Shown: positions 1 through 64,000 of the stretch, in pieces | Numbering within the stretch: the stretch's first letter is position 1 | How the letters are laid out: each line of letters begins with the position of its first letter | The notes under the pieces: generated by a model | The model's input: only the letters and a program-made list of their open reading frames with translations | Database searches by the model: none | Told to the model about the DNA's origin: nothing | From: Ignavibacterium sp. | Lineage (GTDB): Bacteria > Bacteroidota > Ignavibacteria > Ignavibacteriales > Ignavibacteriaceae | Assembly (NCBI GenBank): GCA_032027145.1 | Contig: JAVSMP010000001.1 | Span: forward strand, 2,795,116 to 2,859,115 | Reading direction: 5' to 3' | DNA: 64,000 nt | Translations under genes and position numbers: made by a program

Positions 1-1
1 C

Positions 2-1324
2 AAAAATTATTTTTTACTCTATATACTTAGTGTCGCTCTCATAATTTCTTTTTCAGTTATTGGTAAGCATCAGTACGCACTGTATTTACTAATATTTGGA
101 TTAGTTATACTCACTTTTATTAATAATAAATATATTATTTTTTTAACAATAGTTTTTTTACCAACAAACGGGATTTTCCCAAGAGAGATTTATATAGGCG
201 GTGTATTAGGACTAAAACAGATTTTGTCTTTCTTTGTAATGATACCATTATTATTAATCAAGTTTAATGGAAAAGACAAAGTCGAGAAGAAATATCTTAA
301 TAGTATAATTGCTTTACTTTTTGTGCTAACTATTTACCAAACATACACTGCTATTAAAAATGCAATTTGGGGTATCGGAGATACATATAACAGTGATTTA
401 GCTACAATGAAAGTGATTGGAATAATAGCTTTGTTGGTACCTCTAATTCTGATAATTAAAAAAAGTCCAATAATTAAAAATGAAATTTCAATTGCAGTAA
501 CTTATGGTATAGTAAATATGTCCATTTTTACATTTATTAGTCCAATTTTGCCCGATCTAGGTCTAAAATCCACCGGTATAGTTATTTCAGAAATGACATT
601 TGACAGATTTGCTGGTATTATGGCTGATGGTGACACAAATACGTTAGGTGTTTTTTTTGCAATGAGTATTGGATATCTAATCTTAAAATATCAATACTAT
701 AATAATTACATTTTGTTTACATTAATTTGTACTTCATTATTTGCATTAGCATTAACAGGATCACGGACTGCATTTTTTGCATTAACAACAGTTTTTTTAT
801 TATTCATGTTGAGAAAAACAAAAGTGAAAATCAAAGGTAAAGTATTATTTTTTTTACTACTTACTGTAGTTTCAACTTTTTCATTTTGGGTGATACTTTT
901 TGAGCGAGTTTTGTTATCCGGATTACAGCTAGATACACAGACCGGAGCAAACAGGATTGGAAAATGGATTTTATATTTTGCATTTTTTGAGAAGAATCCG
1001 CTAATATATCTTCGAGGTACTGACAAGGATATAATGATCACTTGGAATAATGCATATTATGCGGCACATAATTTTTATATTCAAGTTATTTATAATGCCG
1101 GGCTTATTGCACTTTTTCTATTTCTCTTGAGTTATTGGAAAATATATAATAGTGGGAAAAAATTATTTAGCACTATTGATTTTCTATTCATAGCAATCCC
1201 TTATCTATTTATTACTTCTTTTGTGAGCGATATCGGAATAATTTACTACGCACTATTATATGCAACTTTGTTACCATTGCGCTTGTATCCGAACAGTAAG
1301 ATCGTATCAAATAATAATCATTGA
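2..1324 (+). CDS. O-antigen polymerase/ligase-like membrane protein, 5'-truncated
   Basis: The reading frame is open to the first bases of the window, so the true start lies upstream; the first in-window start-like codon (TTG at 224) falls inside a hydrophobic stretch and is unlikely to be real. The visible 440 or so residues are nearly all membrane segments separated by short loops. There is a large polar loop before the last segments, containing the partial motif NAYYAAHNFYIQVIYNAG, which resembles the PHN..L....G pattern of Wzy/WaaL O-antigen polymerases and ligases. It stands first in a run of overlapping glycan genes on the plus strand, which fits polymerisation of a repeat unit in the periplasm. 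Family assignment is by topology and the loop motif. A distinction between polymerase and ligase is not possible from sequence alone. Confidence 0.75.
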   Translation, partial: KNYFLLYILSVALIISFSVIGKHQYALYLLIFGLVILTFINNKYIIFLTIVFLPTNGIFPREIYIGGVLGLKQILSFFVMIPLLLIKFNGKDKVEKKYLNSIIALLFVLTIYQTYTAIKNAIWGIGDTYNSDLATMKVIGIIALLVPLILIIKKSPIIKNEISIAVTYGIVNMSIFTFISPILPDLGLKSTGIVISEMTFDRFAGIMADGDTNTLGVFFAMSIGYLILKYQYYNNYILFTLICTSLFALALTGSRTAFFALTTVFLLFMLRKTKVKIKGKVLFFLLLTVVSTFSFWVILFERVLLSGLQLDTQTGANRIGKWILYFAFFEKNPLIYLRGTDKDIMITWNNAYYAAHNFYIQVIYNAGLIALFLFLLSYWKIYNSGKKLFSTIDFLFIAIPYLFITSFVSDIGIIYYALLYATLLPLRLYPNSKIVSNNNH

Positions 1325-1331
1325 ATTGCCA

Positions 1332-2612
1332 ATGAAAAACGCACTACTTTTTAAATTATTCACTTCAAAATTTTTTAATGAATATCAGGCCATAAAATTT
1401 GGAGAGGATCAAAAAAAATCTTCAAAAGATAAATTAGTACATTTCTGGGAGATTATCAGAGAAGAAGTTCCGTATTATAGATCATTAAATATAAAGGAGG
1501 ATAACTTCTTTAATTTGCCTTTTTTGACTAAAGAAATTATTAGGAGCAATTTTATAAATCTTAAAAATCCGAGCTACTCTGCTTCAAGATTTATATTAGA
1601 TTCAACAAGTGGCTCAACAGGTGAAACTCTAAAATTTTTCAGTGATGTAAAATTAAGATATAGACGTATGGCATACGCTGAATTCGGAGATTCATTTTCA
1701 GGATGGGAATTAGGCGAACCACGACTGATAATTTGGGGTGCCGAAAGAGACATCAATAAAAAACTGTCGCGAAAAATCGCACATTCAAAATTTTTATTTA
1801 ATACTAAAATTTTGTCTTCGTATTACTTAACAAATGACGATTTAACCGAGATAATTAACACAATAAATTTATTTAAACCTGTGCTGATTTCAGCTTACCC
1901 ATCTACACTTGATTTTATTTCAAATTATATCAGAAGTAAGGGGGGACTAGTGCATTATCCTCGAGTCATTGTAATAGGAGGAGAAACCTTGTACGATTTT
2001 CAAAAGGCAACGATTCAAGAGGTTTTTCAATGTAAAGTATTAAGAAGATACGGCAGCAGAGAGTTTGGAGTGATAGCCAGTGAATGCCAGGAACAACAGG
2101 GATTACATATACACACTGATCGGATATTCTTAGAAATAATAAATGAAAGACTTGAACAGACCCAGCCTGGTGAATTAGGTGAAATAATAATAACTGATTT
2201 AGAAAATTATATTTTCCCCTTTGTTAGATACAGAATCGGTGATATTGGAATATTTTCAAAGGATAATTGCAAGTGCGGGAGGCAAACGCCGTTACTTACA
2301 TCAGTGGAAGGTAGAACGTTTGATTTAATTATTGGAACAAACGGAAATAGAGTTTCCGGTAATTATTTTACACTTTTAAGAAATAAAGTGAAAGGGATAC
2401 TTAAATTTCAAGTGTTACAGGAACAACCAGGCACAATTATTTTTAACATTATATGTGATGATAAATTTGACAAATTTGAAAGGAATAAACTGACAGTTGA
2501 ATTAAAAAGTAAATTAGGTATAGATATGGAAGTAACTATTAATGAAGTTGCAAATATAAACACAAGTTCAAATGGTAAGTACCGTTTCGTTATTTCAAAA
2601 ATTAATAATTGA
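1332..2612 (+). CDS. CapK/PaaK-like adenylate-forming enzyme (phenylacetate-CoA ligase family)
   Basis: This 426-aa protein carries the ATP-binding signature STSGSTGETLKF near residue 70, the motif RRYGSREFG near 240, and the pair GELGEIIITD and RYRIGDIG typical of the AMP-binding C-terminal half. A CKCGRQTP segment follows, as in PaaK and CapK. Members activate a carboxylic acid as an acyl-adenylate. Those inside capsule or O-antigen clusters are thought to supply an acyl or amino-acyl decoration, but the substrate here cannot be read. I chose the ATG at 1332, just after the upstream stop. An in-frame ATG at 1260 would overlap the upstream gene by 65 bases and add an unrelated cysteine-rich stretch. 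The gene lies in the polysaccharide operon. Confidence 0.8.
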   Translation: MKNALLFKLFTSKFFNEYQAIKFGEDQKKSSKDKLVHFWEIIREEVPYYRSLNIKEDNFFNLPFLTKEIIRSNFINLKNPSYSASRFILDSTSGSTGETLKFFSDVKLRYRRMAYAEFGDSFSGWELGEPRLIIWGAERDINKKLSRKIAHSKFLFNTKILSSYYLTNDDLTEIINTINLFKPVLISAYPSTLDFISNYIRSKGGLVHYPRVIVIGGETLYDFQKATIQEVFQCKVLRRYGSREFGVIASECQEQQGLHIHTDRIFLEIINERLEQTQPGELGEIIITDLENYIFPFVRYRIGDIGIFSKDNCKCGRQTPLLTSVEGRTFDLIIGTNGNRVSGNYFTLLRNKVKGILKFQVLQEQPGTIIFNIICDDKFDKFERNKLTVELKSKLGIDMEVTINEVANINTSSNGKYRFVISKINN

Positions 2613-2623
2613 CTAGTCTGATT

Positions 2624-3538
2624 ATGTTTACGCAACCTACGTTTTCAGTTTTTACAGCAACATTCAATCGTGCAAAATTTCTACCCAAGCTTTACGAAGC
2701 TTTATTAAACCAGACTTTTAAAAGTTTTGAATGGCTGATTATAGATGATGGTTCTTCTGATAACACTCAAAAAATAATTGAAAATTTTGTGGAAGAAAAT
2801 AAAATTAGTATCAAATACATTTACCAAGAACATAAAGGTAAACATGCTGCCACTAACAAAGCTTTAGATTTAGCAAATGGGATTTTCTTTTTACCACTAG
2901 ATGATGATGATTTACCACTAAACAATGCACTGTCTTTACTGATATCAACTTACGAGGACATACCTGAAGTTGTAAAACCATATTTTTCTGCAGTCACAGG
3001 ATTATGTATTGATCCAGAGGGAAAAGTTATTGGTGATGCTTTCCCGGAAGATATTATTGATTCAGATCCTATTGAAATGTATTATAAGTTTAAAATAAAA
3101 GGTGATAAGTGGGGATGTCAATTAACCAAAATACGCAAGCAATATAAATATCCTGTACCTTCAATGAAATTAAATTACTATCCTGAAATTACAATTTTTG
3201 GAGAGATTGCAAAAAAATACAAAACTAGATACATAAATAAGCCATTAAAAATTGTTAGATATCATTCTGATGGTTTATCAAAAAGAAAATTACCTAATGC
3301 GTATTCAAAAAAAATTTCACATATGTATATACTTAATGAACATATAGATTATTTCGAGAAAAATCCATATGAGTTCTTTATCCATAGTATACTATATACA
3401 CGTTGGTCGCTTCATTGCAAAAAAATAGAAATTAAAGGAATAAAACCTATTCTAAGTAAGATACTTATTTTAGTATCATTTCCGGCAGGTTTTTTATTTT
3501 ACTTGTATGACAAATTTTACGCACAAAAAAAAATCTAA
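2624..3538 (+). CDS. Glycosyltransferase family 2
   Basis: The protein is 304 aa with a GT-A fold. The N-terminus reads FSVFTATFNRAKFL, followed by LIIDDGSSDNT (nucleotide-sugar binding) and a DDDD metal-binding cluster near residue 98 (LPLDDDDLP), the usual DXD position. A C-terminal hydrophobic stretch (LILVSFPAGFLFYLY) could anchor it to the inner membrane. It probably adds one sugar to a lipid-linked repeat unit at the cytoplasmic face; donor and acceptor are unknown. The ATG at 2624 puts the beta-strand at the normal distance from the start; a TTG at 2609 would overlap the upstream stop. The 3' end overlaps the next gene by 32 bases. Confidence 0.88.
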   Translation: MFTQPTFSVFTATFNRAKFLPKLYEALLNQTFKSFEWLIIDDGSSDNTQKIIENFVEENKISIKYIYQEHKGKHAATNKALDLANGIFFLPLDDDDLPLNNALSLLISTYEDIPEVVKPYFSAVTGLCIDPEGKVIGDAFPEDIIDSDPIEMYYKFKIKGDKWGCQLTKIRKQYKYPVPSMKLNYYPEITIFGEIAKKYKTRYINKPLKIVRYHSDGLSKRKLPNAYSKKISHMYILNEHIDYFEKNPYEFFIHSILYTRWSLHCKKIEIKGIKPILSKILILVSFPAGFLFYLYDKFYAQKKI

Positions 3539-4634
3539 AGATTTAATATTCATTTGTGGGAACCTATACCCTTTTGATGTTGGAGGTACAGAAATATTCA
3601 ACTATTATTTGATGTTGTCACTTTCCAGATTTCTAAATGTTTATTGCGTGAGCCAATATAAACGACCTAAAATCTATGATAACATTGGATTCTTTAAAAT
3701 CCCAAACATTAAACCAGCTGGAATATTTTTTTCAATATTTGCATTTATTAAAATCATAACCCTAAAATCAAAACATCCAACATTAATATTGACATACAGT
3801 AGATCAAAATGGATTAATTGGTGGCCATATCCATTATTAAAACAATTGTTCGATATAAATTATATAATCATTATTCATGGTGGTGGTTTGTCAAAGTGGA
3901 TTTTTAAAACACCACATAAGAAATTATTCAAATACGCACATGAAATTATTGGTATCTCAAATCGAATATGTGATGAATATAAACTAAGGACATCCAAAAA
4001 AGTACTTTATATACCACCATTAATTCCATTTAGCGTTCAAACCAAATCAAAAAATGAATCTAAAATGGAGTTAAATTTACTACCAAATAGTCTTGTATTC
4101 TTATACGTTGGATCCCTAAAAAAGCTAAAGGATCCAAAGACTATCCTAGAAGCACTAAGCATACTTGGATTAAGTTTTTTGCAAGAACATAATATTTATT
4201 TATTTATGATAGGTGATGGCCCACTAAAAGAAGAATTGATCAATTTCACATTGGACAATAAATTATCTGAAAGAGTTATCATTAAAGGAATTATTGAACG
4301 CACAATTGTCCCGCTATATTATACTGCAAGTGATTATTTTATCATTTCATCAGAATACGAGGGTACTCCATTGTCTTTGCTTGAGGCATTGTTTAATAAC
4401 TTAACAGTAATTGGCTCGGACTCACCAGGTATTAATAATATAATCCAAAATGGGTTTAACGGTTACTTATTTAAAACTGGTGATGCCAGGAATCTTGCAG
4501 AAATAATTGCGTACTCAATTAAAAGTGAAAGCGAAGAAACTATTCGTGCTAATGCAAAACGTACATTTATCGAGAACTATAATTATGAAGTAATGTTAAC
4601 CCAATATTTAACTATTCTTGAAAATAATGAGTAA
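3507..4634 (+). CDS. Glycosyltransferase family 4 (GT-B)
   Basis: The protein is 375 aa. The N-terminal acceptor domain opens with LIFICGNLYPFDVGGTE, the glycine-rich loop common in GT4. The C-terminal donor domain shows FLYVGSLKKLKDPKT, MIGDGPLKEEL and EGTPLSLLEALFNN, the E-x7-E type motif contacting the nucleotide-sugar. It is likely a cytoplasmic enzyme extending the polysaccharide repeat unit. The start codon lies inside the end of the GT2 gene (32-base overlap), implying translational coupling. Sugar specificity is not determinable. Confidence 0.87.
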   Translation: MTNFTHKKKSKDLIFICGNLYPFDVGGTEIFNYYLMLSLSRFLNVYCVSQYKRPKIYDNIGFFKIPNIKPAGIFFSIFAFIKIITLKSKHPTLILTYSRSKWINWWPYPLLKQLFDINYIIIIHGGGLSKWIFKTPHKKLFKYAHEIIGISNRICDEYKLRTSKKVLYIPPLIPFSVQTKSKNESKMELNLLPNSLVFLYVGSLKKLKDPKTILEALSILGLSFLQEHNIYLFMIGDGPLKEELINFTLDNKLSERVIIKGIIERTIVPLYYTASDYFIISSEYEGTPLSLLEALFNNLTVIGSDSPGINNIIQNGFNGYLFKTGDARNLAEIIAYSIKSESEETIRANAKRTFIENYNYEVMLTQYLTILENNE

Positions 4635-5838
4635 CAAAAATATTCCAGTAATTATGTATCATAGTGTTGGCATACCAAATAAAAAATGGCATTGGAATTT
4701 TTTGACATGTCCATGGATGATTTTTGAAGATCAAATGCAGTGGATTAAAAATAATGGCTATACAACAATTCACCTTGACGATTTATATAGTTTTATTTAC
4801 GCTGGTAAGACTTTGCCAGATAAACCAATAGTATTAACTTTTGATGATGGTTACTTGGATAATTATGTGTTTGCCTATCCTTTGTTAAAAAAATATGGAT
4901 TAAAAGGTACCATATTTATTAATCCTGAATTTGTCGATCCACGACTTATTAAACGGAAACAATTTGATCAAACAGATGACATATCTAAACTTGAGACTGA
5001 TGGTTTTTTATCTTGGGAAGAAATCGAAGAGATGTTTGCAGATAATATTTTTGATTTTCAATCACATGCTTTAACTCATACCTGGTATCCTATTTCAAAC
5101 GAGATTGTTGATTTTCGTCATCCAGACGATAATTACATTTGGATGACATGGAACGATAACATAGATAAAAAGCCTTATCTTCAAACTGATGATAAGAAAT
5201 TAATTGAATTAGGTGCACCCGTTTATAAATATTCAAAAAGTTTAAGTGCTCCAAGATATTTCCCTGATGATAAATTGAAAGATTTTCTTCTTACATTTGT
5301 AAGAGAAAATGGAGGTAAATTATTTTTTGGTAATACAGATTGGCAAAATATTTTATATCAAAAGGTAGAAGAATATAGAGCAAACAATGAAATTATTGAT
5401 TGTGTTGAAACTGAAAATGAATATTATGAAAGAATAAAACATGAATTAACTTCAAGTAAAAATATTTTAGAAAATCGACTTAAAAAGAAAGTTAATTTTT
5501 TATGCTGGCCCGGTGGCAGTGGCACTAAAGTTGGCATAGAATTATCAAAAATAATTGGTTATAAAATGACCACTGCAGCCAAGGACTTATCAAAGCAATC
5601 AAGAAGGAAAATTAAGAATAATCCTTCTAAACCTTGTTCAAGAATATCACGCATCAGTCCAATTTATTATGAAAGTTTAAACAAGAATGGTGGAATTGAT
5701 GTAACATATTCAGGAAGTCGTATTTATGGGATGAAAATTAAATCTTTTGAAAATAATTTCATTAAATCTTTTATGTGGAAATCACTTTTTTATCTATTTG
5801 CATTCATTTCAAAACTTAATAACAAACTAATTAAATGA
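4627..5838 (+). CDS. Polysaccharide deacetylase family protein (NodB fold)
   Basis: This 403-aa protein contains the NodB motif 1 TFDDGYLDN near residue 75, with the catalytic base and metal-ligand aspartates, and motif 2 SHALTH with the two metal-binding histidines. The N-terminus VIMYHSVG is typical of this branch. It would remove an N- or O-acetyl group from a sugar. No signal peptide is visible, so it may act on a cytoplasmic lipid-linked intermediate. The domain is interrupted by a long insertion between motifs 2 and 3, where CWPGGSG may represent the motif containing the catalytic Trp region. The ATG at 4627 overlaps the previous stop by 8 bases and is preferred over a TTG at 4618. The C-terminus has a hydrophobic patch. 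Confidence 0.85.
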   Translation: MSNKNIPVIMYHSVGIPNKKWHWNFLTCPWMIFEDQMQWIKNNGYTTIHLDDLYSFIYAGKTLPDKPIVLTFDDGYLDNYVFAYPLLKKYGLKGTIFINPEFVDPRLIKRKQFDQTDDISKLETDGFLSWEEIEEMFADNIFDFQSHALTHTWYPISNEIVDFRHPDDNYIWMTWNDNIDKKPYLQTDDKKLIELGAPVYKYSKSLSAPRYFPDDKLKDFLLTFVRENGGKLFFGNTDWQNILYQKVEEYRANNEIIDCVETENEYYERIKHELTSSKNILENRLKKKVNFLCWPGGSGTKVGIELSKIIGYKMTTAAKDLSKQSRRKIKNNPSKPCSRISRISPIYYESLNKNGGIDVTYSGSRIYGMKIKSFENNFIKSFMWKSLFYLFAFISKLNNKLIK

Positions 5839-6908
5839 ATATTGCAGTAATTAGTAATACGCTTTTAAAAGGTGGTGCAGAAAAGCAAAGTCTATTATTA
5901 GTTAATAATCTAAAGGATAGATATAATATTTTTCTAATAGTGTTATACGGTGATCAAGTTGAGAAAGAATACTTAGATTTTATAAAATTTAATAATATTA
6001 ACCTTATCCTTATCAAAGGAAATTTATTAAAAAAGATAATTGCATTATTTAGAATATTTAGAGACAATGAAATTGATATGGTTTTTTCTTATCTGCTTAA
6101 AGGTAATTTAATAAGTGGTATTTGCGGTCGGTTAGCAGGTATTGAATTCATTTATGGGGGTATAAGAAGCGCCAGATTGCCTTTAATAAAATTATTTGTC
6201 CAGAAAATATTGCACCTATTTCTTCATACTAAAACCATTACGAATAGTTATGCAGCGAAAAATTACTTAGTTAACAATGGTTTTAGTTATTCAAAAATTG
6301 TAGTTATTCCAAATAGCGTTGAACCTATACCAGAATCAATAAATCACACAGATGATAAAGCGATCAGAATATTGACTGTTGCGCGATTTGATAAATCAAA
6401 GGATTATTTTACTTCACTTTTAATTATTAAGTCAATTAGCGAAAAAATTCCTAGATCAATAAAATTAGAATATTATATAGTTGGATATGGTAAATTGAAA
6501 AAACAGATTCTGAAAAAAATTAAATTATTGTCATTGCAAGAAATAGTTAAGGTTATTGAAAATCCAACAAATGTTAGCTTATATTATCGTACAAGCAATG
6601 TATATCTTAGCACGTCATTATTTGAAGGTATGTCGAATTCTATACTCGAAGCGATGTCATATTCTCTTCCGATAATTGCAACAGATGTTGGAGATAATAA
6701 CCAAATAGTTGTTGATGGTGAAAATGGATTTTTATTACCGATAAAAAACTTAAGTTCTATCGCTGAAAAACTATTATTACTTTGTTCTAACTCTGATATG
6801 CGTACATCAATGGGAAAGAAAAGTTATGAGTTTATCAGTAAGAATTTTTCATCTGAAATATTCAGAAAACGATATATCAATCTAATTGAAAATGAATTCA
6901 AAGCCTAA
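5835..6908 (+). CDS. Glycosyltransferase family 4 (GT-B)
   Basis: The protein is 357 aa. It begins MNIAVISNTLLKGGAEKQ, the GG-A-E loop of GT4 enzymes, and has ILTVARFDKSKDY, VGYGKLKKQI and FEGMSNSILEAMSYS in the donor-binding half, followed by PIIATDVGDN. Its ATG overlaps the stop of the deacetylase gene in an ATGA arrangement, so translation is probably coupled. It is predicted to be a cytoplasmic transferase building the same repeat unit as its neighbours. Linkage and donor are unknown. Confidence 0.88.
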   Translation: MNIAVISNTLLKGGAEKQSLLLVNNLKDRYNIFLIVLYGDQVEKEYLDFIKFNNINLILIKGNLLKKIIALFRIFRDNEIDMVFSYLLKGNLISGICGRLAGIEFIYGGIRSARLPLIKLFVQKILHLFLHTKTITNSYAAKNYLVNNGFSYSKIVVIPNSVEPIPESINHTDDKAIRILTVARFDKSKDYFTSLLIIKSISEKIPRSIKLEYYIVGYGKLKKQILKKIKLLSLQEIVKVIENPTNVSLYYRTSNVYLSTSLFEGMSNSILEAMSYSLPIIATDVGDNNQIVVDGENGFLLPIKNLSSIAEKLLLLCSNSDMRTSMGKKSYEFISKNFSSEIFRKRYINLIENEFKA

Positions 6909-7983
6909 AATAGCCGTAATAGGTCTAAAAGGTTTACCTGCCTTTGGTGGTGCAGCCTCAGTCGGTGAAAACATTATTACGCAATTAAAAGATCAATTTG
7001 AATTTACAGTTCTTAGTACTCAACCATACACAGATCTTAAAACAGGTAATTATAATGGTATAAATCAAATTGTCTTCAAAGGGCGCAAGAAAAATGCTTT
7101 AACTACATTTGCTTATTATTTAAAATCATTGCTTTATTGTTTATTTGTAAATAAATTTGATTTAATTCACCTTCATCATTCAGAGAGTGGGTTTATTACT
7201 CCATTCTTAAGAATAAAAAATAAAGTTATTACCACATTTCACGGTGTCTTCTTTAATAAAACTGATCCAAAATTCAATCGCTTTATTAATTCATTCTTCC
7301 GGTTATCTGAGAAATTGAATATGAAATATTCTAATTTAATTATCTCTGTATCATCCATCGATGCTCAAGATCTTAAAAATAAATATCACAAAGATGTTAT
7401 TTATATTCCAAATGGCATTACATTACTAGAAAATAAGGTGAAGCCTCAAGATGATTATTTATTTTTTGCGGCAGCAAGAATATATGAGATTAAGGGTTTG
7501 GATATTTTATTAGATGCAGTAAAATTGATTAATGTACCAATTAAAATAAAGATTGCAGGCGATCTAGATCAGATAAAATCTTACAGGTCAAAAATATTAT
7601 TGAGCGCAAAAAATTTAGATATTGAATTTCTTGGTCTGATAAAAGACAAGAAAGAATTGTTAAAATATATAAATAATGCAAAATTATTTATTTTTCCATC
7701 TCTCTTTGAGGCAATGTCTATGATGCTTCTTGAAGCGGCATCGTGTAAAACCCCTATTATCGCAAGCGATATCGCTTCAAATAAAGCCATATTTAATGAG
7801 AGTGAAGTTTTATTTTTTAGAAATAAGGACCACCAAGATCTCGCAAATAAGATACACTGGGCTTTAGAAAATTATTCAACAATGGAAACAAAATCAGTGA
7901 AAGCATTTGAAAAGTTAAAAAATGAATATCGTTTGGATATCATAGCACATAGATATAAGAAATTGTACAATTCAATTAAATAG
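6892..7983 (+). CDS. Glycosyltransferase family 4 (GT-B)
   Basis: The protein is 363 aa. Visible are KIAVIGLKGLPAFGGAAS at the N-terminus (the GLPAxGGA loop common in rhamnosyl- and galactosyl-type GT4 enzymes), LIHLHHSES, YIPNGI, and FEAMSMMLLEAASCKTP with the two glutamates of the donor site. The ATG at 6892 overlaps the previous gene by 17 bases; a TTG at 6886 is less likely. It is the third GT4 in the operon. With one GT2 enzyme this suggests an oligosaccharide unit of at least four or five sugars. Confidence 0.88.
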   Translation: MNSKPKIAVIGLKGLPAFGGAASVGENIITQLKDQFEFTVLSTQPYTDLKTGNYNGINQIVFKGRKKNALTTFAYYLKSLLYCLFVNKFDLIHLHHSESGFITPFLRIKNKVITTFHGVFFNKTDPKFNRFINSFFRLSEKLNMKYSNLIISVSSIDAQDLKNKYHKDVIYIPNGITLLENKVKPQDDYLFFAAARIYEIKGLDILLDAVKLINVPIKIKIAGDLDQIKSYRSKILLSAKNLDIEFLGLIKDKKELLKYINNAKLFIFPSLFEAMSMMLLEAASCKTPIIASDIASNKAIFNESEVLFFRNKDHQDLANKIHWALENYSTMETKSVKAFEKLKNEYRLDIIAHRYKKLYNSIK

Positions 7984-7991
7984 AAACTTAT

Positions 7992-10022
7992 ATGTGCGGA
8001 ATATTTGGTTTAATAGCAAAAGAAGATAGTTACAATAAAAAGACTTTAGTAAAGATACTTGAAGATTTAGCTAAGCTATCACAAGTTAGAGGTAAAGATT
8101 CATCCGGATTAGCCTACAGATTTGAATCTACAAAAAGTATAGAAGTACTACGCGGTCCTGTATCAATTGATAACTTACTACAAACCAATGATTATAAAAA
8201 CTTTAGACAAAAAATAATTTATGAGAATAACAATAACTCAAATAAGATATTTGCGGCACTAGGTCATGCAAGATTGGTAACAAACGGTACCCAATTAGAA
8301 GATGATAATAATCAACCGGTAGTTAAAAATAGAATTGTAGGGGTACATAATGGTATTATTGTTAATGAATCTGAATTGTGGAGTAAATATCCTGAATTAA
8401 AGAAGAAATATAATATTGATACTGAAGTTATTTATTCACTGTTCAGCTATCATTTAACTAACCTCAATAATAGTATTACGGCTATCAGACATACAAATAG
8501 TGAACTTTTCGGTACTGTTTCAACCGGGTTTATGATTGCTGATAGAAATGAATTTGTAGTATATACTAACAACGGCTCTTTATATGTTTTAACAAATCAG
8601 AAAGACATATTTATTTATGCATCTGAAAAAAATATATTAAACCGGCTTGTCAATAAAAATAATAAGCTTACTAACAACGATCTTACGATAGAACAGGTTT
8701 CTGCTAATAATGGATTTATAGTCAGCTATAATGAATTTAAAATCCATGGTTTTGATTTAGCGCAGGATACAGAACTTAAGCTTCCTGAAAATAGTAATGA
8801 AATATTTGATATAAAGATATCTAACTATCACCCTCATAAACATCAACTTCATGCAGTTTTAGATTCTGGAAAATTTACCAACAGTATTCAAGCAAACTCA
8901 GAGAAAAAACTCCTCGAATATAATATTAGCAGTATCTCAAAACTTAAACGATGCACAAAGTGTATCCTGCCGGAAACATTTCCTTTTATAGAGTTTGATA
9001 AAAACGGTGTATGTAATATTTGCAATAACTATGTAAAGAAAAATCAGCCAAAGCCGATTGAAGAACTAAAAGAACTGGTAGAACCATATAGAAATAAAAA
9101 TGGAAAACCAGATTGTCTTGTCCCTTTCAGCGGAGGAAGAGACAGTACTTATACACTTCACATAGTCAAAAACATTTTAAAAATGAATCCCATTGCATTT
9201 ACATACGATTGGGGAATGGTAACTGATTTGGCTAGAAGAAATATCGCACGTGTAACCGGTAAAATGGGCGTAGAAAATATCATTGTCTCAGCTGATATTA
9301 GATCGAAGCGAAAAAATATTAGAAAGAATATAGTAGCATGGTTAAAAAAACCAGAACTTGGTATGATACCACTATTTATGGCTGGAGATAAGTATTTTTT
9401 TTACTACACTGAAAAGATTAAGAAACAAAACAATGTTGACTTAAATTTTTGGGGTATTAATCCATTAGAGAATACAGACTTTAAAGTTGGTTTTTGCAAT
9501 GTTCCACCCTGCTTTAATAAAAAAACCATCTACTCTTTATCAGTTAAAAATCAGATAAGATTATTTAGCTATGTCGGAAAAAATTTGCTTACAAATCCGT
9601 CTTATATTAATGGATCTATGATAGATACTTTTGGTTCGTTTTTATCAAGGTATTTGGTAAAAAAAGGACATTATTATCATATGTTTGATTATTACAGATG
9701 GGATGAAAATGAGGTTGAAGATCTTATAATTAATGAGTATAAATGGGAAAAGTCAATTGATACAAACACAACCTGGCGTATTGGTGATGGCACAGCAGCT
9801 TTTTATAATTACAATTATTATACTGTTGCCGGTTTCAGTGAATTTGATACTTTCAGGAGTAATCAAATAAGAGAAGGTATGCTTGACCGAGCTACTGCCC
9901 TTAACCTAGTTAATGAAGAAAATAAAACTAGATATGAGAGTATAAAATGGTATTTAGAAATTATTGGATTGGATTTTGAGAGTACAATAAAAAGAATTAA
10001 TCAAATAGAAAAATTATACTAG
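7992..10022 (+). CDS. Fusion: class II glutamine amidotransferase + N-acetyl-sugar amidotransferase (PP-loop)
   Basis: This 676-aa protein has two parts. Residues 1-260 form an Ntn-type glutamine amidotransferase: nucleophile Cys2 in MCGIFGLI, RGKDSSG at 33-39, GHARLVTNG at 91-99, and VHNG at 118-121. Residues 318-676 match the WbpG/LegG-like N-acetyl-sugar amidotransferase family, with a paired-cysteine knuckle (C321, C324, C341, C344) and the ATP pyrophosphatase loop SGGRDS at 380-385. Known WbpG-type enzymes usually take ammonia from separate HisH/HisF-like proteins, and none is visible here. My inference is that the fused N-terminal domain supplies ammonia from glutamine to convert a sugar carboxyl or acetamido group to an amide or amidine. 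It is the last enzyme gene of the tightly spaced plus-strand operon, starting 8 bases after the preceding stop. Confidence 0.85.
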   Translation: MCGIFGLIAKEDSYNKKTLVKILEDLAKLSQVRGKDSSGLAYRFESTKSIEVLRGPVSIDNLLQTNDYKNFRQKIIYENNNNSNKIFAALGHARLVTNGTQLEDDNNQPVVKNRIVGVHNGIIVNESELWSKYPELKKKYNIDTEVIYSLFSYHLTNLNNSITAIRHTNSELFGTVSTGFMIADRNEFVVYTNNGSLYVLTNQKDIFIYASEKNILNRLVNKNNKLTNNDLTIEQVSANNGFIVSYNEFKIHGFDLAQDTELKLPENSNEIFDIKISNYHPHKHQLHAVLDSGKFTNSIQANSEKKLLEYNISSISKLKRCTKCILPETFPFIEFDKNGVCNICNNYVKKNQPKPIEELKELVEPYRNKNGKPDCLVPFSGGRDSTYTLHIVKNILKMNPIAFTYDWGMVTDLARRNIARVTGKMGVENIIVSADIRSKRKNIRKNIVAWLKKPELGMIPLFMAGDKYFFYYTEKIKKQNNVDLNFWGINPLENTDFKVGFCNVPPCFNKKTIYSLSVKNQIRLFSYVGKNLLTNPSYINGSMIDTFGSFLSRYLVKKGHYYHMFDYYRWDENEVEDLIINEYKWEKSIDTNTTWRIGDGTAAFYNYNYYTVAGFSEFDTFRSNQIREGMLDRATALNLVNEENKTRYESIKWYLEIIGLDFESTIKRINQIEKLY

Positions 10023-10047
10023 TTTTTATCAGCATTACTAAAATAGA

Positions 10048-10617
10048 GTGTTAAGATTTTTTATTATAAATTTATTTTTTTTACTATCAGTTACTGAGCT
10101 TCATTCTCAGACTGAATTTGAATCTCTATCTGATTCCGCTAACAAATGGTTTATTAGTGCCAGTGTCGGTGCTCAGATGTCAGGTATAAAGGATGAAGAT
10201 TTTGTTAGTTCCAATTATTCACCTTTAATTAATATCACCTTTGGGAGACGAATATCTCCGCTTCTTGCATTTCATATTGGTATCAAGGGGTTTTATTTTA
10301 ATTATATAGCTGATGAGTCGAAACATAACTATAGTTTTGTCTATCTCGGCTCTTCAATTAATCTTATAAATCTAGCTGTTAATTCGAGGAATAATAAAGA
10401 TTGGAATCTTCTGATACATACAAGCCTGGGCATCTTCAATAATATTTTACTGAATAAGTTACAAGGTTGTATAAACATTGGAATACAAAACAATTATTCT
10501 ATTTCAGAATCCATTGAAGTATCTTTAGATATTGCGTCAATAATTGGCTGGAAGATTTATCAGGGTGATGAAGATATTTTGCCAGGTGTTTCTTTCGGTA
10601 TTATTTATACTTTCTGA
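10048..10617 (+). CDS. Small outer-membrane beta-barrel-like protein
   Basis: This 189-aa protein starts with GTG at 10048. It has a signal peptide (hydrophobic core FFIINLFFLLSV, likely cleavage after HSQ near residue 21). The rest alternates short strands rich in glycine and aromatics and ends in the aromatic residues YTF, as outer-membrane barrels do. I do not recognise a named family. It sits between the amidotransferase and the epimerase, so it may be made with the glycan enzymes, though barrels of this type occur widely in Bacteroidota-like genomes and the function is unknown. Confidence 0.65.
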   Translation: MLRFFIINLFFLLSVTELHSQTEFESLSDSANKWFISASVGAQMSGIKDEDFVSSNYSPLINITFGRRISPLLAFHIGIKGFYFNYIADESKHNYSFVYLGSSINLINLAVNSRNNKDWNLLIHTSLGIFNNILLNKLQGCINIGIQNNYSISESIEVSLDIASIIGWKIYQGDEDILPGVSFGIIYTF

Positions 10618-10645
10618 CTAATTGATAATTTAACTTTAAACATAT

Positions 10646-11803
10646 ATGAAAATAATAAGTGTAGTAGGTGCACGACCAAATTTTATGAAAGTTGCACCGT
10701 TCATTTTTGAAATCAACCGGTATAATCTGGAATCGTTAAAAACTAACCGTGAACAGATTTTTCATCTGCTGGTTCATACAGGTCAGCATTATGATGATCT
10801 TATGTCTCAAAAATTTTTTAATGATTTGAACATTCCTGAAGCTGATATAAATCTTGGTATAGGATCAGGTTCACATGCTGAGCAGGTCGGCAATTCAATG
10901 ATTGAATTAGAAAAAGTTTTTCAGAAGGAAAAACCGGATTGGGTAATTATTTATGGTGATGTTAACGCAACTTTAGCAGCCTCGATTACAGCTAAAAAAT
11001 TACTTATTAAAGTTTGTCATATTGAAGCAGGTTTACGCAGCGGTGATCTGAAAATGCCCGAAGAGATTAACAGACTTGTAACCGACAGGCTTGCTGATTT
11101 ACTATTAACTCCTGATTTATTATCAGTCGAGAATCTTAAGAAAGAAGGGATTCCTGATTCATCAATTCGCTTTGTTGGAAATATTATGATAGACACACTG
11201 GAGAATAACCGGGCAAAATCTGATGAACTTGATGTAAAGCAGATTGTTAAATCCAATATTATTTCCAACCTGAAAGAAGTATCTATTACTCAGGATAACT
11301 ATGCAGTTATCACTTTGCACAGACCATCGAATGTTGATGATAAAGAAATATTAACTTCTTTAGTCGGTTTTATCTCAAAAGAGATTTCAGATGTTCTGCC
11401 TGTTATCTGGGCAATTCATCCAAGGACAGAAAAACAACTTAAATTATTTAATTTATGGAATAAGCTTATTCAGGTGCCGGATATATTTTTAGTAAATCCC
11501 TTAGGTTATCACGATATGCTTAAACTTAATAAGCACGCTAAAATAATGCTTACAGACAGCGGCGGTTTACAGGAAGAATGCACAGTTCTTGGTACACCCT
11601 GCTTAACATTAAGGTGGAACACTGAAAGACCTGTTACATTACGTGAGTACGGCGGAGCGAGTGTTTTAGTTGGTAACGATATAGATCGTATCAGAGAAGA
11701 GTTTTTCCGAACACTTAAAGAATCCAGAAGACCTGAGAGACCTGCATTATGGGATGGTCGAACCGCCGGCAGATGTTTAGAAGAAATATTAAAGTATTGT
11801 TAG
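10646..11803 (+). CDS. wecB: UDP-N-acetylglucosamine 2-epimerase (non-hydrolysing)
   Basis: This 385-aa cytoplasmic enzyme interconverts UDP-GlcNAc and UDP-ManNAc. Family motifs are plain: VVGARPNFMKVAP at the N-terminus, HTGQHYDDLMS, YGDVNATLAA, HIEAGLRSG, PEEINRLVTD, TLHRPSNVDD, LTDSGGLQEE and ERPVTLREYGG. Length is normal for the family. It provides ManNAc-type precursors for the surface polysaccharide and ends the plus-strand part of the cluster. The DSGGLQEE motif with its glutamates supports the non-hydrolysing class over the sialic-acid-type hydrolysing enzymes. Confidence 0.93.
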   Translation: MKIISVVGARPNFMKVAPFIFEINRYNLESLKTNREQIFHLLVHTGQHYDDLMSQKFFNDLNIPEADINLGIGSGSHAEQVGNSMIELEKVFQKEKPDWVIIYGDVNATLAASITAKKLLIKVCHIEAGLRSGDLKMPEEINRLVTDRLADLLLTPDLLSVENLKKEGIPDSSIRFVGNIMIDTLENNRAKSDELDVKQIVKSNIISNLKEVSITQDNYAVITLHRPSNVDDKEILTSLVGFISKEISDVLPVIWAIHPRTEKQLKLFNLWNKLIQVPDIFLVNPLGYHDMLKLNKHAKIMLTDSGGLQEECTVLGTPCLTLRWNTERPVTLREYGGASVLVGNDIDRIREEFFRTLKESRRPERPALWDGRTAGRCLEEILKYC

Positions 11804-11809
11804 TGAGAG

Positions 11810-11962
11810 GTAAGAGGCTAGAAGCTAGAACTCAGAACTAAGGAGTCAGAACTCAGAAGTAAGTAGTTTTACGATTGAATGACTATCAATAACCCAATGA
11901 CTCAATGACTTTATCCTTTGCCCTGTCCTTTTTTTTGTAAGAGAGGTTAGGTGCGTTCAAAT
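11810..11962. repeat. Solitary degenerate copy of the 101-107 bp intergenic repeat
   Basis: Between the convergent wecB and the ligase gene lies one diverged copy of the repeat that forms arrays at 14421-15230 and 16139-16402. Shared pieces are the agaagt/cagaag-rich leader, TTTTACGATT, three closely spaced AATGAC words, TCCTTTGCCCTGTCC, a T-run, and GAGAGGTTAGGTG near 11943. It contains no ORF. It may be the seed or the remnant of the family. Confidence 0.7.
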
Positions 11963-11981
11963 ACTTTGCAATTAATCTTTG

Positions 11982-13199
11982 TCACAAAAAAATCAAAAAC
12001 AGCCATAAAAAACTCTGAGTACTGATATCTTTCGAAAACATCGCCATAAAAAGTGAAAAGAGAAAAGTAATAACCAGGAATATTCTGATTGATAGACTTT
12101 GATTGAAAATTAAATATTTGTTGTTGAATAAATTTTTCAAAATTAAAAAGCACACAAACATAAATAGCAGCAAACCTACGGCACCTGTTTCTGATAGAAG
12201 TTCCAGAACAATATTATGCGGATATTTCTGCAATGTAGTCCAATGAAGATTATTAAATCCATTAAATGATCCAAGTCCCCATCCAAGGATTGGTTTATCT
12301 TTTATCATCTGCAAGCTTAAAGTATAAGTTTGAATTCTGCTTAAGATTGCGCCATCACCTCCAAATTCACCGTCATCAATCCTTAACAAATTCTGAAGAC
12401 GCTGCCCTGTTTCAAACTGTTCAGGTGCAATATATACAAGTGCTATTAAAAATATTATCATCAGAATAACACTATATAAATGATTGATAGTAATCCTTTT
12501 CCTTAAAAGTTGCCATAAAAAACCAAAAGCTGAAAAGATAATTATTCCGATGATAGCAGATCGTAAACCAGTGAGATAAGTAATCGAAAATCCAATAATA
12601 AATATCAGGTAGTAGAATAATATTTTTTTTATTTCTTTTGCTGTCAGCAAAATCAGAAAAACTATCAATGTTAAAAATGAAATCGTTCTCGCAATAAAAA
12701 CGTGGCTCCATCTTAACGGCGAAAACTGATATACAGTTGAATGATCAAATGGCTGAAGAATTATAATGCTTAAAAGTGTGAATAAAAATCCCGCTATAAT
12801 TATGTGTAAAAAGTATGACAAATACTCCCTGCTTCTGCTTGTAATGAGATAATATGTTACCAGCATATTTGGGATAATACTTACAAGTATGTTAATCACT
12901 TTGTGTGTACCGTATTTTGGATTTAAAGAGTATAGTATTGTAACTATAAGATAAAATACAATAACCAAAAGAATTTTACTTAGACGCTTAATATTTTTTG
13001 ATTTTAAAAAGACCAGTAACGATTCATTATTTTGTCTGATGTGAATAAAAAAGACCGCCAATAAAATTGAAGAGGATAATATTTTAAGTATCAAAGCAGA
13101 TACTGTGGAATTTGATATCCCTGCAACAGAGAAATTAAGCAGCAATAGTGTCAGTAAAAGATAGGATGCAATATTTTTTGCAGTTAGTAATTTTTGCAT
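11982..13199 (-). CDS. O-antigen ligase/polymerase family membrane protein
   Basis: This 405-aa protein has about ten to twelve membrane segments and the Wzy_C-type signature GWGLGSFNGF, followed by KYPHNIVLELLSETGAVGLLLF. That is the large periplasmic loop with the conserved PHN and E..G motif of WaaL ligases and Wzy polymerases. It would act at the periplasmic face, joining polysaccharide to lipid A-core or polymerising repeat units. It is the second such protein in the cluster, so one may be polymerase and the other ligase. The C-terminus ends inside the last hydrophobic segment, a little short for the family. It converges on wecB across a repeat copy. Confidence 0.85.
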   Translation of the reverse strand: MQKLLTAKNIASYLLLTLLLLNFSVAGISNSTVSALILKILSSSILLAVFFIHIRQNNESLLVFLKSKNIKRLSKILLVIVFYLIVTILYSLNPKYGTHKVINILVSIIPNMLVTYYLITSRSREYLSYFLHIIIAGFLFTLLSIIILQPFDHSTVYQFSPLRWSHVFIARTISFLTLIVFLILLTAKEIKKILFYYLIFIIGFSITYLTGLRSAIIGIIIFSAFGFLWQLLRKRITINHLYSVILMIIFLIALVYIAPEQFETGQRLQNLLRIDDGEFGGDGAILSRIQTYTLSLQMIKDKPILGWGLGSFNGFNNLHWTTLQKYPHNIVLELLSETGAVGLLLFMFVCFLILKNLFNNKYLIFNQSLSIRIFLVITFLFSLFMAMFSKDISTQSFLWLFLIFL

Positions 13200-13379
13200 T
13201 TACAAGATCGAATATAAGAATTAATAATTGTCAGGTGCAAAATGCAGGTAGATATACAAAATAAAAAATTAAAAGTGATCAATATTCTGTGGAAATTTCA
13301 GTTTGAGCAATTGATAAAGATTGATATAACTAATGCAGCTAATTTGAATGAGTAAATGAATTTAATACCTATCATCACT

Positions 13380-14312
13380 TCACTTGAAACTTTTAAAATA
13401 CTCATAGGTTAGCTGAAGACCTTTTTGCAAAGAAATTACTGGCTGCCAATTCAATAAAGCTTTTGCGCGGGATATATCTGGTTGTCTAACACGCGGATCA
13501 TCAACCGGTAGATCTTTGAAAACCAATTCACTTGATGAATTTGTAAGGTTGATAATCTCCTTTGCCATTTTTTTAACACTAATTTCTTCAGGGTTACCGA
13601 TATTAACCGGCTCGGTTACATCAGACATTAACAACTTTATAATACCTTCCACCTGATCTTCAATATAAATAAAACTGCGGGTCTGGCTGCCGTCACCAAA
13701 GATTGTAACAGGCTGATTGTTAATTGCCTGTATAAAAAAAGCAGGAATTGCTCTTCCATCATTAACCCGCATTCGTGGACCGTAAGTATTAAATATTCGT
13801 GCAATACAAGTGCTTATGTTATGAGTGCGGTTATAAGCCATTGTAAGAGCTTCTGCAAATCGCTTTGCTTCGTCATATACTCCGCGTGGACCAATTGGAT
13901 TTACATTTCCCCAGTAATCTTCTTTCTGTGGATGAGAAAGAGGGTCACCATAAACTTCAGAAGTAGAAGCGAGCAGAAAACGCGCACCTTTTTTCTTTGC
14001 AAGTCCAAGCGCATTTAGTGTACCCATTGAACCGACTTTAAGAGTTTCTATAGGAAGCTGCTGATAATCAAGCGGGCTTGCAGGAGAAGCGAAGTGAAGG
14101 ATATAATCAACATCAACAGTTATGTGAATATAATTTGTTACATCGTGATTGATAAAAGTGAACTTAGAGCTACTATAAAGATGCTCTATGTTACCAATAC
14201 TACCTGTAAGCAGATTATCAATACAGATAACTGAAAATCCTTCTTTAATTAATCTATCACATAAATGCGAGCCAAGAAATCCTGAACCGCCTGTTACTAC
14301 TGCAGTAGGCAT
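13380..14312 (-). CDS. uxs: UDP-glucuronate decarboxylase (UDP-xylose synthase), SDR family
   Basis: This 310-aa NAD-dependent enzyme converts UDP-glucuronate to UDP-xylose. The evidence is the Rossmann motif GGSGFLG at residues 8-14 and the run diagnostic of [34 protein letters not shown], then YDEAKR as the catalytic Tyr-Lys pair, [11 protein letters not shown], and [14 protein letters not shown]. Length fits cytoplasmic bacterial UXS. I chose the ATG at 14312 (MPTAVVTGG) because the upstream ATG at 14345 adds eleven residues ahead of the first beta-strand. It likely supplies a pentose for the polysaccharide. It is transcribed opposite to the main operon and is bounded upstream by the repeat array. 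Confidence 0.88.
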
Positions 14313-14420
14313 TGTTTTTATGATCCTGAAAATTGTGTGTGGCAATTTACGATTTAGAATTCAGAAATTACAATGTAATAGAAAAACAATTAGGGCAAGT
14401 AATTGATAAGCGAGAAGCTA

Positions 14421-15230
14421 TAAGTAAAAACAATAAATGACCACCAATGACCTAATGACTTTTTCCTTTGCTCTGTCCTTTTTTTTTGTAAGAGAGGTTA
14501 GGTGAGTTCAAATGATTAGAAGCAATAAGTAAAAATAATAAATGACTACAAATGACCTAATGACTTTTCCTTTGCTCTGTCATTTTTTGTAAGAGAGGTT
14601 AGGTGAGTTCAAATGATTAGAAGCAAGAAATAAAAAACAATAAATGACCACTAATGACCTAATGACTTTTCTTTTTGTTCTATCCCTCTCTTTTCAAAAG
14701 AGGTTAGGTGAGTTCAAATGGTTAGAAGCAAGAAGTAAAAACAATAAATGACCACCAATGACCTAATGACTTTTTCCTTTGCTCTGTCCTTTTTTTTTGT
14801 AAGAGAGGTTAGGTGAGTTCAAATGATTAGAAGCAAGAAGAAAAACAATAAATGACCACCAATGACCTAATGACTTTTTCCTTTGCTCTGTCCTTTTTTT
14901 GTAAGAGAGGTTAGGTGAGTTCAAATGGTTAGAAGCAAGAAGTAAAACAATAAATGACCACCAATGACCTAATGACTTGTATTTGTCCTGTCCCTCTCTT
15001 TGCAAGAGAGGTTAGGTGAGTTCAAATGATTAGAAGCAAGAAGTAAAACAATAAATGACCACCAATGACCTAATGACTTTCTCCTTTGCTCTGTCCTTTT
15101 TTTGTAAGAGAGGTTAGGTGAGTTCAAATGATTAGAAGCAAGAAGTAAAACAATAAATGACCACCAATGACCTACCGACTTGTGTTTGCCCTATCCCTCT
15201 CTTTTCAAGAGAGGTTAGGTGAGTTTATAG
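14421..15230. repeat. Tandem array, eight copies of a 101-105 bp intergenic unit
   Basis: Eight head-to-tail units are recognised by the shared word GAGGTTAGGTGAG at about 14494, 14595, 14700, 14805, 14907, 15008, 15110 and 15211. Each unit holds AGAAGCAAGAAGTAAAA, then three AATGAC words (AATGACCACCAATGACC and TAATGACT), a T-rich stretch with CTTTGCTCTGTCC, and the GAGAGGTTAGG end. In some copies (last unit, 15196-15214) the T-rich part is CCTCTCTT, which pairs perfectly with AAGAGAGG across a 3-nt loop. In others the left arm has decayed to poly-T. No conserved protein is encoded; a minus-strand ORF through units 4-6 is only the repeat translated. Period and lack of spacer diversity rule out CRISPR. 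Confidence 0.9.
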
Positions 15231-15310
15231 GGCTTGAGGCGAGAGGCTTGAGGAAAGAAGTCAGAAGTAAGAAGTTTTACGATTAAATGACTACAAATGA
15301 CCCAATAACC
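15231..15310. repeat. Repeat-family boundary element (copy 1)
   Basis: Directly after array 1 the sequence changes to a purine-rich segment (GGCTTGAGG, AAAGAAGTCAGAAGTAAGAAG) and then TTTTACGATTAAATGACTAC and AATGACCCAAT. The same order occurs at about 16325-16402 after array 2, and in diverged form at 11810-11910. It looks like a terminal half-unit that marks the edge of the repeat family. Confidence 0.7.
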
Positions 15311-15437
15311 TTAACTCTATTCCAACGTATGACTTATTTCATATCTTAATTATTAAAATAGTCCGCTCTAGCCTGCAATAACTATTAGCTGTTAACTATT
15401 TAAATAAAAGTTTATTTTTGTATAAAAGAGCATTAAA

Positions 15438-15641
15438 ATGGTTAAAGAAGCAAAAATAATATATAGAAGCGAAGCAGAAACAGAAGAAATAAAATTCTGG
15501 AATAACAAATCTTACGCTGAAAAATTATCGATTATTCAAATACTGAGAGAACAATATATTACATTATACAACAAAGAGGAAGAGTATGCTGAAAGCAGAA
15601 AAAGACTTCGAAGAGTTTATAGAATTATTAAACAAGTTTAA
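15438..15641 (+). CDS. Small charged protein, possible antitoxin partner
   Basis: This 67-aa protein is rich in Lys, Glu and Arg and predicted mostly helical (KSYAEKLSIIQILREQY, YAESRKRLRRVYRIIKQ). It has no membrane segment and no recognised domain. It overlaps the following nucleotidyltransferase gene by 56 bases in another frame, the arrangement usual for toxin-antitoxin and MNT/HEPN-like modules. I infer an antitoxin or partner role only from this overlap and from the neighbour; there is no direct motif support. Confidence 0.6.
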   Translation: MVKEAKIIYRSEAETEEIKFWNNKSYAEKLSIIQILREQYITLYNKEEEYAESRKRLRRVYRIIKQV

Positions 15642-16050
15642 TGTTGAATATATGATTATAGGTGCTTATGCTCTTGCATTATATGCCCGTCCAAGAAACA
15701 CTGGTGATATTGATATATTTATAAATAATACCCTTAATAATGCAAAACTGCTTATAAAAGTTATCAGTGAATTTGGATTTGAAAGCACAGGTATTAAAGA
15801 AAATGATTTCACTACAAAAGGCAGGATGATTCAACTCGGTGTATCACCTGTTAGAATTGATATAATTAATGAAATTGATGGAGTTGATTTTTTGAGCGCA
15901 TTTAAAAACAAAGAAACATTTCAATTTGGAAAAGTTTTTGCAAATTTTATTTCTAAATCTGATTTGATAAAGAACAAAAAGGCAAGTAATCGAAAAAAAG
16001 ATATCGCCGATCTGGATGAATTAGAGAAATTCAGCAATAATTCTGACTAA
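15586..16050 (+). CDS. Nucleotidyltransferase-fold protein (AbiEii/DUF6036-like), putative toxin
   Basis: This 154-aa protein begins with a helix (EEFIELLNKFNVEY), then MIIGAYALALYARPRNTGDIDIFI. That is the nucleotidyltransferase core pattern of family members with a G-A/G-x-A start, R-x-T and a D-I-D metal motif at about residues 44-46. Later PVRIDIIN fits the third acidic strand. Similar proteins are annotated as nucleotidyltransferase toxins of abortive-infection or toxin-antitoxin pairs. Here it is encoded with an overlapping small gene and lies between two repeat arrays, which suggests an acquired module. The usual serine of the GS motif is replaced (GAYAL), as in many DUF6036-type members. 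Confidence 0.72.
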   Translation: MLKAEKDFEEFIELLNKFNVEYMIIGAYALALYARPRNTGDIDIFINNTLNNAKLLIKVISEFGFESTGIKENDFTTKGRMIQLGVSPVRIDIINEIDGVDFLSAFKNKETFQFGKVFANFISKSDLIKNKKASNRKKDIADLDELEKFSNNSD

Positions 16051-16138
16051 AGAATAACAATTATTTACTGATCTGTTAAATCTGTTTTATCTATTTGCTG
16101 TGAGTTAAATATAGAGTAAAGACCGGAACAAGGATAAT

Positions 16139-16402
16139 CAATGACTAAAAATGACCTAATGACTTTTTCCTTCTGCCCTATCCCTCTCTTTTCAAGAGAG
16201 GTTAGGTGAGTTCAAATAGTTAGAAGCAATAAGTAAAAAAACAATAAATGACCACCAATGACCTAATGACTTTTTCCTTCTGCGCTATACCTCTCTTTTC
16301 AAGAGAGGTTAGGTGAGTTTACAGGGCTTGAGGTGAGAGGAAAGAAGTCAGAAGTAAGAAGTTTTACGATTAAATGACCACAAATGACCCAATGACTTAA
16401 TT
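16139..16402. repeat. Second repeat array: two units plus boundary element
   Basis: Two further copies of the 101-107 bp unit end at about 16198 and 16305 (GAGAGGTTAGGTGAG). Both keep the perfect CCTCTCTT-TTC-AAGAGAGG hairpin or a one-base variant. They are followed at about 16325-16402 by the same boundary segment seen after array 1 (AAAGAAGTCAGAAGTAAGAAG, then TTTTACGATT and AATGAC words). The orientation is the same as array 1, so the nucleotidyltransferase pair sits between direct repeats. Confidence 0.85.
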
Positions 16403-16445
16403 ACTTTAAAGCCATCTCCAATCTCCCCTATCCCCTTTTGATCAG

Positions 16446-19163
16446 CTACCCGGCTTTTTTTCTTGTAAGTTGTGCTTTAAGATCCAGAGTTATAATTAAA
16501 TTTGCAAGCTCTCTGCCGTCAATATACATTGTGCCGTTAGTGATACGTTCGTTAAATTCTCCGTTAGTAATGATAAATTTCCTTTTAATCTCATTTGCTG
16601 CTGGTTTAAAATGGACTACTTCTTCATAGTCTTCTTTTCTAACATTGGTTGTAAGCAGACATTTACAATGCAGATTAACCGGTGTAGATCCTTTACGTGC
16701 TTTACCGATAATATAAAACATAGGTTCATCATCAATATCCATAATTGTAATATCGCGGTAGCCGAGGAAACTGAAAAAATACTTCATTATTGCTTTGTAT
16801 CCGCTAAGATCAATTGATTGTAGTTTATTAAGCACTTTATTACGATCATTGTTAAGTGACTTTTTGTAACCATCATTCATACCGAAAATAGTAAGCCAGT
16901 CATCAGGCGTAATTAATTCTGATAATGTTTCACTTTTTATATTATCAAAAAGATATCTGTTTGAAAAACCTTTTTCTTCAAGTACATAAAGCAGATCTTC
17001 TTCAAATGTTTGACGGATGTTATAATTGTACATTACCACTGAAGATGCAGCTGGATCATTTATACCAATTTCATCATCATTTTGCCATACAGTAACAGGA
17101 TTCCACCACAGATCAAAATTAAATATATATGATACTTTGGAAAGATTAAGTTTTAATCGAGATGGTTTCAGATTTGTCAGCAGAACGGTTACATCGCTTC
17201 TGTCGTAAAAATTATCGAGTGAGTTTTTAAGGTCCTCTGCAGACATACCATTACGTCCGACAACAAATCTTACATTATTCGCATCAAAAACCTTCTCTAA
17301 TTTTTTCATTCCATTCTCATCGTACTGAGTAAACACAACAGCTTTTTTCTTGTTGCTATGAACAGCATTTAGTTGTTCAGTTAACAGATTGGCTTTTGGA
17401 CTTATATTCCGGAATGAGGAGAAATTGAGTATCTGTTTTAGTTTGTGAATGATTGTAAATATATTACTCTGAAACCTGATTGGATTCGGGCTGTCAAACA
17501 GAGTATTAAGTTCTTCCTTCGCTTGAGTTATTGCTTCATTGTATTCAAATAACTGCATTTCATCTGGTGATAACCAAATATCTTTTATTAAAGCAGTATG
17601 TTTTCCTTTCCTTAGATCTTTAATCGTATTACCAAAAAAAGCTAATTCTATTTTTTGTGTGAAAGGTAATTCCTCAAGATGTTTTTTAAGCGCTTTCTGA
17701 TTATTAATTGCAGATAAAAACCAAATATAAGTTGGTTCAATATGGGTAATAATCTGATCTATCTGCTGAGATGCATAACGATAATTGATTAGTTCATCAA
17801 ATAAAACCAGATCAATTTTATCAAAATCCTTTAGCTCTGATCTACCAAGATCATCAATATCTGCAAACCAGATAACAGATGCCCCTTTAACTTTTCTTGT
17901 TGTACCGGGTTCATATTTTTTTATCTTTAATTCTCGTGTAAACTGTTTAAATGAATATGACCAGAATTCTTTAAATCTGTTCTTCTCACTTATAAGAAGA
18001 ATAGATTTAATACTGCCCTTCTTGAATAAGTATGAAAGCGAAGCAGCAACAGAATTAAATTTTTCGCAGCCCAGTTCATCACACAATACTGCAAAGGGAT
18101 TGGATGTTAGAAATTCACCCTGACTTATATCATAAGGATCAAGTTGATTAAGTGAAGATGAAAAATCTGTCCAGCTTAATTCCCGATAAGAAGATAGAAG
18201 ACTGTTAATAATATTTTTTGTACCCTCTGTAATCCGCTCATCATTAAGGGCATCAATAATTACAGGATCAAAATTCTTTTGTTTGACTACAACTTTTTTG
18301 ACTATTGTTCTGGGTAAATCTATTCGCACTTTAAATACCGGATGAGGTATATCGAAAGACGGCGAATAAAACTGCACATCTGCAGGAATCAGATAATCAA
18401 ACGGAATAAAATGTGAAACTGCTGTACTGTTAATAATATCATCAATACCGGGCACTTTAATTTGTGCGACATCGGGCAACGATATATATGAATTATTCAG
18501 ATCATCAGATATAGAAAGCGACTCTTCAAATTGTTCGACACTAAGCAGATCAATATTAAAAACTTCTGGAATCAGATCAGCCAGATAATCTTTAACCTCC
18601 GGTAGTGAAATCAAATATGGAACTTCCTTTATTGGTTTCTCTTCAATTTCGAAATCGGGATTTGAATGCGGGACAGACTGTAAAATAAATGTGTCTGACT
18701 TATCACTTGTCTCTGATTTACTTACAATAAACAAAGGTGATTGATCCAATACTTTTGTCTGCTCACCTATAAATAAAGAAGACTGATCAACTACCTTAGG
18801 AATCTGAGGAAGTTGAGAGTTGAGACTGTAAATCTTTACTTCATCAAGCAATCTTTCTTTAAGAGTAAACAATTGAGGTTTTGTAAGACCAAAAAATATC
18901 AGATAAGCTCTTGGATGTTCCAGTAGATATTTTTGTTTTAAAGCAGGTATATCAAGGATATCAAGCTTGAATTTTAATTTAAGTGAGTTAGGTAATTTAA
19001 GCTGTTCAACTTCAAAGCCATCCAGCACTTCAGAATAGTAAAGAGCTTTTACCTCATGGTTTTTAATACGCGGAGGTCTAAGCCATTTTGCAAAATGGAA
19101 ATCATCTGTAAGATCTATCTTAGCAACTTTAGACGCTATTTTAGATCGTGCTGTCCGGATCAT
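16446..19163 (-). CDS. Degenerate SNF2-like helicase protein with C-terminal Mrr-like nuclease domain
   Basis: This is a 905-aa protein. Residues 1-330 are unrecognised, with a repeated motif (VVDQSSLFI at 114-122 and VLDQSPLFI at 128-136). Residues 345-575 follow the SNF2 N-lobe: AVLCDELGCEKFNS (348-361) stands where ADEMGLGKT should be, so the Walker A lysine-threonine is lost. VLFDELINYR (443-452) stands for the DEAH box, and HKLKQILNF (563-571) matches the LRQICNHP position. Residues 597-690 follow the C-lobe: KAVVFTQYDENG, VGRNGMSAEDLKN, LLTNLKPSRLKLNL, FDLWWNPVTVWQNDDEIG. Residues 778-890 resemble Mrr-type restriction domains: FLGY, DDEPMF, LHCKC (the QAK position), FIITNGEF, and YIDGRELANLI. 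My reading is a DNA-binding remodeller fold that has probably lost ATP hydrolysis, fused to a nuclease-like tail. It is co-transcribed with the 178-aa gene upstream. Confidence 0.72.
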   Translation of the reverse strand: MIRTARSKIASKVAKIDLTDDFHFAKWLRPPRIKNHEVKALYYSEVLDGFEVEQLKLPNSLKLKFKLDILDIPALKQKYLLEHPRAYLIFFGLTKPQLFTLKERLLDEVKIYSLNSQLPQIPKVVDQSSLFIGEQTKVLDQSPLFIVSKSETSDKSDTFILQSVPHSNPDFEIEEKPIKEVPYLISLPEVKDYLADLIPEVFNIDLLSVEQFEESLSISDDLNNSYISLPDVAQIKVPGIDDIINSTAVSHFIPFDYLIPADVQFYSPSFDIPHPVFKVRIDLPRTIVKKVVVKQKNFDPVIIDALNDERITEGTKNIINSLLSSYRELSWTDFSSSLNQLDPYDISQGEFLTSNPFAVLCDELGCEKFNSVAASLSYLFKKGSIKSILLISEKNRFKEFWSYSFKQFTRELKIKKYEPGTTRKVKGASVIWFADIDDLGRSELKDFDKIDLVLFDELINYRYASQQIDQIITHIEPTYIWFLSAINNQKALKKHLEELPFTQKIELAFFGNTIKDLRKGKHTALIKDIWLSPDEMQLFEYNEAITQAKEELNTLFDSPNPIRFQSNIFTIIHKLKQILNFSSFRNISPKANLLTEQLNAVHSNKKKAVVFTQYDENGMKKLEKVFDANNVRFVVGRNGMSAEDLKNSLDNFYDRSDVTVLLTNLKPSRLKLNLSKVSYIFNFDLWWNPVTVWQNDDEIGINDPAASSVVMYNYNIRQTFEEDLLYVLEEKGFSNRYLFDNIKSETLSELITPDDWLTIFGMNDGYKKSLNNDRNKVLNKLQSIDLSGYKAIMKYFFSFLGYRDITIMDIDDEPMFYIIGKARKGSTPVNLHCKCLLTTNVRKEDYEEVVHFKPAANEIKRKFIITNGEFNERITNGTMYIDGRELANLIITLDLKAQLTRKKAG

Positions 19164-19171
19164 ATTGATAC

Positions 19172-19705
19172 TTAATCGTTAGTGCGCTGTAGCTGTACCT
19201 GTTCGCAAGCAGCTTTAAGCCTTTCGAATGGTTCAGATAAGTTGCGTGATTCTGATATTTTTTCCAGACTTGCTTTAATACCCTTTAGTTCTTCAGCAAA
19301 CTTTTTTGAAGTTTCGATAAAACCTTTTGCTGCTCCGTTCATAGGAGTATTGAGTGCCTCAAGTGCAGTATTACTGATTGATTTCTGTTTTTCATCAGAA
19401 AGAAGACGAATAACTCTTATTCCCTGTTTCTGGTTAGCACCGAGAAATAGCGGATCTTTCACAATTATCAGATCTATTTGTTCATTAACAGCATTTAGCA
19501 AAGGTACAGATATTAATTCAACCAAAATATGTTCTAATAAAACATCACCGTATAATGTTTTCTGAAAGCTGGTAGGCTTTATTGGTGCTGTAACCCTGAA
19601 TTCCAGCGGTTTTGTTTCTGCATCAGTTACAAGAATGGCTCCCATCACTCCGCCATTATCATTAAGTGTATAGGTTTCAAGAAAAGCTAATTTTGCAATT
19701 TCCAT
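19172..19705 (-). CDS. Unknown 177-aa protein, operon partner of the SNF2/Mrr-like gene
   Basis: No family recognised. The first 105 residues look alpha/beta (GGVMGAILVTDAETKPLEF, YGDVLLEHILVELISVPLL, IDLIIVKDPLFLGANQ). The rest (about 120-170) is charged and helical, probably coiled-coil. It has no signal peptide or membrane segment. Two ATGs abut at 19708 and 19705; a GGAG lies 7 bases before the second, so I use 19705. Its stop is only 8 bases before the start of the 905-aa gene, so the two are almost certainly one transcript and probably act together. Confidence 0.75.
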   Translation of the reverse strand: MEIAKLAFLETYTLNDNGGVMGAILVTDAETKPLEFRVTAPIKPTSFQKTLYGDVLLEHILVELISVPLLNAVNEQIDLIIVKDPLFLGANQKQGIRVIRLLSDEKQKSISNTALEALNTPMNGAAKGFIETSKKFAEELKGIKASLEKISESRNLSEPFERLKAACEQVQLQRTND

Positions 19706-19708
19706 CAT

Positions 19709-20295
19709 TATTCTCCGACTAACAAATTATTGATAAATTTTCTATCAAAGATTTTCAATATTAGTGCCATGATTTAGACAGAAATAAGCTTAGTTGATAA
19801 TTTGAATTTAGAAGTAAAATATACAGGTGAAATAATTATAGGGTGTCAAAAGTGACGCATAAAACCTTGTTTAACAAATAAAAAAGAAGAAAACTTATTT
19901 TCAACAAAATTATTTTCTGTTAATATACTTTTTGCATGAATATTCTACCTGATACAATCAATGGTTAATTGGTATGTAAAAAATTATTTCAGGTAATTTA
20001 TTTTACATAAGAAGAAATTTTTGTCTGAATGTGGAAAAATCAAATATTAAAAAAAGATATTTAAATTGAGATTTAACTTAAATATATGATTGCAATTGAG
20101 TAATCATTATATAATGTGTAGTTAGTCAAATGACAAATAATAACCATTTATAAATAATTAATGTTCATAAGCTGCTGATCAATCTCCAACCTGCATTAAC
20201 CTAATTCCTAGATCAGCAACTTCACATCTACTTGACAGTGAGAAAAGTATTATCTATCTTTATATAGACTTAATCTAAATAATTTGCAAGAACTT
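19709..20295. other. Intergenic region between divergent operons
   Basis: About 590 AT-rich bases separate the divergent unknown operon and feoAB. I see no ORF. It must hold both promoters. A palindrome TAATCATTA at 20101-20109, set in TGAGTAATCATTATATAA, is loosely like a Fur box and lies about 190 bases before feoA; this is weak evidence. Confidence 0.4.
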
Positions 20296-20517
20296 ATGAA
20301 AACAGCTTCAAAATTAAATTTCGGTGAAAAAGGGATTATATCTGATATAGATAATACACATCCGTCATTTAGAAGAATATTAGAAATCGGTTTTACTCCA
20401 GGTCAGGAAATACAATTAATAAACTCATCTGCATTTAATGATCCATTAGCCTTTTCTTTAAGAGGAACTTTAATTGCAATAAGGAAACAAGAAGCTGATT
20501 GTATAATTTTATCCTGA
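20296..20517 (+). CDS. feoA: FeoA, ferrous iron transport accessory protein
   Basis: This 73-aa SH3-like protein shows the FeoA pattern FGEKGIISDID, FRRILEIGFTPGQEIQLI and RGTLIAIRKQEA. It partners with FeoB at the cytoplasmic side of the membrane. The ATG at 20296 is preferred over a TTG at 20284. The gene ends 7 bases before the FeoB start, and the two form the usual feoAB operon. Confidence 0.92.
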   Translation: MKTASKLNFGEKGIISDIDNTHPSFRRILEIGFTPGQEIQLINSSAFNDPLAFSLRGTLIAIRKQEADCIILS

Positions 20518-20524
20518 GAGTGTG

Positions 20525-22579
20525 ATGAATAATGACTCAGCAGTTAAGCTGCAGTTAATAACATTAGTAGGTCCGCCAAACTCCGGTAAAACAACTCTTT
20601 TTAATTTACTAAGTGGAAAAAATTTAAAGACAGTAAACTATCCCGGCTCTACAGTTGAATATTCAATTGGTAAAATACAAAGTAGATTTGATATAAATGC
20701 AGATATACTTGATTCACCTGGCATAATTAGTTTAAATCCAAATTCTCCTGACGAAGAAATTTCTGTAAACTCTCTTTACCATCATCCAATTTATGGTTCA
20801 CCGAATTTGGTAATAACTACTGTTGATGCAAGTCAGATATCACGGCATTTATTATTATCTATGCAGCTTATTTCATCTGGTTTTGATGTAATAGTTGTGC
20901 TAACAATGAACGACATTATGGAAAAAAGAGGGTTTAAGGTTGATGAGAAAAAACTTTCAGAAGAACTTGGATGCAATGTAATTAAAGTAAATGGTAGAAC
21001 AGGTGCCGGAATAGATGAATTAGTGAATCAGTTGAAACATAAAACTGGTGATAATGGTTCTGCATCAAAATCGAATAATCAGACTATAGAAAAAGTACCG
21101 AAAAAGATTTTTGAAAATGCTGGAAAAGAGCAGTTGTTAAAGCTATATTCTGATATTGAGGAAATTGAAAAAAAGGTAATAACTCCCCTGCCGGCTTTAT
21201 CAGAAAAGAATTTGCTGAATGCTAACAAAAGTCTTAAGATATTAAACCCAACATTAAGATCGGGGAATAATCAGCCTGATGAATTAACATTGAAGATAGA
21301 TAAATATCTGCTTGATAAACGCTTGGGATTAATATTTTTCTTTCTAATTATGTCATTGATGTTTACATCTATTTTTTGGGCTGCTGATCCATTTATGAAT
21401 TGGATAGATGGGTTTTTTGGATGGCTCTCTTCAATTACTGCAGAGTATTTTGGTGACACATGGTACGGTGATTTAATTGCTGATGGAATTATAAGCGGCA
21501 CAGGTTCAGTGTTAGTATTTTTGCCGCAGATTTTAATATTATTCTTAATACTTGGTTTATTAGAGGATACAGGATATTTAGCTCGTGGTGCAATGTTAAT
21601 TGATAAACCTTTATCAAAAATTGGATTGAATGGTAAATCATTTGTTCCAATGCTATCAGGATTCGCTTGTGCAATCCCAGCAATACTTTCTGCACGTACA
21701 ATTTCTAACCGGAGAGAAAGGCTGCTTACTATTTTCATAATACCATTAATGAGCTGCAGCGCCCGTTTGCCTATATATGCATTATTAATTGCATTCTTAA
21801 CACCGTCAGATAAATTATGGATAGGTGGTATCGTATTAGCAATTATATATATTGCCAGCACGATTGCTTCGTTGATAATTGCAGCAATTATAAATAAATT
21901 CAATAAAAGATTAATTAAAGCAGAAGATAATTCTTCCTTTATATTAGAGCTACCTGCTTATAGAATGCCAAAAGCAAGAGTCGTAATCAGAAATTCTTAT
22001 GATAACGCAAAGCAGTATATCCTAAGAGCTGGCCCTGTAATAATGGTTTTATCAATGATGATTTGGTTTCTTACTTATTTCCCGAATCATAGCCCGGTTA
22101 TAGACGAAGCAGGATTAAATAATGAAGAAATTGAACAGATGATAAAATCAGAAAGACTTGCAACATCCTACGCTGCAGATATGGGTAAATTTATCCAGCC
22201 GGTTATGACTCCTTTAGGAATGGACTGGAGAGTTGGTGTTGCATTGATTTCAGCATTTGCAGCTAGGGAAGTATTTGTTAGTTCCTTAGTATTAATCTTC
22301 AAAGTAACAGACAGTGGTGATATTCGGGCATCAATGATTTCAGCAATGAGAAATGCAAAAATTGAAGAGACAGGTGAGCAGTTATTTACTCCGGCTACTA
22401 CTTTGGGGTTAATTGTTTTTTTTATGTTTGCATTGCAGTGTTTGTCAACGGTTGCTGTTTCAAGAAAAGAAACAGGCGGATGGAGAATTCCCATTTTACA
22501 GATTGTGATATTTACTTCAACCGCGTACATACTTACATTTTTTACTGTTAATGTATTAAGATATGCAGGTATTGCTTAG
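20525..22579 (+). CDS. feoB: FeoB, ferrous iron transporter with GTPase domain
   Basis: This 684-aa inner-membrane Fe(II) transporter has an N-terminal G domain with G1 GPPNSGKTT (residues 16-24), YPGSTVE (G2 region), DSPG (G3) and TMND (G4). About 200 linker residues follow, then the membrane domain with gate motifs LEDTGYLARGAML and GFACAIPAI, the second Nucleoside_recognition-like segment, and REVFVSSL near the C-terminus. Length is near the usual 650-770. There is no fused FeoC. The ATG at 20525 is preferred over the GTG at 20522. It is followed by a fur gene, which implies iron control of the locus. Confidence 0.95.
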   Translation: MNNDSAVKLQLITLVGPPNSGKTTLFNLLSGKNLKTVNYPGSTVEYSIGKIQSRFDINADILDSPGIISLNPNSPDEEISVNSLYHHPIYGSPNLVITTVDASQISRHLLLSMQLISSGFDVIVVLTMNDIMEKRGFKVDEKKLSEELGCNVIKVNGRTGAGIDELVNQLKHKTGDNGSASKSNNQTIEKVPKKIFENAGKEQLLKLYSDIEEIEKKVITPLPALSEKNLLNANKSLKILNPTLRSGNNQPDELTLKIDKYLLDKRLGLIFFFLIMSLMFTSIFWAADPFMNWIDGFFGWLSSITAEYFGDTWYGDLIADGIISGTGSVLVFLPQILILFLILGLLEDTGYLARGAMLIDKPLSKIGLNGKSFVPMLSGFACAIPAILSARTISNRRERLLTIFIIPLMSCSARLPIYALLIAFLTPSDKLWIGGIVLAIIYIASTIASLIIAAIINKFNKRLIKAEDNSSFILELPAYRMPKARVVIRNSYDNAKQYILRAGPVIMVLSMMIWFLTYFPNHSPVIDEAGLNNEEIEQMIKSERLATSYAADMGKFIQPVMTPLGMDWRVGVALISAFAAREVFVSSLVLIFKVTDSGDIRASMISAMRNAKIEETGEQLFTPATTLGLIVFFMFALQCLSTVAVSRKETGGWRIPILQIVIFTSTAYILTFFTVNVLRYAGIA

Positions 22580-22625
22580 GTAAATAATATGTCTGATATT
22601 AAAGCAGCATTAAAGTATTCTTTTA

Positions 22626-22640
22626 TGATAATAATTGAGT
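22626..22640 (+). promoter_or_regulatory. Possible Fur-box half-site upstream of fur
   Basis: TGATAATAATTGAGT, 8 bases before the fur start codon, matches the left half of the TGATAAT-N-ATTATCA consensus perfectly and three bases of the right half. It may be an autoregulatory site. In AT-rich DNA such matches arise by chance, so confidence is low. Confidence 0.25.
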
Positions 22641-22647
22641 TAAAAAA

Positions 22648-23097
22648 GTGAGAAACGAAAAAGCAGCAGAGGTATTCAGGGAATTTTTAAAAAAAGGTAA
22701 AAACCGGATAACACCTGAAAGATTTGAAGTCCTTGATGAAGCACTTGAACATGAAGGACATTTTGGAGCTGATGATCTTTTTATTAAACTAAAGACATCA
22801 AAATCCAAGGTGTCTCGAGCAACAGTTTACAACACCTTGGAACTTTTAGCACATTGTGATCTTTTAAGTAAGCGTAATTTTGGTGACAATATTACAAGAT
22901 ATGAAAGCAATTACAAACGCCAAACCCACGATCATCTGATTTGTGTTGACTGCGGAAAGATAGTTGAGTTTTCGGATCCAAGATTAAACATAATGCCTAA
23001 AGAGATCAGCGAGAAACTGGGTTATGAATTGGATAGCTATTCCTTTAATATTTTTGCCAGATGTAAGAATAAAAAAGACTGCCGCACGAAGAAATAA
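22648..23097 (+). CDS. fur: Fur-family metal-responsive repressor
   Basis: This 149-aa protein has an N-terminal winged helix (RITPERFEVLDEALEHEGHFGADDLF, then SRATVYNTLELL, the classic Fur recognition helix region). The metal-binding domain has HDHLICVDCGKIVEF with its H-x-H and C-x2-C, and a second pair CKNKKDC near the end that would complete a structural zinc site. It starts at GTG 22648, since an in-frame TGA at 22636 rules out an earlier start. Position after feoAB suggests iron-sensing Fur; PerR or Zur cannot be fully excluded. Confidence 0.9.
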   Translation: MRNEKAAEVFREFLKKGKNRITPERFEVLDEALEHEGHFGADDLFIKLKTSKSKVSRATVYNTLELLAHCDLLSKRNFGDNITRYESNYKRQTHDHLICVDCGKIVEFSDPRLNIMPKEISEKLGYELDSYSFNIFARCKNKKDCRTKK

Positions 23098-23123
23098 TCT
23101 TATAAACAAACACACCTTAGACT

Positions 23124-23837
23124 ATGAAAAAAATTAAATATCCAATAAGCTGGAGCAAAGATAATTTTTCAATAAAGATTTTCTGTTCGATACCGAATAT
23201 TGCAACAGGAATACTTGTTAAAGCATCTGAAACCTTTTTTATAGTTGATCCGGGTGATGGTATATTAAGAGACCTTAATAAAGAACTAAAGCCAAATCAG
23301 ATATTACAAGTATCAGACATTTTTATTACACACGGACATCACGATCATGTTGGAGGTGTTTGGTCTTTATTGACATATCTGCGTGTTATGAATAAAACAT
23401 CTCTGCTTACGATTCATTTTCCCAAAGGATGTATTGAGATTTTACATATACACAATGCATTTAAAAAAGTGTATGGAGATGATCTGCCTTACAAAATAAA
23501 ACTAAATGAGATTGATAAAAGCAAGCCTTTTGTCACAAACAAAGTGAAAGTGACCCCATTCCCGGTAGTCCATAAAGAGTATTTATTTGATAAGAAAACA
23601 ACAAGACAGGTACCTTCACTTGGTTTTAAATTTACTTTTGAAAAAAAGAATATCTGTTATGGTGGCGATACTGCATATTGTCTCGAACTTGTAAAACAAG
23701 CAAAAGGAGCAGACCTGGCAATTATTGAGGCAGGACACGATGAAGATACTCCTGATGGAATACACATGACATTGAATGAAGCAAAATCAATCGGCGAGAC
23801 AGCAAAAGAGTATTTCTTAGTGCACGTACCTGAATAA
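23124..23837 (+). CDS. MBL-fold metallohydrolase, RNase Z-like
   Basis: This 237-aa protein has the metallo-beta-lactamase signature THGHHDHVGG at about residues 69-78, a further metal ligand in PVVHKEY, GGDTAY (bridging Asp), and a late IHMT histidine. The arrangement resembles the RNase Z/ElaC branch but the protein is shorter than classical RNase Z, and the exosite arm is not seen. It is a cytoplasmic hydrolase of unknown substrate. It lies 26 bases after fur and may be co-transcribed. Confidence 0.82.
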   Translation: MKKIKYPISWSKDNFSIKIFCSIPNIATGILVKASETFFIVDPGDGILRDLNKELKPNQILQVSDIFITHGHHDHVGGVWSLLTYLRVMNKTSLLTIHFPKGCIEILHIHNAFKKVYGDDLPYKIKLNEIDKSKPFVTNKVKVTPFPVVHKEYLFDKKTTRQVPSLGFKFTFEKKNICYGGDTAYCLELVKQAKGADLAIIEAGHDEDTPDGIHMTLNEAKSIGETAKEYFLVHVPE

Positions 23838-24453
23838 TTATATAAAACCTTTTAGAGATTTTTAAGCTAACAGTAAGAATTATATTTTGTTATTTTTTTT
23901 ATGACAGTTGTGAATTCAAAAAGGAATAAATTTAAAACCTCATAAATGTGGATTCCATTTAATTGCAGATCAAACTCTTTTGTCTTACCGAAATAAAAAA
24001 ATAAAGCCAGTCTTAATAATTTATAATTGGATATACATTTGCCTTGTTGTAAATAAACTAAACTGATGATTACGATACAAGAGTTAATGTGGATATTTTC
24101 ATTTTTGAATTTGCAGCTAATAAAATAATTATACTAATAACTTGGTAGGAAGTAACCATATTCTTCACACTTCAAGACCTCAATTTTGAGAACTCAATAA
24201 CAATTTCTATAACTAACAGAAGATTAAAACTTGTTGCCTGCTGTATATATATTTATCTGAGCACAGAGATTACAGCTGAAGTAGAAAGATCTGAAAAGCA
24301 ATATCACAGAACGAAACAGTTTAGACAATCAGCCGAAAAAGGATTGAGACAGGTTTGAAAACAGAGGATAATTGTAATAAAACAAACCCACTGACTTTTA
24401 ACTGAGTTATCTTTATAAATACCAAAAAGAATTGTTAAGACTGCTGAAGATTA
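23838..24453. other. Gene-free AT-rich interval
   Basis: About 615 bases between the convergent MBL-hydrolase gene and the barrel gene. I find no convincing ORF, RNA, terminator or repeat here. Confidence 0.4.
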
Positions 24454-25089
24454 CTAATAAAAAAATCTTATACCAATTCTACTCATAAATCCACTCATAT
24501 TATATGATCTTTCCAAAACAGTAGCTGGAAAATCAAATCTGTCATCTTTGTAAGTCCAACTTGGATGCGATCTATGATAAGTTATTTCACCAAACAACTC
24601 CGAGCGGGGACTAATGGCAACCGCTGCACCAATTGTTACACGCCAGTTAAAGTCAAACGCTGCTTCAAATTCATCATCCATTGGATCTTGAAAATTTCGA
24701 TAATTAATAATTAACAATTCAGCACCCATAAAACCAGCGGCATAAAATTGTGAATGATTAGATGTTGGAAAGCGTGCTGTTAAACCGAACATTAAAGGAA
24801 AATCATGAATATTAGTTGAAGCCCTTAATTCATTAACCTCACCGAGTGCGCCGGGATAATAGTAATTTAATTCAGTCACAAGTTTTTTATCAACATAATT
24901 TCTGCTAAACCAATCAAGGCTCCAGTTCCAGCTAAAGAATTTGTCAACATGTTTGCCGCCTTCAATCCCTAATATAAAACCGCCATCTGATGCCGATGGA
25001 TTGAAGTAACCGAGTTTTACCGCGCCTGTATTCCATTGCCCAAATACAGATAGATTAATAAATACAAGTAATAATGATAAGCGTTTCAT
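24454..25089 (-). CDS. Outer-membrane beta-barrel protein, unknown
   Basis: This 211-aa protein has a short signal peptide (RLSLLLVFINLSVFG, cleavage near FGQ at residue 18). It then has repeated amphipathic strands with glycines and aromatics (GFILGIEGGKHV, FYAAGFMGAELL, WRVTIGAAVAIS) and a terminal strand SRIGIRFFY with the aromatic C-terminal residue expected for BAM-inserted barrels. It is like generic 8-strand porin-family proteins; substrate or role unknown. It is transcribed away from the phosphatase/kinase operon. Confidence 0.7.
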   Translation of the reverse strand: MKRLSLLLVFINLSVFGQWNTGAVKLGYFNPSASDGGFILGIEGGKHVDKFFSWNWSLDWFSRNYVDKKLVTELNYYYPGALGEVNELRASTNIHDFPLMFGLTARFPTSNHSQFYAAGFMGAELLIINYRNFQDPMDDEFEAAFDFNWRVTIGAAVAISPRSELFGEITYHRSHPSWTYKDDRFDFPATVLERSYNMSGFMSRIGIRFFY

Positions 25090-25270
25090 AAATCACCATT
25101 TGATTTATTTTGAGCTAAACCAATCTTAGTGCCATAATATTCTTTGATGTTCTTAAAGAAATTTCATTGTTTATCAGGTGTATGTATTCAGAATCAAACA
25201 AATAGGTGTAGAAAAAATAGAACGATATTAAATGTTTTTTTAATTTGCGATATTGAAAAATCAATAAATA

Positions 25271-25280
25271 GAAAAGGAGG
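25271..25280 (+). promoter_or_regulatory. Strong Shine-Dalgarno deciding a TTG start
   Basis: GAAAAGGAGG ends six bases before the TTG at 25287, the best ribosome-binding site in the window. It fixes the phosphatase start at a TTG codon and shows that TTG starts are used here. Confidence 0.85.
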
Positions 25281-25286
25281 ATTTAA

Positions 25287-25778
25287 TTGATAAAAGTTTT
25301 ATTTGTTTGCACTGGTAATATATGCCGTTCCCCTGCTGCAGAAGGAATTATGAAAAAGAAATTAATTGATTCAGGATTAGACAAATATGTTGAAGTTGAT
25401 TCGGCAGGAACAATCGGATACCATACCAATGAACTACCAGACGAAAGGATGCAAATGCATGCTTTAAATAGAGGCTACACACTTGACCATCTTGCCAGAA
25501 TATTCGATCCGAATATTGATGGAGATAAATTCAATTATATTCTAATAATGGATGATTATAATTACGATGCTTTGACCAGAATGGATACAAGTAATAAGTT
25601 CAAGAAAAAAATATTAAGAACAACAGACTTTTCTTCACACAAAGAAATTCGTGAAGTGCCTGATCCTTATTGTGGGACAAGCGAAGAATTCGAAAATGTG
25701 TTAGACATTCTTGAAGACAGTATAGATAATTTTATAAAATTTATCCGCAAAGAAATTGAAAAGAGAAGTATTAAATAA
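25287..25778 (+). CDS. Low-molecular-weight phosphotyrosine phosphatase family protein
   Basis: This 163-aa cytoplasmic phosphatase has the P-loop CTGNICRS (Cys8 nucleophile, Arg14) right at the N-terminus and the general-acid loop VPDPYCG with Asp126. Length is normal. The TTG start is supported by a perfect SD six bases upstream. It overlaps the following fructosamine-kinase-like gene by 23 bases. LMW-PTP genes next to ketosamine kinases are known in bacteria and have been linked to repair of glycated proteins, where the phosphatase would act on sugar-phosphate adducts and not on phosphotyrosine. That role is inferred from the pairing. Confidence 0.9.
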   Translation: MIKVLFVCTGNICRSPAAEGIMKKKLIDSGLDKYVEVDSAGTIGYHTNELPDERMQMHALNRGYTLDHLARIFDPNIDGDKFNYILIMDDYNYDALTRMDTSNKFKKKILRTTDFSSHKEIREVPDPYCGTSEEFENVLDILEDSIDNFIKFIRKEIEKRSIK

Positions 25779-26622
25779 GATAGAAAATTTTCTTTCTGAT
25801 AATATTAAAGATTGCAAATCCGTTGCAGGCGGCTGCATAAATGATTCACAGATACTAACTACAGAAAGGAGAAAAAAATACTTTTTAAAATTCAATTTGT
25901 TTTCTAACAAGGATATGTTTCAAAAAGAAGCTAATGGCTTAATTGAACTAAAGAAACCAAGTGTAATCAGAGTTCCAGATGTAATATCAATTGATAATGA
26001 CTATCTATTATTGGAGATGATAGAACAAGGTAATAAAGGAAAAACCTTTTGGGAAGATTTTGGCAGAAACTTTGCAAAACTGCATAAATATTCTGGCGAG
26101 TCCTATGGTTTTTGGGAAGATAATTATATTGGCTCAACTCCACAATTGAATTTACCAGAAGAAAATGAAAAAACTGATTGGTGCGAATTTTATTTTAATA
26201 AAAGATTATTGTTTCAATTCAGGTTAGCCGAAAAAAACGGTTATGCTGATTCAATATTAAAATCAGCATTTGGAAAACTTGAAAAGAATATTTTTAAAAT
26301 ACTTGGGAATGAACTTTTCACTCCTTCCCTGCTACATGGTGACCTTTGGAGTGGAAATTTTATTATTGATATAAATGGTAATGTGTGTTTAATTGATCCG
26401 GCTGTTTATTATGGCAACCGCGAAGCTGATCTGGCTATGACAAAATTATTTGGTGGATTTGATCAGGTATTTTACGGTGCTTACAACGAAGTATTCCCTT
26501 TTGATGATGGTTATCTATACAGAGAAAACATTTATAAACTTTATCACGTTCTCAATCATCTGAATTTATTCGGAGGCGGATACTATGGACAAGCTCTTAA
26601 CCTGATGAAATATTATTCTTAA
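25756..26622 (+). CDS. Fructosamine/ketosamine-3-kinase family protein
   Basis: This 288-aa protein has the aminoglycoside-kinase-like fold of FN3K: VAGGCINDSQIL near residue 23, the ATP-lysine region YFLKFN, FGRNFAKLH, the catalytic loop HGDLWSGN (194-201, Asp196), and LIDPAVYYGNREADLAM (Asp214 metal ligand). It phosphorylates ketoamine adducts on lysines so that they fall off, a protein-deglycation role. It begins at TTG 25756 inside the end of the phosphatase gene; the next Met is at residue 54, too late for the fold. Confidence 0.88.
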   Translation: MKREVLNKIENFLSDNIKDCKSVAGGCINDSQILTTERRKKYFLKFNLFSNKDMFQKEANGLIELKKPSVIRVPDVISIDNDYLLLEMIEQGNKGKTFWEDFGRNFAKLHKYSGESYGFWEDNYIGSTPQLNLPEENEKTDWCEFYFNKRLLFQFRLAEKNGYADSILKSAFGKLEKNIFKILGNELFTPSLLHGDLWSGNFIIDINGNVCLIDPAVYYGNREADLAMTKLFGGFDQVFYGAYNEVFPFDDGYLYRENIYKLYHVLNHLNLFGGGYYGQALNLMKYYS

Positions 26623-26753
26623 TTCTTTGATTTAACAAGAAGCAACTTCTTTGTTTAGATTATAACAGATTTGGATTAACTCTGATAATTAAGAATATGA
26701 ATCTAAATTATTTAGTAGGGTAAATAAATTCAATCGAATATTAGCAGGATTAA

Positions 26754-26789
26754 TTTATGTCACCCATAGCAAGCTTAGGGTGACATAAA
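26754..26789. terminator. Perfect 12-bp hairpin, likely bidirectional terminator
   Basis: TTTATGTCACCC (26754-26765) pairs perfectly with GGGTGACATAAA (26778-26789) across a 12-nt loop, between the convergent kinase and FKBP genes. An A-rich/T-poor tail follows, so it is not a textbook intrinsic terminator, but its position fits one working on both strands. Confidence 0.55.
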
Positions 26790-26848
26790 AATAATTTTAA
26801 TAAAATCGTAATTACACTTCTGATAATTTTATCATCTGCAAATAGACT

Positions 26849-27691
26849 TTATTGCTGATCTTGTGCAGGAACTATATCTACCATTTCAACATCAAAGATC
26901 AAAGTTGAATTTGGCGGTATCTTCCCCATATCACGCTGACCATAAGCTAGATTAGCAGGTATAACAAATCTTGCTTTACTGCCTTTTTTCAGAAGCAGCA
27001 AACCTTCGTCCCAGCCGGGAATTACCTGGCCAACCCCTGCAACAAAAGTTATTGGCTCATCGCGTTCAACACTGGAATCAAATTTAGTTCCATCAAGTAA
27101 AAATCCGCTGTAGTGAACAACAACAGTTTGAGCAGGCTTAACATTTTCACCGGTACCTTCCTGAAGTATAAAATATTTTAATCCGCTTGGAGTTGTCTTT
27201 AATGAAGTTGAATCAACATCCCACATATTAACAGCAGGAACTTCTTTTGCCAATAATAATTCTATAACAACTTTAATGTCTGTGTTGGGAGGAATCGGTC
27301 CCATTCCTTCTTTTCCATAAGCTAGATTTGATGGAATAATGATCGTTCTTTTACCGCCTGGTTTCATCCCTACCATTCCTTCTTCAGAACCTTTAATAAA
27401 GGAATCAGATCCGAGAACAAACTTTATCGGTTGATTCATCATATAAGAATTAGCAATCAAATCATTATTTTTTGTAGTATCAACTACCCAATCACCAAAC
27501 AAATTTGCAGAATCTTTAATAATCCATCCCCTATAATTTATTTCGATAAGATCACCATTTTTTGCACTATAACCTTCGCCTTGTTTATCGTCAAAATATT
27601 TCAAACCGGATTTAAGTGTTATAAAATCAGGGTCGCCAGAACAGCCATAAATTAAAACAGCACTAAGAAGAACAATGAGAATACTTTTCAT
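26849..27691 (-). CDS. Lipoprotein with two FKBP-type peptidyl-prolyl isomerase domains
   Basis: This 280-aa protein has a lipoprotein signal peptide with lipobox LIYGC (Cys17). There are two FKBP domains. The first (about 40-150) has LIEINYRGWI, KFVLGSDSFIKGSEEG and SNLAYGKEGMGPIPPN. The second (about 165-272) has VVHYSGFLLDGTKFDSS, VIPGWDEGLLLL, and ANLAYGQRDMGKIPPN. The second domain is closest to the canonical sequence (VHYxGxLxDGxxFDSS, GxxxPPN). The first carries an insertion after the first strand (DTTKNNDLIANSYMMN) and may be less active. It is probably a periplasmic folding helper. Confidence 0.9.
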   Translation of the reverse strand: MKSILIVLLSAVLIYGCSGDPDFITLKSGLKYFDDKQGEGYSAKNGDLIEINYRGWIIKDSANLFGDWVVDTTKNNDLIANSYMMNQPIKFVLGSDSFIKGSEEGMVGMKPGGKRTIIIPSNLAYGKEGMGPIPPNTDIKVVIELLLAKEVPAVNMWDVDSTSLKTTPSGLKYFILQEGTGENVKPAQTVVVHYSGFLLDGTKFDSSVERDEPITFVAGVGQVIPGWDEGLLLLKKGSKARFVIPANLAYGQRDMGKIPPNSTLIFDVEMVDIVPAQDQQ

Positions 27692-27758
27692 AAAATTTCC
27701 TTTAAATTGAGGTGTGAATATATCTATTTATGTAAATAAAACATAGATAATTAAAAGT

Positions 27759-28385
27759 ATGAAAATCCTGTTTAGCATAATTAGCACCGTGCTGTTTGTA
27801 TTATATAGTTTAAATACTGAAGCACAAACTTTTAATCATGATGAAGAAGTAATAGTTGACTGCAATTATTCACTTGAGGAAGCCTTATCAGGAATAGATA
27901 TACCTAAAGCTATTAAAAAAAATCTTGTGCTGCTGAACGTCGAATATTATTCCTTTGATAATAAACTGCATAGAGGACAAATTGTATTGCACAAAAGGGC
28001 TGCAAAAGATATTATTGAAATTTTTGAGATTATAATAGTAGTCAAATTTCCTATAAGTAAAGTAATACCTATTGCTAAATATAAATGGTCAGATGAGGAT
28101 TCAATGAATGATAATAATACCTCGGCATTTAATTATAGAAAAGTGAAAGGACAAAAAACATTATCTGCTCATTCATATGGCTTGGCAGTAGATATAAACC
28201 CAGTACAAAATCCACATATAAAGCGAAATATTGTACAGCCCGTAAACGGGAAGTATGATATTAACTCTGCAGGAACAATATTAAAAAATTCCAGAATTGT
28301 TCAGGAATTTAGAAAACGAGGCTGGCAATGGGGCGGAACCTGGAGAAGTTCACAAGATTATCAACACTTTGAAAAGAAAAATTAA
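27759..28385 (+). CDS. Secreted M15-type peptidase (D-Ala-D-Ala carboxypeptidase/endopeptidase-like)
   Basis: This 208-aa protein has an N-terminal signal peptide (FSIISTVLFVLYSLNTEAQ, cleavage near residue 23) and the M15 zinc ligands SAHSYGLAVDIN (His138, Asp145) and YQHFE (His203). WQWGGTWRSSQDYQHF is close to the VanY/M15_4 C-terminal motif. It would cut peptidoglycan stem peptides in the periplasm. The last 4 bases overlap the convergent esterase gene. Confidence 0.85.
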   Translation: MKILFSIISTVLFVLYSLNTEAQTFNHDEEVIVDCNYSLEEALSGIDIPKAIKKNLVLLNVEYYSFDNKLHRGQIVLHKRAAKDIIEIFEIIIVVKFPISKVIPIAKYKWSDEDSMNDNNTSAFNYRKVKGQKTLSAHSYGLAVDINPVQNPHIKRNIVQPVNGKYDINSAGTILKNSRIVQEFRKRGWQWGGTWRSSQDYQHFEKKN

Positions 28386-29512
28386 TCATCTGCAGGGAAT
28401 AGAAATTTTAACATTTCAGGCACTCTTTTAGCCCAGGCTGATTCAGAATGATCCGCATTTTTATCTTCAACATATAAAATATCTTTACCGGTTACATATC
28501 CACGATTTAATAAAGCTTCAAGCATTTCATTAATACCAGGCTGTAATCTTTCATCAACTCCTTTTCCACCATTATAGAAATAGAGTTTAATATCTTTCCT
28601 TGCTCCCGAATAATTTTCAACTGAGGTAACATAATCAAATTGATCAATTTTAAAAGCCGGTGAAAAACAAGCAGCTTTTGAGAAAACATAATCATATTCC
28701 CAAACAAGTATAAAAGAAATTAGTCCGCCGAGAGAAGAGCCGCATATAGTTGTATTTTCTCTATTATCTAAAGTTCTATAAGTTACATCAATAAATGGTT
28801 TAAGCTGATTTACAATAAAATTCATATAAGCATTACCTAAAGGAGTATTACTATATTCTGAATTTCTTTTATCCGAGTTATAAATTCCAACAATAATCAT
28901 TTCATTTATCGAATGGTTTTTAATTAAACTATCTGCTGCTTCATCAATCTGCCAATCAATACCAAATGCAGAAGTCAGCGGATCAACAATATTCTGTCCA
29001 TCGTTCATATATAAAACCGGATATCTTTTATTTTTCAACGAATCATAAGATGGCGGGAGCCAGACTATAATATCTCGGGCGGGAATATTTATTCCGATAA
29101 AATTTTTATGATAACGTACACTCCCGGTTATTTTCCCTTTAAAGTCATTATGCTCTTTACCCCAATTATTAAATTTAAAAACCAGTGTAGTGTCATTTGT
29201 AATATTCATTTGAAAGTTAGGAAACTTTTTCCCAGCTGAATCTAAAGCTTCCATATCCCAACTGCCCAATGTAAATTTAAACTCAAGCTTTTGATGTTTT
29301 TCAAAAACAAATTCACGGCTCCAGGTAGAATCATTAATTTTAAGAAGCTGAACTAAAGATGGATTCCACTCGCCAAGTAGTTTATGATTCCCGGTTATAC
29401 ATATAACCGAGTTTTCATCTGACAATTTAGAATTAACAATAAACTTACATTTTACCTGAGGTTGAAGTTCAAAAAAGGAAAGAAGAAACAATGAAAGTAA
29501 AAACTTTTTCAT
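28382..29512 (-). CDS. Secreted esterase with N-terminal starch-binding-like (CBM20) domain
   Basis: This 376-aa protein has a signal peptide (KKFLLSLFLLSFFELQPQ). Residues 21-118 resemble a CBM20 fold (VICITGNHKLLGEWNP, LEFKFTLGSWDMEA, FKFNNWG). Residues 140-370 form a putative esterase (esterase D/Fes-like) with VWLPPSYDS, PVLYMNDGQN, the nucleophile elbow GSSLGG (258-263, Ser260), and the catalytic His355 in DHSESAW. CBM20-esterase fusions occur in Bacteroidota-like proteins. It likely acts in the periplasm on a carbohydrate ester or siderophore-like ester; substrate unknown. Confidence 0.83.
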   Translation of the reverse strand: MKKFLLSLFLLSFFELQPQVKCKFIVNSKLSDENSVICITGNHKLLGEWNPSLVQLLKINDSTWSREFVFEKHQKLEFKFTLGSWDMEALDSAGKKFPNFQMNITNDTTLVFKFNNWGKEHNDFKGKITGSVRYHKNFIGINIPARDIIVWLPPSYDSLKNKRYPVLYMNDGQNIVDPLTSAFGIDWQIDEAADSLIKNHSINEMIIVGIYNSDKRNSEYSNTPLGNAYMNFIVNQLKPFIDVTYRTLDNRENTTICGSSLGGLISFILVWEYDYVFSKAACFSPAFKIDQFDYVTSVENYSGARKDIKLYFYNGGKGVDERLQPGINEMLEALLNRGYVTGKDILYVEDKNADHSESAWAKRVPEMLKFLFPADD

Positions 29513-29573
29513 ATAAAATTGGTGTAAATTTGTTAAGCTAAATATAGTAAATTAGTAAAGCTTTTTACTGACT

Positions 29574-30530
29574 ATGAAAAAAATATTATTAATTTTAGTT
29601 TTTTATTTACTAATTGCCATAGGTTGTTCTGATCGGGAACAATACACAGGTATTAACGATCCTGATATAACTGGTTTATTTACAGAAATCAAAGGTAGTA
29701 TCTCGGGTGAATTGAATTTTTCCGATTCACCTTTTTTAGCAACCGAAGATCTCATTGTTGATTCAGGTAAAACGCTAATCGTTAATCCCGGAGTAGATAT
29801 TTTTTTCGAGGAAGGAATAAGATTGATAATCAAAGGTGAACTTATAATTTCGGGAACAAGAACAAGAACTATATTATTTGCTTCGTATGATAAAAATAAA
29901 AAGTGGGCAGGTATTAAAATATTAAATGCTGATAAAAAAGCTGTCATTGATTTTCTATACATTAAAGATATCCATGAAGAATCAGATACTTTTAACTCAA
30001 GTATTTCAATATTTGATTCAGAAACCGATATTTTTCATAGTTTTATTTATCAAAATTCTGCATTAAGCGGAGGCGGTTTAGGTATTTCCAATTCAAATGT
30101 GCAGATTGTTAATAATGTTTTCAGAGATAATTTTGCAGATAATTATGGGGGAGCTGTTTATGCAGAACAATCTGATATAAAAGTAATCAATAATACTTTT
30201 TATAAAAACACAGGTTATAATAGCTGCGGCGGCATTTTGATATATCAACCGGTTAAAACAGAAATACAAAACAATATCTTTTTTAAGAATACGAATCGAA
30301 TGGGTATAGATCATTACTTTTATTCATCACAAGACAGTTCAACTTTACTGGAACAATACAATTACTTTGCTTTTGGAAATATGGATCCATTATTTTTTGA
30401 TAATGATTATCTGACACTTTATTATTTGTCGCCTTGTAAAGATGCTGGCAATCCTGATTCAGTATTTAATGATTACAACGGCAGCAGGAATGATCAGGGT
30501 GCTTATGGAGGACCTAAAGGAAACTGGTAA
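29574..30530 (+). CDS. Lipoprotein with right-handed parallel beta-helix
   Basis: This 318-aa protein has a lipobox IAIGC (Cys18). Repeats such as FSGEL, LIVDSGKTLIVNPGVDIFFEE, VQIVNNVFRDNFADNYGGAVYAEQ and IKVINNTFYKNTGYNSCGGILIYQ are the NNxF and GGxxY coils of pectate-lyase-like beta-helix proteins. The C-terminal GNPDSVFNDYNGSRNDQGAYGG is the common ending of such surface proteins. No catalytic triad is evident, so this may bind and not cut polysaccharide. Its stop codon overlaps the next start. Confidence 0.82.
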   Translation: MKKILLILVFYLLIAIGCSDREQYTGINDPDITGLFTEIKGSISGELNFSDSPFLATEDLIVDSGKTLIVNPGVDIFFEEGIRLIIKGELIISGTRTRTILFASYDKNKKWAGIKILNADKKAVIDFLYIKDIHEESDTFNSSISIFDSETDIFHSFIYQNSALSGGGLGISNSNVQIVNNVFRDNFADNYGGAVYAEQSDIKVINNTFYKNTGYNSCGGILIYQPVKTEIQNNIFFKNTNRMGIDHYFYSSQDSSTLLEQYNYFAFGNMDPLFFDNDYLTLYYLSPCKDAGNPDSVFNDYNGSRNDQGAYGGPKGNW

Positions 30531-31066
30531 TGATAGAATTACATTTTGACAATTATCTTATTAGATCATATAAGGAAACAGATGCTGAATCACTTTCTTA
30601 CAATGCAAATCATCCCGATATTACTAAGTATCTCGGAGAAGGTTTTCCATTTCCATATACTATTGAAAACGCTAGGCAATGGATAAGGTTTGCTCTGGAA
30701 AAAGATACAAATTTATTTTTTGCTATCGTAAGTGAAGATAAGGTAATCGGTGGAATAAGTGCAACGCCTTATTCTGATGTTCATAGATTCACTGCTGAAG
30801 TAGGTTTTTGGCTCGGTAAAGAATTCTGGAACAAAGGAATTACATCCGGAGCACTTAAGACCTTTTGTAATTTTCTTTTTACAAAATTCAATTTTAACAG
30901 ATTAACAGCCAAAGTATTTGAAGGAAATGATGCTTCAAAAAAAGTACTTTTAAAATGCGGATTTTCACTTGAGGGTATTCATCCTGAGAGCGTTTTCAAA
31001 AATGATAAATTTGAGGCCCATTATACTTATGGATTATTAAAGAAAGATTTTAAATATGATCGCTAA
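30530..31066 (+). CDS. GNAT-family N-acetyltransferase (RimJ/RimL-like)
   Basis: This 178-aa protein has the GNAT pattern: LIRSYKETDAESLS at the start, IVSEDKVIGGISATPYS, AEVGFWLGKEFWNKGITSGALK (acetyl-CoA binding region), FNRLTAKVFEGNDASKKVLLKCGFSLEG, and TYGLLKKDF at the end. It is closest to ribosomal-protein-type alanine N-acetyltransferases; substrate unknown. It overlaps the previous stop by one base (TAATG) and the next gene by 11 bases, so it is in one operon with the recycling enzymes below. Confidence 0.88.
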   Translation: MIELHFDNYLIRSYKETDAESLSYNANHPDITKYLGEGFPFPYTIENARQWIRFALEKDTNLFFAIVSEDKVIGGISATPYSDVHRFTAEVGFWLGKEFWNKGITSGALKTFCNFLFTKFNFNRLTAKVFEGNDASKKVLLKCGFSLEGIHPESVFKNDKFEAHYTYGLLKKDFKYDR

Positions 31067-32516
31067 TCATCTTAAACTCGATTTGATCAGAGAAACTTTT
31101 AAAACTTGGTACGGTAAAAAAGCTGATTTTATCCTCAAGCTTCCTCAAACTGCTTCTTACAGAGAATATTACAGAGTCTCTTATAACAACCACACAGTTA
31201 TAGGAGTGATAAACGAAGACAGAAAAGAAAACGAAGCATTTTTATCATTTACAAAAGCATTTAATAAACTGAACCTTAATGTTCCCAAGGTATTATATGA
31301 AGACCTAAATAAAGATATTTATCTGTTAAATGATCTGGGAGATACTACTCTCTATTCTGTTATTCACGCAAATAAACACGATTATAATTCTGCTCCGCAG
31401 CTAATAGAACTTTATAAAAAAACATTAGAACAATTATTAAAATTCCAGATTACCGCTGATAAATCTATAGATTATAACTTTTGTTATCCGCGTGCAAAAT
31501 TTGACCGGCAATCTATTGTGTGGGATTTAAATTATTTTAAGTATGATTTTTTAAAACTTGGTAGAATTCCATTTGACGAACAATTACTTGAAAATGATTT
31601 TAAGACATTTGCAGATTTTGTGTCTTCGATTAAAACTGACTATTTCCTTTACAGGGATTTTCAATCCAGAAACGTAATGATAAAGGATGAACAATTATTT
31701 TTTATTGACTATCAAGGCGGAAGAAAAGGGGCATTGCAATATGATGTTGCTTCTCTTCTGTATGATGCAAAAGCAGAAATACCACAATATCTTAGAGAAG
31801 AATTGTTAAATCATTATCTCGATAAACTCGAATCTGATTATGGTCTGAGCAGAGATGAATTTATGAAGTCATTTTATGCATTTGTTCTTTTAAGAATTAT
31901 GCAGGCTATGGGGGCTTATGGTTTCAGAGGATTATTTGAGAAAAAAGTCCATCTTATAAAAAGTATTCTGCCTGCCAGAAAGAATCTCAAGTATCTGCTT
32001 GAAACCGGAAAACTTGATTTTGATATTCCCCATCTTCATCAAGTTTTTAGAAATATTATCTCATCTGATGAATTTAATATTTATGAAGAAAGATTCCTGC
32101 CTAATGAAAAACTATCAGTAACTATAACAAGTTTTTCTTATAAGCGGGAGATACCGATTGATCTGGCTGACAACGGCGGAGGATTTGTATTTGATTGCCG
32201 CGGATTGAATAATCCCGGAAGACATCTTGAATATAAACTATTAAATGGAAGAGACTCTGATGTGATCAGGTTTTTAGTAAATAATTCTAATGTTGCTGAG
32301 TTTATGGATAGTGTATATAAATTAGTTGATTCTACAATAGAGAAATATTTAGAACTTGGTTTTAAAAATTTAATGGTTAATTTTGGATGCACTGGCGGAC
32401 AGCATAGATCTGTTTATTGTGCAGATAAACTTTATGAGTATCTTAAAAATAAGTATGATATTAATGTTTTTCTTTCACATATTGAACAAGGAATTAAAGA
32501 AGAGGTGGTAAGATAA
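31056..32516 (+). CDS. AmgK-like sugar kinase fused to RapZ C-terminal domain
   Basis: This is a 486-aa protein. Residues 1-330 are an aminoglycoside-phosphotransferase-type kinase with IYLLNDLGDTTLY, the catalytic loop YRDFQSRN (200-206) and FIDYQGGRKGALQYDVASLLYD (216-237), matching N-acetylmuramate/GlcNAc-1-kinase AmgK. Residues 352-475 are a RapZ-type C-terminal domain with FDCRGLNNPG (379-388) and FGCTGGQHRS (443-452). In E. coli RapZ this domain senses glucosamine-6-phosphate. The following gene encodes a MurU-like nucleotidyltransferase, so this is probably amino-sugar or peptidoglycan recycling; control of the kinase by the RapZ domain is my inference. The stop TAA overlaps the next ATG. 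Confidence 0.85.
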   Translation: MIANHLKLDLIRETFKTWYGKKADFILKLPQTASYREYYRVSYNNHTVIGVINEDRKENEAFLSFTKAFNKLNLNVPKVLYEDLNKDIYLLNDLGDTTLYSVIHANKHDYNSAPQLIELYKKTLEQLLKFQITADKSIDYNFCYPRAKFDRQSIVWDLNYFKYDFLKLGRIPFDEQLLENDFKTFADFVSSIKTDYFLYRDFQSRNVMIKDEQLFFIDYQGGRKGALQYDVASLLYDAKAEIPQYLREELLNHYLDKLESDYGLSRDEFMKSFYAFVLLRIMQAMGAYGFRGLFEKKVHLIKSILPARKNLKYLLETGKLDFDIPHLHQVFRNIISSDEFNIYEERFLPNEKLSVTITSFSYKREIPIDLADNGGGFVFDCRGLNNPGRHLEYKLLNGRDSDVIRFLVNNSNVAEFMDSVYKLVDSTIEKYLELGFKNLMVNFGCTGGQHRSVYCADKLYEYLKNKYDINVFLSHIEQGIKEEVVR

Positions 32517-33235
32517 TGCAGGCAATGATCTTGGCAGCGGGATTAGGGACAAGGTTGAAACCTTTAACAGATGATACTCCAAAAGCACTTATCAAAGTTT
32601 ACGGGAGAACATTACTTGAAACTGCGATAAGAAACCTGATTGAATATGGCTTTAATAAGATTGTTATTAATGTTCATCACCATGCGGACAAAATAAAACA
32701 TTTTATTGAAGCAAATACTTTTGCCGCAGATATTTTTATTTCAGATGAAACTGATCTATTATTAGATACCGGCGGAGGAATTAAAAACGCATTACGTTTT
32801 TTTGATAATCTCCCTGTTCTGATTCATAATGTTGATATAATTTCAAACCTGAACTTGAGCGAGTTTTATAATTATCATCTCTCTGACGATTCACTCGCAT
32901 CACTTGTTGTAAGTAAAAGACTGAGCAGCCGTTATTTACTGTTCAACAAAGATAATATCTTATGCGGGTGGGAAGATATTAGAAAAAATGAAAGAATAGT
33001 TGTAAGAGAAGAGCCGGATTATCAGCAATTAGCTTTTAACGGAATACATCTTATTAATCCAGAACTGATAAAAAAATTTCCTGAGGAGAAAGTATTTAAT
33101 GTAATCAAAGCATATTTAACTGCAGCAAAAACTGAAGAAATCAATGCTTACGTCTGTAATGATATAAAATGGATTGATGTTGGTAAAATAGATTCATTGC
33201 AAAGAGCCGAAGAACTTGTAAAAAAGATTTTCTGA
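32516..33235 (+). CDS. murU: MurU-like sugar-1-phosphate nucleotidyltransferase
   Basis: This 239-aa protein opens with the nucleotidyltransferase signature MILAAGLGTRLKPLTDDTPKAL, and has INVHHHADKI, LDTGGGIKNAL and VLIHNVDII, near the metal-binding Asp. Together with the AmgK-like kinase before it this gives the AmgK-MurU salvage route, making UDP-MurNAc (or UDP-GlcNAc) from the sugar without fosfomycin-sensitive MurA. Gene symbol is by function; the exact sugar is not certain. Confidence 0.83.
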   Translation: MQAMILAAGLGTRLKPLTDDTPKALIKVYGRTLLETAIRNLIEYGFNKIVINVHHHADKIKHFIEANTFAADIFISDETDLLLDTGGGIKNALRFFDNLPVLIHNVDIISNLNLSEFYNYHLSDDSLASLVVSKRLSSRYLLFNKDNILCGWEDIRKNERIVVREEPDYQQLAFNGIHLINPELIKKFPEEKVFNVIKAYLTAAKTEEINAYVCNDIKWIDVGKIDSLQRAEELVKKIF

Positions 33236-33252
33236 TAGTGCCCTGCTTTTAT

Positions 33253-33990
33253 TTACTCATATCTATCCAGTTTAAACTTCTCACCAAGATATAGTTTTCT
33301 TACTTCTTCGTCATTTGCTAACGCATCGGCACTTCCCTGCTTAAAAATAACTCCATTGATTAAAATGTAAGCCTTATCAACGATGCTTAATGTTTCATGC
33401 ACATTATGATCAGTAACCAAAACTCCTATTCCCCTGTTTTTAAGATTAGAAACAATGTTCATAATATCTTCAACTGCAATCGGGTCAACACCGGCAAAAG
33501 GTTCATCCAGTAAAATAAAACTCGGATCAGTAGCAAGCGCTCGTGCAATTTCAGTTCTTCTTCTTTCACCGCCGCTAAGTTGAAATCCGATGCTTTTTCT
33601 AATATGAGTTATTGAGAGCTCTTCAAGAAGTTTTTCACATTTTTCCTTTCGTGCCTTGGCGTCCAGCTTAGTCATTTCAAGGACAGCCAGTAAATTATTT
33701 TCTACAGATAAGGTTCTGAAGATAGATGCTTCCTGGGGTAAATATCCGATACCCATTCTTGCTCTTTTATACATTGGTATTTTTGTAATATCTGTTTCAT
33801 CCAGAAATACTTTGCCTGATTCTGGTTTTATCATTCCTGTAATCATATAAAAGGTTGTGGTTTTACCAGCGCCGTTAGGACCCAGCAAACCCACAATCTC
33901 CCCTTTTGATACTTTAACAGATGCTTTGTTTACAACTGCTCTTTTTTTATAAATCTTAACAAGGTCTTCGCTTCTTAAAGTAGTACTCAT
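33253..33990 (-). CDS. lptB: LPS export ABC transporter ATP-binding protein LptB
   Basis: This 245-aa ATPase has Walker A GPNGAGKTT (about residues 37-45), the Q-loop GIGYLPQEASIF typical of LptB, the signature LSGGERRRTEIARA, Walker B FILLDEPFAGVDP, and the switch His in VTDHNVHETL. It powers LPS extraction from the inner membrane with LptF/LptG (not in this window). It is the last gene of the minus-strand kdsA-kdsD-lptC-OstA-lptB operon. Confidence 0.95.
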   Translation of the reverse strand: MSTTLRSEDLVKIYKKRAVVNKASVKVSKGEIVGLLGPNGAGKTTTFYMITGMIKPESGKVFLDETDITKIPMYKRARMGIGYLPQEASIFRTLSVENNLLAVLEMTKLDAKARKEKCEKLLEELSITHIRKSIGFQLSGGERRRTEIARALATDPSFILLDEPFAGVDPIAVEDIMNIVSNLKNRGIGVLVTDHNVHETLSIVDKAYILINGVIFKQGSADALANDEEVRKLYLGEKFKLDRYE

Positions 33991-33995
33991 ATTTT

Positions 33996-35381
33996 TTATT
34001 TAAATTTATTCAGAAGATTATACATTTCAGTTTTAACTGGCTTATTTTTATGAACAACAAATCTTGGCAGCAGATAGTCCTTTTCATTTCCCGCAACTTG
34101 TTTTTCTGGATAGAATTCGCTGGCAGGATCTTTATATAATTTAACTTCAGTTACTTCGTTATTCTCAAAAATAACAGTTGTGGAAGCAGAATTTGATTTA
34201 GTCAATCCATTAGCTGTTTCACCATCATACATATAATAGATAGAAAACACATTACCATAAAACTCTGCACGAAAGATTTTGCCTTGATTAAAAAAAAGTT
34301 TTATCTGTGCGCTTGAAGTTTGATCATATCGTTTAAGATAATTCTCATTTTGTGAGAGCATAAAAGAACTGCCGTCAACATCAAGTTGTTTTATCTTATT
34401 TTCTACAAGATAGATCGTGATTGAATCTCCTGTTAACTGAGAGTTTTCGTTCCATAAAACCGGTTGTGCTGATTCAGAATTTATTTTGCTTGTTACAATT
34501 CTTTCATCATTACGATAAAATATAGTCAGGTCATTAATTGAAGCAAAATTTTCTTTTAATATTTTTACTGAATCAATCGCAAAAAATCTTTCGGCTGAAT
34601 CCCGGTATGCTTCCATTATCCTGGATTTAATAAATAAAGTATCAAGCTGAATCGTTTCTGTTCCGTCTTCATTTTGTGTAAATGTTGTATCAACCTGAAT
34701 AAATAAAGGATCACGATCTACTAATGAATATCCTTTCTGCCTATAGTCTTCAAGATGTTGCCCAAAGATCTCTGAATTATTTTTCAGATTAACTAATCTT
34801 ACATTACTAAAAGCAAAAGTAATTTTTGTATTTCTGAAATGTTCAAGAGTATCAGCATAAATCTGGTTTTCACCATCGAAGATAAGAACATCCCCCACTG
34901 CAATTGCTCTGTTCTGCTGCTGGTAATAAGTCAGTTGATTTGAGGTTAAGGTTGTTGTTGTATCATACAGCTTAACTTTGGATTGAAAAAATGCACGGTC
35001 TTCATTAAAATAATATTCTCCACTGTCAGCAGTAAGGATAACCTTTTTATCATCAAGATAAACACCGGAAGTGCTTTTTGTTTTTTCAAGATTACCAAAG
35101 TAATAGCCGTGCGGGGTTTTAATTGTTAATGTATCTTTAGTTGCAATAACATTTCCGATAAGTTCAGCTTCGTTACGCGAAATATATTGAATAGCTTTAT
35201 TACAGGTAATCCTTACTTTACCCTGAGTTAAGACTACATTCCCGTAAACCTCCCTTGTAGATTCTCCGTTTACCATTCGCCCTACAAGTGAATCACCAAT
35301 TACAGTAATAAGTTTACTATGCTGTGCAATGGATATAACTGACAGAAGAAAAACACAAATCAATGTTAGCTTTACTTTCAT
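33996..35381 (-). CDS. OstA-like protein (LptA/LptD N-domain family), LPS transport
   Basis: This 461-aa secreted protein has a signal peptide (KLTLICVFLLSVISIAQ). It has repeated OstA-type strands: REVYGNVVLTQGKVRITCNKAIQY, DEAELIGNV..., AVGDVLIFDGENQIYADTLEHF, then DSITIYLVENKIKQLDVDG. It is much longer than LptA (about 185 aa) and has at least two OstA-like blocks, as in the long OstA proteins of Bacteroidota-like genomes. It would form part of the periplasmic LPS bridge. It overlaps lptC by 4 bases and sits 5 bases before lptB. Confidence 0.82.
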   Translation of the reverse strand: MKVKLTLICVFLLSVISIAQHSKLITVIGDSLVGRMVNGESTREVYGNVVLTQGKVRITCNKAIQYISRNEAELIGNVIATKDTLTIKTPHGYYFGNLEKTKSTSGVYLDDKKVILTADSGEYYFNEDRAFFQSKVKLYDTTTTLTSNQLTYYQQQNRAIAVGDVLIFDGENQIYADTLEHFRNTKITFAFSNVRLVNLKNNSEIFGQHLEDYRQKGYSLVDRDPLFIQVDTTFTQNEDGTETIQLDTLFIKSRIMEAYRDSAERFFAIDSVKILKENFASINDLTIFYRNDERIVTSKINSESAQPVLWNENSQLTGDSITIYLVENKIKQLDVDGSSFMLSQNENYLKRYDQTSSAQIKLFFNQGKIFRAEFYGNVFSIYYMYDGETANGLTKSNSASTTVIFENNEVTEVKLYKDPASEFYPEKQVAGNEKDYLLPRFVVHKNKPVKTEMYNLLNKFK

Positions 35382-35917
35382 TGAACAGTATCCGCTCTTG
35401 TAACATAGGTTATATTATAGATAACATAATTTTTCAGATTCTGATCGGATTCAAATCCATAACCTTCAATTTTTTCCTGAGGAGAAATAACAGTAACAAA
35501 TTTATCAGAAACAATTTTCCTGTCTTTGTTTCTCCACATCATCTCTTCAGTGCGTATTGTTACACTATCACTGTAAACAACAACACTGTCAATTGCAAAT
35601 AAATTATTTGTGGTTTCATCAACTCTTCCATTTTTGGAAGTAAGTGTTGATGTTTTTAACTCATCATTATTATAAAAATCAACTTTGATGTTTTGATCCA
35701 AAAAAGTCTCTCGTTTATCATCAAATTTTTTCAGATGCCCTGCCCAAAGTATTGCTTTTGTTTTTCCGGAATCAGAAAAAGTAACAACAGAGTTCCAGCT
35801 TTCCTGTGACGGCAATTCCTGAGTGTTCAGATTAACATCAACTGCAGGTTTAACCCGTTTTGAAGAGCAACACTGGAAAAGAGCAAGAAATGAGATGAAG
35901 ACTAAAATATACTTCAT
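35378..35917 (-). CDS. lptC: LPS export periplasmic protein LptC
   Basis: This 179-aa protein has a lipoprotein-like N-terminus (FISFLALFQCCSS; lipobox near Cys16-17) and not the single transmembrane helix of E. coli LptC, as is common in Bacteroidota-like LptC. SGKTKAILWAGHLKKFDD and LTSKNGRVDETTNNLFAIDSVVVYS match the LptC beta-jellyroll motif. It passes LPS to the OstA-like protein. It overlaps kdsD by 4 bases at its start. Confidence 0.85.
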   Translation of the reverse strand: MKYILVFISFLALFQCCSSKRVKPAVDVNLNTQELPSQESWNSVVTFSDSGKTKAILWAGHLKKFDDKRETFLDQNIKVDFYNNDELKTSTLTSKNGRVDETTNNLFAIDSVVVYSDSVTIRTEEMMWRNKDRKIVSDKFVTVISPQEKIEGYGFESDQNLKNYVIYNITYVTRADTVQ

Positions 35918-36885
35918 CTGTTTTGCAGCCCGAGATTTATAAGATCATGAAGATGAATAATGCCGATTGGGTGTTCGTGATCATCAACAATAACAAGACT
36001 CGTAATTTTAAAGTTTTCCATCTGCTGAAGTGCAAAAGAAGCCAGATATTCTTCCTTCAACACTTTTGGATTTTTTGTCATTACATCTTTTGCTAACAGT
36101 CCGCTGATATTAAGTGTCTTTTCCAAAAGTCTTCTTAAATCACCGTCAGTAATTATACCACTTAGTTTGCCGGATGAATCAACAACACAAGTTGTACCTA
36201 ATCGTTTACTTGTAATTTCAAAAATCACATCTTTAATTGATGCGTCTTGTTTTACAATCGGAATATTAACTCCAGTTATCATAACTTCTTTAATCTTCAA
36301 CGAAAGCCGTTTACCAAGACTGCCGCCGGGATGAAGGAAAGCAAAATCTTTTGGAGTAAAATTTCTTTTTTTAAGCAGTGATACTGCAAGTGCATCACCA
36401 AGGACAAGAGTTGCAGTTGTTGATGCCGTTGGTGCAAGGTCATAAGGGCAGGCTTCTTCTTTTACTGCTATGCTTAAAAATATATCACACTCACGCGCAA
36501 GTTTTGATTCTCTGTTACCGCTCATCGCAATAAGTTTAACATTTAATCTCTTAAGCATTGGGAGCAGATTAGCTATTTCTTCAGTGTTTCCGCTTTTTGA
36601 AATCAAAATAACAACATCTTCACTTCTTACCATTCCAAGATCACCGTGCAAAGCATCAGTCGGATGTAGAAAAATTGCGGCAGTTCCTGTTGAGTTAAGT
36701 GTTGCAACTATTTTCCTTGCAATCAGACCGGATTTACCCATACCGGTAAAAACAACTCTGCCTGTTGAATTAATTATTGTTTCAACGGCATCTACAAAAT
36801 CTCCATTGATGCTATTTTCAAGATCAGTAATGGCTGAAGCTTCGATCCTGATTACTTCTTTTCCGTGTTTTATAATATCATTCAA
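35914..36885 (-). CDS. kdsD: Arabinose-5-phosphate isomerase (KdsD/KpsF)
   Basis: This 323-aa enzyme has a SIS domain (GRVVFTGMGKSGLIARKI, HGDLGMVRSEDVVILISKSGNTEE) followed by two CBS motifs (MITGVNIPIVKQDASIKDV, VMTKNPKVLKEEYLASFA). It makes D-arabinose-5-phosphate from ribulose-5-phosphate, the precursor of Kdo. With kdsA it forms the first two Kdo steps; kdsB and kdsC are not in this window. Confidence 0.92.
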   Translation of the reverse strand: MNDIIKHGKEVIRIEASAITDLENSINGDFVDAVETIINSTGRVVFTGMGKSGLIARKIVATLNSTGTAAIFLHPTDALHGDLGMVRSEDVVILISKSGNTEEIANLLPMLKRLNVKLIAMSGNRESKLARECDIFLSIAVKEEACPYDLAPTASTTATLVLGDALAVSLLKKRNFTPKDFAFLHPGGSLGKRLSLKIKEVMITGVNIPIVKQDASIKDVIFEITSKRLGTTCVVDSSGKLSGIITDGDLRRLLEKTLNISGLLAKDVMTKNPKVLKEEYLASFALQQMENFKITSLVIVDDHEHPIGIIHLHDLINLGLQNR

Positions 36886-36905
36886 GTCTATTTTCCTAAG
36901 TGTGA

Positions 36906-37721
36906 TTAATAATTTTTAATTAACCGGTCAATCTTTAATAAATCAATCAGCAAAGGTTTTAATTCATTTAAAGGAAGCTGACTAGCGGCGTCACTAAGTG
37001 CATTTTGAGGATCAGGGTGAACCTCCAGAAAGATTGCATCAATACCAACTGCTGCTGCTGCACGGGCAAGCGGTTTAATAAATTTTGGCTGTCCGCCACT
37101 TACCAAATCTTTACTCGGCAATTGAACTGAATGAGTTGCATCCATTACAACCGGATAACCAAGCTCTCTCATTATAACCAGCGACCGCATATCAACAATA
37201 AGATTATGATATCCAAAAGTGGTTCCCCGTTCAGTGAGTAATATTTTATTATTTCCCGTTGATGCAACTTTTTCGGCTGCGTGTTTCATATCCTCGGGTG
37301 CAAGAAATTGTCCTTTTTTAATATTAACAACTTTACCGGATTTTCCAGCAGCTATTAACAAATCAGTCTGCCTTGAAAGAAAAGCGGGTATTTGAATTAT
37401 GTCGGCTGCATCATCAAGCATCTCAATATCAGATTCTTTGTGAATATCTGTTACAATTGAAAGCCCGAGCTTTTGTTTTACTTTTTTCAGAATTTGGATT
37501 GACTCTTTATCGCCCAGCCCTGTAAAAGATTTTAGATTTGTTCTGTTTGCCTTTTTAAAACTCGATTTGAAAAGGAAAGGAATGTTAAGCTCATTAGTAA
37601 TTTTACTAATAGCTTCAGCAGTTTCTAATATCATCTTTTCGTTTTCAACAACACAAGGTCCCGCAATTAATACAAAAGGATTGTTATCACCTATCTTTAT
37701 CCGGTTGATATTTATTTTCAT
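36906..37721 (-). CDS. kdsA: 3-deoxy-8-phosphooctulonate synthase (KdsA)
   Basis: This 271-aa enzyme has FVLIAGPCVVENE, FKSSFKKANRTNLKSF, SIVTDIHKESD, KKGQFLAPEDM, LTERGTTFGYHNLIVDMRSL, VMDATHSVQ and FLEVHPDP, all hallmarks of KdsA, which condenses arabinose-5-phosphate with PEP. An N in place of the metal cysteine (the E. coli class has Asn; metal-dependent forms have Cys) is seen in FKKANR, so it appears to be the metal-independent class. It is first in the minus-strand operon. Confidence 0.94.
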   Translation of the reverse strand: MKININRIKIGDNNPFVLIAGPCVVENEKMILETAEAISKITNELNIPFLFKSSFKKANRTNLKSFTGLGDKESIQILKKVKQKLGLSIVTDIHKESDIEMLDDAADIIQIPAFLSRQTDLLIAAGKSGKVVNIKKGQFLAPEDMKHAAEKVASTGNNKILLTERGTTFGYHNLIVDMRSLVIMRELGYPVVMDATHSVQLPSKDLVSGGQPKFIKPLARAAAAVGIDAIFLEVHPDPQNALSDAASQLPLNELKPLLIDLLKIDRLIKNY

Positions 37722-37824
37722 AAGATTTTTCTGTTATTCATTGGTGAAAATAAAAAAAATATCGCTCTTAATGAATAAGCAAAACTGAATTATAGGTGAA
37801 ATAAAATGATAAGGTATTGTTGCA

Positions 37825-37943
37825 TTGAGCGAAGTCCAAACGTGACGGAAACAAAGGTCAGTCTTCGACTCCGCTCAGACTGACAGGAACAAATAGTCAT
37901 CCTTTAACTGGCTCAGGATGGCAGGCAGAAAGCTAAGGATGAC
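37825..37943. repeat. 119-bp intergenic repeat, copy 1
   Basis: Begins TTGAGCGAAGTCCAAACG and ends AGCTAAGGATGAC. A near-identical copy of equal length lies at 38031-38149. Inside, GTCAGTC (37857-37863) pairs with GACTGAC (37878-37884), and TGAGCGAAGTC pairs with GACTCCGCTCA with one mismatch, so it can fold strongly. The TTGAGCGAAGTC / GACTCCGCTCA words are common in intergenic repeats of Bacteroidota-like genomes. Confidence 0.88.
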
Positions 37944-38030
37944 GAAGGTTAAAATTGTCACACTGAATTTATAGAAGTGTGAGTCTATCTAAATGTGTGT
38001 TATAAAGAAAAAGTAAAACCATACGTCACT

Positions 38031-38149
38031 TTGAGCGAAGTCCAAACGTGACGGAAACAAAGGTCAGTCTTCGACTCCGCTCAGACTGACAGGAACAAAT
38101 AGTCATCCTTCGACTAGCTCTGGATGACAGACAGAAAGCTAAGGATGAC
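38031..38149. repeat. 119-bp intergenic repeat, copy 2
   Basis: Same length and almost the same sequence as 37825-37943, in direct orientation 206 bases away; differences cluster in the final third (CGACTAGCTCTGGATGACAG against the TTAACTGGCTCAGGATGGCAG of copy 1). The DNA between the copies has a related short hairpin around CACACT and AGTGTG near 37960-37980. Confidence 0.88.
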
Positions 38150-38285
38150 AAATGATGAATCCATGATGAAAGACTATGCTGCATTAAAATTTTATAAAAA
38201 TACTTGTGATTTTTTATCTTGGATTATTCTATCAATTAAATTATAATCGGTTTAAAATTTTATCTATTTAATAACTTCTGAATTT

Positions 38286-40754
38286 ATGAAATTAAAACTG
38301 ACTGCTATTTTTTGTATGACTGCATTAATATCAATTTACTCGCAACCTTTTCCAAACTTAAATTCATCAGAAATAAAACTTGGTCTGAAAAAATTAAATA
38401 TTCTTGGCAGTGTATTATATGTAGGAGCTCATCCTGATGACGAAAACACAGCTGTAATATCTTATCTGGCAAAGGGTAAATTATTAAGAACAGCTTATCT
38501 TTCAATTACCCGCGGCGATGGAGGACAAAATCTAATCGGGACAGAGCAATCCGAACAGCTTGGAGTTATAAGAACTCAGGAATTACTTGAAGCAAGAAAG
38601 ATTGATGGTGGTAAACAGTTTTTTACCCGCGCACTTGACTTTGGTTATTCCAAATCTCCGGAAGAAACATTTAAAATCTGGGATAAGAACACAATACTAA
38701 GCGATGTTGTCTGGATAATCAGAAAATTTAAACCAGATGTGATTATTGCAAGGTTTCCTGAAACCGGCGAAGGCGGACACGGACATCATACTGCTTCTGC
38801 AATTCTTGCTTCTGAGGCTTTTGATCTAGCAAACGATCCGAACGCTTTTCCTGAACAACTTAAATATGTTACTACATGGCAGCCAAAAAGAATTTTCTGG
38901 AATGCCTGGGCTAAAACATTGGAAAATAAAAATATTGATACAGCAGATCTTCCCACAGTGAATGTTGGCGAGTATAATCCACTGCTCGGTAAATCCTATA
39001 CAGAAATTTCTGCTCTAAGCAGATCAATGCACAAAAGTCAGGGTTTTGGTTCATCGGCTACAAGAAATAATCTGCTTAACTATTTTGTACTGCTTAAAGG
39101 TGAATCAGTTAAAAAAGATTTGTTTGAAGAAATTGATTTTTCCTGGAACAGAATTGAAGGCGGTGAAGAAATACAAAAATTAATTGATAAAGCCATCGCG
39201 GAATTTGATGATGAAAATCCTTCTGCAATAATTTCCTATTTAGTACCGATATATTCCAAGATAAAAAATCTTAAAGATGAATATTGGAAAGAAGTAAAGC
39301 TTACAGAGGTAAAAGAATTAATCCGCTCATGTGCCGGTATTTGGATTGAAGGGATTGGCAGTGATGAATATGCTGCTGTTGGCAATCAAATAAAAATCCA
39401 AACTTCGATTGTTAACAGAAGTTCTGAGAATTTTATTCTCAGAGATATCTCTGTAAATAATGAAACCCGGAAAATCGAAAATGGTATTTTGAAAAAAGGT
39501 GAAATGTTTACCAGCGATTTTGTTATTCCAATTGCTGATGATGCAACAATCACTAATCCTTATTGGTTAGTAAAAGAACAACGCATCGGAAGTTTTGTTG
39601 TGGATGATCAAAGAATGATTGGACTGCCTGAATCAGCTGCTCCATTTAACTGCATTTTTACAGTTGAGATGTACGGTGAAACGATAGATTTTTCAGTACC
39701 GTTATATAAACGAATAACTGATCCGGTTGATGGCGAACTATACACCCAAGTTAAGATTGCGCCGCCGGCAGTAATCAACATCGAAAAAGATCTTTATTTC
39801 TTTAACGGCTCATCATCAAAAGAAATAAAAGTAACCATACAATCCTTCAAGGATAATTTATCTGGAAAAGTAAGTTTTGATATTAATAACGGATGGAAAA
39901 TAGAACCTGCAGTATTTGATTTTTCTGAAATGAAAATAAATCAAAAAAAAGATTTCTTTATAAAAGTTACTCCGGGTCAATCAACTGATAAATCTGAGAT
40001 CACTGCAAAAATATTAATCGACGGCAGAGAATACACAAAAAAGATTATCCGCAAACAATACAAACATATAATGCCTCAGACAATTTTTCAGGATTCTAAA
40101 GCATTACTTCAATCGTACGATCTTACTAAAACTAAATTAAAGAAAATTGGATACATATCCGGTTCAGGTGATTTAATTCCAAATTTCTTAAGCGATCTCG
40201 GATTTGATGTTGTTATTTTCGATGATAAACAATTCAGTCAGAATCAATTAGATCAGTACGATGCAATAATAACAGGTATCAGAGCATACAATACCAGAAA
40301 TGAACTTGCAGCATTCCAAAAAGAGCTATTCAAGTATGTTGAAAATGGAGGAACTCTGATTTCTCAATATAACACTACAGCCCAATTGATCTTGAATCCC
40401 GGGATATTTCCAATGAAAATATCACACGATAGAGTTACTGATGAAAACAGTACTGTTAAAATTTTGAACAAGGAACATAAAATATTTAACTATCCTTATA
40501 AAATATCAGAAAATAATTTCAAAGGATGGATACAGGAAAGAGGATTATATTTTCCAAACGAATGGGATGAAAAATATGAAACCCTTTTATCTATGAATGA
40601 TAATGGCGAAAGTGAAAAACTCAGTTCAATACTATATGCTAAGTATGGCAAAGGAGTTTTTATTTACACAGGTTTATCTTTTTTCAGAGAAATTCCGGCA
40701 GGAGTTGAAGGTGCAATTAAATTATTTATAAACATTCTTCACTCGGGTATTTAA
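38286..40754 (+). CDS. Secreted PIG-L/LmbE-type deacetylase with C-terminal GATase-like domain
   Basis: This 822-aa protein has a signal peptide (KLTAIFCMTALISIYSQ). Residues 40-250 form the PIG-L N-acetylglucosaminyl deacetylase fold: LYVGAHPDDEN with the metal-binding AHPDDE at 48-53, then GEGGHGHHTAS with a further histidine cluster. The middle 350 residues look like beta-sandwich domains (ESAAPFNCIFTVEMYG, GKVSFDINNGWKIEP). The end (about 615-815) has IGYISGSGDLIPNFLSDLGFDV, YDAIITGIRAYNTR, FVENGGTLI-like strands and YGKGVFIYTGLSFFRE, a class I glutamine-amidotransferase-like fold with no visible catalytic Cys. It likely deacetylates an exported amino sugar or a glycoconjugate outside the cytoplasm. 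Its stop overlaps the next ATG. Confidence 0.85.
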   Translation: MKLKLTAIFCMTALISIYSQPFPNLNSSEIKLGLKKLNILGSVLYVGAHPDDENTAVISYLAKGKLLRTAYLSITRGDGGQNLIGTEQSEQLGVIRTQELLEARKIDGGKQFFTRALDFGYSKSPEETFKIWDKNTILSDVVWIIRKFKPDVIIARFPETGEGGHGHHTASAILASEAFDLANDPNAFPEQLKYVTTWQPKRIFWNAWAKTLENKNIDTADLPTVNVGEYNPLLGKSYTEISALSRSMHKSQGFGSSATRNNLLNYFVLLKGESVKKDLFEEIDFSWNRIEGGEEIQKLIDKAIAEFDDENPSAIISYLVPIYSKIKNLKDEYWKEVKLTEVKELIRSCAGIWIEGIGSDEYAAVGNQIKIQTSIVNRSSENFILRDISVNNETRKIENGILKKGEMFTSDFVIPIADDATITNPYWLVKEQRIGSFVVDDQRMIGLPESAAPFNCIFTVEMYGETIDFSVPLYKRITDPVDGELYTQVKIAPPAVINIEKDLYFFNGSSSKEIKVTIQSFKDNLSGKVSFDINNGWKIEPAVFDFSEMKINQKKDFFIKVTPGQSTDKSEITAKILIDGREYTKKIIRKQYKHIMPQTIFQDSKALLQSYDLTKTKLKKIGYISGSGDLIPNFLSDLGFDVVIFDDKQFSQNQLDQYDAIITGIRAYNTRNELAAFQKELFKYVENGGTLISQYNTTAQLILNPGIFPMKISHDRVTDENSTVKILNKEHKIFNYPYKISENNFKGWIQERGLYFPNEWDEKYETLLSMNDNGESEKLSSILYAKYGKGVFIYTGLSFFREIPAGVEGAIKLFINILHSGI

Positions 40755-40888
40755 TGCCTGATACGAAAAATAAAACAGAAGATGCACCTCCATTATTTGG
40801 TTCCTGGAAAATAATTTATTCGTTTGTAATAATTGAGTTAATAATTCTTATCACACTTTTCTTTATTCTTACTAAGGTATTTAGTTGA
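40754..40888 (+). CDS. 44-aa single-pass membrane protein between deacetylase and symporter
   Basis: This ORF starts at ATG 40754, whose A is the last base of the deacetylase stop TAA, and its own TGA at 40886-40888 overlaps the TTG start of the symporter. The product is a polar N-terminus (about 18 residues ending GSWK) followed by a hydrophobic helix IIYSFVIIELIILITLFFILT and KVFS. The stop-start overlaps on both sides argue strongly that it is translated and coupled. Function unknown; it may be an accessory subunit of the symporter. Confidence 0.75.
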   Translation: MPDTKNKTEDAPPLFGSWKIIYSFVIIELIILITLFFILTKVFS

Positions 40889-42579
40889 GCGCAATTGATT
40901 GGATTGTACTTTGCGGATTTACAGGTTTTATTGTTTTCTTTGGAATTTGGAAAACTCATAAAACAAAAGATACTAATGAATACTTACGAGCAGGCAAAAC
41001 CAGTTCGTGGTGGGTTGTAGCATTATCAATAATGGCTACACAAGCTAGTGCAATTACATTCTTATCAACTCCCGGGCAAGCATATGTAGATGGAATGAGA
41101 TTCGTTCAGTTCTATATCGGATTGCCAATAGCGATGATTATTTTATCTATAACTGCAGTTCCTGTTTACAGTAAACTTAATGTTTTTACTGCTTATGAAT
41201 ATCTTGAGATTAGATTTGATCTTAAGAATAGAATATTAGGAAGTGTTTTATTTTTAACACAAAGAGGGCTCGCAGCAGGTTTTACAATATATGCACCAGC
41301 TTTAATTCTATCAGTAATACTCGGATGGAATATTCATACAACAATTATTCTGATGGGTCTGCTTGTAATTCTTTACACAACGATTGGCGGAAGCAGTGCT
41401 GTTAACAGAACACATATACTTCAAATGGTAATTATAACTGCTGGTATGTTCACTGCTTTCTTTATGATTATTTCATTTCTATCGAAAGATATTTCATTTA
41501 TTGATGCAGCACATATTGCTGGTAAAATGGGTAAACTAAATGTAATAGACTTTTCATTTAACCTGAGCGACCGCTATACTTTCTGGTCTGGTTTAATTGG
41601 CGGAACTTTTTTAATGCTAAGTTATTTCGGCACTGATCAATCGCAGGTTGCAAGATATCTTGCTGCAAGAAATATTACACAAAGCAGAATGGGTTTACTT
41701 GTAAATGGATTAGTAAAAGTACCGATGCAGTTTATTATCTTATTTATTGGTGCAATGGTTTTTGTGTTTTTTCAATTTGTTACTCCCCCGCTCTTTTTTA
41801 ATCCTGTTGAAACTCAAAATGTTAAAAGCGGAAAATATTCTGAGCAATACACTAACCTCGAACAGGAATTTGGGATGGTTCATCTTGAAAAGAAAAGCAT
41901 TATTTCGGAAATGGTAAACAAAAATTCTGGTTCAGGAATTAATTATCATAAAAAACTTTTAGAGCTTGAACAAAAAGGAAATCAAATCAGAGACGAAGCT
42001 AAATTATTGATCAAACAGAATAATCCTTCTGCTGACTTAAATGATACAAATTATATTTTTATAACATACATTGTCAATTATCTTCCTTTAGGTTTAATTG
42101 GTTTACTGTTAGCGGCTATACTTGCAGCATCAATGTCTTCAACATCAGCTGAGTTAAATTCACTTTCGTCAACAACGATGGTGGATATTTATAAGCGGCT
42201 GATTTATAAAAATGGAACTGATGAGCATTATCTTAAATTTTCCAAATTTGCTACTGTTGGCTGGGGCTTTTATGCTATAGTTTTTGCTTTGTTTGCAAAC
42301 GAACTCGGTTCACTTATCGAGGCAGTAAATATTCTCGGCTCACTTGTATATGGAACAATACTGGGGATTTTTCTGACAGCTTTTTACACAAATAAAATTA
42401 CCGGGCATTCAGTTTTTTTTGCTGCAATAATTTCGGAGCTGGTAGTTTTATATTCTTACTTTTTCACAGATATCCCATTTTTATGGTATAATGTTATCGG
42501 ATGCTTACTTGTATTTTTAATCAGTAGTTTGATTAATCCGATCATTATAACAAGATCAAAAAACAAAACAATCGGTTAA
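40885..42579 (+). CDS. Sodium:solute symporter (SSS family)
   Basis: This 564-aa membrane protein opens AIDWIVLCGFTGFIVFFGIWK, then TNEYLRAGKTSSWWVVALSIMATQASAITFLSTPG, the SSS signature around TM1-2. Later YTTIGGSSAVNRTHILQM, GLIGLLLAAILAASMSSTSAELNSLSSTTMVDIYKR give the classic sodium-site region of TM8. A loop insert at about 305-380 is polar and charged. It starts at TTG overlapping the small gene's stop. It probably imports a sugar or amino sugar released by the deacetylase pathway; substrate not determinable. Confidence 0.9.
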   Translation: MSAIDWIVLCGFTGFIVFFGIWKTHKTKDTNEYLRAGKTSSWWVVALSIMATQASAITFLSTPGQAYVDGMRFVQFYIGLPIAMIILSITAVPVYSKLNVFTAYEYLEIRFDLKNRILGSVLFLTQRGLAAGFTIYAPALILSVILGWNIHTTIILMGLLVILYTTIGGSSAVNRTHILQMVIITAGMFTAFFMIISFLSKDISFIDAAHIAGKMGKLNVIDFSFNLSDRYTFWSGLIGGTFLMLSYFGTDQSQVARYLAARNITQSRMGLLVNGLVKVPMQFIILFIGAMVFVFFQFVTPPLFFNPVETQNVKSGKYSEQYTNLEQEFGMVHLEKKSIISEMVNKNSGSGINYHKKLLELEQKGNQIRDEAKLLIKQNNPSADLNDTNYIFITYIVNYLPLGLIGLLLAAILAASMSSTSAELNSLSSTTMVDIYKRLIYKNGTDEHYLKFSKFATVGWGFYAIVFALFANELGSLIEAVNILGSLVYGTILGIFLTAFYTNKITGHSVFFAAIISELVVLYSYFFTDIPFLWYNVIGCLLVFLISSLINPIIITRSKNKTIG

Positions 42580-42634
42580 AACCTTACTTGTTTGAGCGGG
42601 AATTATTATTTTTGCTTTGCACAAATACATAATT

Positions 42635-43219
42635 ATGCCAAACGAAAGAAAATCACAGATAATAAAATCTGCTGCAAAAAGATTTGCCAGACATGGTTTA
42701 ACCAAAACAACTCTCGATGAAATCGCACGGGATATTCGAATCGGTAAAGCTACTATTTACCATTATTTTGTTTCTAAAGATGAACTTTATTTTGCAACAT
42801 TAAAATGGGAATGTGAAAATTTTATTGAAACAGTAAAATCTGTTTTAACTGCCGCTAACGAGCAGTTGATTTCTAAGCTGGATAATTATATATCACTTAA
42901 AATATCTGTCTCTGAGACAAATAAACTAATACATGAAAGTTTCTTAAATTTTCTAAATGACAAATCTTTTGAACAGGAAAAAGAAATTATCGGCTGGCTT
43001 TTAACAAAGGAAACCGAACTTTTAAAACAATTTTTAACAAATCATTATTCACAGAGAATTAAAAAGATAAGCTCTGCATTTCCAACTTTTATTGTACTTA
43101 ATAGCTGGGGAATGTTTTTTTCCTCCAATCTCAGAACACTGATTGAAAAAGACAGAACAGCAGAAACGAAAAAAATATTTATTGAATCTTTAGAGATTCT
43201 TCTTAACCAGGAAATTTAG
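42635..43219 (+). CDS. TetR/AcrR-family transcriptional regulator
   Basis: This 194-aa protein has the N-terminal TetR helix-turn-helix: IIKSAAKRFARHGLTKTTLDEIARDIRIGKATIYHYFVSKDELY. The rest is a ligand-binding helical domain with no recognised signature. The ATG at 42635 is chosen over a TTG at 42617. It stands between the two symporter units and is the obvious candidate to control one or both. Confidence 0.88.
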   Translation: MPNERKSQIIKSAAKRFARHGLTKTTLDEIARDIRIGKATIYHYFVSKDELYFATLKWECENFIETVKSVLTAANEQLISKLDNYISLKISVSETNKLIHESFLNFLNDKSFEQEKEIIGWLLTKETELLKQFLTNHYSQRIKKISSAFPTFIVLNSWGMFFSSNLRTLIEKDRTAETKKIFIESLEILLNQEI

Positions 43220-43288
43220 TTGAAATTTAATTATGTAATTTTTTTTTATGAAACTATATTTAACCGTTAAAATTCTAAAGGAATTGTG

Positions 43289-43501
43289 ATGTCAACATTT
43301 TATGATATATGGCTGCCATACATCTATCTTTACGGAGTTGGAGGGGTGTTTTTTTTCAGCGGTATGTATTTAATTACTAAAACAAAAGCTCTTAATACGG
43401 AAAAAAAACAGCATAGATTCTGGTTAAGAGCCCTGTACGGCGGGTTTTTCTTTTTTATGATCATACACGGTTTCATGATCATTTCAGCTTTATATTTTTA
43501 A
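43289..43501 (+). CDS. 70-aa two-helix membrane protein (paralog A)
   Basis: Two transmembrane helices (WLPYIYLYGVGGVFFFSGMYLI and LRALYGGFFFFMIIHGFMIISALYF) flank a basic loop TEKKQHRFW. The ATG at 43289, 7 bases after AAAGGA, is favoured over the GTG at 43286. It is about 55 percent identical by eye to the next gene. I do not recognise the family. It differs from the DUF4212 symporter small subunit in motif content, but its place before a symporter suggests a similar accessory role. Confidence 0.72.
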   Translation: MSTFYDIWLPYIYLYGVGGVFFFSGMYLITKTKALNTEKKQHRFWLRALYGGFFFFMIIHGFMIISALYF

Positions 43502-43620
43502 CTGAATGCCCAAAAATCAACAAGGCAATCAATAAAACTTTTTTGATATTTATGAACAATTGTGTTGCACCGTATCTGATTTGCAATCTAAATTAACTAT
43601 AAAATTATTCAGGATTTTGT

Positions 43621-43833
43621 ATGCCTTCATTTGAAAATACTTGGCTGCCGTTTATTTATCTGTACGGTGTTGGCGGAATATTTTTTTTAAGTGGTTTAGT
43701 GATAATTAAAAAATCCAAAACCGTTAACTTTGAAAAAAAACGACACAGATACTGGTGGAAAATAACTCTTTTTGGATTCTTCTATTATATGGCAATTCAT
43801 GCTTTGCTGATACTTGCCGCTTTATACCTATGA
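43621..43833 (+). CDS. 70-aa two-helix membrane protein (paralog B)
   Basis: Same architecture as 43289-43501: WLPFIYLYGVGGIFFLSGLVII, a basic loop EKKRHRYWW, then FFYYMAIHALLILAALYL. The shared WLPxIYLYGVGGxFFxSG and the HxxLxxxALY ending show a tandem duplication. It lies 39 bases before the second symporter and is likely co-transcribed. Function unknown. Confidence 0.72.
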   Translation: MPSFENTWLPFIYLYGVGGIFFLSGLVIIKKSKTVNFEKKRHRYWWKITLFGFFYYMAIHALLILAALYL

Positions 43834-43872
43834 TATTATTAAAAATTTCTCAAATAATCTCAAATATACAAT

Positions 43873-45969
43873 ATGAACGTACATCATAGTTTAGGAACTT
43901 CAACCGATTGGATTGTAATGATTGTTTATTTTATAGCAATCATGCTTTTTGGTTCATACTTCAGTAAATATAACAGAACAACAACAGATTTCTTTTTTGG
44001 AGGAAGACGATTTAAATGGTGGCTAATTGCAATGAGTATTGTTGCTACCGGTGTTGGAAGCCATAGCTTTATCAAATATTCTGCAAAAGGATTTGAAGCT
44101 GGCTTTTCATCTACAATGACATATATGAACGACTGGTTTTTCGTACCGTTTTTCATTTTTGGATGGCTGCCGATAATTGTTTATACAAAGATTCGTTCAA
44201 TCCCCGAATATTTTGAAAAAAGATTTTCACCATCAACAAGATTCCTCTCAACTATTTTACTTTTGCTTTATATGATCGGATATGTTGGTATAGGATTTTT
44301 AACGATGGGTAAAGCAATTTTACCATTGCTGCCTCCCGAGTTTTCAATTTTTGGATTTCAAATTAATATTACGTTAATGGGTTTGGTAATTGTCATTGCA
44401 CTGATCGTAGGTATTTACATTACCTATGGCGGACAAACTGCTGTTATTTTTACTGATCTCTTACAAGGCTTTATTTTAATCTTTGCAGGATTGCTGGTAT
44501 TCTTTCTTGGCTTAGATTACATTGGCGGATTCGGTTTGTTCTGGAATGCACTGCCAACTAGCTGGAAATTACCCTTAGCTCATTTTAATAATCCACCCGG
44601 TTTTAATTTTGTGGGAATATTCTGGCAGGATGGCATTGCTGGTTCTGTTGGATTTTTATTTATGAACATGGGTTTAATCATGCGGTTTATGGCTACAAAG
44701 AGCGTTGATGAAGGACGTAAAGCCGCAACATTTAATATTCTTTTTATGCTGCCTATAAGTGCTATTGTAGTTGGAAATGCCGGATGGATAGGAAAAGCCA
44801 TTTCGGTATTGCATCCAGATATTGTCCCACCTAATTCGGATCCTGATTCAATATTTGTTGTTGTAGCAAATATAATTTCTCTGCCCGGTGTTTTTGGTTT
44901 TGTAATGGCAGCTTTAACTGCGGCTTTAATGTCAACTGTAGATACACTGCTGAATGCAATTGCCGCAATTTATATTAATGATGTTCACAGACCTGCAAAA
45001 AAATGGCTGAGCAAAAAAGTTCAAAGCTGGAAAGAAAATGACAGACAGGAATTAAACGCAGCAAGAATTGCTACAGTAATCTTTACTATAATGGGAGTAT
45101 TGGCGGTTATTCCATTTGAATCTTTCCCTACGGTTTACGAAGCACACGGTTATTTCCATTCAACATTAACTCCGCCGCTTGTTGTTGCTATTTTTCTTGG
45201 AGTATTCTGGAAAAAATTTACTAACGCTGCGGTAATTGCTACTTTTATTGTAGGTGTTGCATTGATGATACTTGGAATGTATTACCCAAGACCGTTAATA
45301 GAAGTATTTGCACACGGCACAGATTACGATCCAAAGCATCCTTACACTTATATCGGAGCTTTATATAATTTGTTTGTTTGTGTTTTTGTAGGTGTATTAA
45401 CAACTGTAACAAGAAATCAACAAAAGAAAATTGTGGACTGGATTAAAACCACACCTAATCATAAATCAATGATGAGCGGAATTACTTTTGTATCAGGCGG
45501 TATTTTTGTAATAATACTTTTTAATCTTGCTTCGTTACCTGTTTTATTATTACTGACTGCAATTATGTTGGTGTTCGTTGTTATTTCATCCAACTATTAT
45601 TCTAAATATTCTGAAAGAACTCATACTGAAGGATTAACTGTATGGAGTATAGCCAAAGCAAAAGAATTGTTTAAAGGCAGTAAGGTTAACGATCGCGAGG
45701 GTGAAATTATTAAAGTTAACTGGAAGATTAAAGAATCAACTGATGATTTGATGTATTTTTCTAAAAATGATATGGCAAAGATGGCTGCTGATCCGGGCGA
45801 TCTTATTTATTTGTGTGATGCAAGAAGATATCTGGGAGGATTAAAATCCGTTCATAGCACTTATGGTGAACCGCACAATGAAGATGGAACTGTATATATA
45901 ACACAGGATCATTTAGATCAGGGGCAGTTTGTAAAAGGCAAAATACTTACTGCTGAAAAAGAGATGTAA
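43873..45969 (+). CDS. Sodium:solute symporter (SSS family) with long C-terminal extension
   Basis: This 698-aa membrane protein starts with STDWIVMIVYFIAIMLFGSYF, then TTDFFFGGRRFKWWLIAMSIVATGVGSHSFI, and carries GIYITYGGQTAVIFTDLLQGFILI and MAALTAALMSTVDTLLNAIAAIYINDV, the SSS sodium-site region. The last 130 residues (from about 565) are beyond the usual core: two or three more helices, then a soluble tail (SIAKAKELFKGSKVNDREGEII, LIYLCDARRYLGGLKS). It is longer than the first symporter and its tail may be regulatory. It ends at an intrinsic terminator. Confidence 0.88.
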   Translation: MNVHHSLGTSTDWIVMIVYFIAIMLFGSYFSKYNRTTTDFFFGGRRFKWWLIAMSIVATGVGSHSFIKYSAKGFEAGFSSTMTYMNDWFFVPFFIFGWLPIIVYTKIRSIPEYFEKRFSPSTRFLSTILLLLYMIGYVGIGFLTMGKAILPLLPPEFSIFGFQINITLMGLVIVIALIVGIYITYGGQTAVIFTDLLQGFILIFAGLLVFFLGLDYIGGFGLFWNALPTSWKLPLAHFNNPPGFNFVGIFWQDGIAGSVGFLFMNMGLIMRFMATKSVDEGRKAATFNILFMLPISAIVVGNAGWIGKAISVLHPDIVPPNSDPDSIFVVVANIISLPGVFGFVMAALTAALMSTVDTLLNAIAAIYINDVHRPAKKWLSKKVQSWKENDRQELNAARIATVIFTIMGVLAVIPFESFPTVYEAHGYFHSTLTPPLVVAIFLGVFWKKFTNAAVIATFIVGVALMILGMYYPRPLIEVFAHGTDYDPKHPYTYIGALYNLFVCVFVGVLTTVTRNQQKKIVDWIKTTPNHKSMMSGITFVSGGIFVIILFNLASLPVLLLLTAIMLVFVVISSNYYSKYSERTHTEGLTVWSIAKAKELFKGSKVNDREGEIIKVNWKIKESTDDLMYFSKNDMAKMAADPGDLIYLCDARRYLGGLKSVHSTYGEPHNEDGTVYITQDHLDQGQFVKGKILTAEKEM

Positions 45970-45996
45970 TTATTTTATGTATAGTTGATTATGCAA

Positions 45997-46027
45997 GGCT
46001 GTGCATTTTATGTGCAGCCTTTTTTTT
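45997..46027 (+). terminator. Intrinsic terminator after the symporter unit
   Basis: GGCTGTGCA (45997-46005) pairs with TGTGCAGCC (46011-46019) over a short loop, with two G-T pairs, followed directly by eight T residues (46020-46027). This is a textbook factor-independent terminator, 28 bases after the symporter stop. Confidence 0.9.
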
Positions 46028-46600
46028 AATAACAAAATAAAATTTCCACAAAATCCAGATTGAGTAATAGCCCGATTGTTAATTCGTTTGCACAAAGTAA
46101 CTGAGTAATCTTACACCTCAGAATTTTTAGCTTCTCATTATTACTTGCTAATCGTTACTTGAGCTTTAGTATTTTTTTGCCTTAGTTTGCAATAGATTAT
46201 ATACACAATAAAACTGAGACAGTTTTTGTTTGAAGATAGCCAGTAAATTAATTTTTAACATAATAACAAAATATATCAAACCGCTAAACCCATTACGTAA
46301 TAAGTCAAGAGCTTTAATAAATGTAATTTAAAATACTAACTGCAAAATTATTCTGATTGATATTCTTGTTCGTTGTATTTGAGGTTTTAATTTTGATATC
46401 TGATACTTATTCTAACATAGGTACTGAGATAAATTCAAAATGAGCTTTGGTCAGTCTGGAATAACTACAAAAACCATTATTTAGAAATTCTACTTATAAA
46501 TAGCAGCTAACACCTTAAAACTCCAAATCAACCCCACAGGTTATTAACAAATTTCTAACCTTTTCATTAAATTAAGCCAGCTAAAAACAATAAGCTTTGT
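46028..46600. other. Gene-free interval before the CorC-type gene
   Basis: About 570 AT-rich bases after the terminator. I see no ORF of note, no RNA gene and no repeat; the promoter of the CNNM/CorC-type gene must lie here. Confidence 0.4.
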
Positions 46601-47890
46601 ATGGAATATTTAATAATTCTGGGTCTTTTTATCCTTAATGGATTGTTTGCAATGAGTGAAATTGCGCTTGTTTCATCCAAACGTGCACGACTTGAAGAAA
46701 AAGCAAAAAAAGGCAGCAATGGTGCTAAAATTGCTCTTGAGCTTTTAGATGAGCCTGAGAAATTTTTATCTACAGTGCAGATTGGTATAACTTTGATAGG
46801 AATTATTGCCGGTGCATTTGGCGGATTAGCTTTTGCAGATGATCTTGTTCCTGTTTTACAAAGTATCAGTTGGCTTGCACCGCATGCAGATAAGGCTGCA
46901 ATAGCAATTGTAGTTACTATAATTACTTATCTTTCGCTGGTAATTGGTGAACTTGTACCTAAAACAATTGCATTCAATAACCCTGAGGGTATAACTGTTA
47001 CACTTGCACCGGTTATGAAACTCCTTTCCTGGATTACAACTCCTGTTGTTTCTTTTCTTAGTTTTTCTACAAAAATCTTTTTAAAAATTCTGATGATCAA
47101 AAAGAAGGAAAGAACTCCGGTTACTGAAGAAGAATTAAAAATTCTTATAGAAAAAGGAACGCAGTTTGGAACGCTTGAGCATATTGAATCAGAACTCTTA
47201 AAAAGGATTTTCAGATTCGGCGACAGAAAAGCTTATGAAATAATGACAAACAGACAGGATGTAATAGTAATCAATATTAAAGATCCTCTTGATAAAATTA
47301 AACAACAGGTTTATGAAAATCCATTTTCGCGCTACCCTGTTTATGACGAAACTCCTGACAATATTTTCGGAATCTTTACAATAAAAGATTTTTTTCACAG
47401 CTTGAGCAATAAACCTGATTTTAGATTAAAAGATATTTTAACCCAACCGCTCTTTATTCCCGATAACTTAACCGGTATTAAAGTTTTTGAAAAGTTTCAA
47501 CAGACAAAAACTTATGTTGCAATAGTTATTGATGAATACGGTTCTTTTGAAGGAATAATAACTTTACACGATCTTATTGAAAACATTTTTGGTGATCTGC
47601 CAGATAAGCACGAAGAGGAAGAAATTGCAATTGTAAAACGCGATGATGGTTCTTTATTAATTGATGGAAGTATTTTAATAGATGAACTTAAAGAACATCT
47701 TAATCTTATATTTGAAGATGAGGAAAACTATTCCACACTTGGCGGTTTTATGATGTATAAATTAAACCGGATTCCAAAAGCTGCTGATAGATTTGAATAT
47801 AAATCCTGCATATTTGAAATAGTTGATATGGATGGAAAGAGAGTTGATAAAGTTTTGGTAACCAGAATTGAGAATAGTGAACCCGAATAA
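46601..47890 (+). CDS. CNNM/CorC-HlyC-type membrane protein with CBS pair
   Basis: This 429-aa protein has an N-terminal DUF21/CNNM membrane domain (LIILGLFILNGLFAMSEIALVSSKRARLEEKAK, STVQIGITLIGIIAGAFGG, VVTIITYLSLVIGELVPKTIAFNNPE), then two CBS motifs (IMTNRQDVIVINIKDPLDKIKQ, ILTQPLFIPDNLTGIKVFEKF) and a C-terminal CorC_HlyC transporter-associated domain (DGSLLIDGSILIDELKEHL, GGFMMYKLNRIPK). It is the family often annotated as hemolysin, now linked to magnesium or cobalt efflux and homeostasis. Length is normal. Confidence 0.9.
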   Translation: MEYLIILGLFILNGLFAMSEIALVSSKRARLEEKAKKGSNGAKIALELLDEPEKFLSTVQIGITLIGIIAGAFGGLAFADDLVPVLQSISWLAPHADKAAIAIVVTIITYLSLVIGELVPKTIAFNNPEGITVTLAPVMKLLSWITTPVVSFLSFSTKIFLKILMIKKKERTPVTEEELKILIEKGTQFGTLEHIESELLKRIFRFGDRKAYEIMTNRQDVIVINIKDPLDKIKQQVYENPFSRYPVYDETPDNIFGIFTIKDFFHSLSNKPDFRLKDILTQPLFIPDNLTGIKVFEKFQQTKTYVAIVIDEYGSFEGIITLHDLIENIFGDLPDKHEEEEIAIVKRDDGSLLIDGSILIDELKEHLNLIFEDEENYSTLGGFMMYKLNRIPKAADRFEYKSCIFEIVDMDGKRVDKVLVTRIENSEPE

Positions 47891-48162
47891 ATTATTATTG
47901 GCGGCATTTAAGATGCGGTTAAGTTTAAATAAGCATTGATTTAATATTTAATCAATTGATTATTTTACCAATGTATTTTTTATTTCGAACCATTTTTACA
48001 GCTTATTTTTTGAAAGATTTTCCAAAAAAATCATCTTTAAGCCAAATCTTTCAATTAGGATTAATAAATATGACCTGATAATTAATTTGCATAATACTTG
48101 CTGTTAATTGTTATAAGAAATATCAAAAAAGAATTATTGGTTTTACTAACAGAATATATAAT

Positions 48163-51100
48163 ATGAGTAATAGATCAGGAAAAACTAATTCCAGAGGAAA
48201 GAATAAAAAAACACTGTTTAATTTAGAAGAAAACAATTTTTCAATTCTGTCAAATGAAGCACTTCTTAATCAGCTTAATGATGCAATTTTAATAGTTGAT
48301 AAAAAATTAACTGTTACTTTAGTTAACAGCAAAGCTGAGAATATTTTCGGGAGGAAGAAATCATTTCTATTGAACAAAAATATAAGCAGTCTTATAGAAG
48401 TTACCGGGAATTCAAAAAATCAGAGTATAACAAATACTTTAAAAAATATTTTTGCATCAGAAAGAAAATCTAAAGACTTTAGGTTTAAAGATTGTAAAAT
48501 CACATTACCAAAAAGCAAATTTCAATCTGTTAACTGTTCAATAACTGCCATCAACAATTATTCTGGTAAAGTAGAACATGCAGCGTTGATTCTATCCATA
48601 GAAGAAGAAACAGGTTTAGATAAGAATAAATCCTCAGACTTTAATTTCGAGATACCGGGATTTATTTATAGATGTGCTAATGATAAAAACTGGACAATGA
48701 AATTTATCACTGATGGCTGTACCAGTATAACAGGTTATAAACCAACAGAACTTATTGAAAATAAGAAAATTGCATTTAACAATATCATACATCCGGATTA
48801 TCAAAAGATTGTAGCAGACAAATGGAAAAAAGCAATAAAAGAAAAAAAGCATTTTGAATTTGAGTACCCAATCATAACCAAAAAGAAGGAAACCAAATGG
48901 ATTTGGGAACGTGGTAAAGGTATTTTTTCTGAAGAAGGTAAAGTACTATATCTTGAAGGATTTTTAACTGATATAACAGATAGAAAAAATAATGAAGCAA
49001 AACTCTTATTACAGAATATTGTTTTCGAATCGGCTATTTCTGCAAATTGTATTTTAGATACTAAAGAACAGATAACAAATGTAAACACATCTTTCCTTAA
49101 GCTCTGGGGTTATAACTCCAAATCTGAAATCACTAACAGACACTTATCAAACTTCTTTACTAATAAGAAAACTGCTAATGATATTCTTAAAAAATTAAAT
49201 AAAGATGGACGGTGGGATGGTGAATTTAATGCGCTAAAAAAAGATGGTTCGTCTTTTCTGGCGTATGGAATGGCAACTATTATTCATGATTCTAACGGTA
49301 AAAAAATTGGGTTTCAATCATCCATGTTAGATATTTCTGAAAAGAAAGAAATTGAATACGAAGCTGAGAAGAATCGTGATAAAATGCAGCTTCTTGTAGA
49401 AGGCACTCCGCATCTGTTTTTTTATGTTCAGGATAAAAATGGATACATTGAATACATTTCACCTTCAGTAGAAAACATTACTGGCTATAAAGTATCTGAA
49501 TGGCTAAATAAACGAAACTGGTTTGCAACTGAATCAGTTTTAAATATTACAGCAAAAGCAAGAACTCATAAACACCTATCGGGCAAAATTGATACTTCAC
49601 CGGTTTATGTAGAAATCAAACATGCTAATAACGATATAGTTACATTAGAAGTTTACGAACGTCCGATAATTAGGAATGGAAAAGTTATCGGTTTGCGCGG
49701 TGTTGCTCACGATATAACTCAAAAAATAAAGTATGAAGAAAGATTAAGACTAAGCGAGTCAAGCTATCGAAGTATAATTGATAGTATTACCGAATCAATT
49801 TACATTCAGGATGAAAACGGTGTATTCCTTGATGTTAATGAGGGCGCCGTTGCGATGTATGGTTATGATAAACAAACACTGATTGGCAAAACACCAGAAT
49901 TTGTCAGTGCACCAAATCGCAATAATTTTGATGTAATTAAAATTGCAGTTAATAAAGCATTTACTGGGCAGAAGCAGCAAGTTGAATTCTGGGGCAAGAG
50001 AAAGAATGGCGAGGAGTTTTTAAAAGATGTTCGATTATATCCCGGTACCTATTTTAATAAAAAAGTAGTAATAGCTGTTGCTTCTGATATAACCGAAAAG
50101 AAAAAATCTGAAAAACTATTGCAGGATAGCGAGGAGAAATACCGAACTCTTGTTGAAAACATCAATGATATATTGTATTTCATAAATAAAGATGGAATAA
50201 TAGAATATATAAGTGGAACTATTCAGCGGGTTTTAGGTTATAAACCTGAGGAAGTAATAGGAACTGAATTTAAATCTTATATTCTTCAAGATGACTATCA
50301 TAAACTGCAATATAAAATAAAAAAGATAGTTAGAGGAACTACAGAAGCTTTAGAATACAGAATGATTAACAAACGGGGTAATACATATTGGGTAAGAAGT
50401 TCAGGAAAAGCAATATATGATAACGAAAAAATTGCAGGTTTTTTGGGTGTAATGATTGATATAAATAAAGAAAAGATTTTTGAACAAAGGTTAAAACTTT
50501 CTGAAGAACGCTATAGAGCAATCTCAAATCTTACCAGTGATTATTTATTCTCAACCCAGGTAAATGAAGATGGAAATCATGAAATAGAATGGGTTGCCGG
50601 CTCTTTTGAAAAGATAACCGGTTATACAATGGATGAATACCGTAAAGCCGGAGGTTGGAGAGCAACCTTACTGCCAGACGAGCTTGAAAAAGATGATCTT
50701 GATATTGAACGGCTAAAACAAAGACTAAAAGTAGATCGTGAAGTTAAGACATATCATAAAGACGGCTCGGTTGTTTGGGTCAGAACTTATGCACAGCCTC
50801 TGTGGGATGAAAAAACAAATACTTTAAAAGGAGTTTATGGAGCAGTTCAGGATATTACTGAACAAAAGAAAAGTGAAGAATCTATCCGGATGATGGCACA
50901 AATGCTTGATATTGCTCCTAACGCAATAAGCGTATATAGCTTCGATGGTAAATGTCTTTATGCTAATCAGAATGCAGCTAAGATGCATGGATACACAGTA
51001 GAAGAATATAAACGGTTAAACTTCAGTGAAATTGATACTCCTGAAAATTCAACCATGTTAACTGCGCAAATAAATCAGATAAATACTATTGGTGAAGCGC

Positions 51101-54003
51101 GCTTTGAAGTTACTCATTATAGAAAAGATAAAACTGAAATTCCTCTGGAAATATATGCAAAGAAAGTAGAATGGGCTGGTATCCCCGCATTACTTAGTAT
51201 TGGTACGGATATAACAGAAAGAATAAAAGCAATAAATGAATTAAAAGCAGAGAGAGATCTTTTCTCTTCAGGACCTGTAAGCACAATAATCTGGAGTCCT
51301 TCAGAAGATTGGCCGGTCAAATATGTATCGTCTAATATTGTTGAGATATTAGGATATACGAGTGAATTTCTGACCGATCCTAAATTTAATTATACTTCAA
51401 TCCTGCATCCGGATGATTTGGAAAACTTCCAAAACGAGATTAACTATTACTTGGAAAATTCAATTGATACTTATGAACAATCGTACAGATTAAGACACAA
51501 AGACGGCTACTATTTATGGATATATGATTATACAAAATTTGTAAGGGATAGAAACGGAAATATATCAGAAATAAAGGGCTATCTCTTCGATCAAACCAAT
51601 TTGAAAAATGCCCAGAATGAAATTGAAAATCAAAAGCAGAGACTATCAAATATTATTGCTGGAACAAATGTTGGTACTTGGGAATGGAATATTCAAACTG
51701 GTGAAGCAGTGTTTAATGAAAGATGGGCTGAGATAGGCGGTTATACACTGGAGGAGCTGAAACCGCTTTCTATTAAGACCTGGTTAAATCTTATTCACCC
51801 CGATGATCTGATCAAAAGTGAAGACTTGTTAAAAAAACACTTTAAAGGAAAATCCGAATATTTTGAGTGTGAAATAAGAATCAAACACAGAGAAGGACAT
51901 TGGGTATGGACGTTAGACAAAGGTAAAGTAGTTTCAAGAACTGCTGATAACAAAGCCCTGATGATGTTTGGAACACAACAAGATATCACCGAAAGAAAAA
52001 GAGCAGAAGTTTTACAACATATTCAATATAGAGTTGCCGATGCAGCAGTGTCATCAATAAAGTTAACCGATCTGTTTGATTCAATCAGATTTGAACTTTC
52101 AACAATTATGAATGTAAATAATTTCTTTATTGCTCTTTATGACGAAAAGACCGGCATGCTTCAATCGGATGTTAATAAGGATGAAAAAGAAGAAATCCCT
52201 TATTGGGCTGCAAAGGGATCAATGACCGGCTACGTTATTGAACAAAAAAAATCAATACTGGTAAATAAAAAGCAAATAAATCAGTTGATTGAGAATGGCA
52301 TTGCCGGAATGATTGGAACAATACCTGAAATATGGCTTGGGGTTCCTTTTAGAATTAGCGGTAAAGTAATTGGCGTTTTGGTAGTTCAAAGCTATGATAA
52401 TCCAAATGCTTACGACCAAAACAGTGTGGAAATTTTGGAAATAGTTGCACACGAGTTAAGTATCTTCATTCAACACAAACGCGTTGAGGAAGAATCACAA
52501 AAACTGACAAAAGCTATTATTCAAAGTCCTGCTAGTATTCTGATAGCTGATCCGCACGGAATAATAGAATATGTAAATCCAAAGTTTACTGAGACATCAG
52601 GTTATTCACTCGAGGAAGTTAAAGGCAAAACCCCAAATATCTTGCAGTCAAATGAACACGGTAAAGAATTTTTTGATCACTTATGGAAAACAATTTCATC
52701 TGGAAATGACTGGCACGGAGAAATTAAAAATAGAAAAAAGAACGGTGATACTTATTGGGAAACTTCTATTATCTCACCCATTCTTAACGATGAAGGAAAA
52801 ATAATCAATTATCTTGCAATCAATGAAGATATCACAGAAAAGAAAAAAATGATTGAAGAACTGATTATTGCAAAAGAAAAAGCTGAGGAAATGAACAGGG
52901 TTAAATCAAACTTCTTTGCAAATATGAGCCATGAACTTAGAACACCAATGGTAGGAATATTGGGATTTTCTGAGATGTTGATGAATGAATTAAAGGATAA
53001 CCCCGATTATTTTGCAATGACCAAGTCAATCAATACATCGGGACATAGGCTGCTCGAAACACTGAATATGATCCTTAATATTTCAAAGCTTGAAGCTGCA
53101 AAAGTTGAACCTGTTTTTTCGAACACTAACATAATCCCGATTATACAGGAAAGTTTTCAATTTTTTGAAAGTGCTGCTTTAAAGAAAAATCTTACATACA
53201 AATTAAACTACTCGGAAGATGAAATAATATGTAGTATTGATTCATTCTTGTTTTTAAGCATAATGAATAACCTTATAAATAATGCAATAAAATTTACTTC
53301 CTCCGGATCAATAAATGTAACCGTTGCTATCTTAAATAAAGTTGTCTCTATCAGCGTAAGCGATAGCGGTGTTGGAATCTCGCGTGAAAAATTAAATCTG
53401 ATCTGGGAAGAATTTAGACAAGCAAGCGAAGGCTATAATAGGAGTTTTGAAGGAACCGGACTTGGTTTAACGATTTCTAAACGATATACAGAACTAATGA
53501 ACGGTAAAATTTATGTTGAAAGTATTATCGACAAAGGGACTACCTTTATTATTTCATTCCCTTTGATTGAGGGAATTGCTGATAAAACATCAACAGTTGT
53601 TGCTACTGATATAGTTCCCGATCTTCAGAAAGTGCCAGATGATCTTCCAAAGATACTTTATGTTGAGGACGATGAGGTATCAGTAAAGCTCGTTAGAACT
53701 TTTACAAAAGGACTTTATCAGGTTGATGTAGCAAAAGATTCTGATGAAGCCTTATCGTTAATTAATAAAGAATATAAATTAATTCTGATGGATATAAATC
53801 TTCATAAAGGAATAGATGGAATTGAGCTTACTCAGCTTTTAAGAAAAAATATAGATTACAAAGATGTTCCTATTGTAGCATTAACTGCTTTTGCAATGGG
53901 TCACGAAAGAAGTGAGTTCTTATCCAAAGGTATGTCGTATTATCTATCAAAACCTTTTAGCAGAATGCAGCTGATTGATATTATAAAAGAAGCTATCAAG
54001 TAA
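48163..54003 (+). CDS. Giant hybrid histidine kinase: about eleven PAS, GAF, HisKA, HATPase, receiver
   Basis: A 1946-aa protein without signal peptide or membrane segments, thus probably cytoplasmic. I count about eleven PAS units, each typically ending in DIT(D/E)xK-type motifs (DITDRK, DISEKK, DITQKI, DITEKK, DITEQK, DITERI, DITERK). A GAF domain lies near 1290-1440 (LFDSIRFELSTIMNVNNFFIALYDE, LGVPFRISGKVIGVLVVQSYD), with the last PAS after it. HisKA follows with FFANMSHELRTPM (phospho-accepting His1590). The HATPase has N-box NNLINNAIKFT, DSGVGIS and GTGLGLTIS. The C-terminal receiver has YVEDDEVSV and phospho-Asp1877 in ILMDIN. No response regulator with an output domain is beside it, so the downstream target is unknown. 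Confidence 0.93.
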   Translation: MSNRSGKTNSRGKNKKTLFNLEENNFSILSNEALLNQLNDAILIVDKKLTVTLVNSKAENIFGRKKSFLLNKNISSLIEVTGNSKNQSITNTLKNIFASERKSKDFRFKDCKITLPKSKFQSVNCSITAINNYSGKVEHAALILSIEEETGLDKNKSSDFNFEIPGFIYRCANDKNWTMKFITDGCTSITGYKPTELIENKKIAFNNIIHPDYQKIVADKWKKAIKEKKHFEFEYPIITKKKETKWIWERGKGIFSEEGKVLYLEGFLTDITDRKNNEAKLLLQNIVFESAISANCILDTKEQITNVNTSFLKLWGYNSKSEITNRHLSNFFTNKKTANDILKKLNKDGRWDGEFNALKKDGSSFLAYGMATIIHDSNGKKIGFQSSMLDISEKKEIEYEAEKNRDKMQLLVEGTPHLFFYVQDKNGYIEYISPSVENITGYKVSEWLNKRNWFATESVLNITAKARTHKHLSGKIDTSPVYVEIKHANNDIVTLEVYERPIIRNGKVIGLRGVAHDITQKIKYEERLRLSESSYRSIIDSITESIYIQDENGVFLDVNEGAVAMYGYDKQTLIGKTPEFVSAPNRNNFDVIKIAVNKAFTGQKQQVEFWGKRKNGEEFLKDVRLYPGTYFNKKVVIAVASDITEKKKSEKLLQDSEEKYRTLVENINDILYFINKDGIIEYISGTIQRVLGYKPEEVIGTEFKSYILQDDYHKLQYKIKKIVRGTTEALEYRMINKRGNTYWVRSSGKAIYDNEKIAGFLGVMIDINKEKIFEQRLKLSEERYRAISNLTSDYLFSTQVNEDGNHEIEWVAGSFEKITGYTMDEYRKAGGWRATLLPDELEKDDLDIERLKQRLKVDREVKTYHKDGSVVWVRTYAQPLWDEKTNTLKGVYGAVQDITEQKKSEESIRMMAQMLDIAPNAISVYSFDGKCLYANQNAAKMHGYTVEEYKRLNFSEIDTPENSTMLTAQINQINTIGEARFEVTHYRKDKTEIPLEIYAKKVEWAGIPALLSIGTDITERIKAINELKAERDLFSSGPVSTIIWSPSEDWPVKYVSSNIVEILGYTSEFLTDPKFNYTSILHPDDLENFQNEINYYLENSIDTYEQSYRLRHKDGYYLWIYDYTKFVRDRNGNISEIKGYLFDQTNLKNAQNEIENQKQRLSNIIAGTNVGTWEWNIQTGEAVFNERWAEIGGYTLEELKPLSIKTWLNLIHPDDLIKSEDLLKKHFKGKSEYFECEIRIKHREGHWVWTLDKGKVVSRTADNKALMMFGTQQDITERKRAEVLQHIQYRVADAAVSSIKLTDLFDSIRFELSTIMNVNNFFIALYDEKTGMLQSDVNKDEKEEIPYWAAKGSMTGYVIEQKKSILVNKKQINQLIENGIAGMIGTIPEIWLGVPFRISGKVIGVLVVQSYDNPNAYDQNSVEILEIVAHELSIFIQHKRVEEESQKLTKAIIQSPASILIADPHGIIEYVNPKFTETSGYSLEEVKGKTPNILQSNEHGKEFFDHLWKTISSGNDWHGEIKNRKKNGDTYWETSIISPILNDEGKIINYLAINEDITEKKKMIEELIIAKEKAEEMNRVKSNFFANMSHELRTPMVGILGFSEMLMNELKDNPDYFAMTKSINTSGHRLLETLNMILNISKLEAAKVEPVFSNTNIIPIIQESFQFFESAALKKNLTYKLNYSEDEIICSIDSFLFLSIMNNLINNAIKFTSSGSINVTVAILNKVVSISVSDSGVGISREKLNLIWEEFRQASEGYNRSFEGTGLGLTISKRYTELMNGKIYVESIIDKGTTFIISFPLIEGIADKTSTVVATDIVPDLQKVPDDLPKILYVEDDEVSVKLVRTFTKGLYQVDVAKDSDEALSLINKEYKLILMDINLHKGIDGIELTQLLRKNIDYKDVPIVALTAFAMGHERSEFLSKGMSYYLSKPFSRMQLIDIIKEAIK

Positions 54004-54029
54004 AAAGTATCTTAGATAACCGTTATAAA

Positions 54030-54182
54030 TCGTCATTCTTCAACTTCGATAAGAATAACAAATCAGTTGTTACGTTGAAAGAAGTCGAAATGTAACTTTA
54101 AGATAAGAAAATTTAGCATCAGCTTTCGACTATACACTCAGCCTTACAAAAGAGTTCACACTGAATCTATCAAAGTGTTACT
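54030..54182. repeat. Degenerate copy of the 37.8-kb intergenic repeat family
   Basis: The gap between the kinase and GH97 genes has words of the 119-bp family (CGTCATTC, GAAGTCGAAATG, TTTCGACT, CACTCAG) and the CACACTGAAT...AAGTGTTA hairpin also seen near 37960. It is a decayed copy, so boundaries are approximate. Confidence 0.5.
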
Positions 54183-54209
54183 TAACCAAATTTTTTGAAA
54201 TGTAGAACA

Positions 54210-56312
54210 ATGAAATATTTTATTTTAATTTTATTAGCAATTAACATTCTTACATTAAATGCCCAGCAGATATCTTCTCCTGATAATAATCTTAAACTTG
54301 TATTTAAGCTTGTTGATGGAAGACCTGTTTATTGGCTGAACTTTAAGCAAAAACCTATAATCAAAGAAAGCACACTTGGGATTGTTTTGACAAATCAGCC
54401 TGATTTTATAGATGGATTTACTGTTGAAAATATTGATACTTTAACTTTTCTTGAAAACTGGGAGCCTGTTTGGGGTGAACAAAGTATTATAAAAAACAAT
54501 TACAAAGAACTTAAGGTAACTTTAAGTCAAATGATTCCTGATAAAAGAATTTTGATAATTACATTTCGTTTATTCAATGACGGACTTGGATTTAGATACG
54601 AATTTCCTCAGCAAAACAATCTGAACTATTTTGTAATTAAAGAAGAATACACCACATTTGCTTTAACTGGTGATCATAAAGCTTTTTGGATACCTGGTGA
54701 TTACGATAGTCAGGAATACACTTATACTACTTCCCTGCTCTCACAGATTGATGCTGGAAAAGGACTCGGTTTTGACGAAATAAATACAAAGAATATTCCC
54801 GGAACAGATTATATTCAAACACCTTTGATGCTTAAGAGCTCTGATGGAATTTACATCAACATCCACGAAGCGGCTTTATTAGGATATCCGGTAATGTATG
54901 TTAAAGTAGATAAAAAAAATTTCTCTTTACAATCACATCTTTGTCCTGATGCAGTTGGAAACAAAGCATACATCCAAACCCCATTTACAACTCCATGGAG
55001 AACAATTATTGTTAGTGATAAAGCAGAAAAAATTCTTGAATCAAAACTAATCCTTAACCTGAACGAGCCAACTAAGTTTAAAGATGTTAGCTGGATAAAA
55101 CCCCAAAAATATATTGGTATCTGGTGGGGTATGCATGTTGGCACTATGAGCTGGAATTATGGAAACCTGGATAACGTACATCTAAATACTATTGATTGGG
55201 ATAGTGTTAAATCAACTGGCAAACACGGTGCTACAACAGAAAACACTAAAGGCTATATTGACTTTGCTGCAAAATATGGTTTTGATGCCGTGCTTATTGA
55301 AGGATGGAATATTGGGTGGGAAGATTGGTTTGGTAAATGGAAGGAAGAAGTTTTTGATTTCGTAACTCCGTATCCTGATTTTGATATCAATTTTTTGTCA
55401 GATTATGCAAAACAAAAAGATGTAAAGTTGATTATGCACCACGAAACCTCTTCATCAGTAACTAACTATGAGCGAAGATTGGATGATGCTTTTTCTTTTA
55501 TGAAGAAATATGGTTATGATGCGGTAAAAACTGGTTATGTAGGTCCAATCATACCACGCGGCGAACACCATGATGGACAGTGGATGGTTAATCATTTTAA
55601 TCGAGTTGTTCAGAAAGCTCAAGCGTACAAGATAATGGTTGATTCTCATGAATCTATTCGCCCAACAGGAATGCATCGTACTTATCCAAACTGGCTGACT
55701 GCCGAAGCTTCAAGAGGAAATGAGTTCAATGCCTGGAGCAACGGTAATCCACCGGAACATGAGACTATTTTGCCTTTTACAAGAATTATAGGAGGTCCTT
55801 TGGATTATACTCCCGGAATTTTTCAAATTAAACTTAACTATTACAATCCCGATAGTAAATTTCAGGTACACACAACACTTGCAAAACAATTGGCATTATA
55901 TGTTACCATTTACAGCCCGCTTCAGATGGCTGCTGACCTGCCGGAAAATTATGAAAAGTTTCCTGATGCATTTCAATTTATTGTTGATGTGCCGGTAGAT
56001 TGGAGTGAGACTAAAGTTTTAAAAGCTGAACCGGGAGATTTTGTTATCATCGCACGAAAAGATAAAAAATCTGACAACTGGTTTATCGGTGCCATTACTG
56101 ACGAAGAAGCTAGAGAATTTGCAATCCCATTGGATTTTTTAAGCGATGATAAATATAAAATGACAATATATAAAGACGCTGCTGACACTGATTGGGAAGC
56201 TAATCCTATGAAATATGAAATTGAAAATAAAATGGTTAGGCGGAATGAAATATTAAAACTAAAACTTGCTCCTGGCGGCGGATGTGCAATTATGCTTGAA
56301 CCATTTAAATAG
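54210..56312 (+). CDS. Glycoside hydrolase family 97 (alpha-glucosidase SusB-like)
   Basis: This 700-aa protein has a signal peptide (YFILILLAINILTLNAQ). The N-terminal beta-sandwich and catalytic barrel match GH97. Glutamates in HHETSS, SHESIRPTG and GNEFNAW (Glu412, 481, 505 in this numbering) have spacings of 69 and 24. Those equal the spacing of Glu439, 508, 532 in the characterised inverting enzyme BtGH97a as I recall it. KTGYVG stands where retaining members have the nucleophile Asp, so the inverting alpha-glucosidase group is favoured. It is probably periplasmic. The ATG at 54210 gives the signal peptide directly; a TTG at 54195 is less likely. Confidence 0.9.
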   Translation: MKYFILILLAINILTLNAQQISSPDNNLKLVFKLVDGRPVYWLNFKQKPIIKESTLGIVLTNQPDFIDGFTVENIDTLTFLENWEPVWGEQSIIKNNYKELKVTLSQMIPDKRILIITFRLFNDGLGFRYEFPQQNNLNYFVIKEEYTTFALTGDHKAFWIPGDYDSQEYTYTTSLLSQIDAGKGLGFDEINTKNIPGTDYIQTPLMLKSSDGIYINIHEAALLGYPVMYVKVDKKNFSLQSHLCPDAVGNKAYIQTPFTTPWRTIIVSDKAEKILESKLILNLNEPTKFKDVSWIKPQKYIGIWWGMHVGTMSWNYGNLDNVHLNTIDWDSVKSTGKHGATTENTKGYIDFAAKYGFDAVLIEGWNIGWEDWFGKWKEEVFDFVTPYPDFDINFLSDYAKQKDVKLIMHHETSSSVTNYERRLDDAFSFMKKYGYDAVKTGYVGPIIPRGEHHDGQWMVNHFNRVVQKAQAYKIMVDSHESIRPTGMHRTYPNWLTAEASRGNEFNAWSNGNPPEHETILPFTRIIGGPLDYTPGIFQIKLNYYNPDSKFQVHTTLAKQLALYVTIYSPLQMAADLPENYEKFPDAFQFIVDVPVDWSETKVLKAEPGDFVIIARKDKKSDNWFIGAITDEEAREFAIPLDFLSDDKYKMTIYKDAADTDWEANPMKYEIENKMVRRNEILKLKLAPGGGCAIMLEPFK

Positions 56313-56385
56313 TTTTCACCTGCATCCATTTATAGATATAAGTTAAGGAAGTCTTTTTATCAAAGGGGTAATCATTTAATAAAAT

Positions 56386-56420
56386 ATGCTATCCTGCTGA
56401 TAGATTTTGCAGGATAGCAT
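56386..56420. terminator. Perfect 12-bp hairpin between convergent genes, bidirectional terminator
   Basis: ATGCTATCCTGC (56386-56397) pairs with GCAGGATAGCAT (56409-56420) over an 11-nt loop. It is followed by TTTGTTAT on the plus strand and by AT-rich sequence on the minus strand. Position between the GH97 and subtilase 3' ends fits termination from both sides. Confidence 0.7.
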
Positions 56421-56467
56421 TTGTTATAAACAATAATACCAATAATATTTTGAAATATTATTTTGCA

Positions 56468-59284
56468 CTATTTCATTAGAATCATTTTTTTAGCACTTAA
56501 AAATTCCCCTGACTTAAGCTGATATATATAAATTCCTGAAGCCAGGTTATCAGCATTAAATTTAAAGTTGTAAACTCCTGCGGGCTTAAATTCATCCACA
56601 AGTGTTGCTACTTCCCTTCCGAGTAAATCGTAAACCTTTAGTGTTTGATGACCACTAACCGGAACCTGCCAGCTAATTATTGTAGTAGGATTAAAAGGAT
56701 TAGGATAATTCTGGCTTAGCGAATAATCAGTAACAACTGTATTATTGTTATCATCAACACCAGTTGTTGTATATCCCATTAGCTTAACTCCATCTATTCC
56801 AGCTAAATCGCCATCAATACCAACATACTGCCAGGCAAGTTTAAGATTTTGTTTATTAGAATAAGAAGACAAATCAATCACCTTGTTTCTCCAAATCCAA
56901 CCCTGACCGTCATTGTCAGCAGTCCATAACTGTGTCCAATTTGAACCCCCATCGGTTGATATATGAAGTTTTAACGTAGCACCTGTGAGCCAATTGGTAC
57001 TATAACCAGCATAAAACTCAATTGATGCACTTCCGTTACCTAAATTAAATGCTGGTGTAATTAACCACTCGTTTTGATTTTGATTAGCATCCCAAGGTAC
57101 TAAAGCTGAGTATTGACTGTTGGGATCAATTTGATTGAAGTTATTGTTTTGTGGATTAGATTGAATCCAGGTATTATTAGTATTCTGAGTTTGTTTAGTC
57201 CATCCTGATGGCAGAAAGGTACCATCAAAACCTTCTTGAATAATTACAGTTTGCGTGCCGCCGCCTCCACCAGAGGTATTTAAAAAAGCATTGTAAGCAT
57301 CAAGTTTTCCATATCCATAAGTATTGTTTGGAGTTGTTCCGGTAAAACCATCTTTCTTGGTTGTGTTTTTAAGAATTGCAACTGTTTGATCATAATCTAA
57401 AGAAGGATTCTTTTCCAAAAGCAAAGCTACAACTCCTGTTACGTGCGGAGTTGCCATACTAGTTCCTTGCATCTTTTGATGTAACCCGCCTTGCAGAATG
57501 CTTGATGCTGGCGTTTGAGTTAGAAAAGAAGAATAAGCCGCAACAATAACTTCACCTGGTGCACAGATATCCGGTTTTGTTCTTCCATCTCTTGATGGAC
57601 CGATACTGCTGAAACTGGAAATTTGACCCAATACAGGATTACCAGGCTGATTTTGAGTTACACCGTTAATATCTATCCATTGTGTTTTAGTTACATAAGA
57701 TCCAACACAAATTAGTTTACTTGCTGTTGAAGGCATACCAATAGTTCGGAGATTGTCAGCAGGTTTTATATAACTTTGAGGAGCAAATGTTGAAAACTGT
57801 CCTCCTGTAAAAGCCCATGCATCAAAGGTACCTGAACCACACGTATAAACAGACCAAAAAACATTACCAATATTTACCTGCCCACTATGGCTATCAACAA
57901 TTATTAGTACTTGATTAGCACCATTATTTGGATTATTAGTACCAGTAGCATCAATAGTTACATAACCATATGTAGTACTATTGACAGTGAAAGCTAAATC
58001 TTCAATTTTTTGACCAGGTGCTATCGGATTAGTATAGCCAATCAGATTTAAGCTATTATCATAAGCAGCAAGACCAACAGAAATATTCCCAGGACTATAC
58101 CACATACTTGCACCAAATAATGTAGCGTTATTATTGAGTTCAACAAATGTTTCGTATGAATCATTGTATGAAGATCCCGCAGTAGTATAACTTAAATGAA
58201 TTGTTCTACCACCTTCATTACCTGCTGCAGCAACGATAATTTTACCATTTCCTGTTAAATTACTTAACGCTTGTTCGTAAAGACTTGTTCCATCATGTGG
58301 ACCAAAATGACCGCCGAGACTCAGATTAATTACTGCAGGTTTACTCAACTGTTGTGCTCTTTGAAAAATATAATTGCAGCCATTTACAACATCAACATCA
58401 GCAAAACCAGGTCCGGTTCTAAAGCCTTTAACAAAAATTATATCCGATTCAGGTGCCATACCCACATAATTTGAAAGTGCGCCTCCGTTACCTGCTGCAG
58501 TACCAGCAACGTGTGTTCCATGTCCACCACCATCATCACCGTCAATCTCCGCACATTGATTCGCATCAAGCTGAGCTTTAGTATATTCAGTTCCGTAGTT
58601 ATATCCGGATGGTGCATTACCTGAACCGGACATATCCCATAAGTATTGAATCCTGTTACCAGAGGAATTTTTGAAATCCAGATGTTTCCAATCAATTCCG
58701 GAATCTAACACACCTACAACTACACCATTCCCTTTATAAGGTCTTGAAATCCCAGTGCCGTTGTGAAGCTGATCAACCTTCACTTCAATTCTGCTGACAT
58801 TTATCTTCACTTCAGAAATGTTACTATGTTCAATGTAAATAATTTCAGGAGACAGAGAAAGTTCTTTTACAGATGAGATTGGCAGATCTGCAACTATAAT
58901 ATTACCAATTACAGATTGAGTCTTTCCACCAAATGAAGATATCCTGCTTTCAGAAACCGGAACAGATGATGTCTGCACAAAAACAGGCAGTAGAATTTCT
59001 TTCATTTCATTTTCCTGAAAGAATACTAAGTCTTTTAATCCACTCATTGATTCCGGAACACGAACATATACACCTTTGTTTGTTGAGACACTATCCAGAA
59101 ACAGATTTAATAACGGACTGATTTTTCTGCTATATTGATCAGCATATTTAATCTCTGCATTAATAATCTTTCCCTTATTATCAACATTTCTTTTTTGCAT
59201 GCTGATTTCAGGAATTTTTATCTGTGAAAAACTATTAGCGGATAATAGTATCGCAGCGAAGAAAAATAATAACGTTCTTTTCAT
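56468..59284 (-). CDS. Secreted subtilisin-like serine protease with C-terminal sorting domain
   Basis: This 938-aa protein has a signal peptide (TLLFFFAAILLSANSFSQ), an inhibitor-I9-like propeptide (about 70-155, including SVIGNIIVADLPISSVKEL), and an S8 catalytic domain with Asp194 (GVLDSGIDWKHLDF), His255 (GGGHGTHVAGT) and Ser609 (GTSMATPHVTGV). A beta-sandwich (EGFDGTFLPSGW, LKLHISTDGGSNWTQLW; choice-of-anchor J type) follows. The end carries a Por/T9SS-type sorting domain (SQNYPNPFNPTT, VYDLLGREVATLVDE, ending KKMILMK). It is predicted to be exported and attached or released at the cell surface. Confidence 0.93.
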   Translation of the reverse strand: MKRTLLFFFAAILLSANSFSQIKIPEISMQKRNVDNKGKIINAEIKYADQYSRKISPLLNLFLDSVSTNKGVYVRVPESMSGLKDLVFFQENEMKEILLPVFVQTSSVPVSESRISSFGGKTQSVIGNIIVADLPISSVKELSLSPEIIYIEHSNISEVKINVSRIEVKVDQLHNGTGISRPYKGNGVVVGVLDSGIDWKHLDFKNSSGNRIQYLWDMSGSGNAPSGYNYGTEYTKAQLDANQCAEIDGDDGGGHGTHVAGTAAGNGGALSNYVGMAPESDIIFVKGFRTGPGFADVDVVNGCNYIFQRAQQLSKPAVINLSLGGHFGPHDGTSLYEQALSNLTGNGKIIVAAAGNEGGRTIHLSYTTAGSSYNDSYETFVELNNNATLFGASMWYSPGNISVGLAAYDNSLNLIGYTNPIAPGQKIEDLAFTVNSTTYGYVTIDATGTNNPNNGANQVLIIVDSHSGQVNIGNVFWSVYTCGSGTFDAWAFTGGQFSTFAPQSYIKPADNLRTIGMPSTASKLICVGSYVTKTQWIDINGVTQNQPGNPVLGQISSFSSIGPSRDGRTKPDICAPGEVIVAAYSSFLTQTPASSILQGGLHQKMQGTSMATPHVTGVVALLLEKNPSLDYDQTVAILKNTTKKDGFTGTTPNNTYGYGKLDAYNAFLNTSGGGGGTQTVIIQEGFDGTFLPSGWTKQTQNTNNTWIQSNPQNNNFNQIDPNSQYSALVPWDANQNQNEWLITPAFNLGNGSASIEFYAGYSTNWLTGATLKLHISTDGGSNWTQLWTADNDGQGWIWRNKVIDLSSYSNKQNLKLAWQYVGIDGDLAGIDGVKLMGYTTTGVDDNNNTVVTDYSLSQNYPNPFNPTTIISWQVPVSGHQTLKVYDLLGREVATLVDEFKPAGVYNFKFNADNLASGIYIYQLKSGEFLSAKKMILMK

Positions 59285-59296
59285 ATATGTACTTCC

Positions 59297-59671
59297 TTAT
59301 TTTGATTTTAGATCCATTTGTTTTGCTGATTCAAGAAAAACAACAAATTCCAGAAGGGTTGTTTTCTTAATACTTTCTACACTGCCCGAAGCAGTGAAAA
59401 TATCCCCGATAACACTTTCAATTGAAATTCCTGTTTCTAATAATTTTGATTTCATCTCTTCATTTATACTGCTGTTTGTTTTTCCCTTAAATTGTATTGC
59501 TGCTAAAGAATTATCTTTTTCAAATTTTCTGATTTCTTGTTGTAAAGCAGTCTCTAACTTTTCCGATATATACTTTGATGAAGAGCAGCTAAAATTCAAT
59601 AAAAATGAAGTTGCTATTAGAACAAACGAATACACAGAAGAGATTAATAATGAGCTTGAAATATTTTTCAT
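59297..59671 (-). CDS. Lipoprotein resembling a stand-alone subtilase propeptide
   Basis: This 124-aa protein has a lipoprotein signal with lipobox NFSC (Cys29). The mature part has a helix (SEKLETALQQEIRKFEKD) and then LLETGISIESVIGDIFTASGS. That aligns without gaps to the propeptide region of the neighbouring subtilase: SVIGDI at 86-91 against SVIGNI at 124-129, continuing as (I/V)K and LE/IE near the end, 11 identities over about 37 residues. It ends 12 bases before the protease start on the same strand. I infer a trans-acting inhibitor or folding chaperone of the protease, like I9 proteins; the inference rests on this short alignment. Confidence 0.65.
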   Translation of the reverse strand: MKNISSSLLISSVYSFVLIATSFLLNFSCSSSKYISEKLETALQQEIRKFEKDNSLAAIQFKGKTNSSINEEMKSKLLETGISIESVIGDIFTASGSVESIKKTTLLEFVVFLESAKQMDLKSK

Positions 59672-59811
59672 TTAATGAACTCCAGATTAGTTAATAGCTA
59701 TTAGGCAATAGTTAATATAAAAACATTTTTGCTTTAAATAAAAATTTATTAGGACTTTACTTCATTTTTCTTTTTCATTCTTTTTATAATTCAGCTGAAA
59801 AAATAAAGTTC

Positions 59812-60287
59812 CTATTTGATTACGGACATCTTCTTAATGAAAGTTTTGTTGTCCGCCTGCACTTATAGAAATAAATTCCACTTGCAATACTTAGTGCATT
59901 AAATTTAACTTCATATATTCAAGCTTCTTTTCGTTCATCAACAGGAGTTGCAACTTTATTTCTCAGTATATCATAAATCATTAAACTTATATTACTGCTT
60001 TTCGGTAACTCATATCTAATTATTGTTGATGGATTAAAAGGATTTGGATAATTTTGAGCCAGCGCTAACTCTTTAGGTAAATTGAACTCATTCTTGGTTT
60101 CTATATCAGTAGGATTACCGCACACAATTCCGCTTCCCAAAAGTTGACCATTGCCTGTTAATGAGTCAGCACAGACATCTGCACCAGCACCAATCTCTAA
60201 AGTAGCACCGGTACCTATCGTAATGAGGCTTTGTGCATTAAGATATACTGCACTTAATATCATAAACAGAATTACATTTATTTTCAT
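59812..60287 (-). pseudogene. Decayed small secreted protein with T9SS-type sorting domain
   Basis: The ORF from 60287 to 59919 (122 aa) has a signal peptide (NVILFMILSAVYLNAQ), a short glycine-rich body (ITIGTGATLEIGAGADVC), and a sorting domain that begins normally (LAQNYPNPFNPSTIIRYELP, IYDILRNKVATPVDE). It then stops at TGA after DERKEA. In the same frame past that TGA the sequence continues as IYEVKFNALSIASGIYFYK, the expected next part of the domain, so a Gly codon GGA has become TGA. One base is also missing near 59853-59857; in the shifted frame VQADNKTFIKKMSVIK and a TAG at 59812-59814 complete the domain. Two independent lesions mark this as a pseudogene. Confidence 0.85.
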
Positions 60288-60300
60288 AAAATCCTCACCA

Positions 60301-60336
60301 CTTATTCTTATTCTTATTCTTATTCTTATTTTTATT
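60301..60336. repeat. Hexanucleotide microsatellite (CTTATT)n
   Basis: Five perfect CTTATT copies (60301-60330) and one imperfect TTTATT (60331-60336), 14 to 49 bases upstream of the minus-strand start at 60287. Slippage there would change promoter or leader spacing. Because the gene behind it is already broken, the tract may be a relic of phase variation or simply neutral. Confidence 0.85.
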
Positions 60337-60342
60337 ATTTAG

Positions 60343-60729
60343 TAATTTAGTTGGGTATATTGAATCTGAGTTCATCTAAAGATTACTTTTGCATAATCAA
60401 CATAGTTTTGAAGCTCTATAACTACATTTTATATCTGCATTTTTGTAAACTTTTGGATACATTATATCACCTCCATAACTATTTGATCCGCAAAAAAAAG
60501 TAAAATGGCTTATCACGATTCTCTGCACATGTATAGGTAACAGAAATAGATAAATCAAATCAATCAAAGAAAAACTTATTTCTGACATTATTACAAGAGC
60601 AGGGACAAAGAAACAAATTATCTTCTCCATTCTATCACTTAAGTTGTATCTTGAACAATTCTTGATAAAATATATTGTGCTTCATAAATCTATTATTGTC
60701 GTAAAAACTAAATACTGGAGAAAATCTCC
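60343..60729. other. Interval with no convincing gene
   Basis: AT-rich interval of about 390 bases. A 77-aa minus-strand ORF at 60397-60630 exists but has no domain and lacks gene-like features; I see nothing else. Confidence 0.35.
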
Positions 60730-60858
60730 TTAAATATCCTGAGCTAAAATGAATATCAATGTGCTTATTATAATTATTGCCAAAACAACAAGCAGAAAAA
60801 GTATCCTGCTTGATGCTTTTTCTTTTCTCTTTAATTCTTCATAAGAATTCTTAGTCAT
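60730..60858 (-). CDS. 42-aa small membrane protein, hypothetical
   Basis: From ATG at 60858 the product reads a charged helix (SYEELKRKEKASSR), then a hydrophobic segment (ILFLLVVLAIIIISTLIFILA) and QDI before TAA. The layout of a short basic/acidic leader and one membrane helix is typical of small bacterial membrane proteins, but there is no strong ribosome site and no conserved neighbour. Function unknown. Confidence 0.45.
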   Translation of the reverse strand: MTKNSYEELKRKEKASSRILFLLVVLAIIIISTLIFILAQDI

Positions 60859-60908
60859 TAAAAAAAATATCCATTTGTTGTCATATATGTTTATAATAAT
60901 CAAATAAA

Positions 60909-60936
60909 TGCCGCAGAGTAACTAAACTCTGCAGCA
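60909..60936. other. Imperfect 11-bp hairpin
   Basis: TGCCGCAGAGT (60909-60919) pairs with ACTCTGCAGCA (60926-60936) with one mismatch and a 6-nt loop. It is not followed by a T-run on either strand within a few bases, so terminator function is uncertain. Confidence 0.4.
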
Positions 60937-61214
60937 TTGCACACAAGGAGATTATAACCGATGCTTCCCAATCTTTGTAAAATTTTATTTTACTAAGAAT
61001 AAATTTCGATTACACACGCAAAAATAATTTATAAAAATAGATAAGAATGGCGATTTTGTTTCAACATTTAGCGATATTGTTGCAAATTTCACAAAAATTC
61101 AAATTATTAAATTTTACTATGCTAAGTATTGATTATATAGATAAATTTTAATCAAAGGTTATGAAGATATGATTTTTGAGAGGAGTTGGCTACTCTTTGA
61201 TTACTAAAGGGTTG

Positions 61215-61234
61215 ATTCTAATCAGAATTAGAAT
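61215..61234. other. 8-bp inverted repeat just beyond the tRNA 3' end
   Basis: ATTCTAAT CAGA ATTAGAAT lies 6 bases past the tRNA-Pro 3' end (minus strand). It could be a weak terminator or processing hairpin of the MerR-tRNA transcript; no T-run follows. Confidence 0.35.
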
Positions 61235-61240
61235 AACTTG

Positions 61241-61314
61241 TCGGAACGGCGGGATTTGAACCCGCGACCCCTTGAACCCCATTCAAGTACGCTACCGGAC
61301 TGCGCCACGTTCCG
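61241..61314 (-). tRNA. tRNA-Pro (anticodon GGG)
   Basis: The 74-nt minus-strand sequence folds as a full cloverleaf. The 7-bp acceptor CGGAACG/CGTTCCG pairs perfectly. The D-arm is GCGC...GCGT with AGTCCGGTA loop, and the anticodon stem is CTTGA/TCAAG with loop ATGGGGT (anticodon GGG, U33 and G37 present). The variable loop is 5 nt, and the T-arm is GCGGG TTCAAAT CCCGC, with discriminator A. CCA is not encoded. The 5' end is only 3 bases after the stop codon of the MerR gene on the same strand, so the two may share a transcript. Confidence 0.95.
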
Positions 61315-61317
61315 AGT

Positions 61318-61716
61318 TTATAACTTTGATACTAATATTTCTAAAATGTTTTTTATTTCTTCAAGGTCCTTCTGTATAGTGTTTTTTTCTTTCTTTACTT
61401 CAATATTTTCTGAAGTTTCAGATTCTGTTACTGGTTTCACCAGTTCAGCTGGTTGCAGAATCTTTTCAGGAGAATAGTTCTCCATAATTTTTTTTGCACC
61501 TTCTATGGTGTATTTACGCTCCCTTAGCAATGTTTTTATATGAAGGATTAATTGAATGTCTTTATTCGTATATATTCTATTACCTGCTCTGTTTTTTTGC
61601 GGCTTTAATTGCACAAATTCAGTTTCCCAATACCTAAGAACATATTGTTCTATATTTGTAATTTTACTTACTTCACTAATAGAATAATAAAGTTTTTTAA
61701 TAGACAAATCCTTCAT
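61318..61716 (-). CDS. MerR-family DNA-binding protein
   Basis: This 132-aa protein has an N-terminal MerR helix-turn-helix: YYSISEVSKITNIEQYVLRYWETEF, then the wing LKPQKNRAGNRIYTNKDIQLILHIKTLLRERKYTIEGAKKIM. The C-terminal part is a charged helix (IQKDLEEIKNILEILVSKL) for dimerisation, with no metal-binding cysteines. The whole is typical of the HVLRFWE-type MerR regulators of Bacteroidota-like bacteria. Target unknown. Confidence 0.88.
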   Translation of the reverse strand: MKDLSIKKLYYSISEVSKITNIEQYVLRYWETEFVQLKPQKNRAGNRIYTNKDIQLILHIKTLLRERKYTIEGAKKIMENYSPEKILQPAELVKPVTESETSENIEVKKEKNTIQKDLEEIKNILEILVSKL

Positions 61717-61849
61717 AGGCTTCTTAAATTTGTTTAATCGAAAATAACTAATCTATTTAATATTATCAACTTTATAGGGTTAGTTAAATAAAAAATGAGG
61801 GAATATTTTCAACCAAAGTTTGATCAAACAAATATTTGGTTAAGATAAA

Positions 61850-62278
61850 CTACTTTTTTAAAATCTTTTTTAAAAGATACATCGCTGCAAGATAACTGTT
61901 TTCTTTAAACCCTGAGATATAACCATCAGTTTTTCTGGCAGTTAATAATGTCTGCCTGTAATCCTCTCTTTTTGACAGATGAGATAAATGCACTTCAATT
62001 TTTGGAATCTTACACAATTCGAGTGCATCCATTATTGCAACTGAAGTATGTGCATAGCCACCTGGATTTATAATTATACCATCAAAGTTTTCGTCTGCTT
62101 TTTGTAATGCCTCAACAATTTCCCCTTCTATATTAGATTGAAAAGAAGTAATTGAGAATTCAGGAAATTCTTTTTGCATTAAATCTCTTATTTCTTCAAT
62201 TGAAAGATTAGAATAAATATCTGAATTCCTTTTATCTAATACATTTAGATTAGCTCCATTTATCATAAGAATATTCAT
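61850..62278 (-). CDS. aroQ: Type II 3-dehydroquinate dehydratase (AroQ)
   Basis: This 142-aa enzyme of the shikimate pathway has INGANLNVLDKRNSDIYS at the N-terminus (catalytic Tyr region), FQSNIEGEIVEALQ, IIINPGGYAHTSVAIMDAL (active-site Asn and His), and IEVHLSHLSKRE. Two consensus positions differ: INGPNLN is INGANLN here, and the GAYTHTS loop is GGYAHTS. Length is normal. It overlaps the 90-aa gene upstream by 4 bases (ATGA). Confidence 0.92.
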   Translation of the reverse strand: MNILMINGANLNVLDKRNSDIYSNLSIEEIRDLMQKEFPEFSITSFQSNIEGEIVEALQKADENFDGIIINPGGYAHTSVAIMDALELCKIPKIEVHLSHLSKREDYRQTLLTARKTDGYISGFKENSYLAAMYLLKKILKK

Positions 62279-62547
62279 TTATGATCTCCCATCTCTTCAA
62301 TCAATTCCCGAAGCTTGGGATTTATATAAATATCATCCACACCTAGTTCTTTTAATGCTGCGGATAATATCATTGCTTTCTTTTGGAGGTTGGCATTTTT
62401 ATTAATAACAATTACTTTATCATCATTCAATAAACAATACCCTCCGCTAAAATCCCCTTTTTCAAATCTTACCGTTGCACCTAATTGTGAGGCAACTGAC
62501 CTAAGTTCTTGTATAATCTCTTCAAATTCTTTTTCTTTAATCTTCAT
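62275..62547 (-). CDS. 90-aa protein of unknown function coupled to aroQ
   Basis: The protein is soluble, with helix-strand pattern: EFEEIIQELRSVASQLGATVRFEKGDFSGGYCLLNDDKVIVINKNANLQKK and a final helix LRELIEEMGDHK. No recognised motif or signal peptide. Its stop overlaps the aroQ start, so they are translated together. The role is unknown. Confidence 0.65.
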   Translation of the reverse strand: MKIKEKEFEEIIQELRSVASQLGATVRFEKGDFSGGYCLLNDDKVIVINKNANLQKKAMILSAALKELGVDDIYINPKLRELIEEMGDHK

Positions 62548-62565
62548 AGATAATTCAGTTTTATA

Positions 62566-63081
62566 TTATTCTTTTTTTACAAGTGGCTTGAAAACAATAA
62601 AATAATAAAATGAAATAAATGTAAGAATGGCAACTATAGGGAAACTGCTCAAGTCCTTAATCCTATCTCTTAATAAAGCAATAACCTGATTTGTATCAAA
62701 TGATCCGCTAACTAAAAGAACGATTACTTTATAATCAATCAACATTAAATATGCCTCAAATGGAATAACTATAATTGTTGCGATTAAGATAATAAACAAC
62801 CATCCATTCAATCTTAATTTAAGCTTAGAAGTTATTATAAATAAAAAGAATGAGATGATGAAGATAATAAATACTGTAAAATGTACTACGATTGACGGAA
62901 GCAGTGCAGTTAATACTCCAGAAAGATTATTCTCATTCAAATAACTTCTGATAATTAAATCAGGACCTTCAAATATTTGATAAATAAGAAATTGCCTTGT
63001 TAAATAAGCACCAATCCATATAGATATTGAAGCTAAGGCAATAACTGCAAATACTTTGGATAATGTTGATAGTTCTTTCAT
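62566..63081 (-). CDS. Four-helix integral membrane protein, unknown
   Basis: This 171-aa protein has hydrophobic segments at about 10-30 (VFAVIALASISIWIGAYL), 57-85 (LLPSIVVHFTVFIIFIISFFLFII), 95-120 (LFIILIATIIVIPFEAYLMLI) and 150-168 (FPIVAILTFISFYYFIVF). No catalytic motif is visible. It lies upstream of the aroQ pair on the same strand and may be in their operon. Confidence 0.65.
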   Translation of the reverse strand: MKELSTLSKVFAVIALASISIWIGAYLTRQFLIYQIFEGPDLIIRSYLNENNLSGVLTALLPSIVVHFTVFIIFIISFFLFIITSKLKLRLNGWLFIILIATIIVIPFEAYLMLIDYKVIVLLVSGSFDTNQVIALLRDRIKDLSSFPIVAILTFISFYYFIVFKPLVKKE

Positions 63082-63160
63082 AATTTTAAAGATGATTTGT
63101 GCTAAGATAATAAAAATGCATTGATATGTTTAGTGCAAAAATTGTTAAAAATTTTTAAGA

Positions 63161-63904
63161 TTAAAGAGTAAAAATAACTTTTGAAGAAATGAACTGGACT
63201 AAAGACCACATTACGAAAACAATAAGTGCAGAAACAAAACAATATACTTTACTGATTCCGGCAAATTGAATGCTGAAATAATATAGTAAGAACGACCAGA
63301 CAACCATTACTATTTCAAAAAATATCAATATGTATGTAATAACAGGTTTTATCTGAAAAGAAAATGGGTTATTTGAAAATAAATCACCTCCCAGAACTAT
63401 CATTTCAACAGGGAAAATCAAAACCAGACTGAATATCAAAGGAATTTGTGAATAAGAATTTAATGCCATTACATCAATTGCTCTGAGCTTAATATTCAAT
63501 TTTTGAAATATTTTTGACTGGATAAAAGAGATAATAAAGATAAAACTAATCGTTATTAAAACGGATAATAAAAACAAAAAAACTAAAGAAGTTGTTACAC
63601 CTTCTTTACCAAGTTCAGGGATTGAAATGAATCTTGCAATAATCAAATTCTTAATAGAAATAAAAACCAATAAAAAGAAAATAAAGTTTTTATGTTCGGC
63701 ATATACAATAGTTCTAAAAGCTTCAAAAGGGCTCTCTATCAACTTCTGAATCGTTACCCATAAATCGATATTAACAATTTTTTCTCTGAGATATGCTTTG
63801 CAGTTTTCGCAAATGCTTTGATAAGGTGTATTATCGTACTGACATTTACTACATTTTGTAAATTCAAATAAAGTTGATCTGGTCTTAAAAGTGGAATCTG
63901 ACAT
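63161..63904 (-). CDS. Membrane protein with N-terminal zinc ribbon, Yip1-like
   Basis: This 247-aa protein has paired cysteines KCSKCQYDN and ICENCKAYL (C18, C21, C32, C35), a zinc ribbon. A short helix and about five or six membrane segments follow (FIFFLLVFISIKNLIIARF, VFLFLLSVLITISFIFIISFI, IPLIFSLVLIFPVEMIVLGG, and others). The arrangement resembles bacterial Yip1-domain proteins (PFEAFRTIVYAEHK before the first helix fits their FPxxxF entry motif). Function unknown. Its start overlaps the end of the next upstream gene by 20 bases. Confidence 0.72.
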   Translation of the reverse strand: MSDSTFKTRSTLFEFTKCSKCQYDNTPYQSICENCKAYLREKIVNIDLWVTIQKLIESPFEAFRTIVYAEHKNFIFFLLVFISIKNLIIARFISIPELGKEGVTTSLVFLFLLSVLITISFIFIISFIQSKIFQKLNIKLRAIDVMALNSYSQIPLIFSLVLIFPVEMIVLGGDLFSNNPFSFQIKPVITYILIFFEIVMVVWSFLLYYFSIQFAGISKVYCFVSALIVFVMWSLVQFISSKVIFTL

Positions 63905-64000
63905 TTAGCATTTTGGTATTAGTTAAATAATTTTCATCAACACTAAAATCAAATAAATGAGCATCAACATAAGCATCAACCAGGTTCAGGAAATATGTTA
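63885..64000 (-). CDS. 3' end of a DUF5683-like protein, cut by the window edge
   Basis: The minus strand at the window's end is open and reads ...TYFLNLVDAYVDAHLFDFSVDENY, then TNTKMLNVRFHF and a TAA at 63885-63887. The phrase NxVDAYVDAHLFDFxV is characteristic of the C-terminal end of DUF5683 proteins, found near ParB/ParA-type genes in Bacteroidota-like genomes. Only 38 residues are visible, so the start and function cannot be judged. Confidence 0.7.
   Translation of the reverse strand, partial: TYFLNLVDAYVDAHLFDFSVDENYLTNTKMLNVRFHF

Follow-up and report, generated by a model that had tools for sequence, protein, structure and literature searches.

Ignavibacteria carry a lineage-wide protein family in which a SNF2-type helicase and an Mrr-type nuclease, joined in one chain, have both lost catalytic residues, with the chain and its more conserved partner held under selection. 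The copy studied here lies in a 64,000 nt stretch of Ignavibacterium sp. DNA (the window). Gene A (16446-19163, minus strand) encodes a 905 aa protein composed of an N-terminal region, modelled with low confidence over residues 1-302, a pseudo-SNF2 helicase and a pseudo-Mrr nuclease; gene B (19172-19708, minus strand) lies upstream. The positions given to both genes by the initial annotation, and the 8 base gap separating them, were borne out by the list of open reading frames; B is 178 aa as called, whilst its second ATG, at 19705, agrees with the start in relatives and gives 177 aa. We judge it about an even chance that this helicase-nuclease module, probably a former conflict system, has been exapted as an ATP-independent nucleic acid-binding scaffold for B.

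VIA and Foldseek both place a two-lobe SNF2 region at residues 328-762 of A (16878-18182, minus strand). The AlphaFold model aligns with the Sulfolobus SNF2 core 1z6a over 414 residues (VIA Z 21.1, rmsd 4.5) and with 1z63_A in Foldseek (E=6.3e-18), and the sequence matches the Helicase_C profile (E=1e-6). Hence two RecA-like lobes of the SNF2 type are predicted, as had been proposed from motifs that do read as quoted, and a model lacking helicase lobes was not the outcome. The proposed loss of the ATPase motifs is supported, with some corrections. In the degenerate Walker A sequence CDELGCEKF (residues 361-369; 18057-18083, minus strand) GxGKT is gone, E367 standing for the second glycine and F369 for the Thr/Ser, and in the motif VI region (residues 686-701; 17061-17108, minus strand), of which residues 686-700 read WWNPVTVWQNDDEIG, both arginine fingers are gone (E698 and I701). 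However, K368 is retained, as is the acidic pair D456-E457 at the Walker B position FDEL (residues 455-458; 17790-17801, minus strand), where residues 455-460 read FDELIN. Judged by these motifs the SNF2 ATPase looks dead, although A may still bind nucleotide, since K368 and D456-E457 persist.

The C-terminus, residues 766-900 (16464-16868, minus strand), is homologous to Mrr-type PD-(D/E)xK domains. An hhalign comparison of 21 Ignavibacteria C-termini with three bona fide Mrr domains gave a probability of 98 (E=1.9e-13); the Pfam Mrr_cat profile matched 11 of the 21 relatives, at best with 3.4e-8, and the window's A alone with an E value of 0.12. Profile comparison thus supports homology to the PD-(D/E)XK domain on which the original claim depended, but the catalytic aspartate and glutamine, whose loss that claim had missed, are replaced by Y817 and H832 respectively. 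The lysine of LHCKC, numbered K824 in the initial annotation, is in fact K834, and H832-C833-K834 (16662-16670, minus strand) is the probable remnant of QxK, as aligned by eye with a two-residue shift from the ungapped hhalign result. Given the loss of both residues, the nuclease also looks dead.

These losses extend across the ingroup, defined as the 38 full-length A copies of the Ignavibacteria clade, which have open frames of 755-1164 aa. None retains both arginine fingers, and none has the Mrr aspartate together with [QE]xK. GxGK[T/S] is kept in 11 copies, all lacking the arginine-finger pair, and lost in the other 27, so that homologues do not always have an intact GKT; a GKT intact in every homologue was the pattern the initial annotation had named as contrary to its claim. 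Amongst these 27 Walker-degenerate copies, the lysine at K368 is kept in 21 and lost in six, and DE is kept in 15; across the ingroup, 21/38 copies have an acidic residue (E or D) in place of the second P-loop glycine. Three of the 38 are missing the Mrr domain (L044, L064 and L076). One copy, L061, breaks off some 250 aligned residues in.

Five outgroup relatives, from cyanobacteria, Acidobacteria and Desulfobacteraceae, have a SNF2 gene behind B, with motifs I, II and VI intact in every case. Their C-termini vary, consisting of an intact Mrr domain (Mrr_cat at 4.1e-18 in L091, a Desulfobacteraceae locus, and 2.6e-21 in L127), a nucleosidase (PNP_UDP_1 at 3.2e-17 in L089), a tail without an assigned domain, or no effector. 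Their distribution is patchy (1/291, 1/291 and, counting SNF2-linked loci, 2/297 genomes) and their neighbours mixed: some are Mrr, HNH, HsdR_N or PIN genes, whilst L090 adjoins the ribosomal L21/L27 and HemB genes, and L089 lies with AlaS, an RsmB-like gene and a PIN gene. Distant relatives of B are found in FHA/kinase operons of Acidobacteria. Because these relatives elsewhere have working parts, they suggest that an old restriction-type system was tamed for a different job; conflict ancestry is probable on the basis of five sparse outgroup loci, two of which (L090 and L089) have housekeeping neighbours.

The partnership of A and B, also proposed initially, is consistent: an A-profile ORF directly follows B in 19 of 19 B-bearing loci, in 38/38 loci of a larger set and in all five outgroup loci with a whole B, and wherever a close relative was seen to have the two genes, B immediately precedes A. 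B was then described as unknown; its model (pLDDT 85.3; best Foldseek E 1.3e-5) now gives it a predicted structural identity, an RNase H-like fold that most resembles Endonuclease V and Endo_dU, despite its having no match in Pfam, PF04493 included. The best structural matches are 3ga2 (EndoV; VIA Z 12.8, rmsd 3.3, 167 residues aligned) and, second, 2qh9 (Endo_dU, DUF99; Z 12.7). Searches of Pfam, NCBIfam and PADLOC profiles with B returned nothing or only weak matches, and its sequence found nothing useful in the PDB (best E 2); a ZorA profile match (E 0.005, residues 58-166) is probably due to chance.

The candidate active-site residues of B span E64 to D85 (19454-19519, minus strand), as located by hhalign against EndoV and by the alignment rows. 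Both are invariant in 20/20 rows, with D and E instead in L127. In a weak hhalign alignment with three EndoV-family sequences (prob 29, E 5.9e-4), E64 is matched to the helix Glu of EndoV and D85 lies one residue past the strand Asp, the place of which is held by K84; membership of the EndoV family is not claimed, given the weakness of this alignment and the displacement of D85. The full set of EndoV catalytic acids, beginning with the strand-1 Asp, was not found: the first position, matched by eye, has E in 13 of the 20 rows, D in one, G in three and A in three, and A in L127. With its first acid so distributed, B may be inert.

In the window's clade the B-A pair is a stable chromosomal feature. 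Divergent from it lie feoA, feoB, a Fur-family gene and an MBL-fold hydrolase gene (20284-23837, plus strand), a synteny that is conserved: within the window's clade (20 rows), feoB is divergent and upstream in all 17 copies that could be tested. The trees of A and B each have 9 of 15 splits in common with rpoB, the other six rpoB splits being missing from each; in 1000 label shuffles the number in common was at most three for A and five for B. Hence inheritance within this clade is largely vertical. About 50 bases upstream of B is a sigma-54-like element, TGGCACTAATATTG (19756-19769, minus strand), in a block conserved in 6/6 genus copies but not in L036. In L038, L039 and L042, B and feoA are separated by GAF/PAS histidine kinase genes.

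Comparison of the window with its nearest relative, G002, gave dN/dS values (NG86/YN00) of 0.074/0.041 for A, 0.070/0.046 for FeoB and 0.030/0.010 for B; for parts, the window was compared with G005, saturated pairs having no YN00 value, and in several of the parts dS approached or exceeded 1. A is therefore under constraint like that on FeoB (dN/dS 0.04-0.07). This constraint, together with the open frames of the 38 full-length copies, contradicts the explanation of B-A as a decaying pseudogene retained by chance, which is hardly credible and which we reject despite the repeated loss of active sites, the three missing Mrr domains and the broken L061 copy. Within the genus, the lobe-2 and Mrr sequences of A are strongly conserved, as would equally be expected if A had kept some unusual activity.

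The initial annotation regarded the surroundings as a typical place for defence genes. The features it had noted are present, namely a tandem array (102 bp unit, 7.9 copies; 14413-15225) and a toxin-antitoxin-like pair composed of a DUF2204 nucleotidyltransferase ORF and a small overlapping ORF (15438-16050). However, the module is fixed beside feoB, descends mostly with the core genome and, in the window's clade, lacks the patchy distribution, mobility and defence neighbours of a mobile defence island. PADLOC found no match at E 0.001 in the ten neighbouring ORFs, and no relatives were found on plasmids (queried with B of L090 and of L091), in phages (B of L090) or on viral contigs (the B profile), nor any match below 1e-3 in a viral structure library. 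A defence role in this host is hence not supported, and a surviving immune system, in which the pseudo-helicase would sense invading DNA without ATP and B would be an EndoV/Endo_dU-like effector nuclease, is on the unlikely side. In its favour, the divergence of A over family distances far outpaces that of its neighbours (A 34%, B 77% and FeoB 68% in L036), and fast evolution is common among immune proteins. Effectors are swapped in the outgroup, some members of which neighbour Mrr, HNH, HsdR_N and PIN genes, and Endo_dU, the family of B's second structural match, is an active nuclease despite an incomplete DEDD set, according to the accessible text of PMC11585767. Against it stand not only the fixed, mostly vertical locus and these empty searches, but also the first acid of B, which is not conserved, and its strand acid, one residue off that of EndoV in the weak alignment.

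Two further alternatives concern A. It could be a nucleotide-binding switch, binding ATP through K368 and D456/E457 without hydrolysing it and signalling energy or damage state to B; the survival of the lysine and of DE in many Walker-degenerate copies, and of GxGK[T/S] in 11 copies without the finger pair, would suit such a role, but the Mg2+-binding Thr/Ser is gone, the second P-loop glycine is so often acidic, and six degenerate copies have lost even the lysine, making this distinctly unlikely. That A serves transcription as an accessory protein like RapA, and does not derive from defence, is very unlikely: RapA is among its structural matches, and the sigma-54-like element and histidine kinases would be in keeping, but RapA is no closer than many other SNF2 proteins, and the Mrr homology indicates the nuclease-fused SNF2 group.

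Under exaptation as a scaffold, the ancestor would have comprised two genes, an RNase H-fold B and an active SNF2 translocase whose C-terminus could carry different effectors, an Mrr nuclease or a nucleosidase, or lack one; the pair would probably have been a restriction-like conflict system. Helicase and nuclease catalysis would have been lost in Ignavibacteria, most simply prior to the divergence of the known copies, and the module would have become fixed beside feoAB-fur in the window's clade. A would most likely be an ATP-independent nucleic acid clamp and scaffold, its pseudo-helicase lobes gripping DNA (or RNA) and its pseudo-Mrr domain supplying an extra contact, whilst B, the conserved subunit, would read or cut a particular nucleic acid feature. 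The computed evidence covers homology, the lost motifs, largely vertical descent, synteny, purifying selection and the pairing of the genes; conflict ancestry, a complex of A with B, its binding of nucleic acid, the activity of B and the role in the cell are inferred from it. A bolder version, which we think unlikely, makes B the sole active enzyme, a previously unrecognised RNase H-fold nuclease or reader of lesions or modifications, akin to EndoV/Endo_dU and aimed by the double pseudoenzyme A, in an immune module domesticated into a housekeeping, sigma-54-controlled complex for genome or RNA care; the displacement of D85 and the D and E of L127 at positions 64 and 85 reduce the weight of both this version and the immune alternative. 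As intact relatives survive alongside a graded series of motif losses, the route leading from what was probably an immune machine to a scaffold can be tested directly.

To our knowledge, pseudo-helicases and pseudo-nucleases are known singly. Fusion of Snf2 to a nuclease in Halomonas is reportedly the subject of a published paper, and the active form may be of a known kind. Among the titles and abstracts listed by literature searches, none described a pairing of B with SNF2, and no paper was found combining Ignavibacteria and SNF2. The closest architecture is ZorD of type I Zorya, likewise a single chain with a SNF2 core and an Mrr-type domain: it is the best PADLOC match (PDLC00633, 237-249 bits) of the outgroup A proteins in a scan of the four other than L127, and its structure 8qy7 is amongst the structural matches of A (Z 17.2, rmsd 21). 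However, the match of the window's A to ZorD reaches only E=0.004, neither active site is left in it, and the partner is B rather than ZorA, B and C, none of which PADLOC found among the ten neighbouring ORFs; Zorya membership was rejected. Nor were cognate genes of Dpd, DISARM or BREX found in these ten, the similarity of A to DpdE, DrmD and BrxH lying mainly in lobe 2. B and the EndoV/Endo_dU proteins are best structural neighbours, but in B the first catalytic Asp of EndoV is not conserved, D85 is adjacent to the strand Asp position, and B is paired with SNF2 in close relatives. YprA-family systems (TALON, Druantia I/II) are helicase systems that contain inactivated Vsr or RNase H-fold domains, although these helicases are of another family and, in the accessible text of PMC12458937, are not called dead, with no B protein mentioned. 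DndH of DndFGH, as described in the available portion of PMC10853773, shares with A a SNF2-type lobe without arginine fingers; it has lobe 2 only, together with a REase that is active and an ATPase of the HerA/FtsK type, whereas A has both lobes and a REase that looks dead. The inactive SWI2/SNF2 lobe of DndH is posited there to bind DNA, and hence offers a precedent for the binding role proposed for the lobes of A.

Gene B (19172-19708, minus strand) is the first of the pair and gene A (16446-19163, minus strand) follows after 8 bases, in a host genome consisting of a single 3.67 Mb contig. The window's A gene is 91% identical to that of G002, a genome of the same genus, apparently Ignavibacteriota isolate IGN3 (L051, CP053447.1). 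Pfam searches matched A to Helicase_C (E 1e-6), with ResIII below the cut-off, and gave no match for B. An AlphaFold model of A, built on a 24-row alignment, was mostly confident between residues ~330 and 900, with residues 1-302 poorly modelled. The part of this predicted model that matches the Sulfolobus SNF2 core (Z 21.1, rmsd 4.5, 414 aligned) spans residues 328-762, and Foldseek matched the model to 1z63 (E 6e-18). Residues 766-900, which lie outside the coverage of the list of structural matches, are identified by sequence comparison as an Mrr homologue: the C-termini of 21 Ignavibacteria A proteins aligned with three bona fide Mrr domains (L091, L127) at an hhalign probability of 98 (E 1.9e-13), and Mrr_cat was detected in 11 of the 21, at best 3.4e-8, the window's protein alone reaching only 0.12.

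The active sites were compared in an alignment of 47 A proteins, from which four partial rows were excluded, leaving 38 full-length Ignavibacteria-clade rows and five from the outgroup of cyanobacteria, Desulfobacteraceae and Acidobacteria. The motif I sequence GxGK[T/S] is kept in 11 of the 38, and the motif II DE in 20, against 5/5 outgroup rows in each case, whilst both motif VI arginines, also present in 5/5 outgroup rows, occur together in 0/38 (five rows have one only). The Mrr-part D plus [QE]xK is likewise found in 0/38; by eye, GG[VI]D...QCK is retained in both outgroup proteins in which Pfam detects Mrr_cat. The initial annotation was right that A has probably lost ATP hydrolysis, but the window's protein, which retains K368, D456, E457 and K834, may still bind nucleotide. 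A quick tree, made without the columns of motifs I and VI, places the Ignavibacteria rows together on a single starred branch. Five changes are needed to explain the GKT/degenerate label, at least three of them forced by starred branches, hence loss of Walker A probably occurred more than once; the exact number is unsure owing to long branches (L047, L064 and L080) and to the odd composition of several rows, some of them outgroup. Three of the partial rows run off contig ends. In the fourth, L061 (986-2254), on a contig titled Gammaproteobacteria with a B 71% identical, the A frame stops inside the contig at 422 aa and aligns to A over only ~250 residues; this is taken as a broken copy, or else as a misassembly or contamination.

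Between the window and its closest relative, the dN/dS of A was 0.074 (NG86) or 0.041 (YN00), compared with 0.070 or 0.046 for FeoB, 0.030 or 0.010 for B and 0.151 or 0.140 for a faster neighbouring gene; the Mrr and lobe-2 parts of A alone gave ~0.02 (YN00), with dS >1. Over the longer distance to the related locus L036, A diverges much faster than its neighbours, being 34% identical against 77% for B, 68% for FeoB and 79% for Fur.

In the model of B (pLDDT 85.3) the elements follow an RNase H-like order. The best structural neighbour is Endonuclease V (3ga2; Z 12.8, rmsd 3.3, 167 aligned), then Endo_dU (2qh9, Z 12.7), with TM1739, PIWI/Argonaute, UvrC and NurA further down, and these scores are well above the Z of 7-8 quoted by the tool as the typical best for unmatched models. 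Residues E64 and D85 are invariant in 20/20 rows of the B alignment, outside which L127 has D and E at these positions; D29, E36 and R38 are invariant in all 20 rows plus L127. In a weak hhalign match to EndoV (probability 29, E 5.9e-4), E64 falls on the helix Glu of EndoV, and K84, not D85, on the strand Asp. The position of the first acid varies (E in 13/20, D in one, G in three, A in three). Endo_dU cuts deoxyuridine DNA despite an incomplete tetrad (PMC11585767), so absent catalytic residues are no proof that B is inactive. EndoV-family (PF04493) matches were also seen in family f3 of the window's order (L170, L171 and L172), the ~170 aa frames of L170 and L172 having DGxVWLG where E. coli has DGHG. 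Of 26 matches in Acidobacteria, 24 are distant B-like proteins (E 1e-12 to 1e-21), and no SNF2 gene was found in the 4.5-15 kb stretches fetched for 19 of these. Among these distant proteins (L128-L146), several share an operon with genes for an uncharacterised ~280-aa protein, FHA proteins and Ser/Thr kinases (kinases by eye), which places the B fold in a second context, that of signalling; FHA and GGDEF were confirmed in one.

A scan with the B profile of genome contigs from bacteria and archaea returned 43 loci, of which 38 have a B 51-98% identical and titles of Ignavibacteria, Bacteroidetes or similar MAGs, with one gammaproteobacterial MAG (L061); the remaining five have a more distant B. 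A complete SNF2 protein follows B in L089 (Nostoc), L090 (Symplocastrum), L091 (Desulfobacteraceae) and L093 (Acidobacteria), and a separate search added L127, from a second Acidobacteriota genome. By Pfam, the C-terminal part of A is a PNP_UDP_1 nucleosidase in L089 and Mrr_cat in L091 and L127; L093 has no such part, and that of L090 is unassigned. In L092 (Nostoc mirabile, 7097-7648) the start of B runs into a piece of SNF2 C-lobe, a collapsed, fused remnant of the module. The neighbouring genes are mixed, with HsdR_N and Mrr at L091, HNH and Mrr at L093 and PIN genes at L089 and L127, but housekeeping genes at L090 (ribosomal L21/L27 and HemB) and again at L089 (AlaS and RsmB-like). The module was found in one genome out of 291 both in the class of L091 and in the order of L089 and, as SNF2-linked B, in two of 297 in Acidobacteriota; the phylum of L091 gave one in 203, and that of L089 one strong and two weak matches among 199, the weak ones with no SNF2 in the stretches fetched. 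In these five outgroup loci, the exchange of effectors and the sparse distribution suggest that the module may be a conflict system.

Within the window's order, B is present in 42 of 164 genomes, including all six genus members listed, and an even sample of the phylum gave 10/395, every one from this order. An A-profile ORF follows B in 19/19 loci of one set and 38/38 of another, overlapping set, with gaps of at most 28 bases or an overlap. In trees of 18 genomes, rpoB shares 9/15 splits with A and 9/15 with B, whilst A and B share 12/15; 1000 label shuffles gave at most three (rpoB-A) and five (rpoB-B). The six splits not shared with rpoB may be noise or some transfer. In the window's 20-row degenerate clade, feoB is divergent and upstream in 17/17 rows with enough flanking DNA, window included, three rows being too short; outside it, this holds in one of 14 rows with at least 4 kb upstream (L047), and feoB adjoins the pair in 0/7 testable Walker-intact copies. 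Degeneracy and feoAB synteny coincide in essentially a single clade, so that their association gives no independent evidence of cause.

The pattern TGGCAC-N5-TTG has three matches in the window against 0.31 expected: at 19756-19769 (minus strand) just upstream of B, at 25121-25134 (minus) just upstream of a 211-aa ORF (24454-25089), and at 5520-5533 (plus). The positions of the first two suggest candidate promoters of sigma-54-like type; for B, the -12 box is TTGA, the sigma-54 consensus being TTGC. Together with the PAS/GAF or GAF histidine kinases adjoining B in L038, L039 and L042, the element upstream of B hints that use of the pair may be regulated rather than constitutive. The feoA-side promoter region (20230-20283; CTTGACAG ... 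TTTATATAGACTAAATCTAAATAAT) is near-invariant in the genus, unlike much of the intergenic DNA, and contains an inverted repeat, possibly the box of a metal regulator. Also nearby are a tandem array (14413-15225; 102-bp unit, 7.9 copies, 88% matches) adjoining a sugar-nucleotide epimerase/dehydratase-like gene, and a toxin-antitoxin-like pair (15438-16050) of a DUF2204 nucleotidyltransferase ORF and an overlapping 67-aa ORF, which had no match in a PADLOC scan and whose match in the nearest relative (L031) spans only 85 residues.

The ancestral module, which would have combined an RNase H-fold protein with an SNF2 motor and an exchangeable effector, was probably a restriction-like system. In the Ignavibacteria both enzymatic activities of A appear to have been lost, and the window's clade would have retained the module as a fixed two-gene locus; the defence role initially proposed for the pair is less likely in this host. 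The work of A is most likely ATP-independent nucleic-acid binding and scaffolding of B. In this A resembles DndH, whose inactive SWI2/SNF2 lobe has been posited to bind DNA (PMC10853773).
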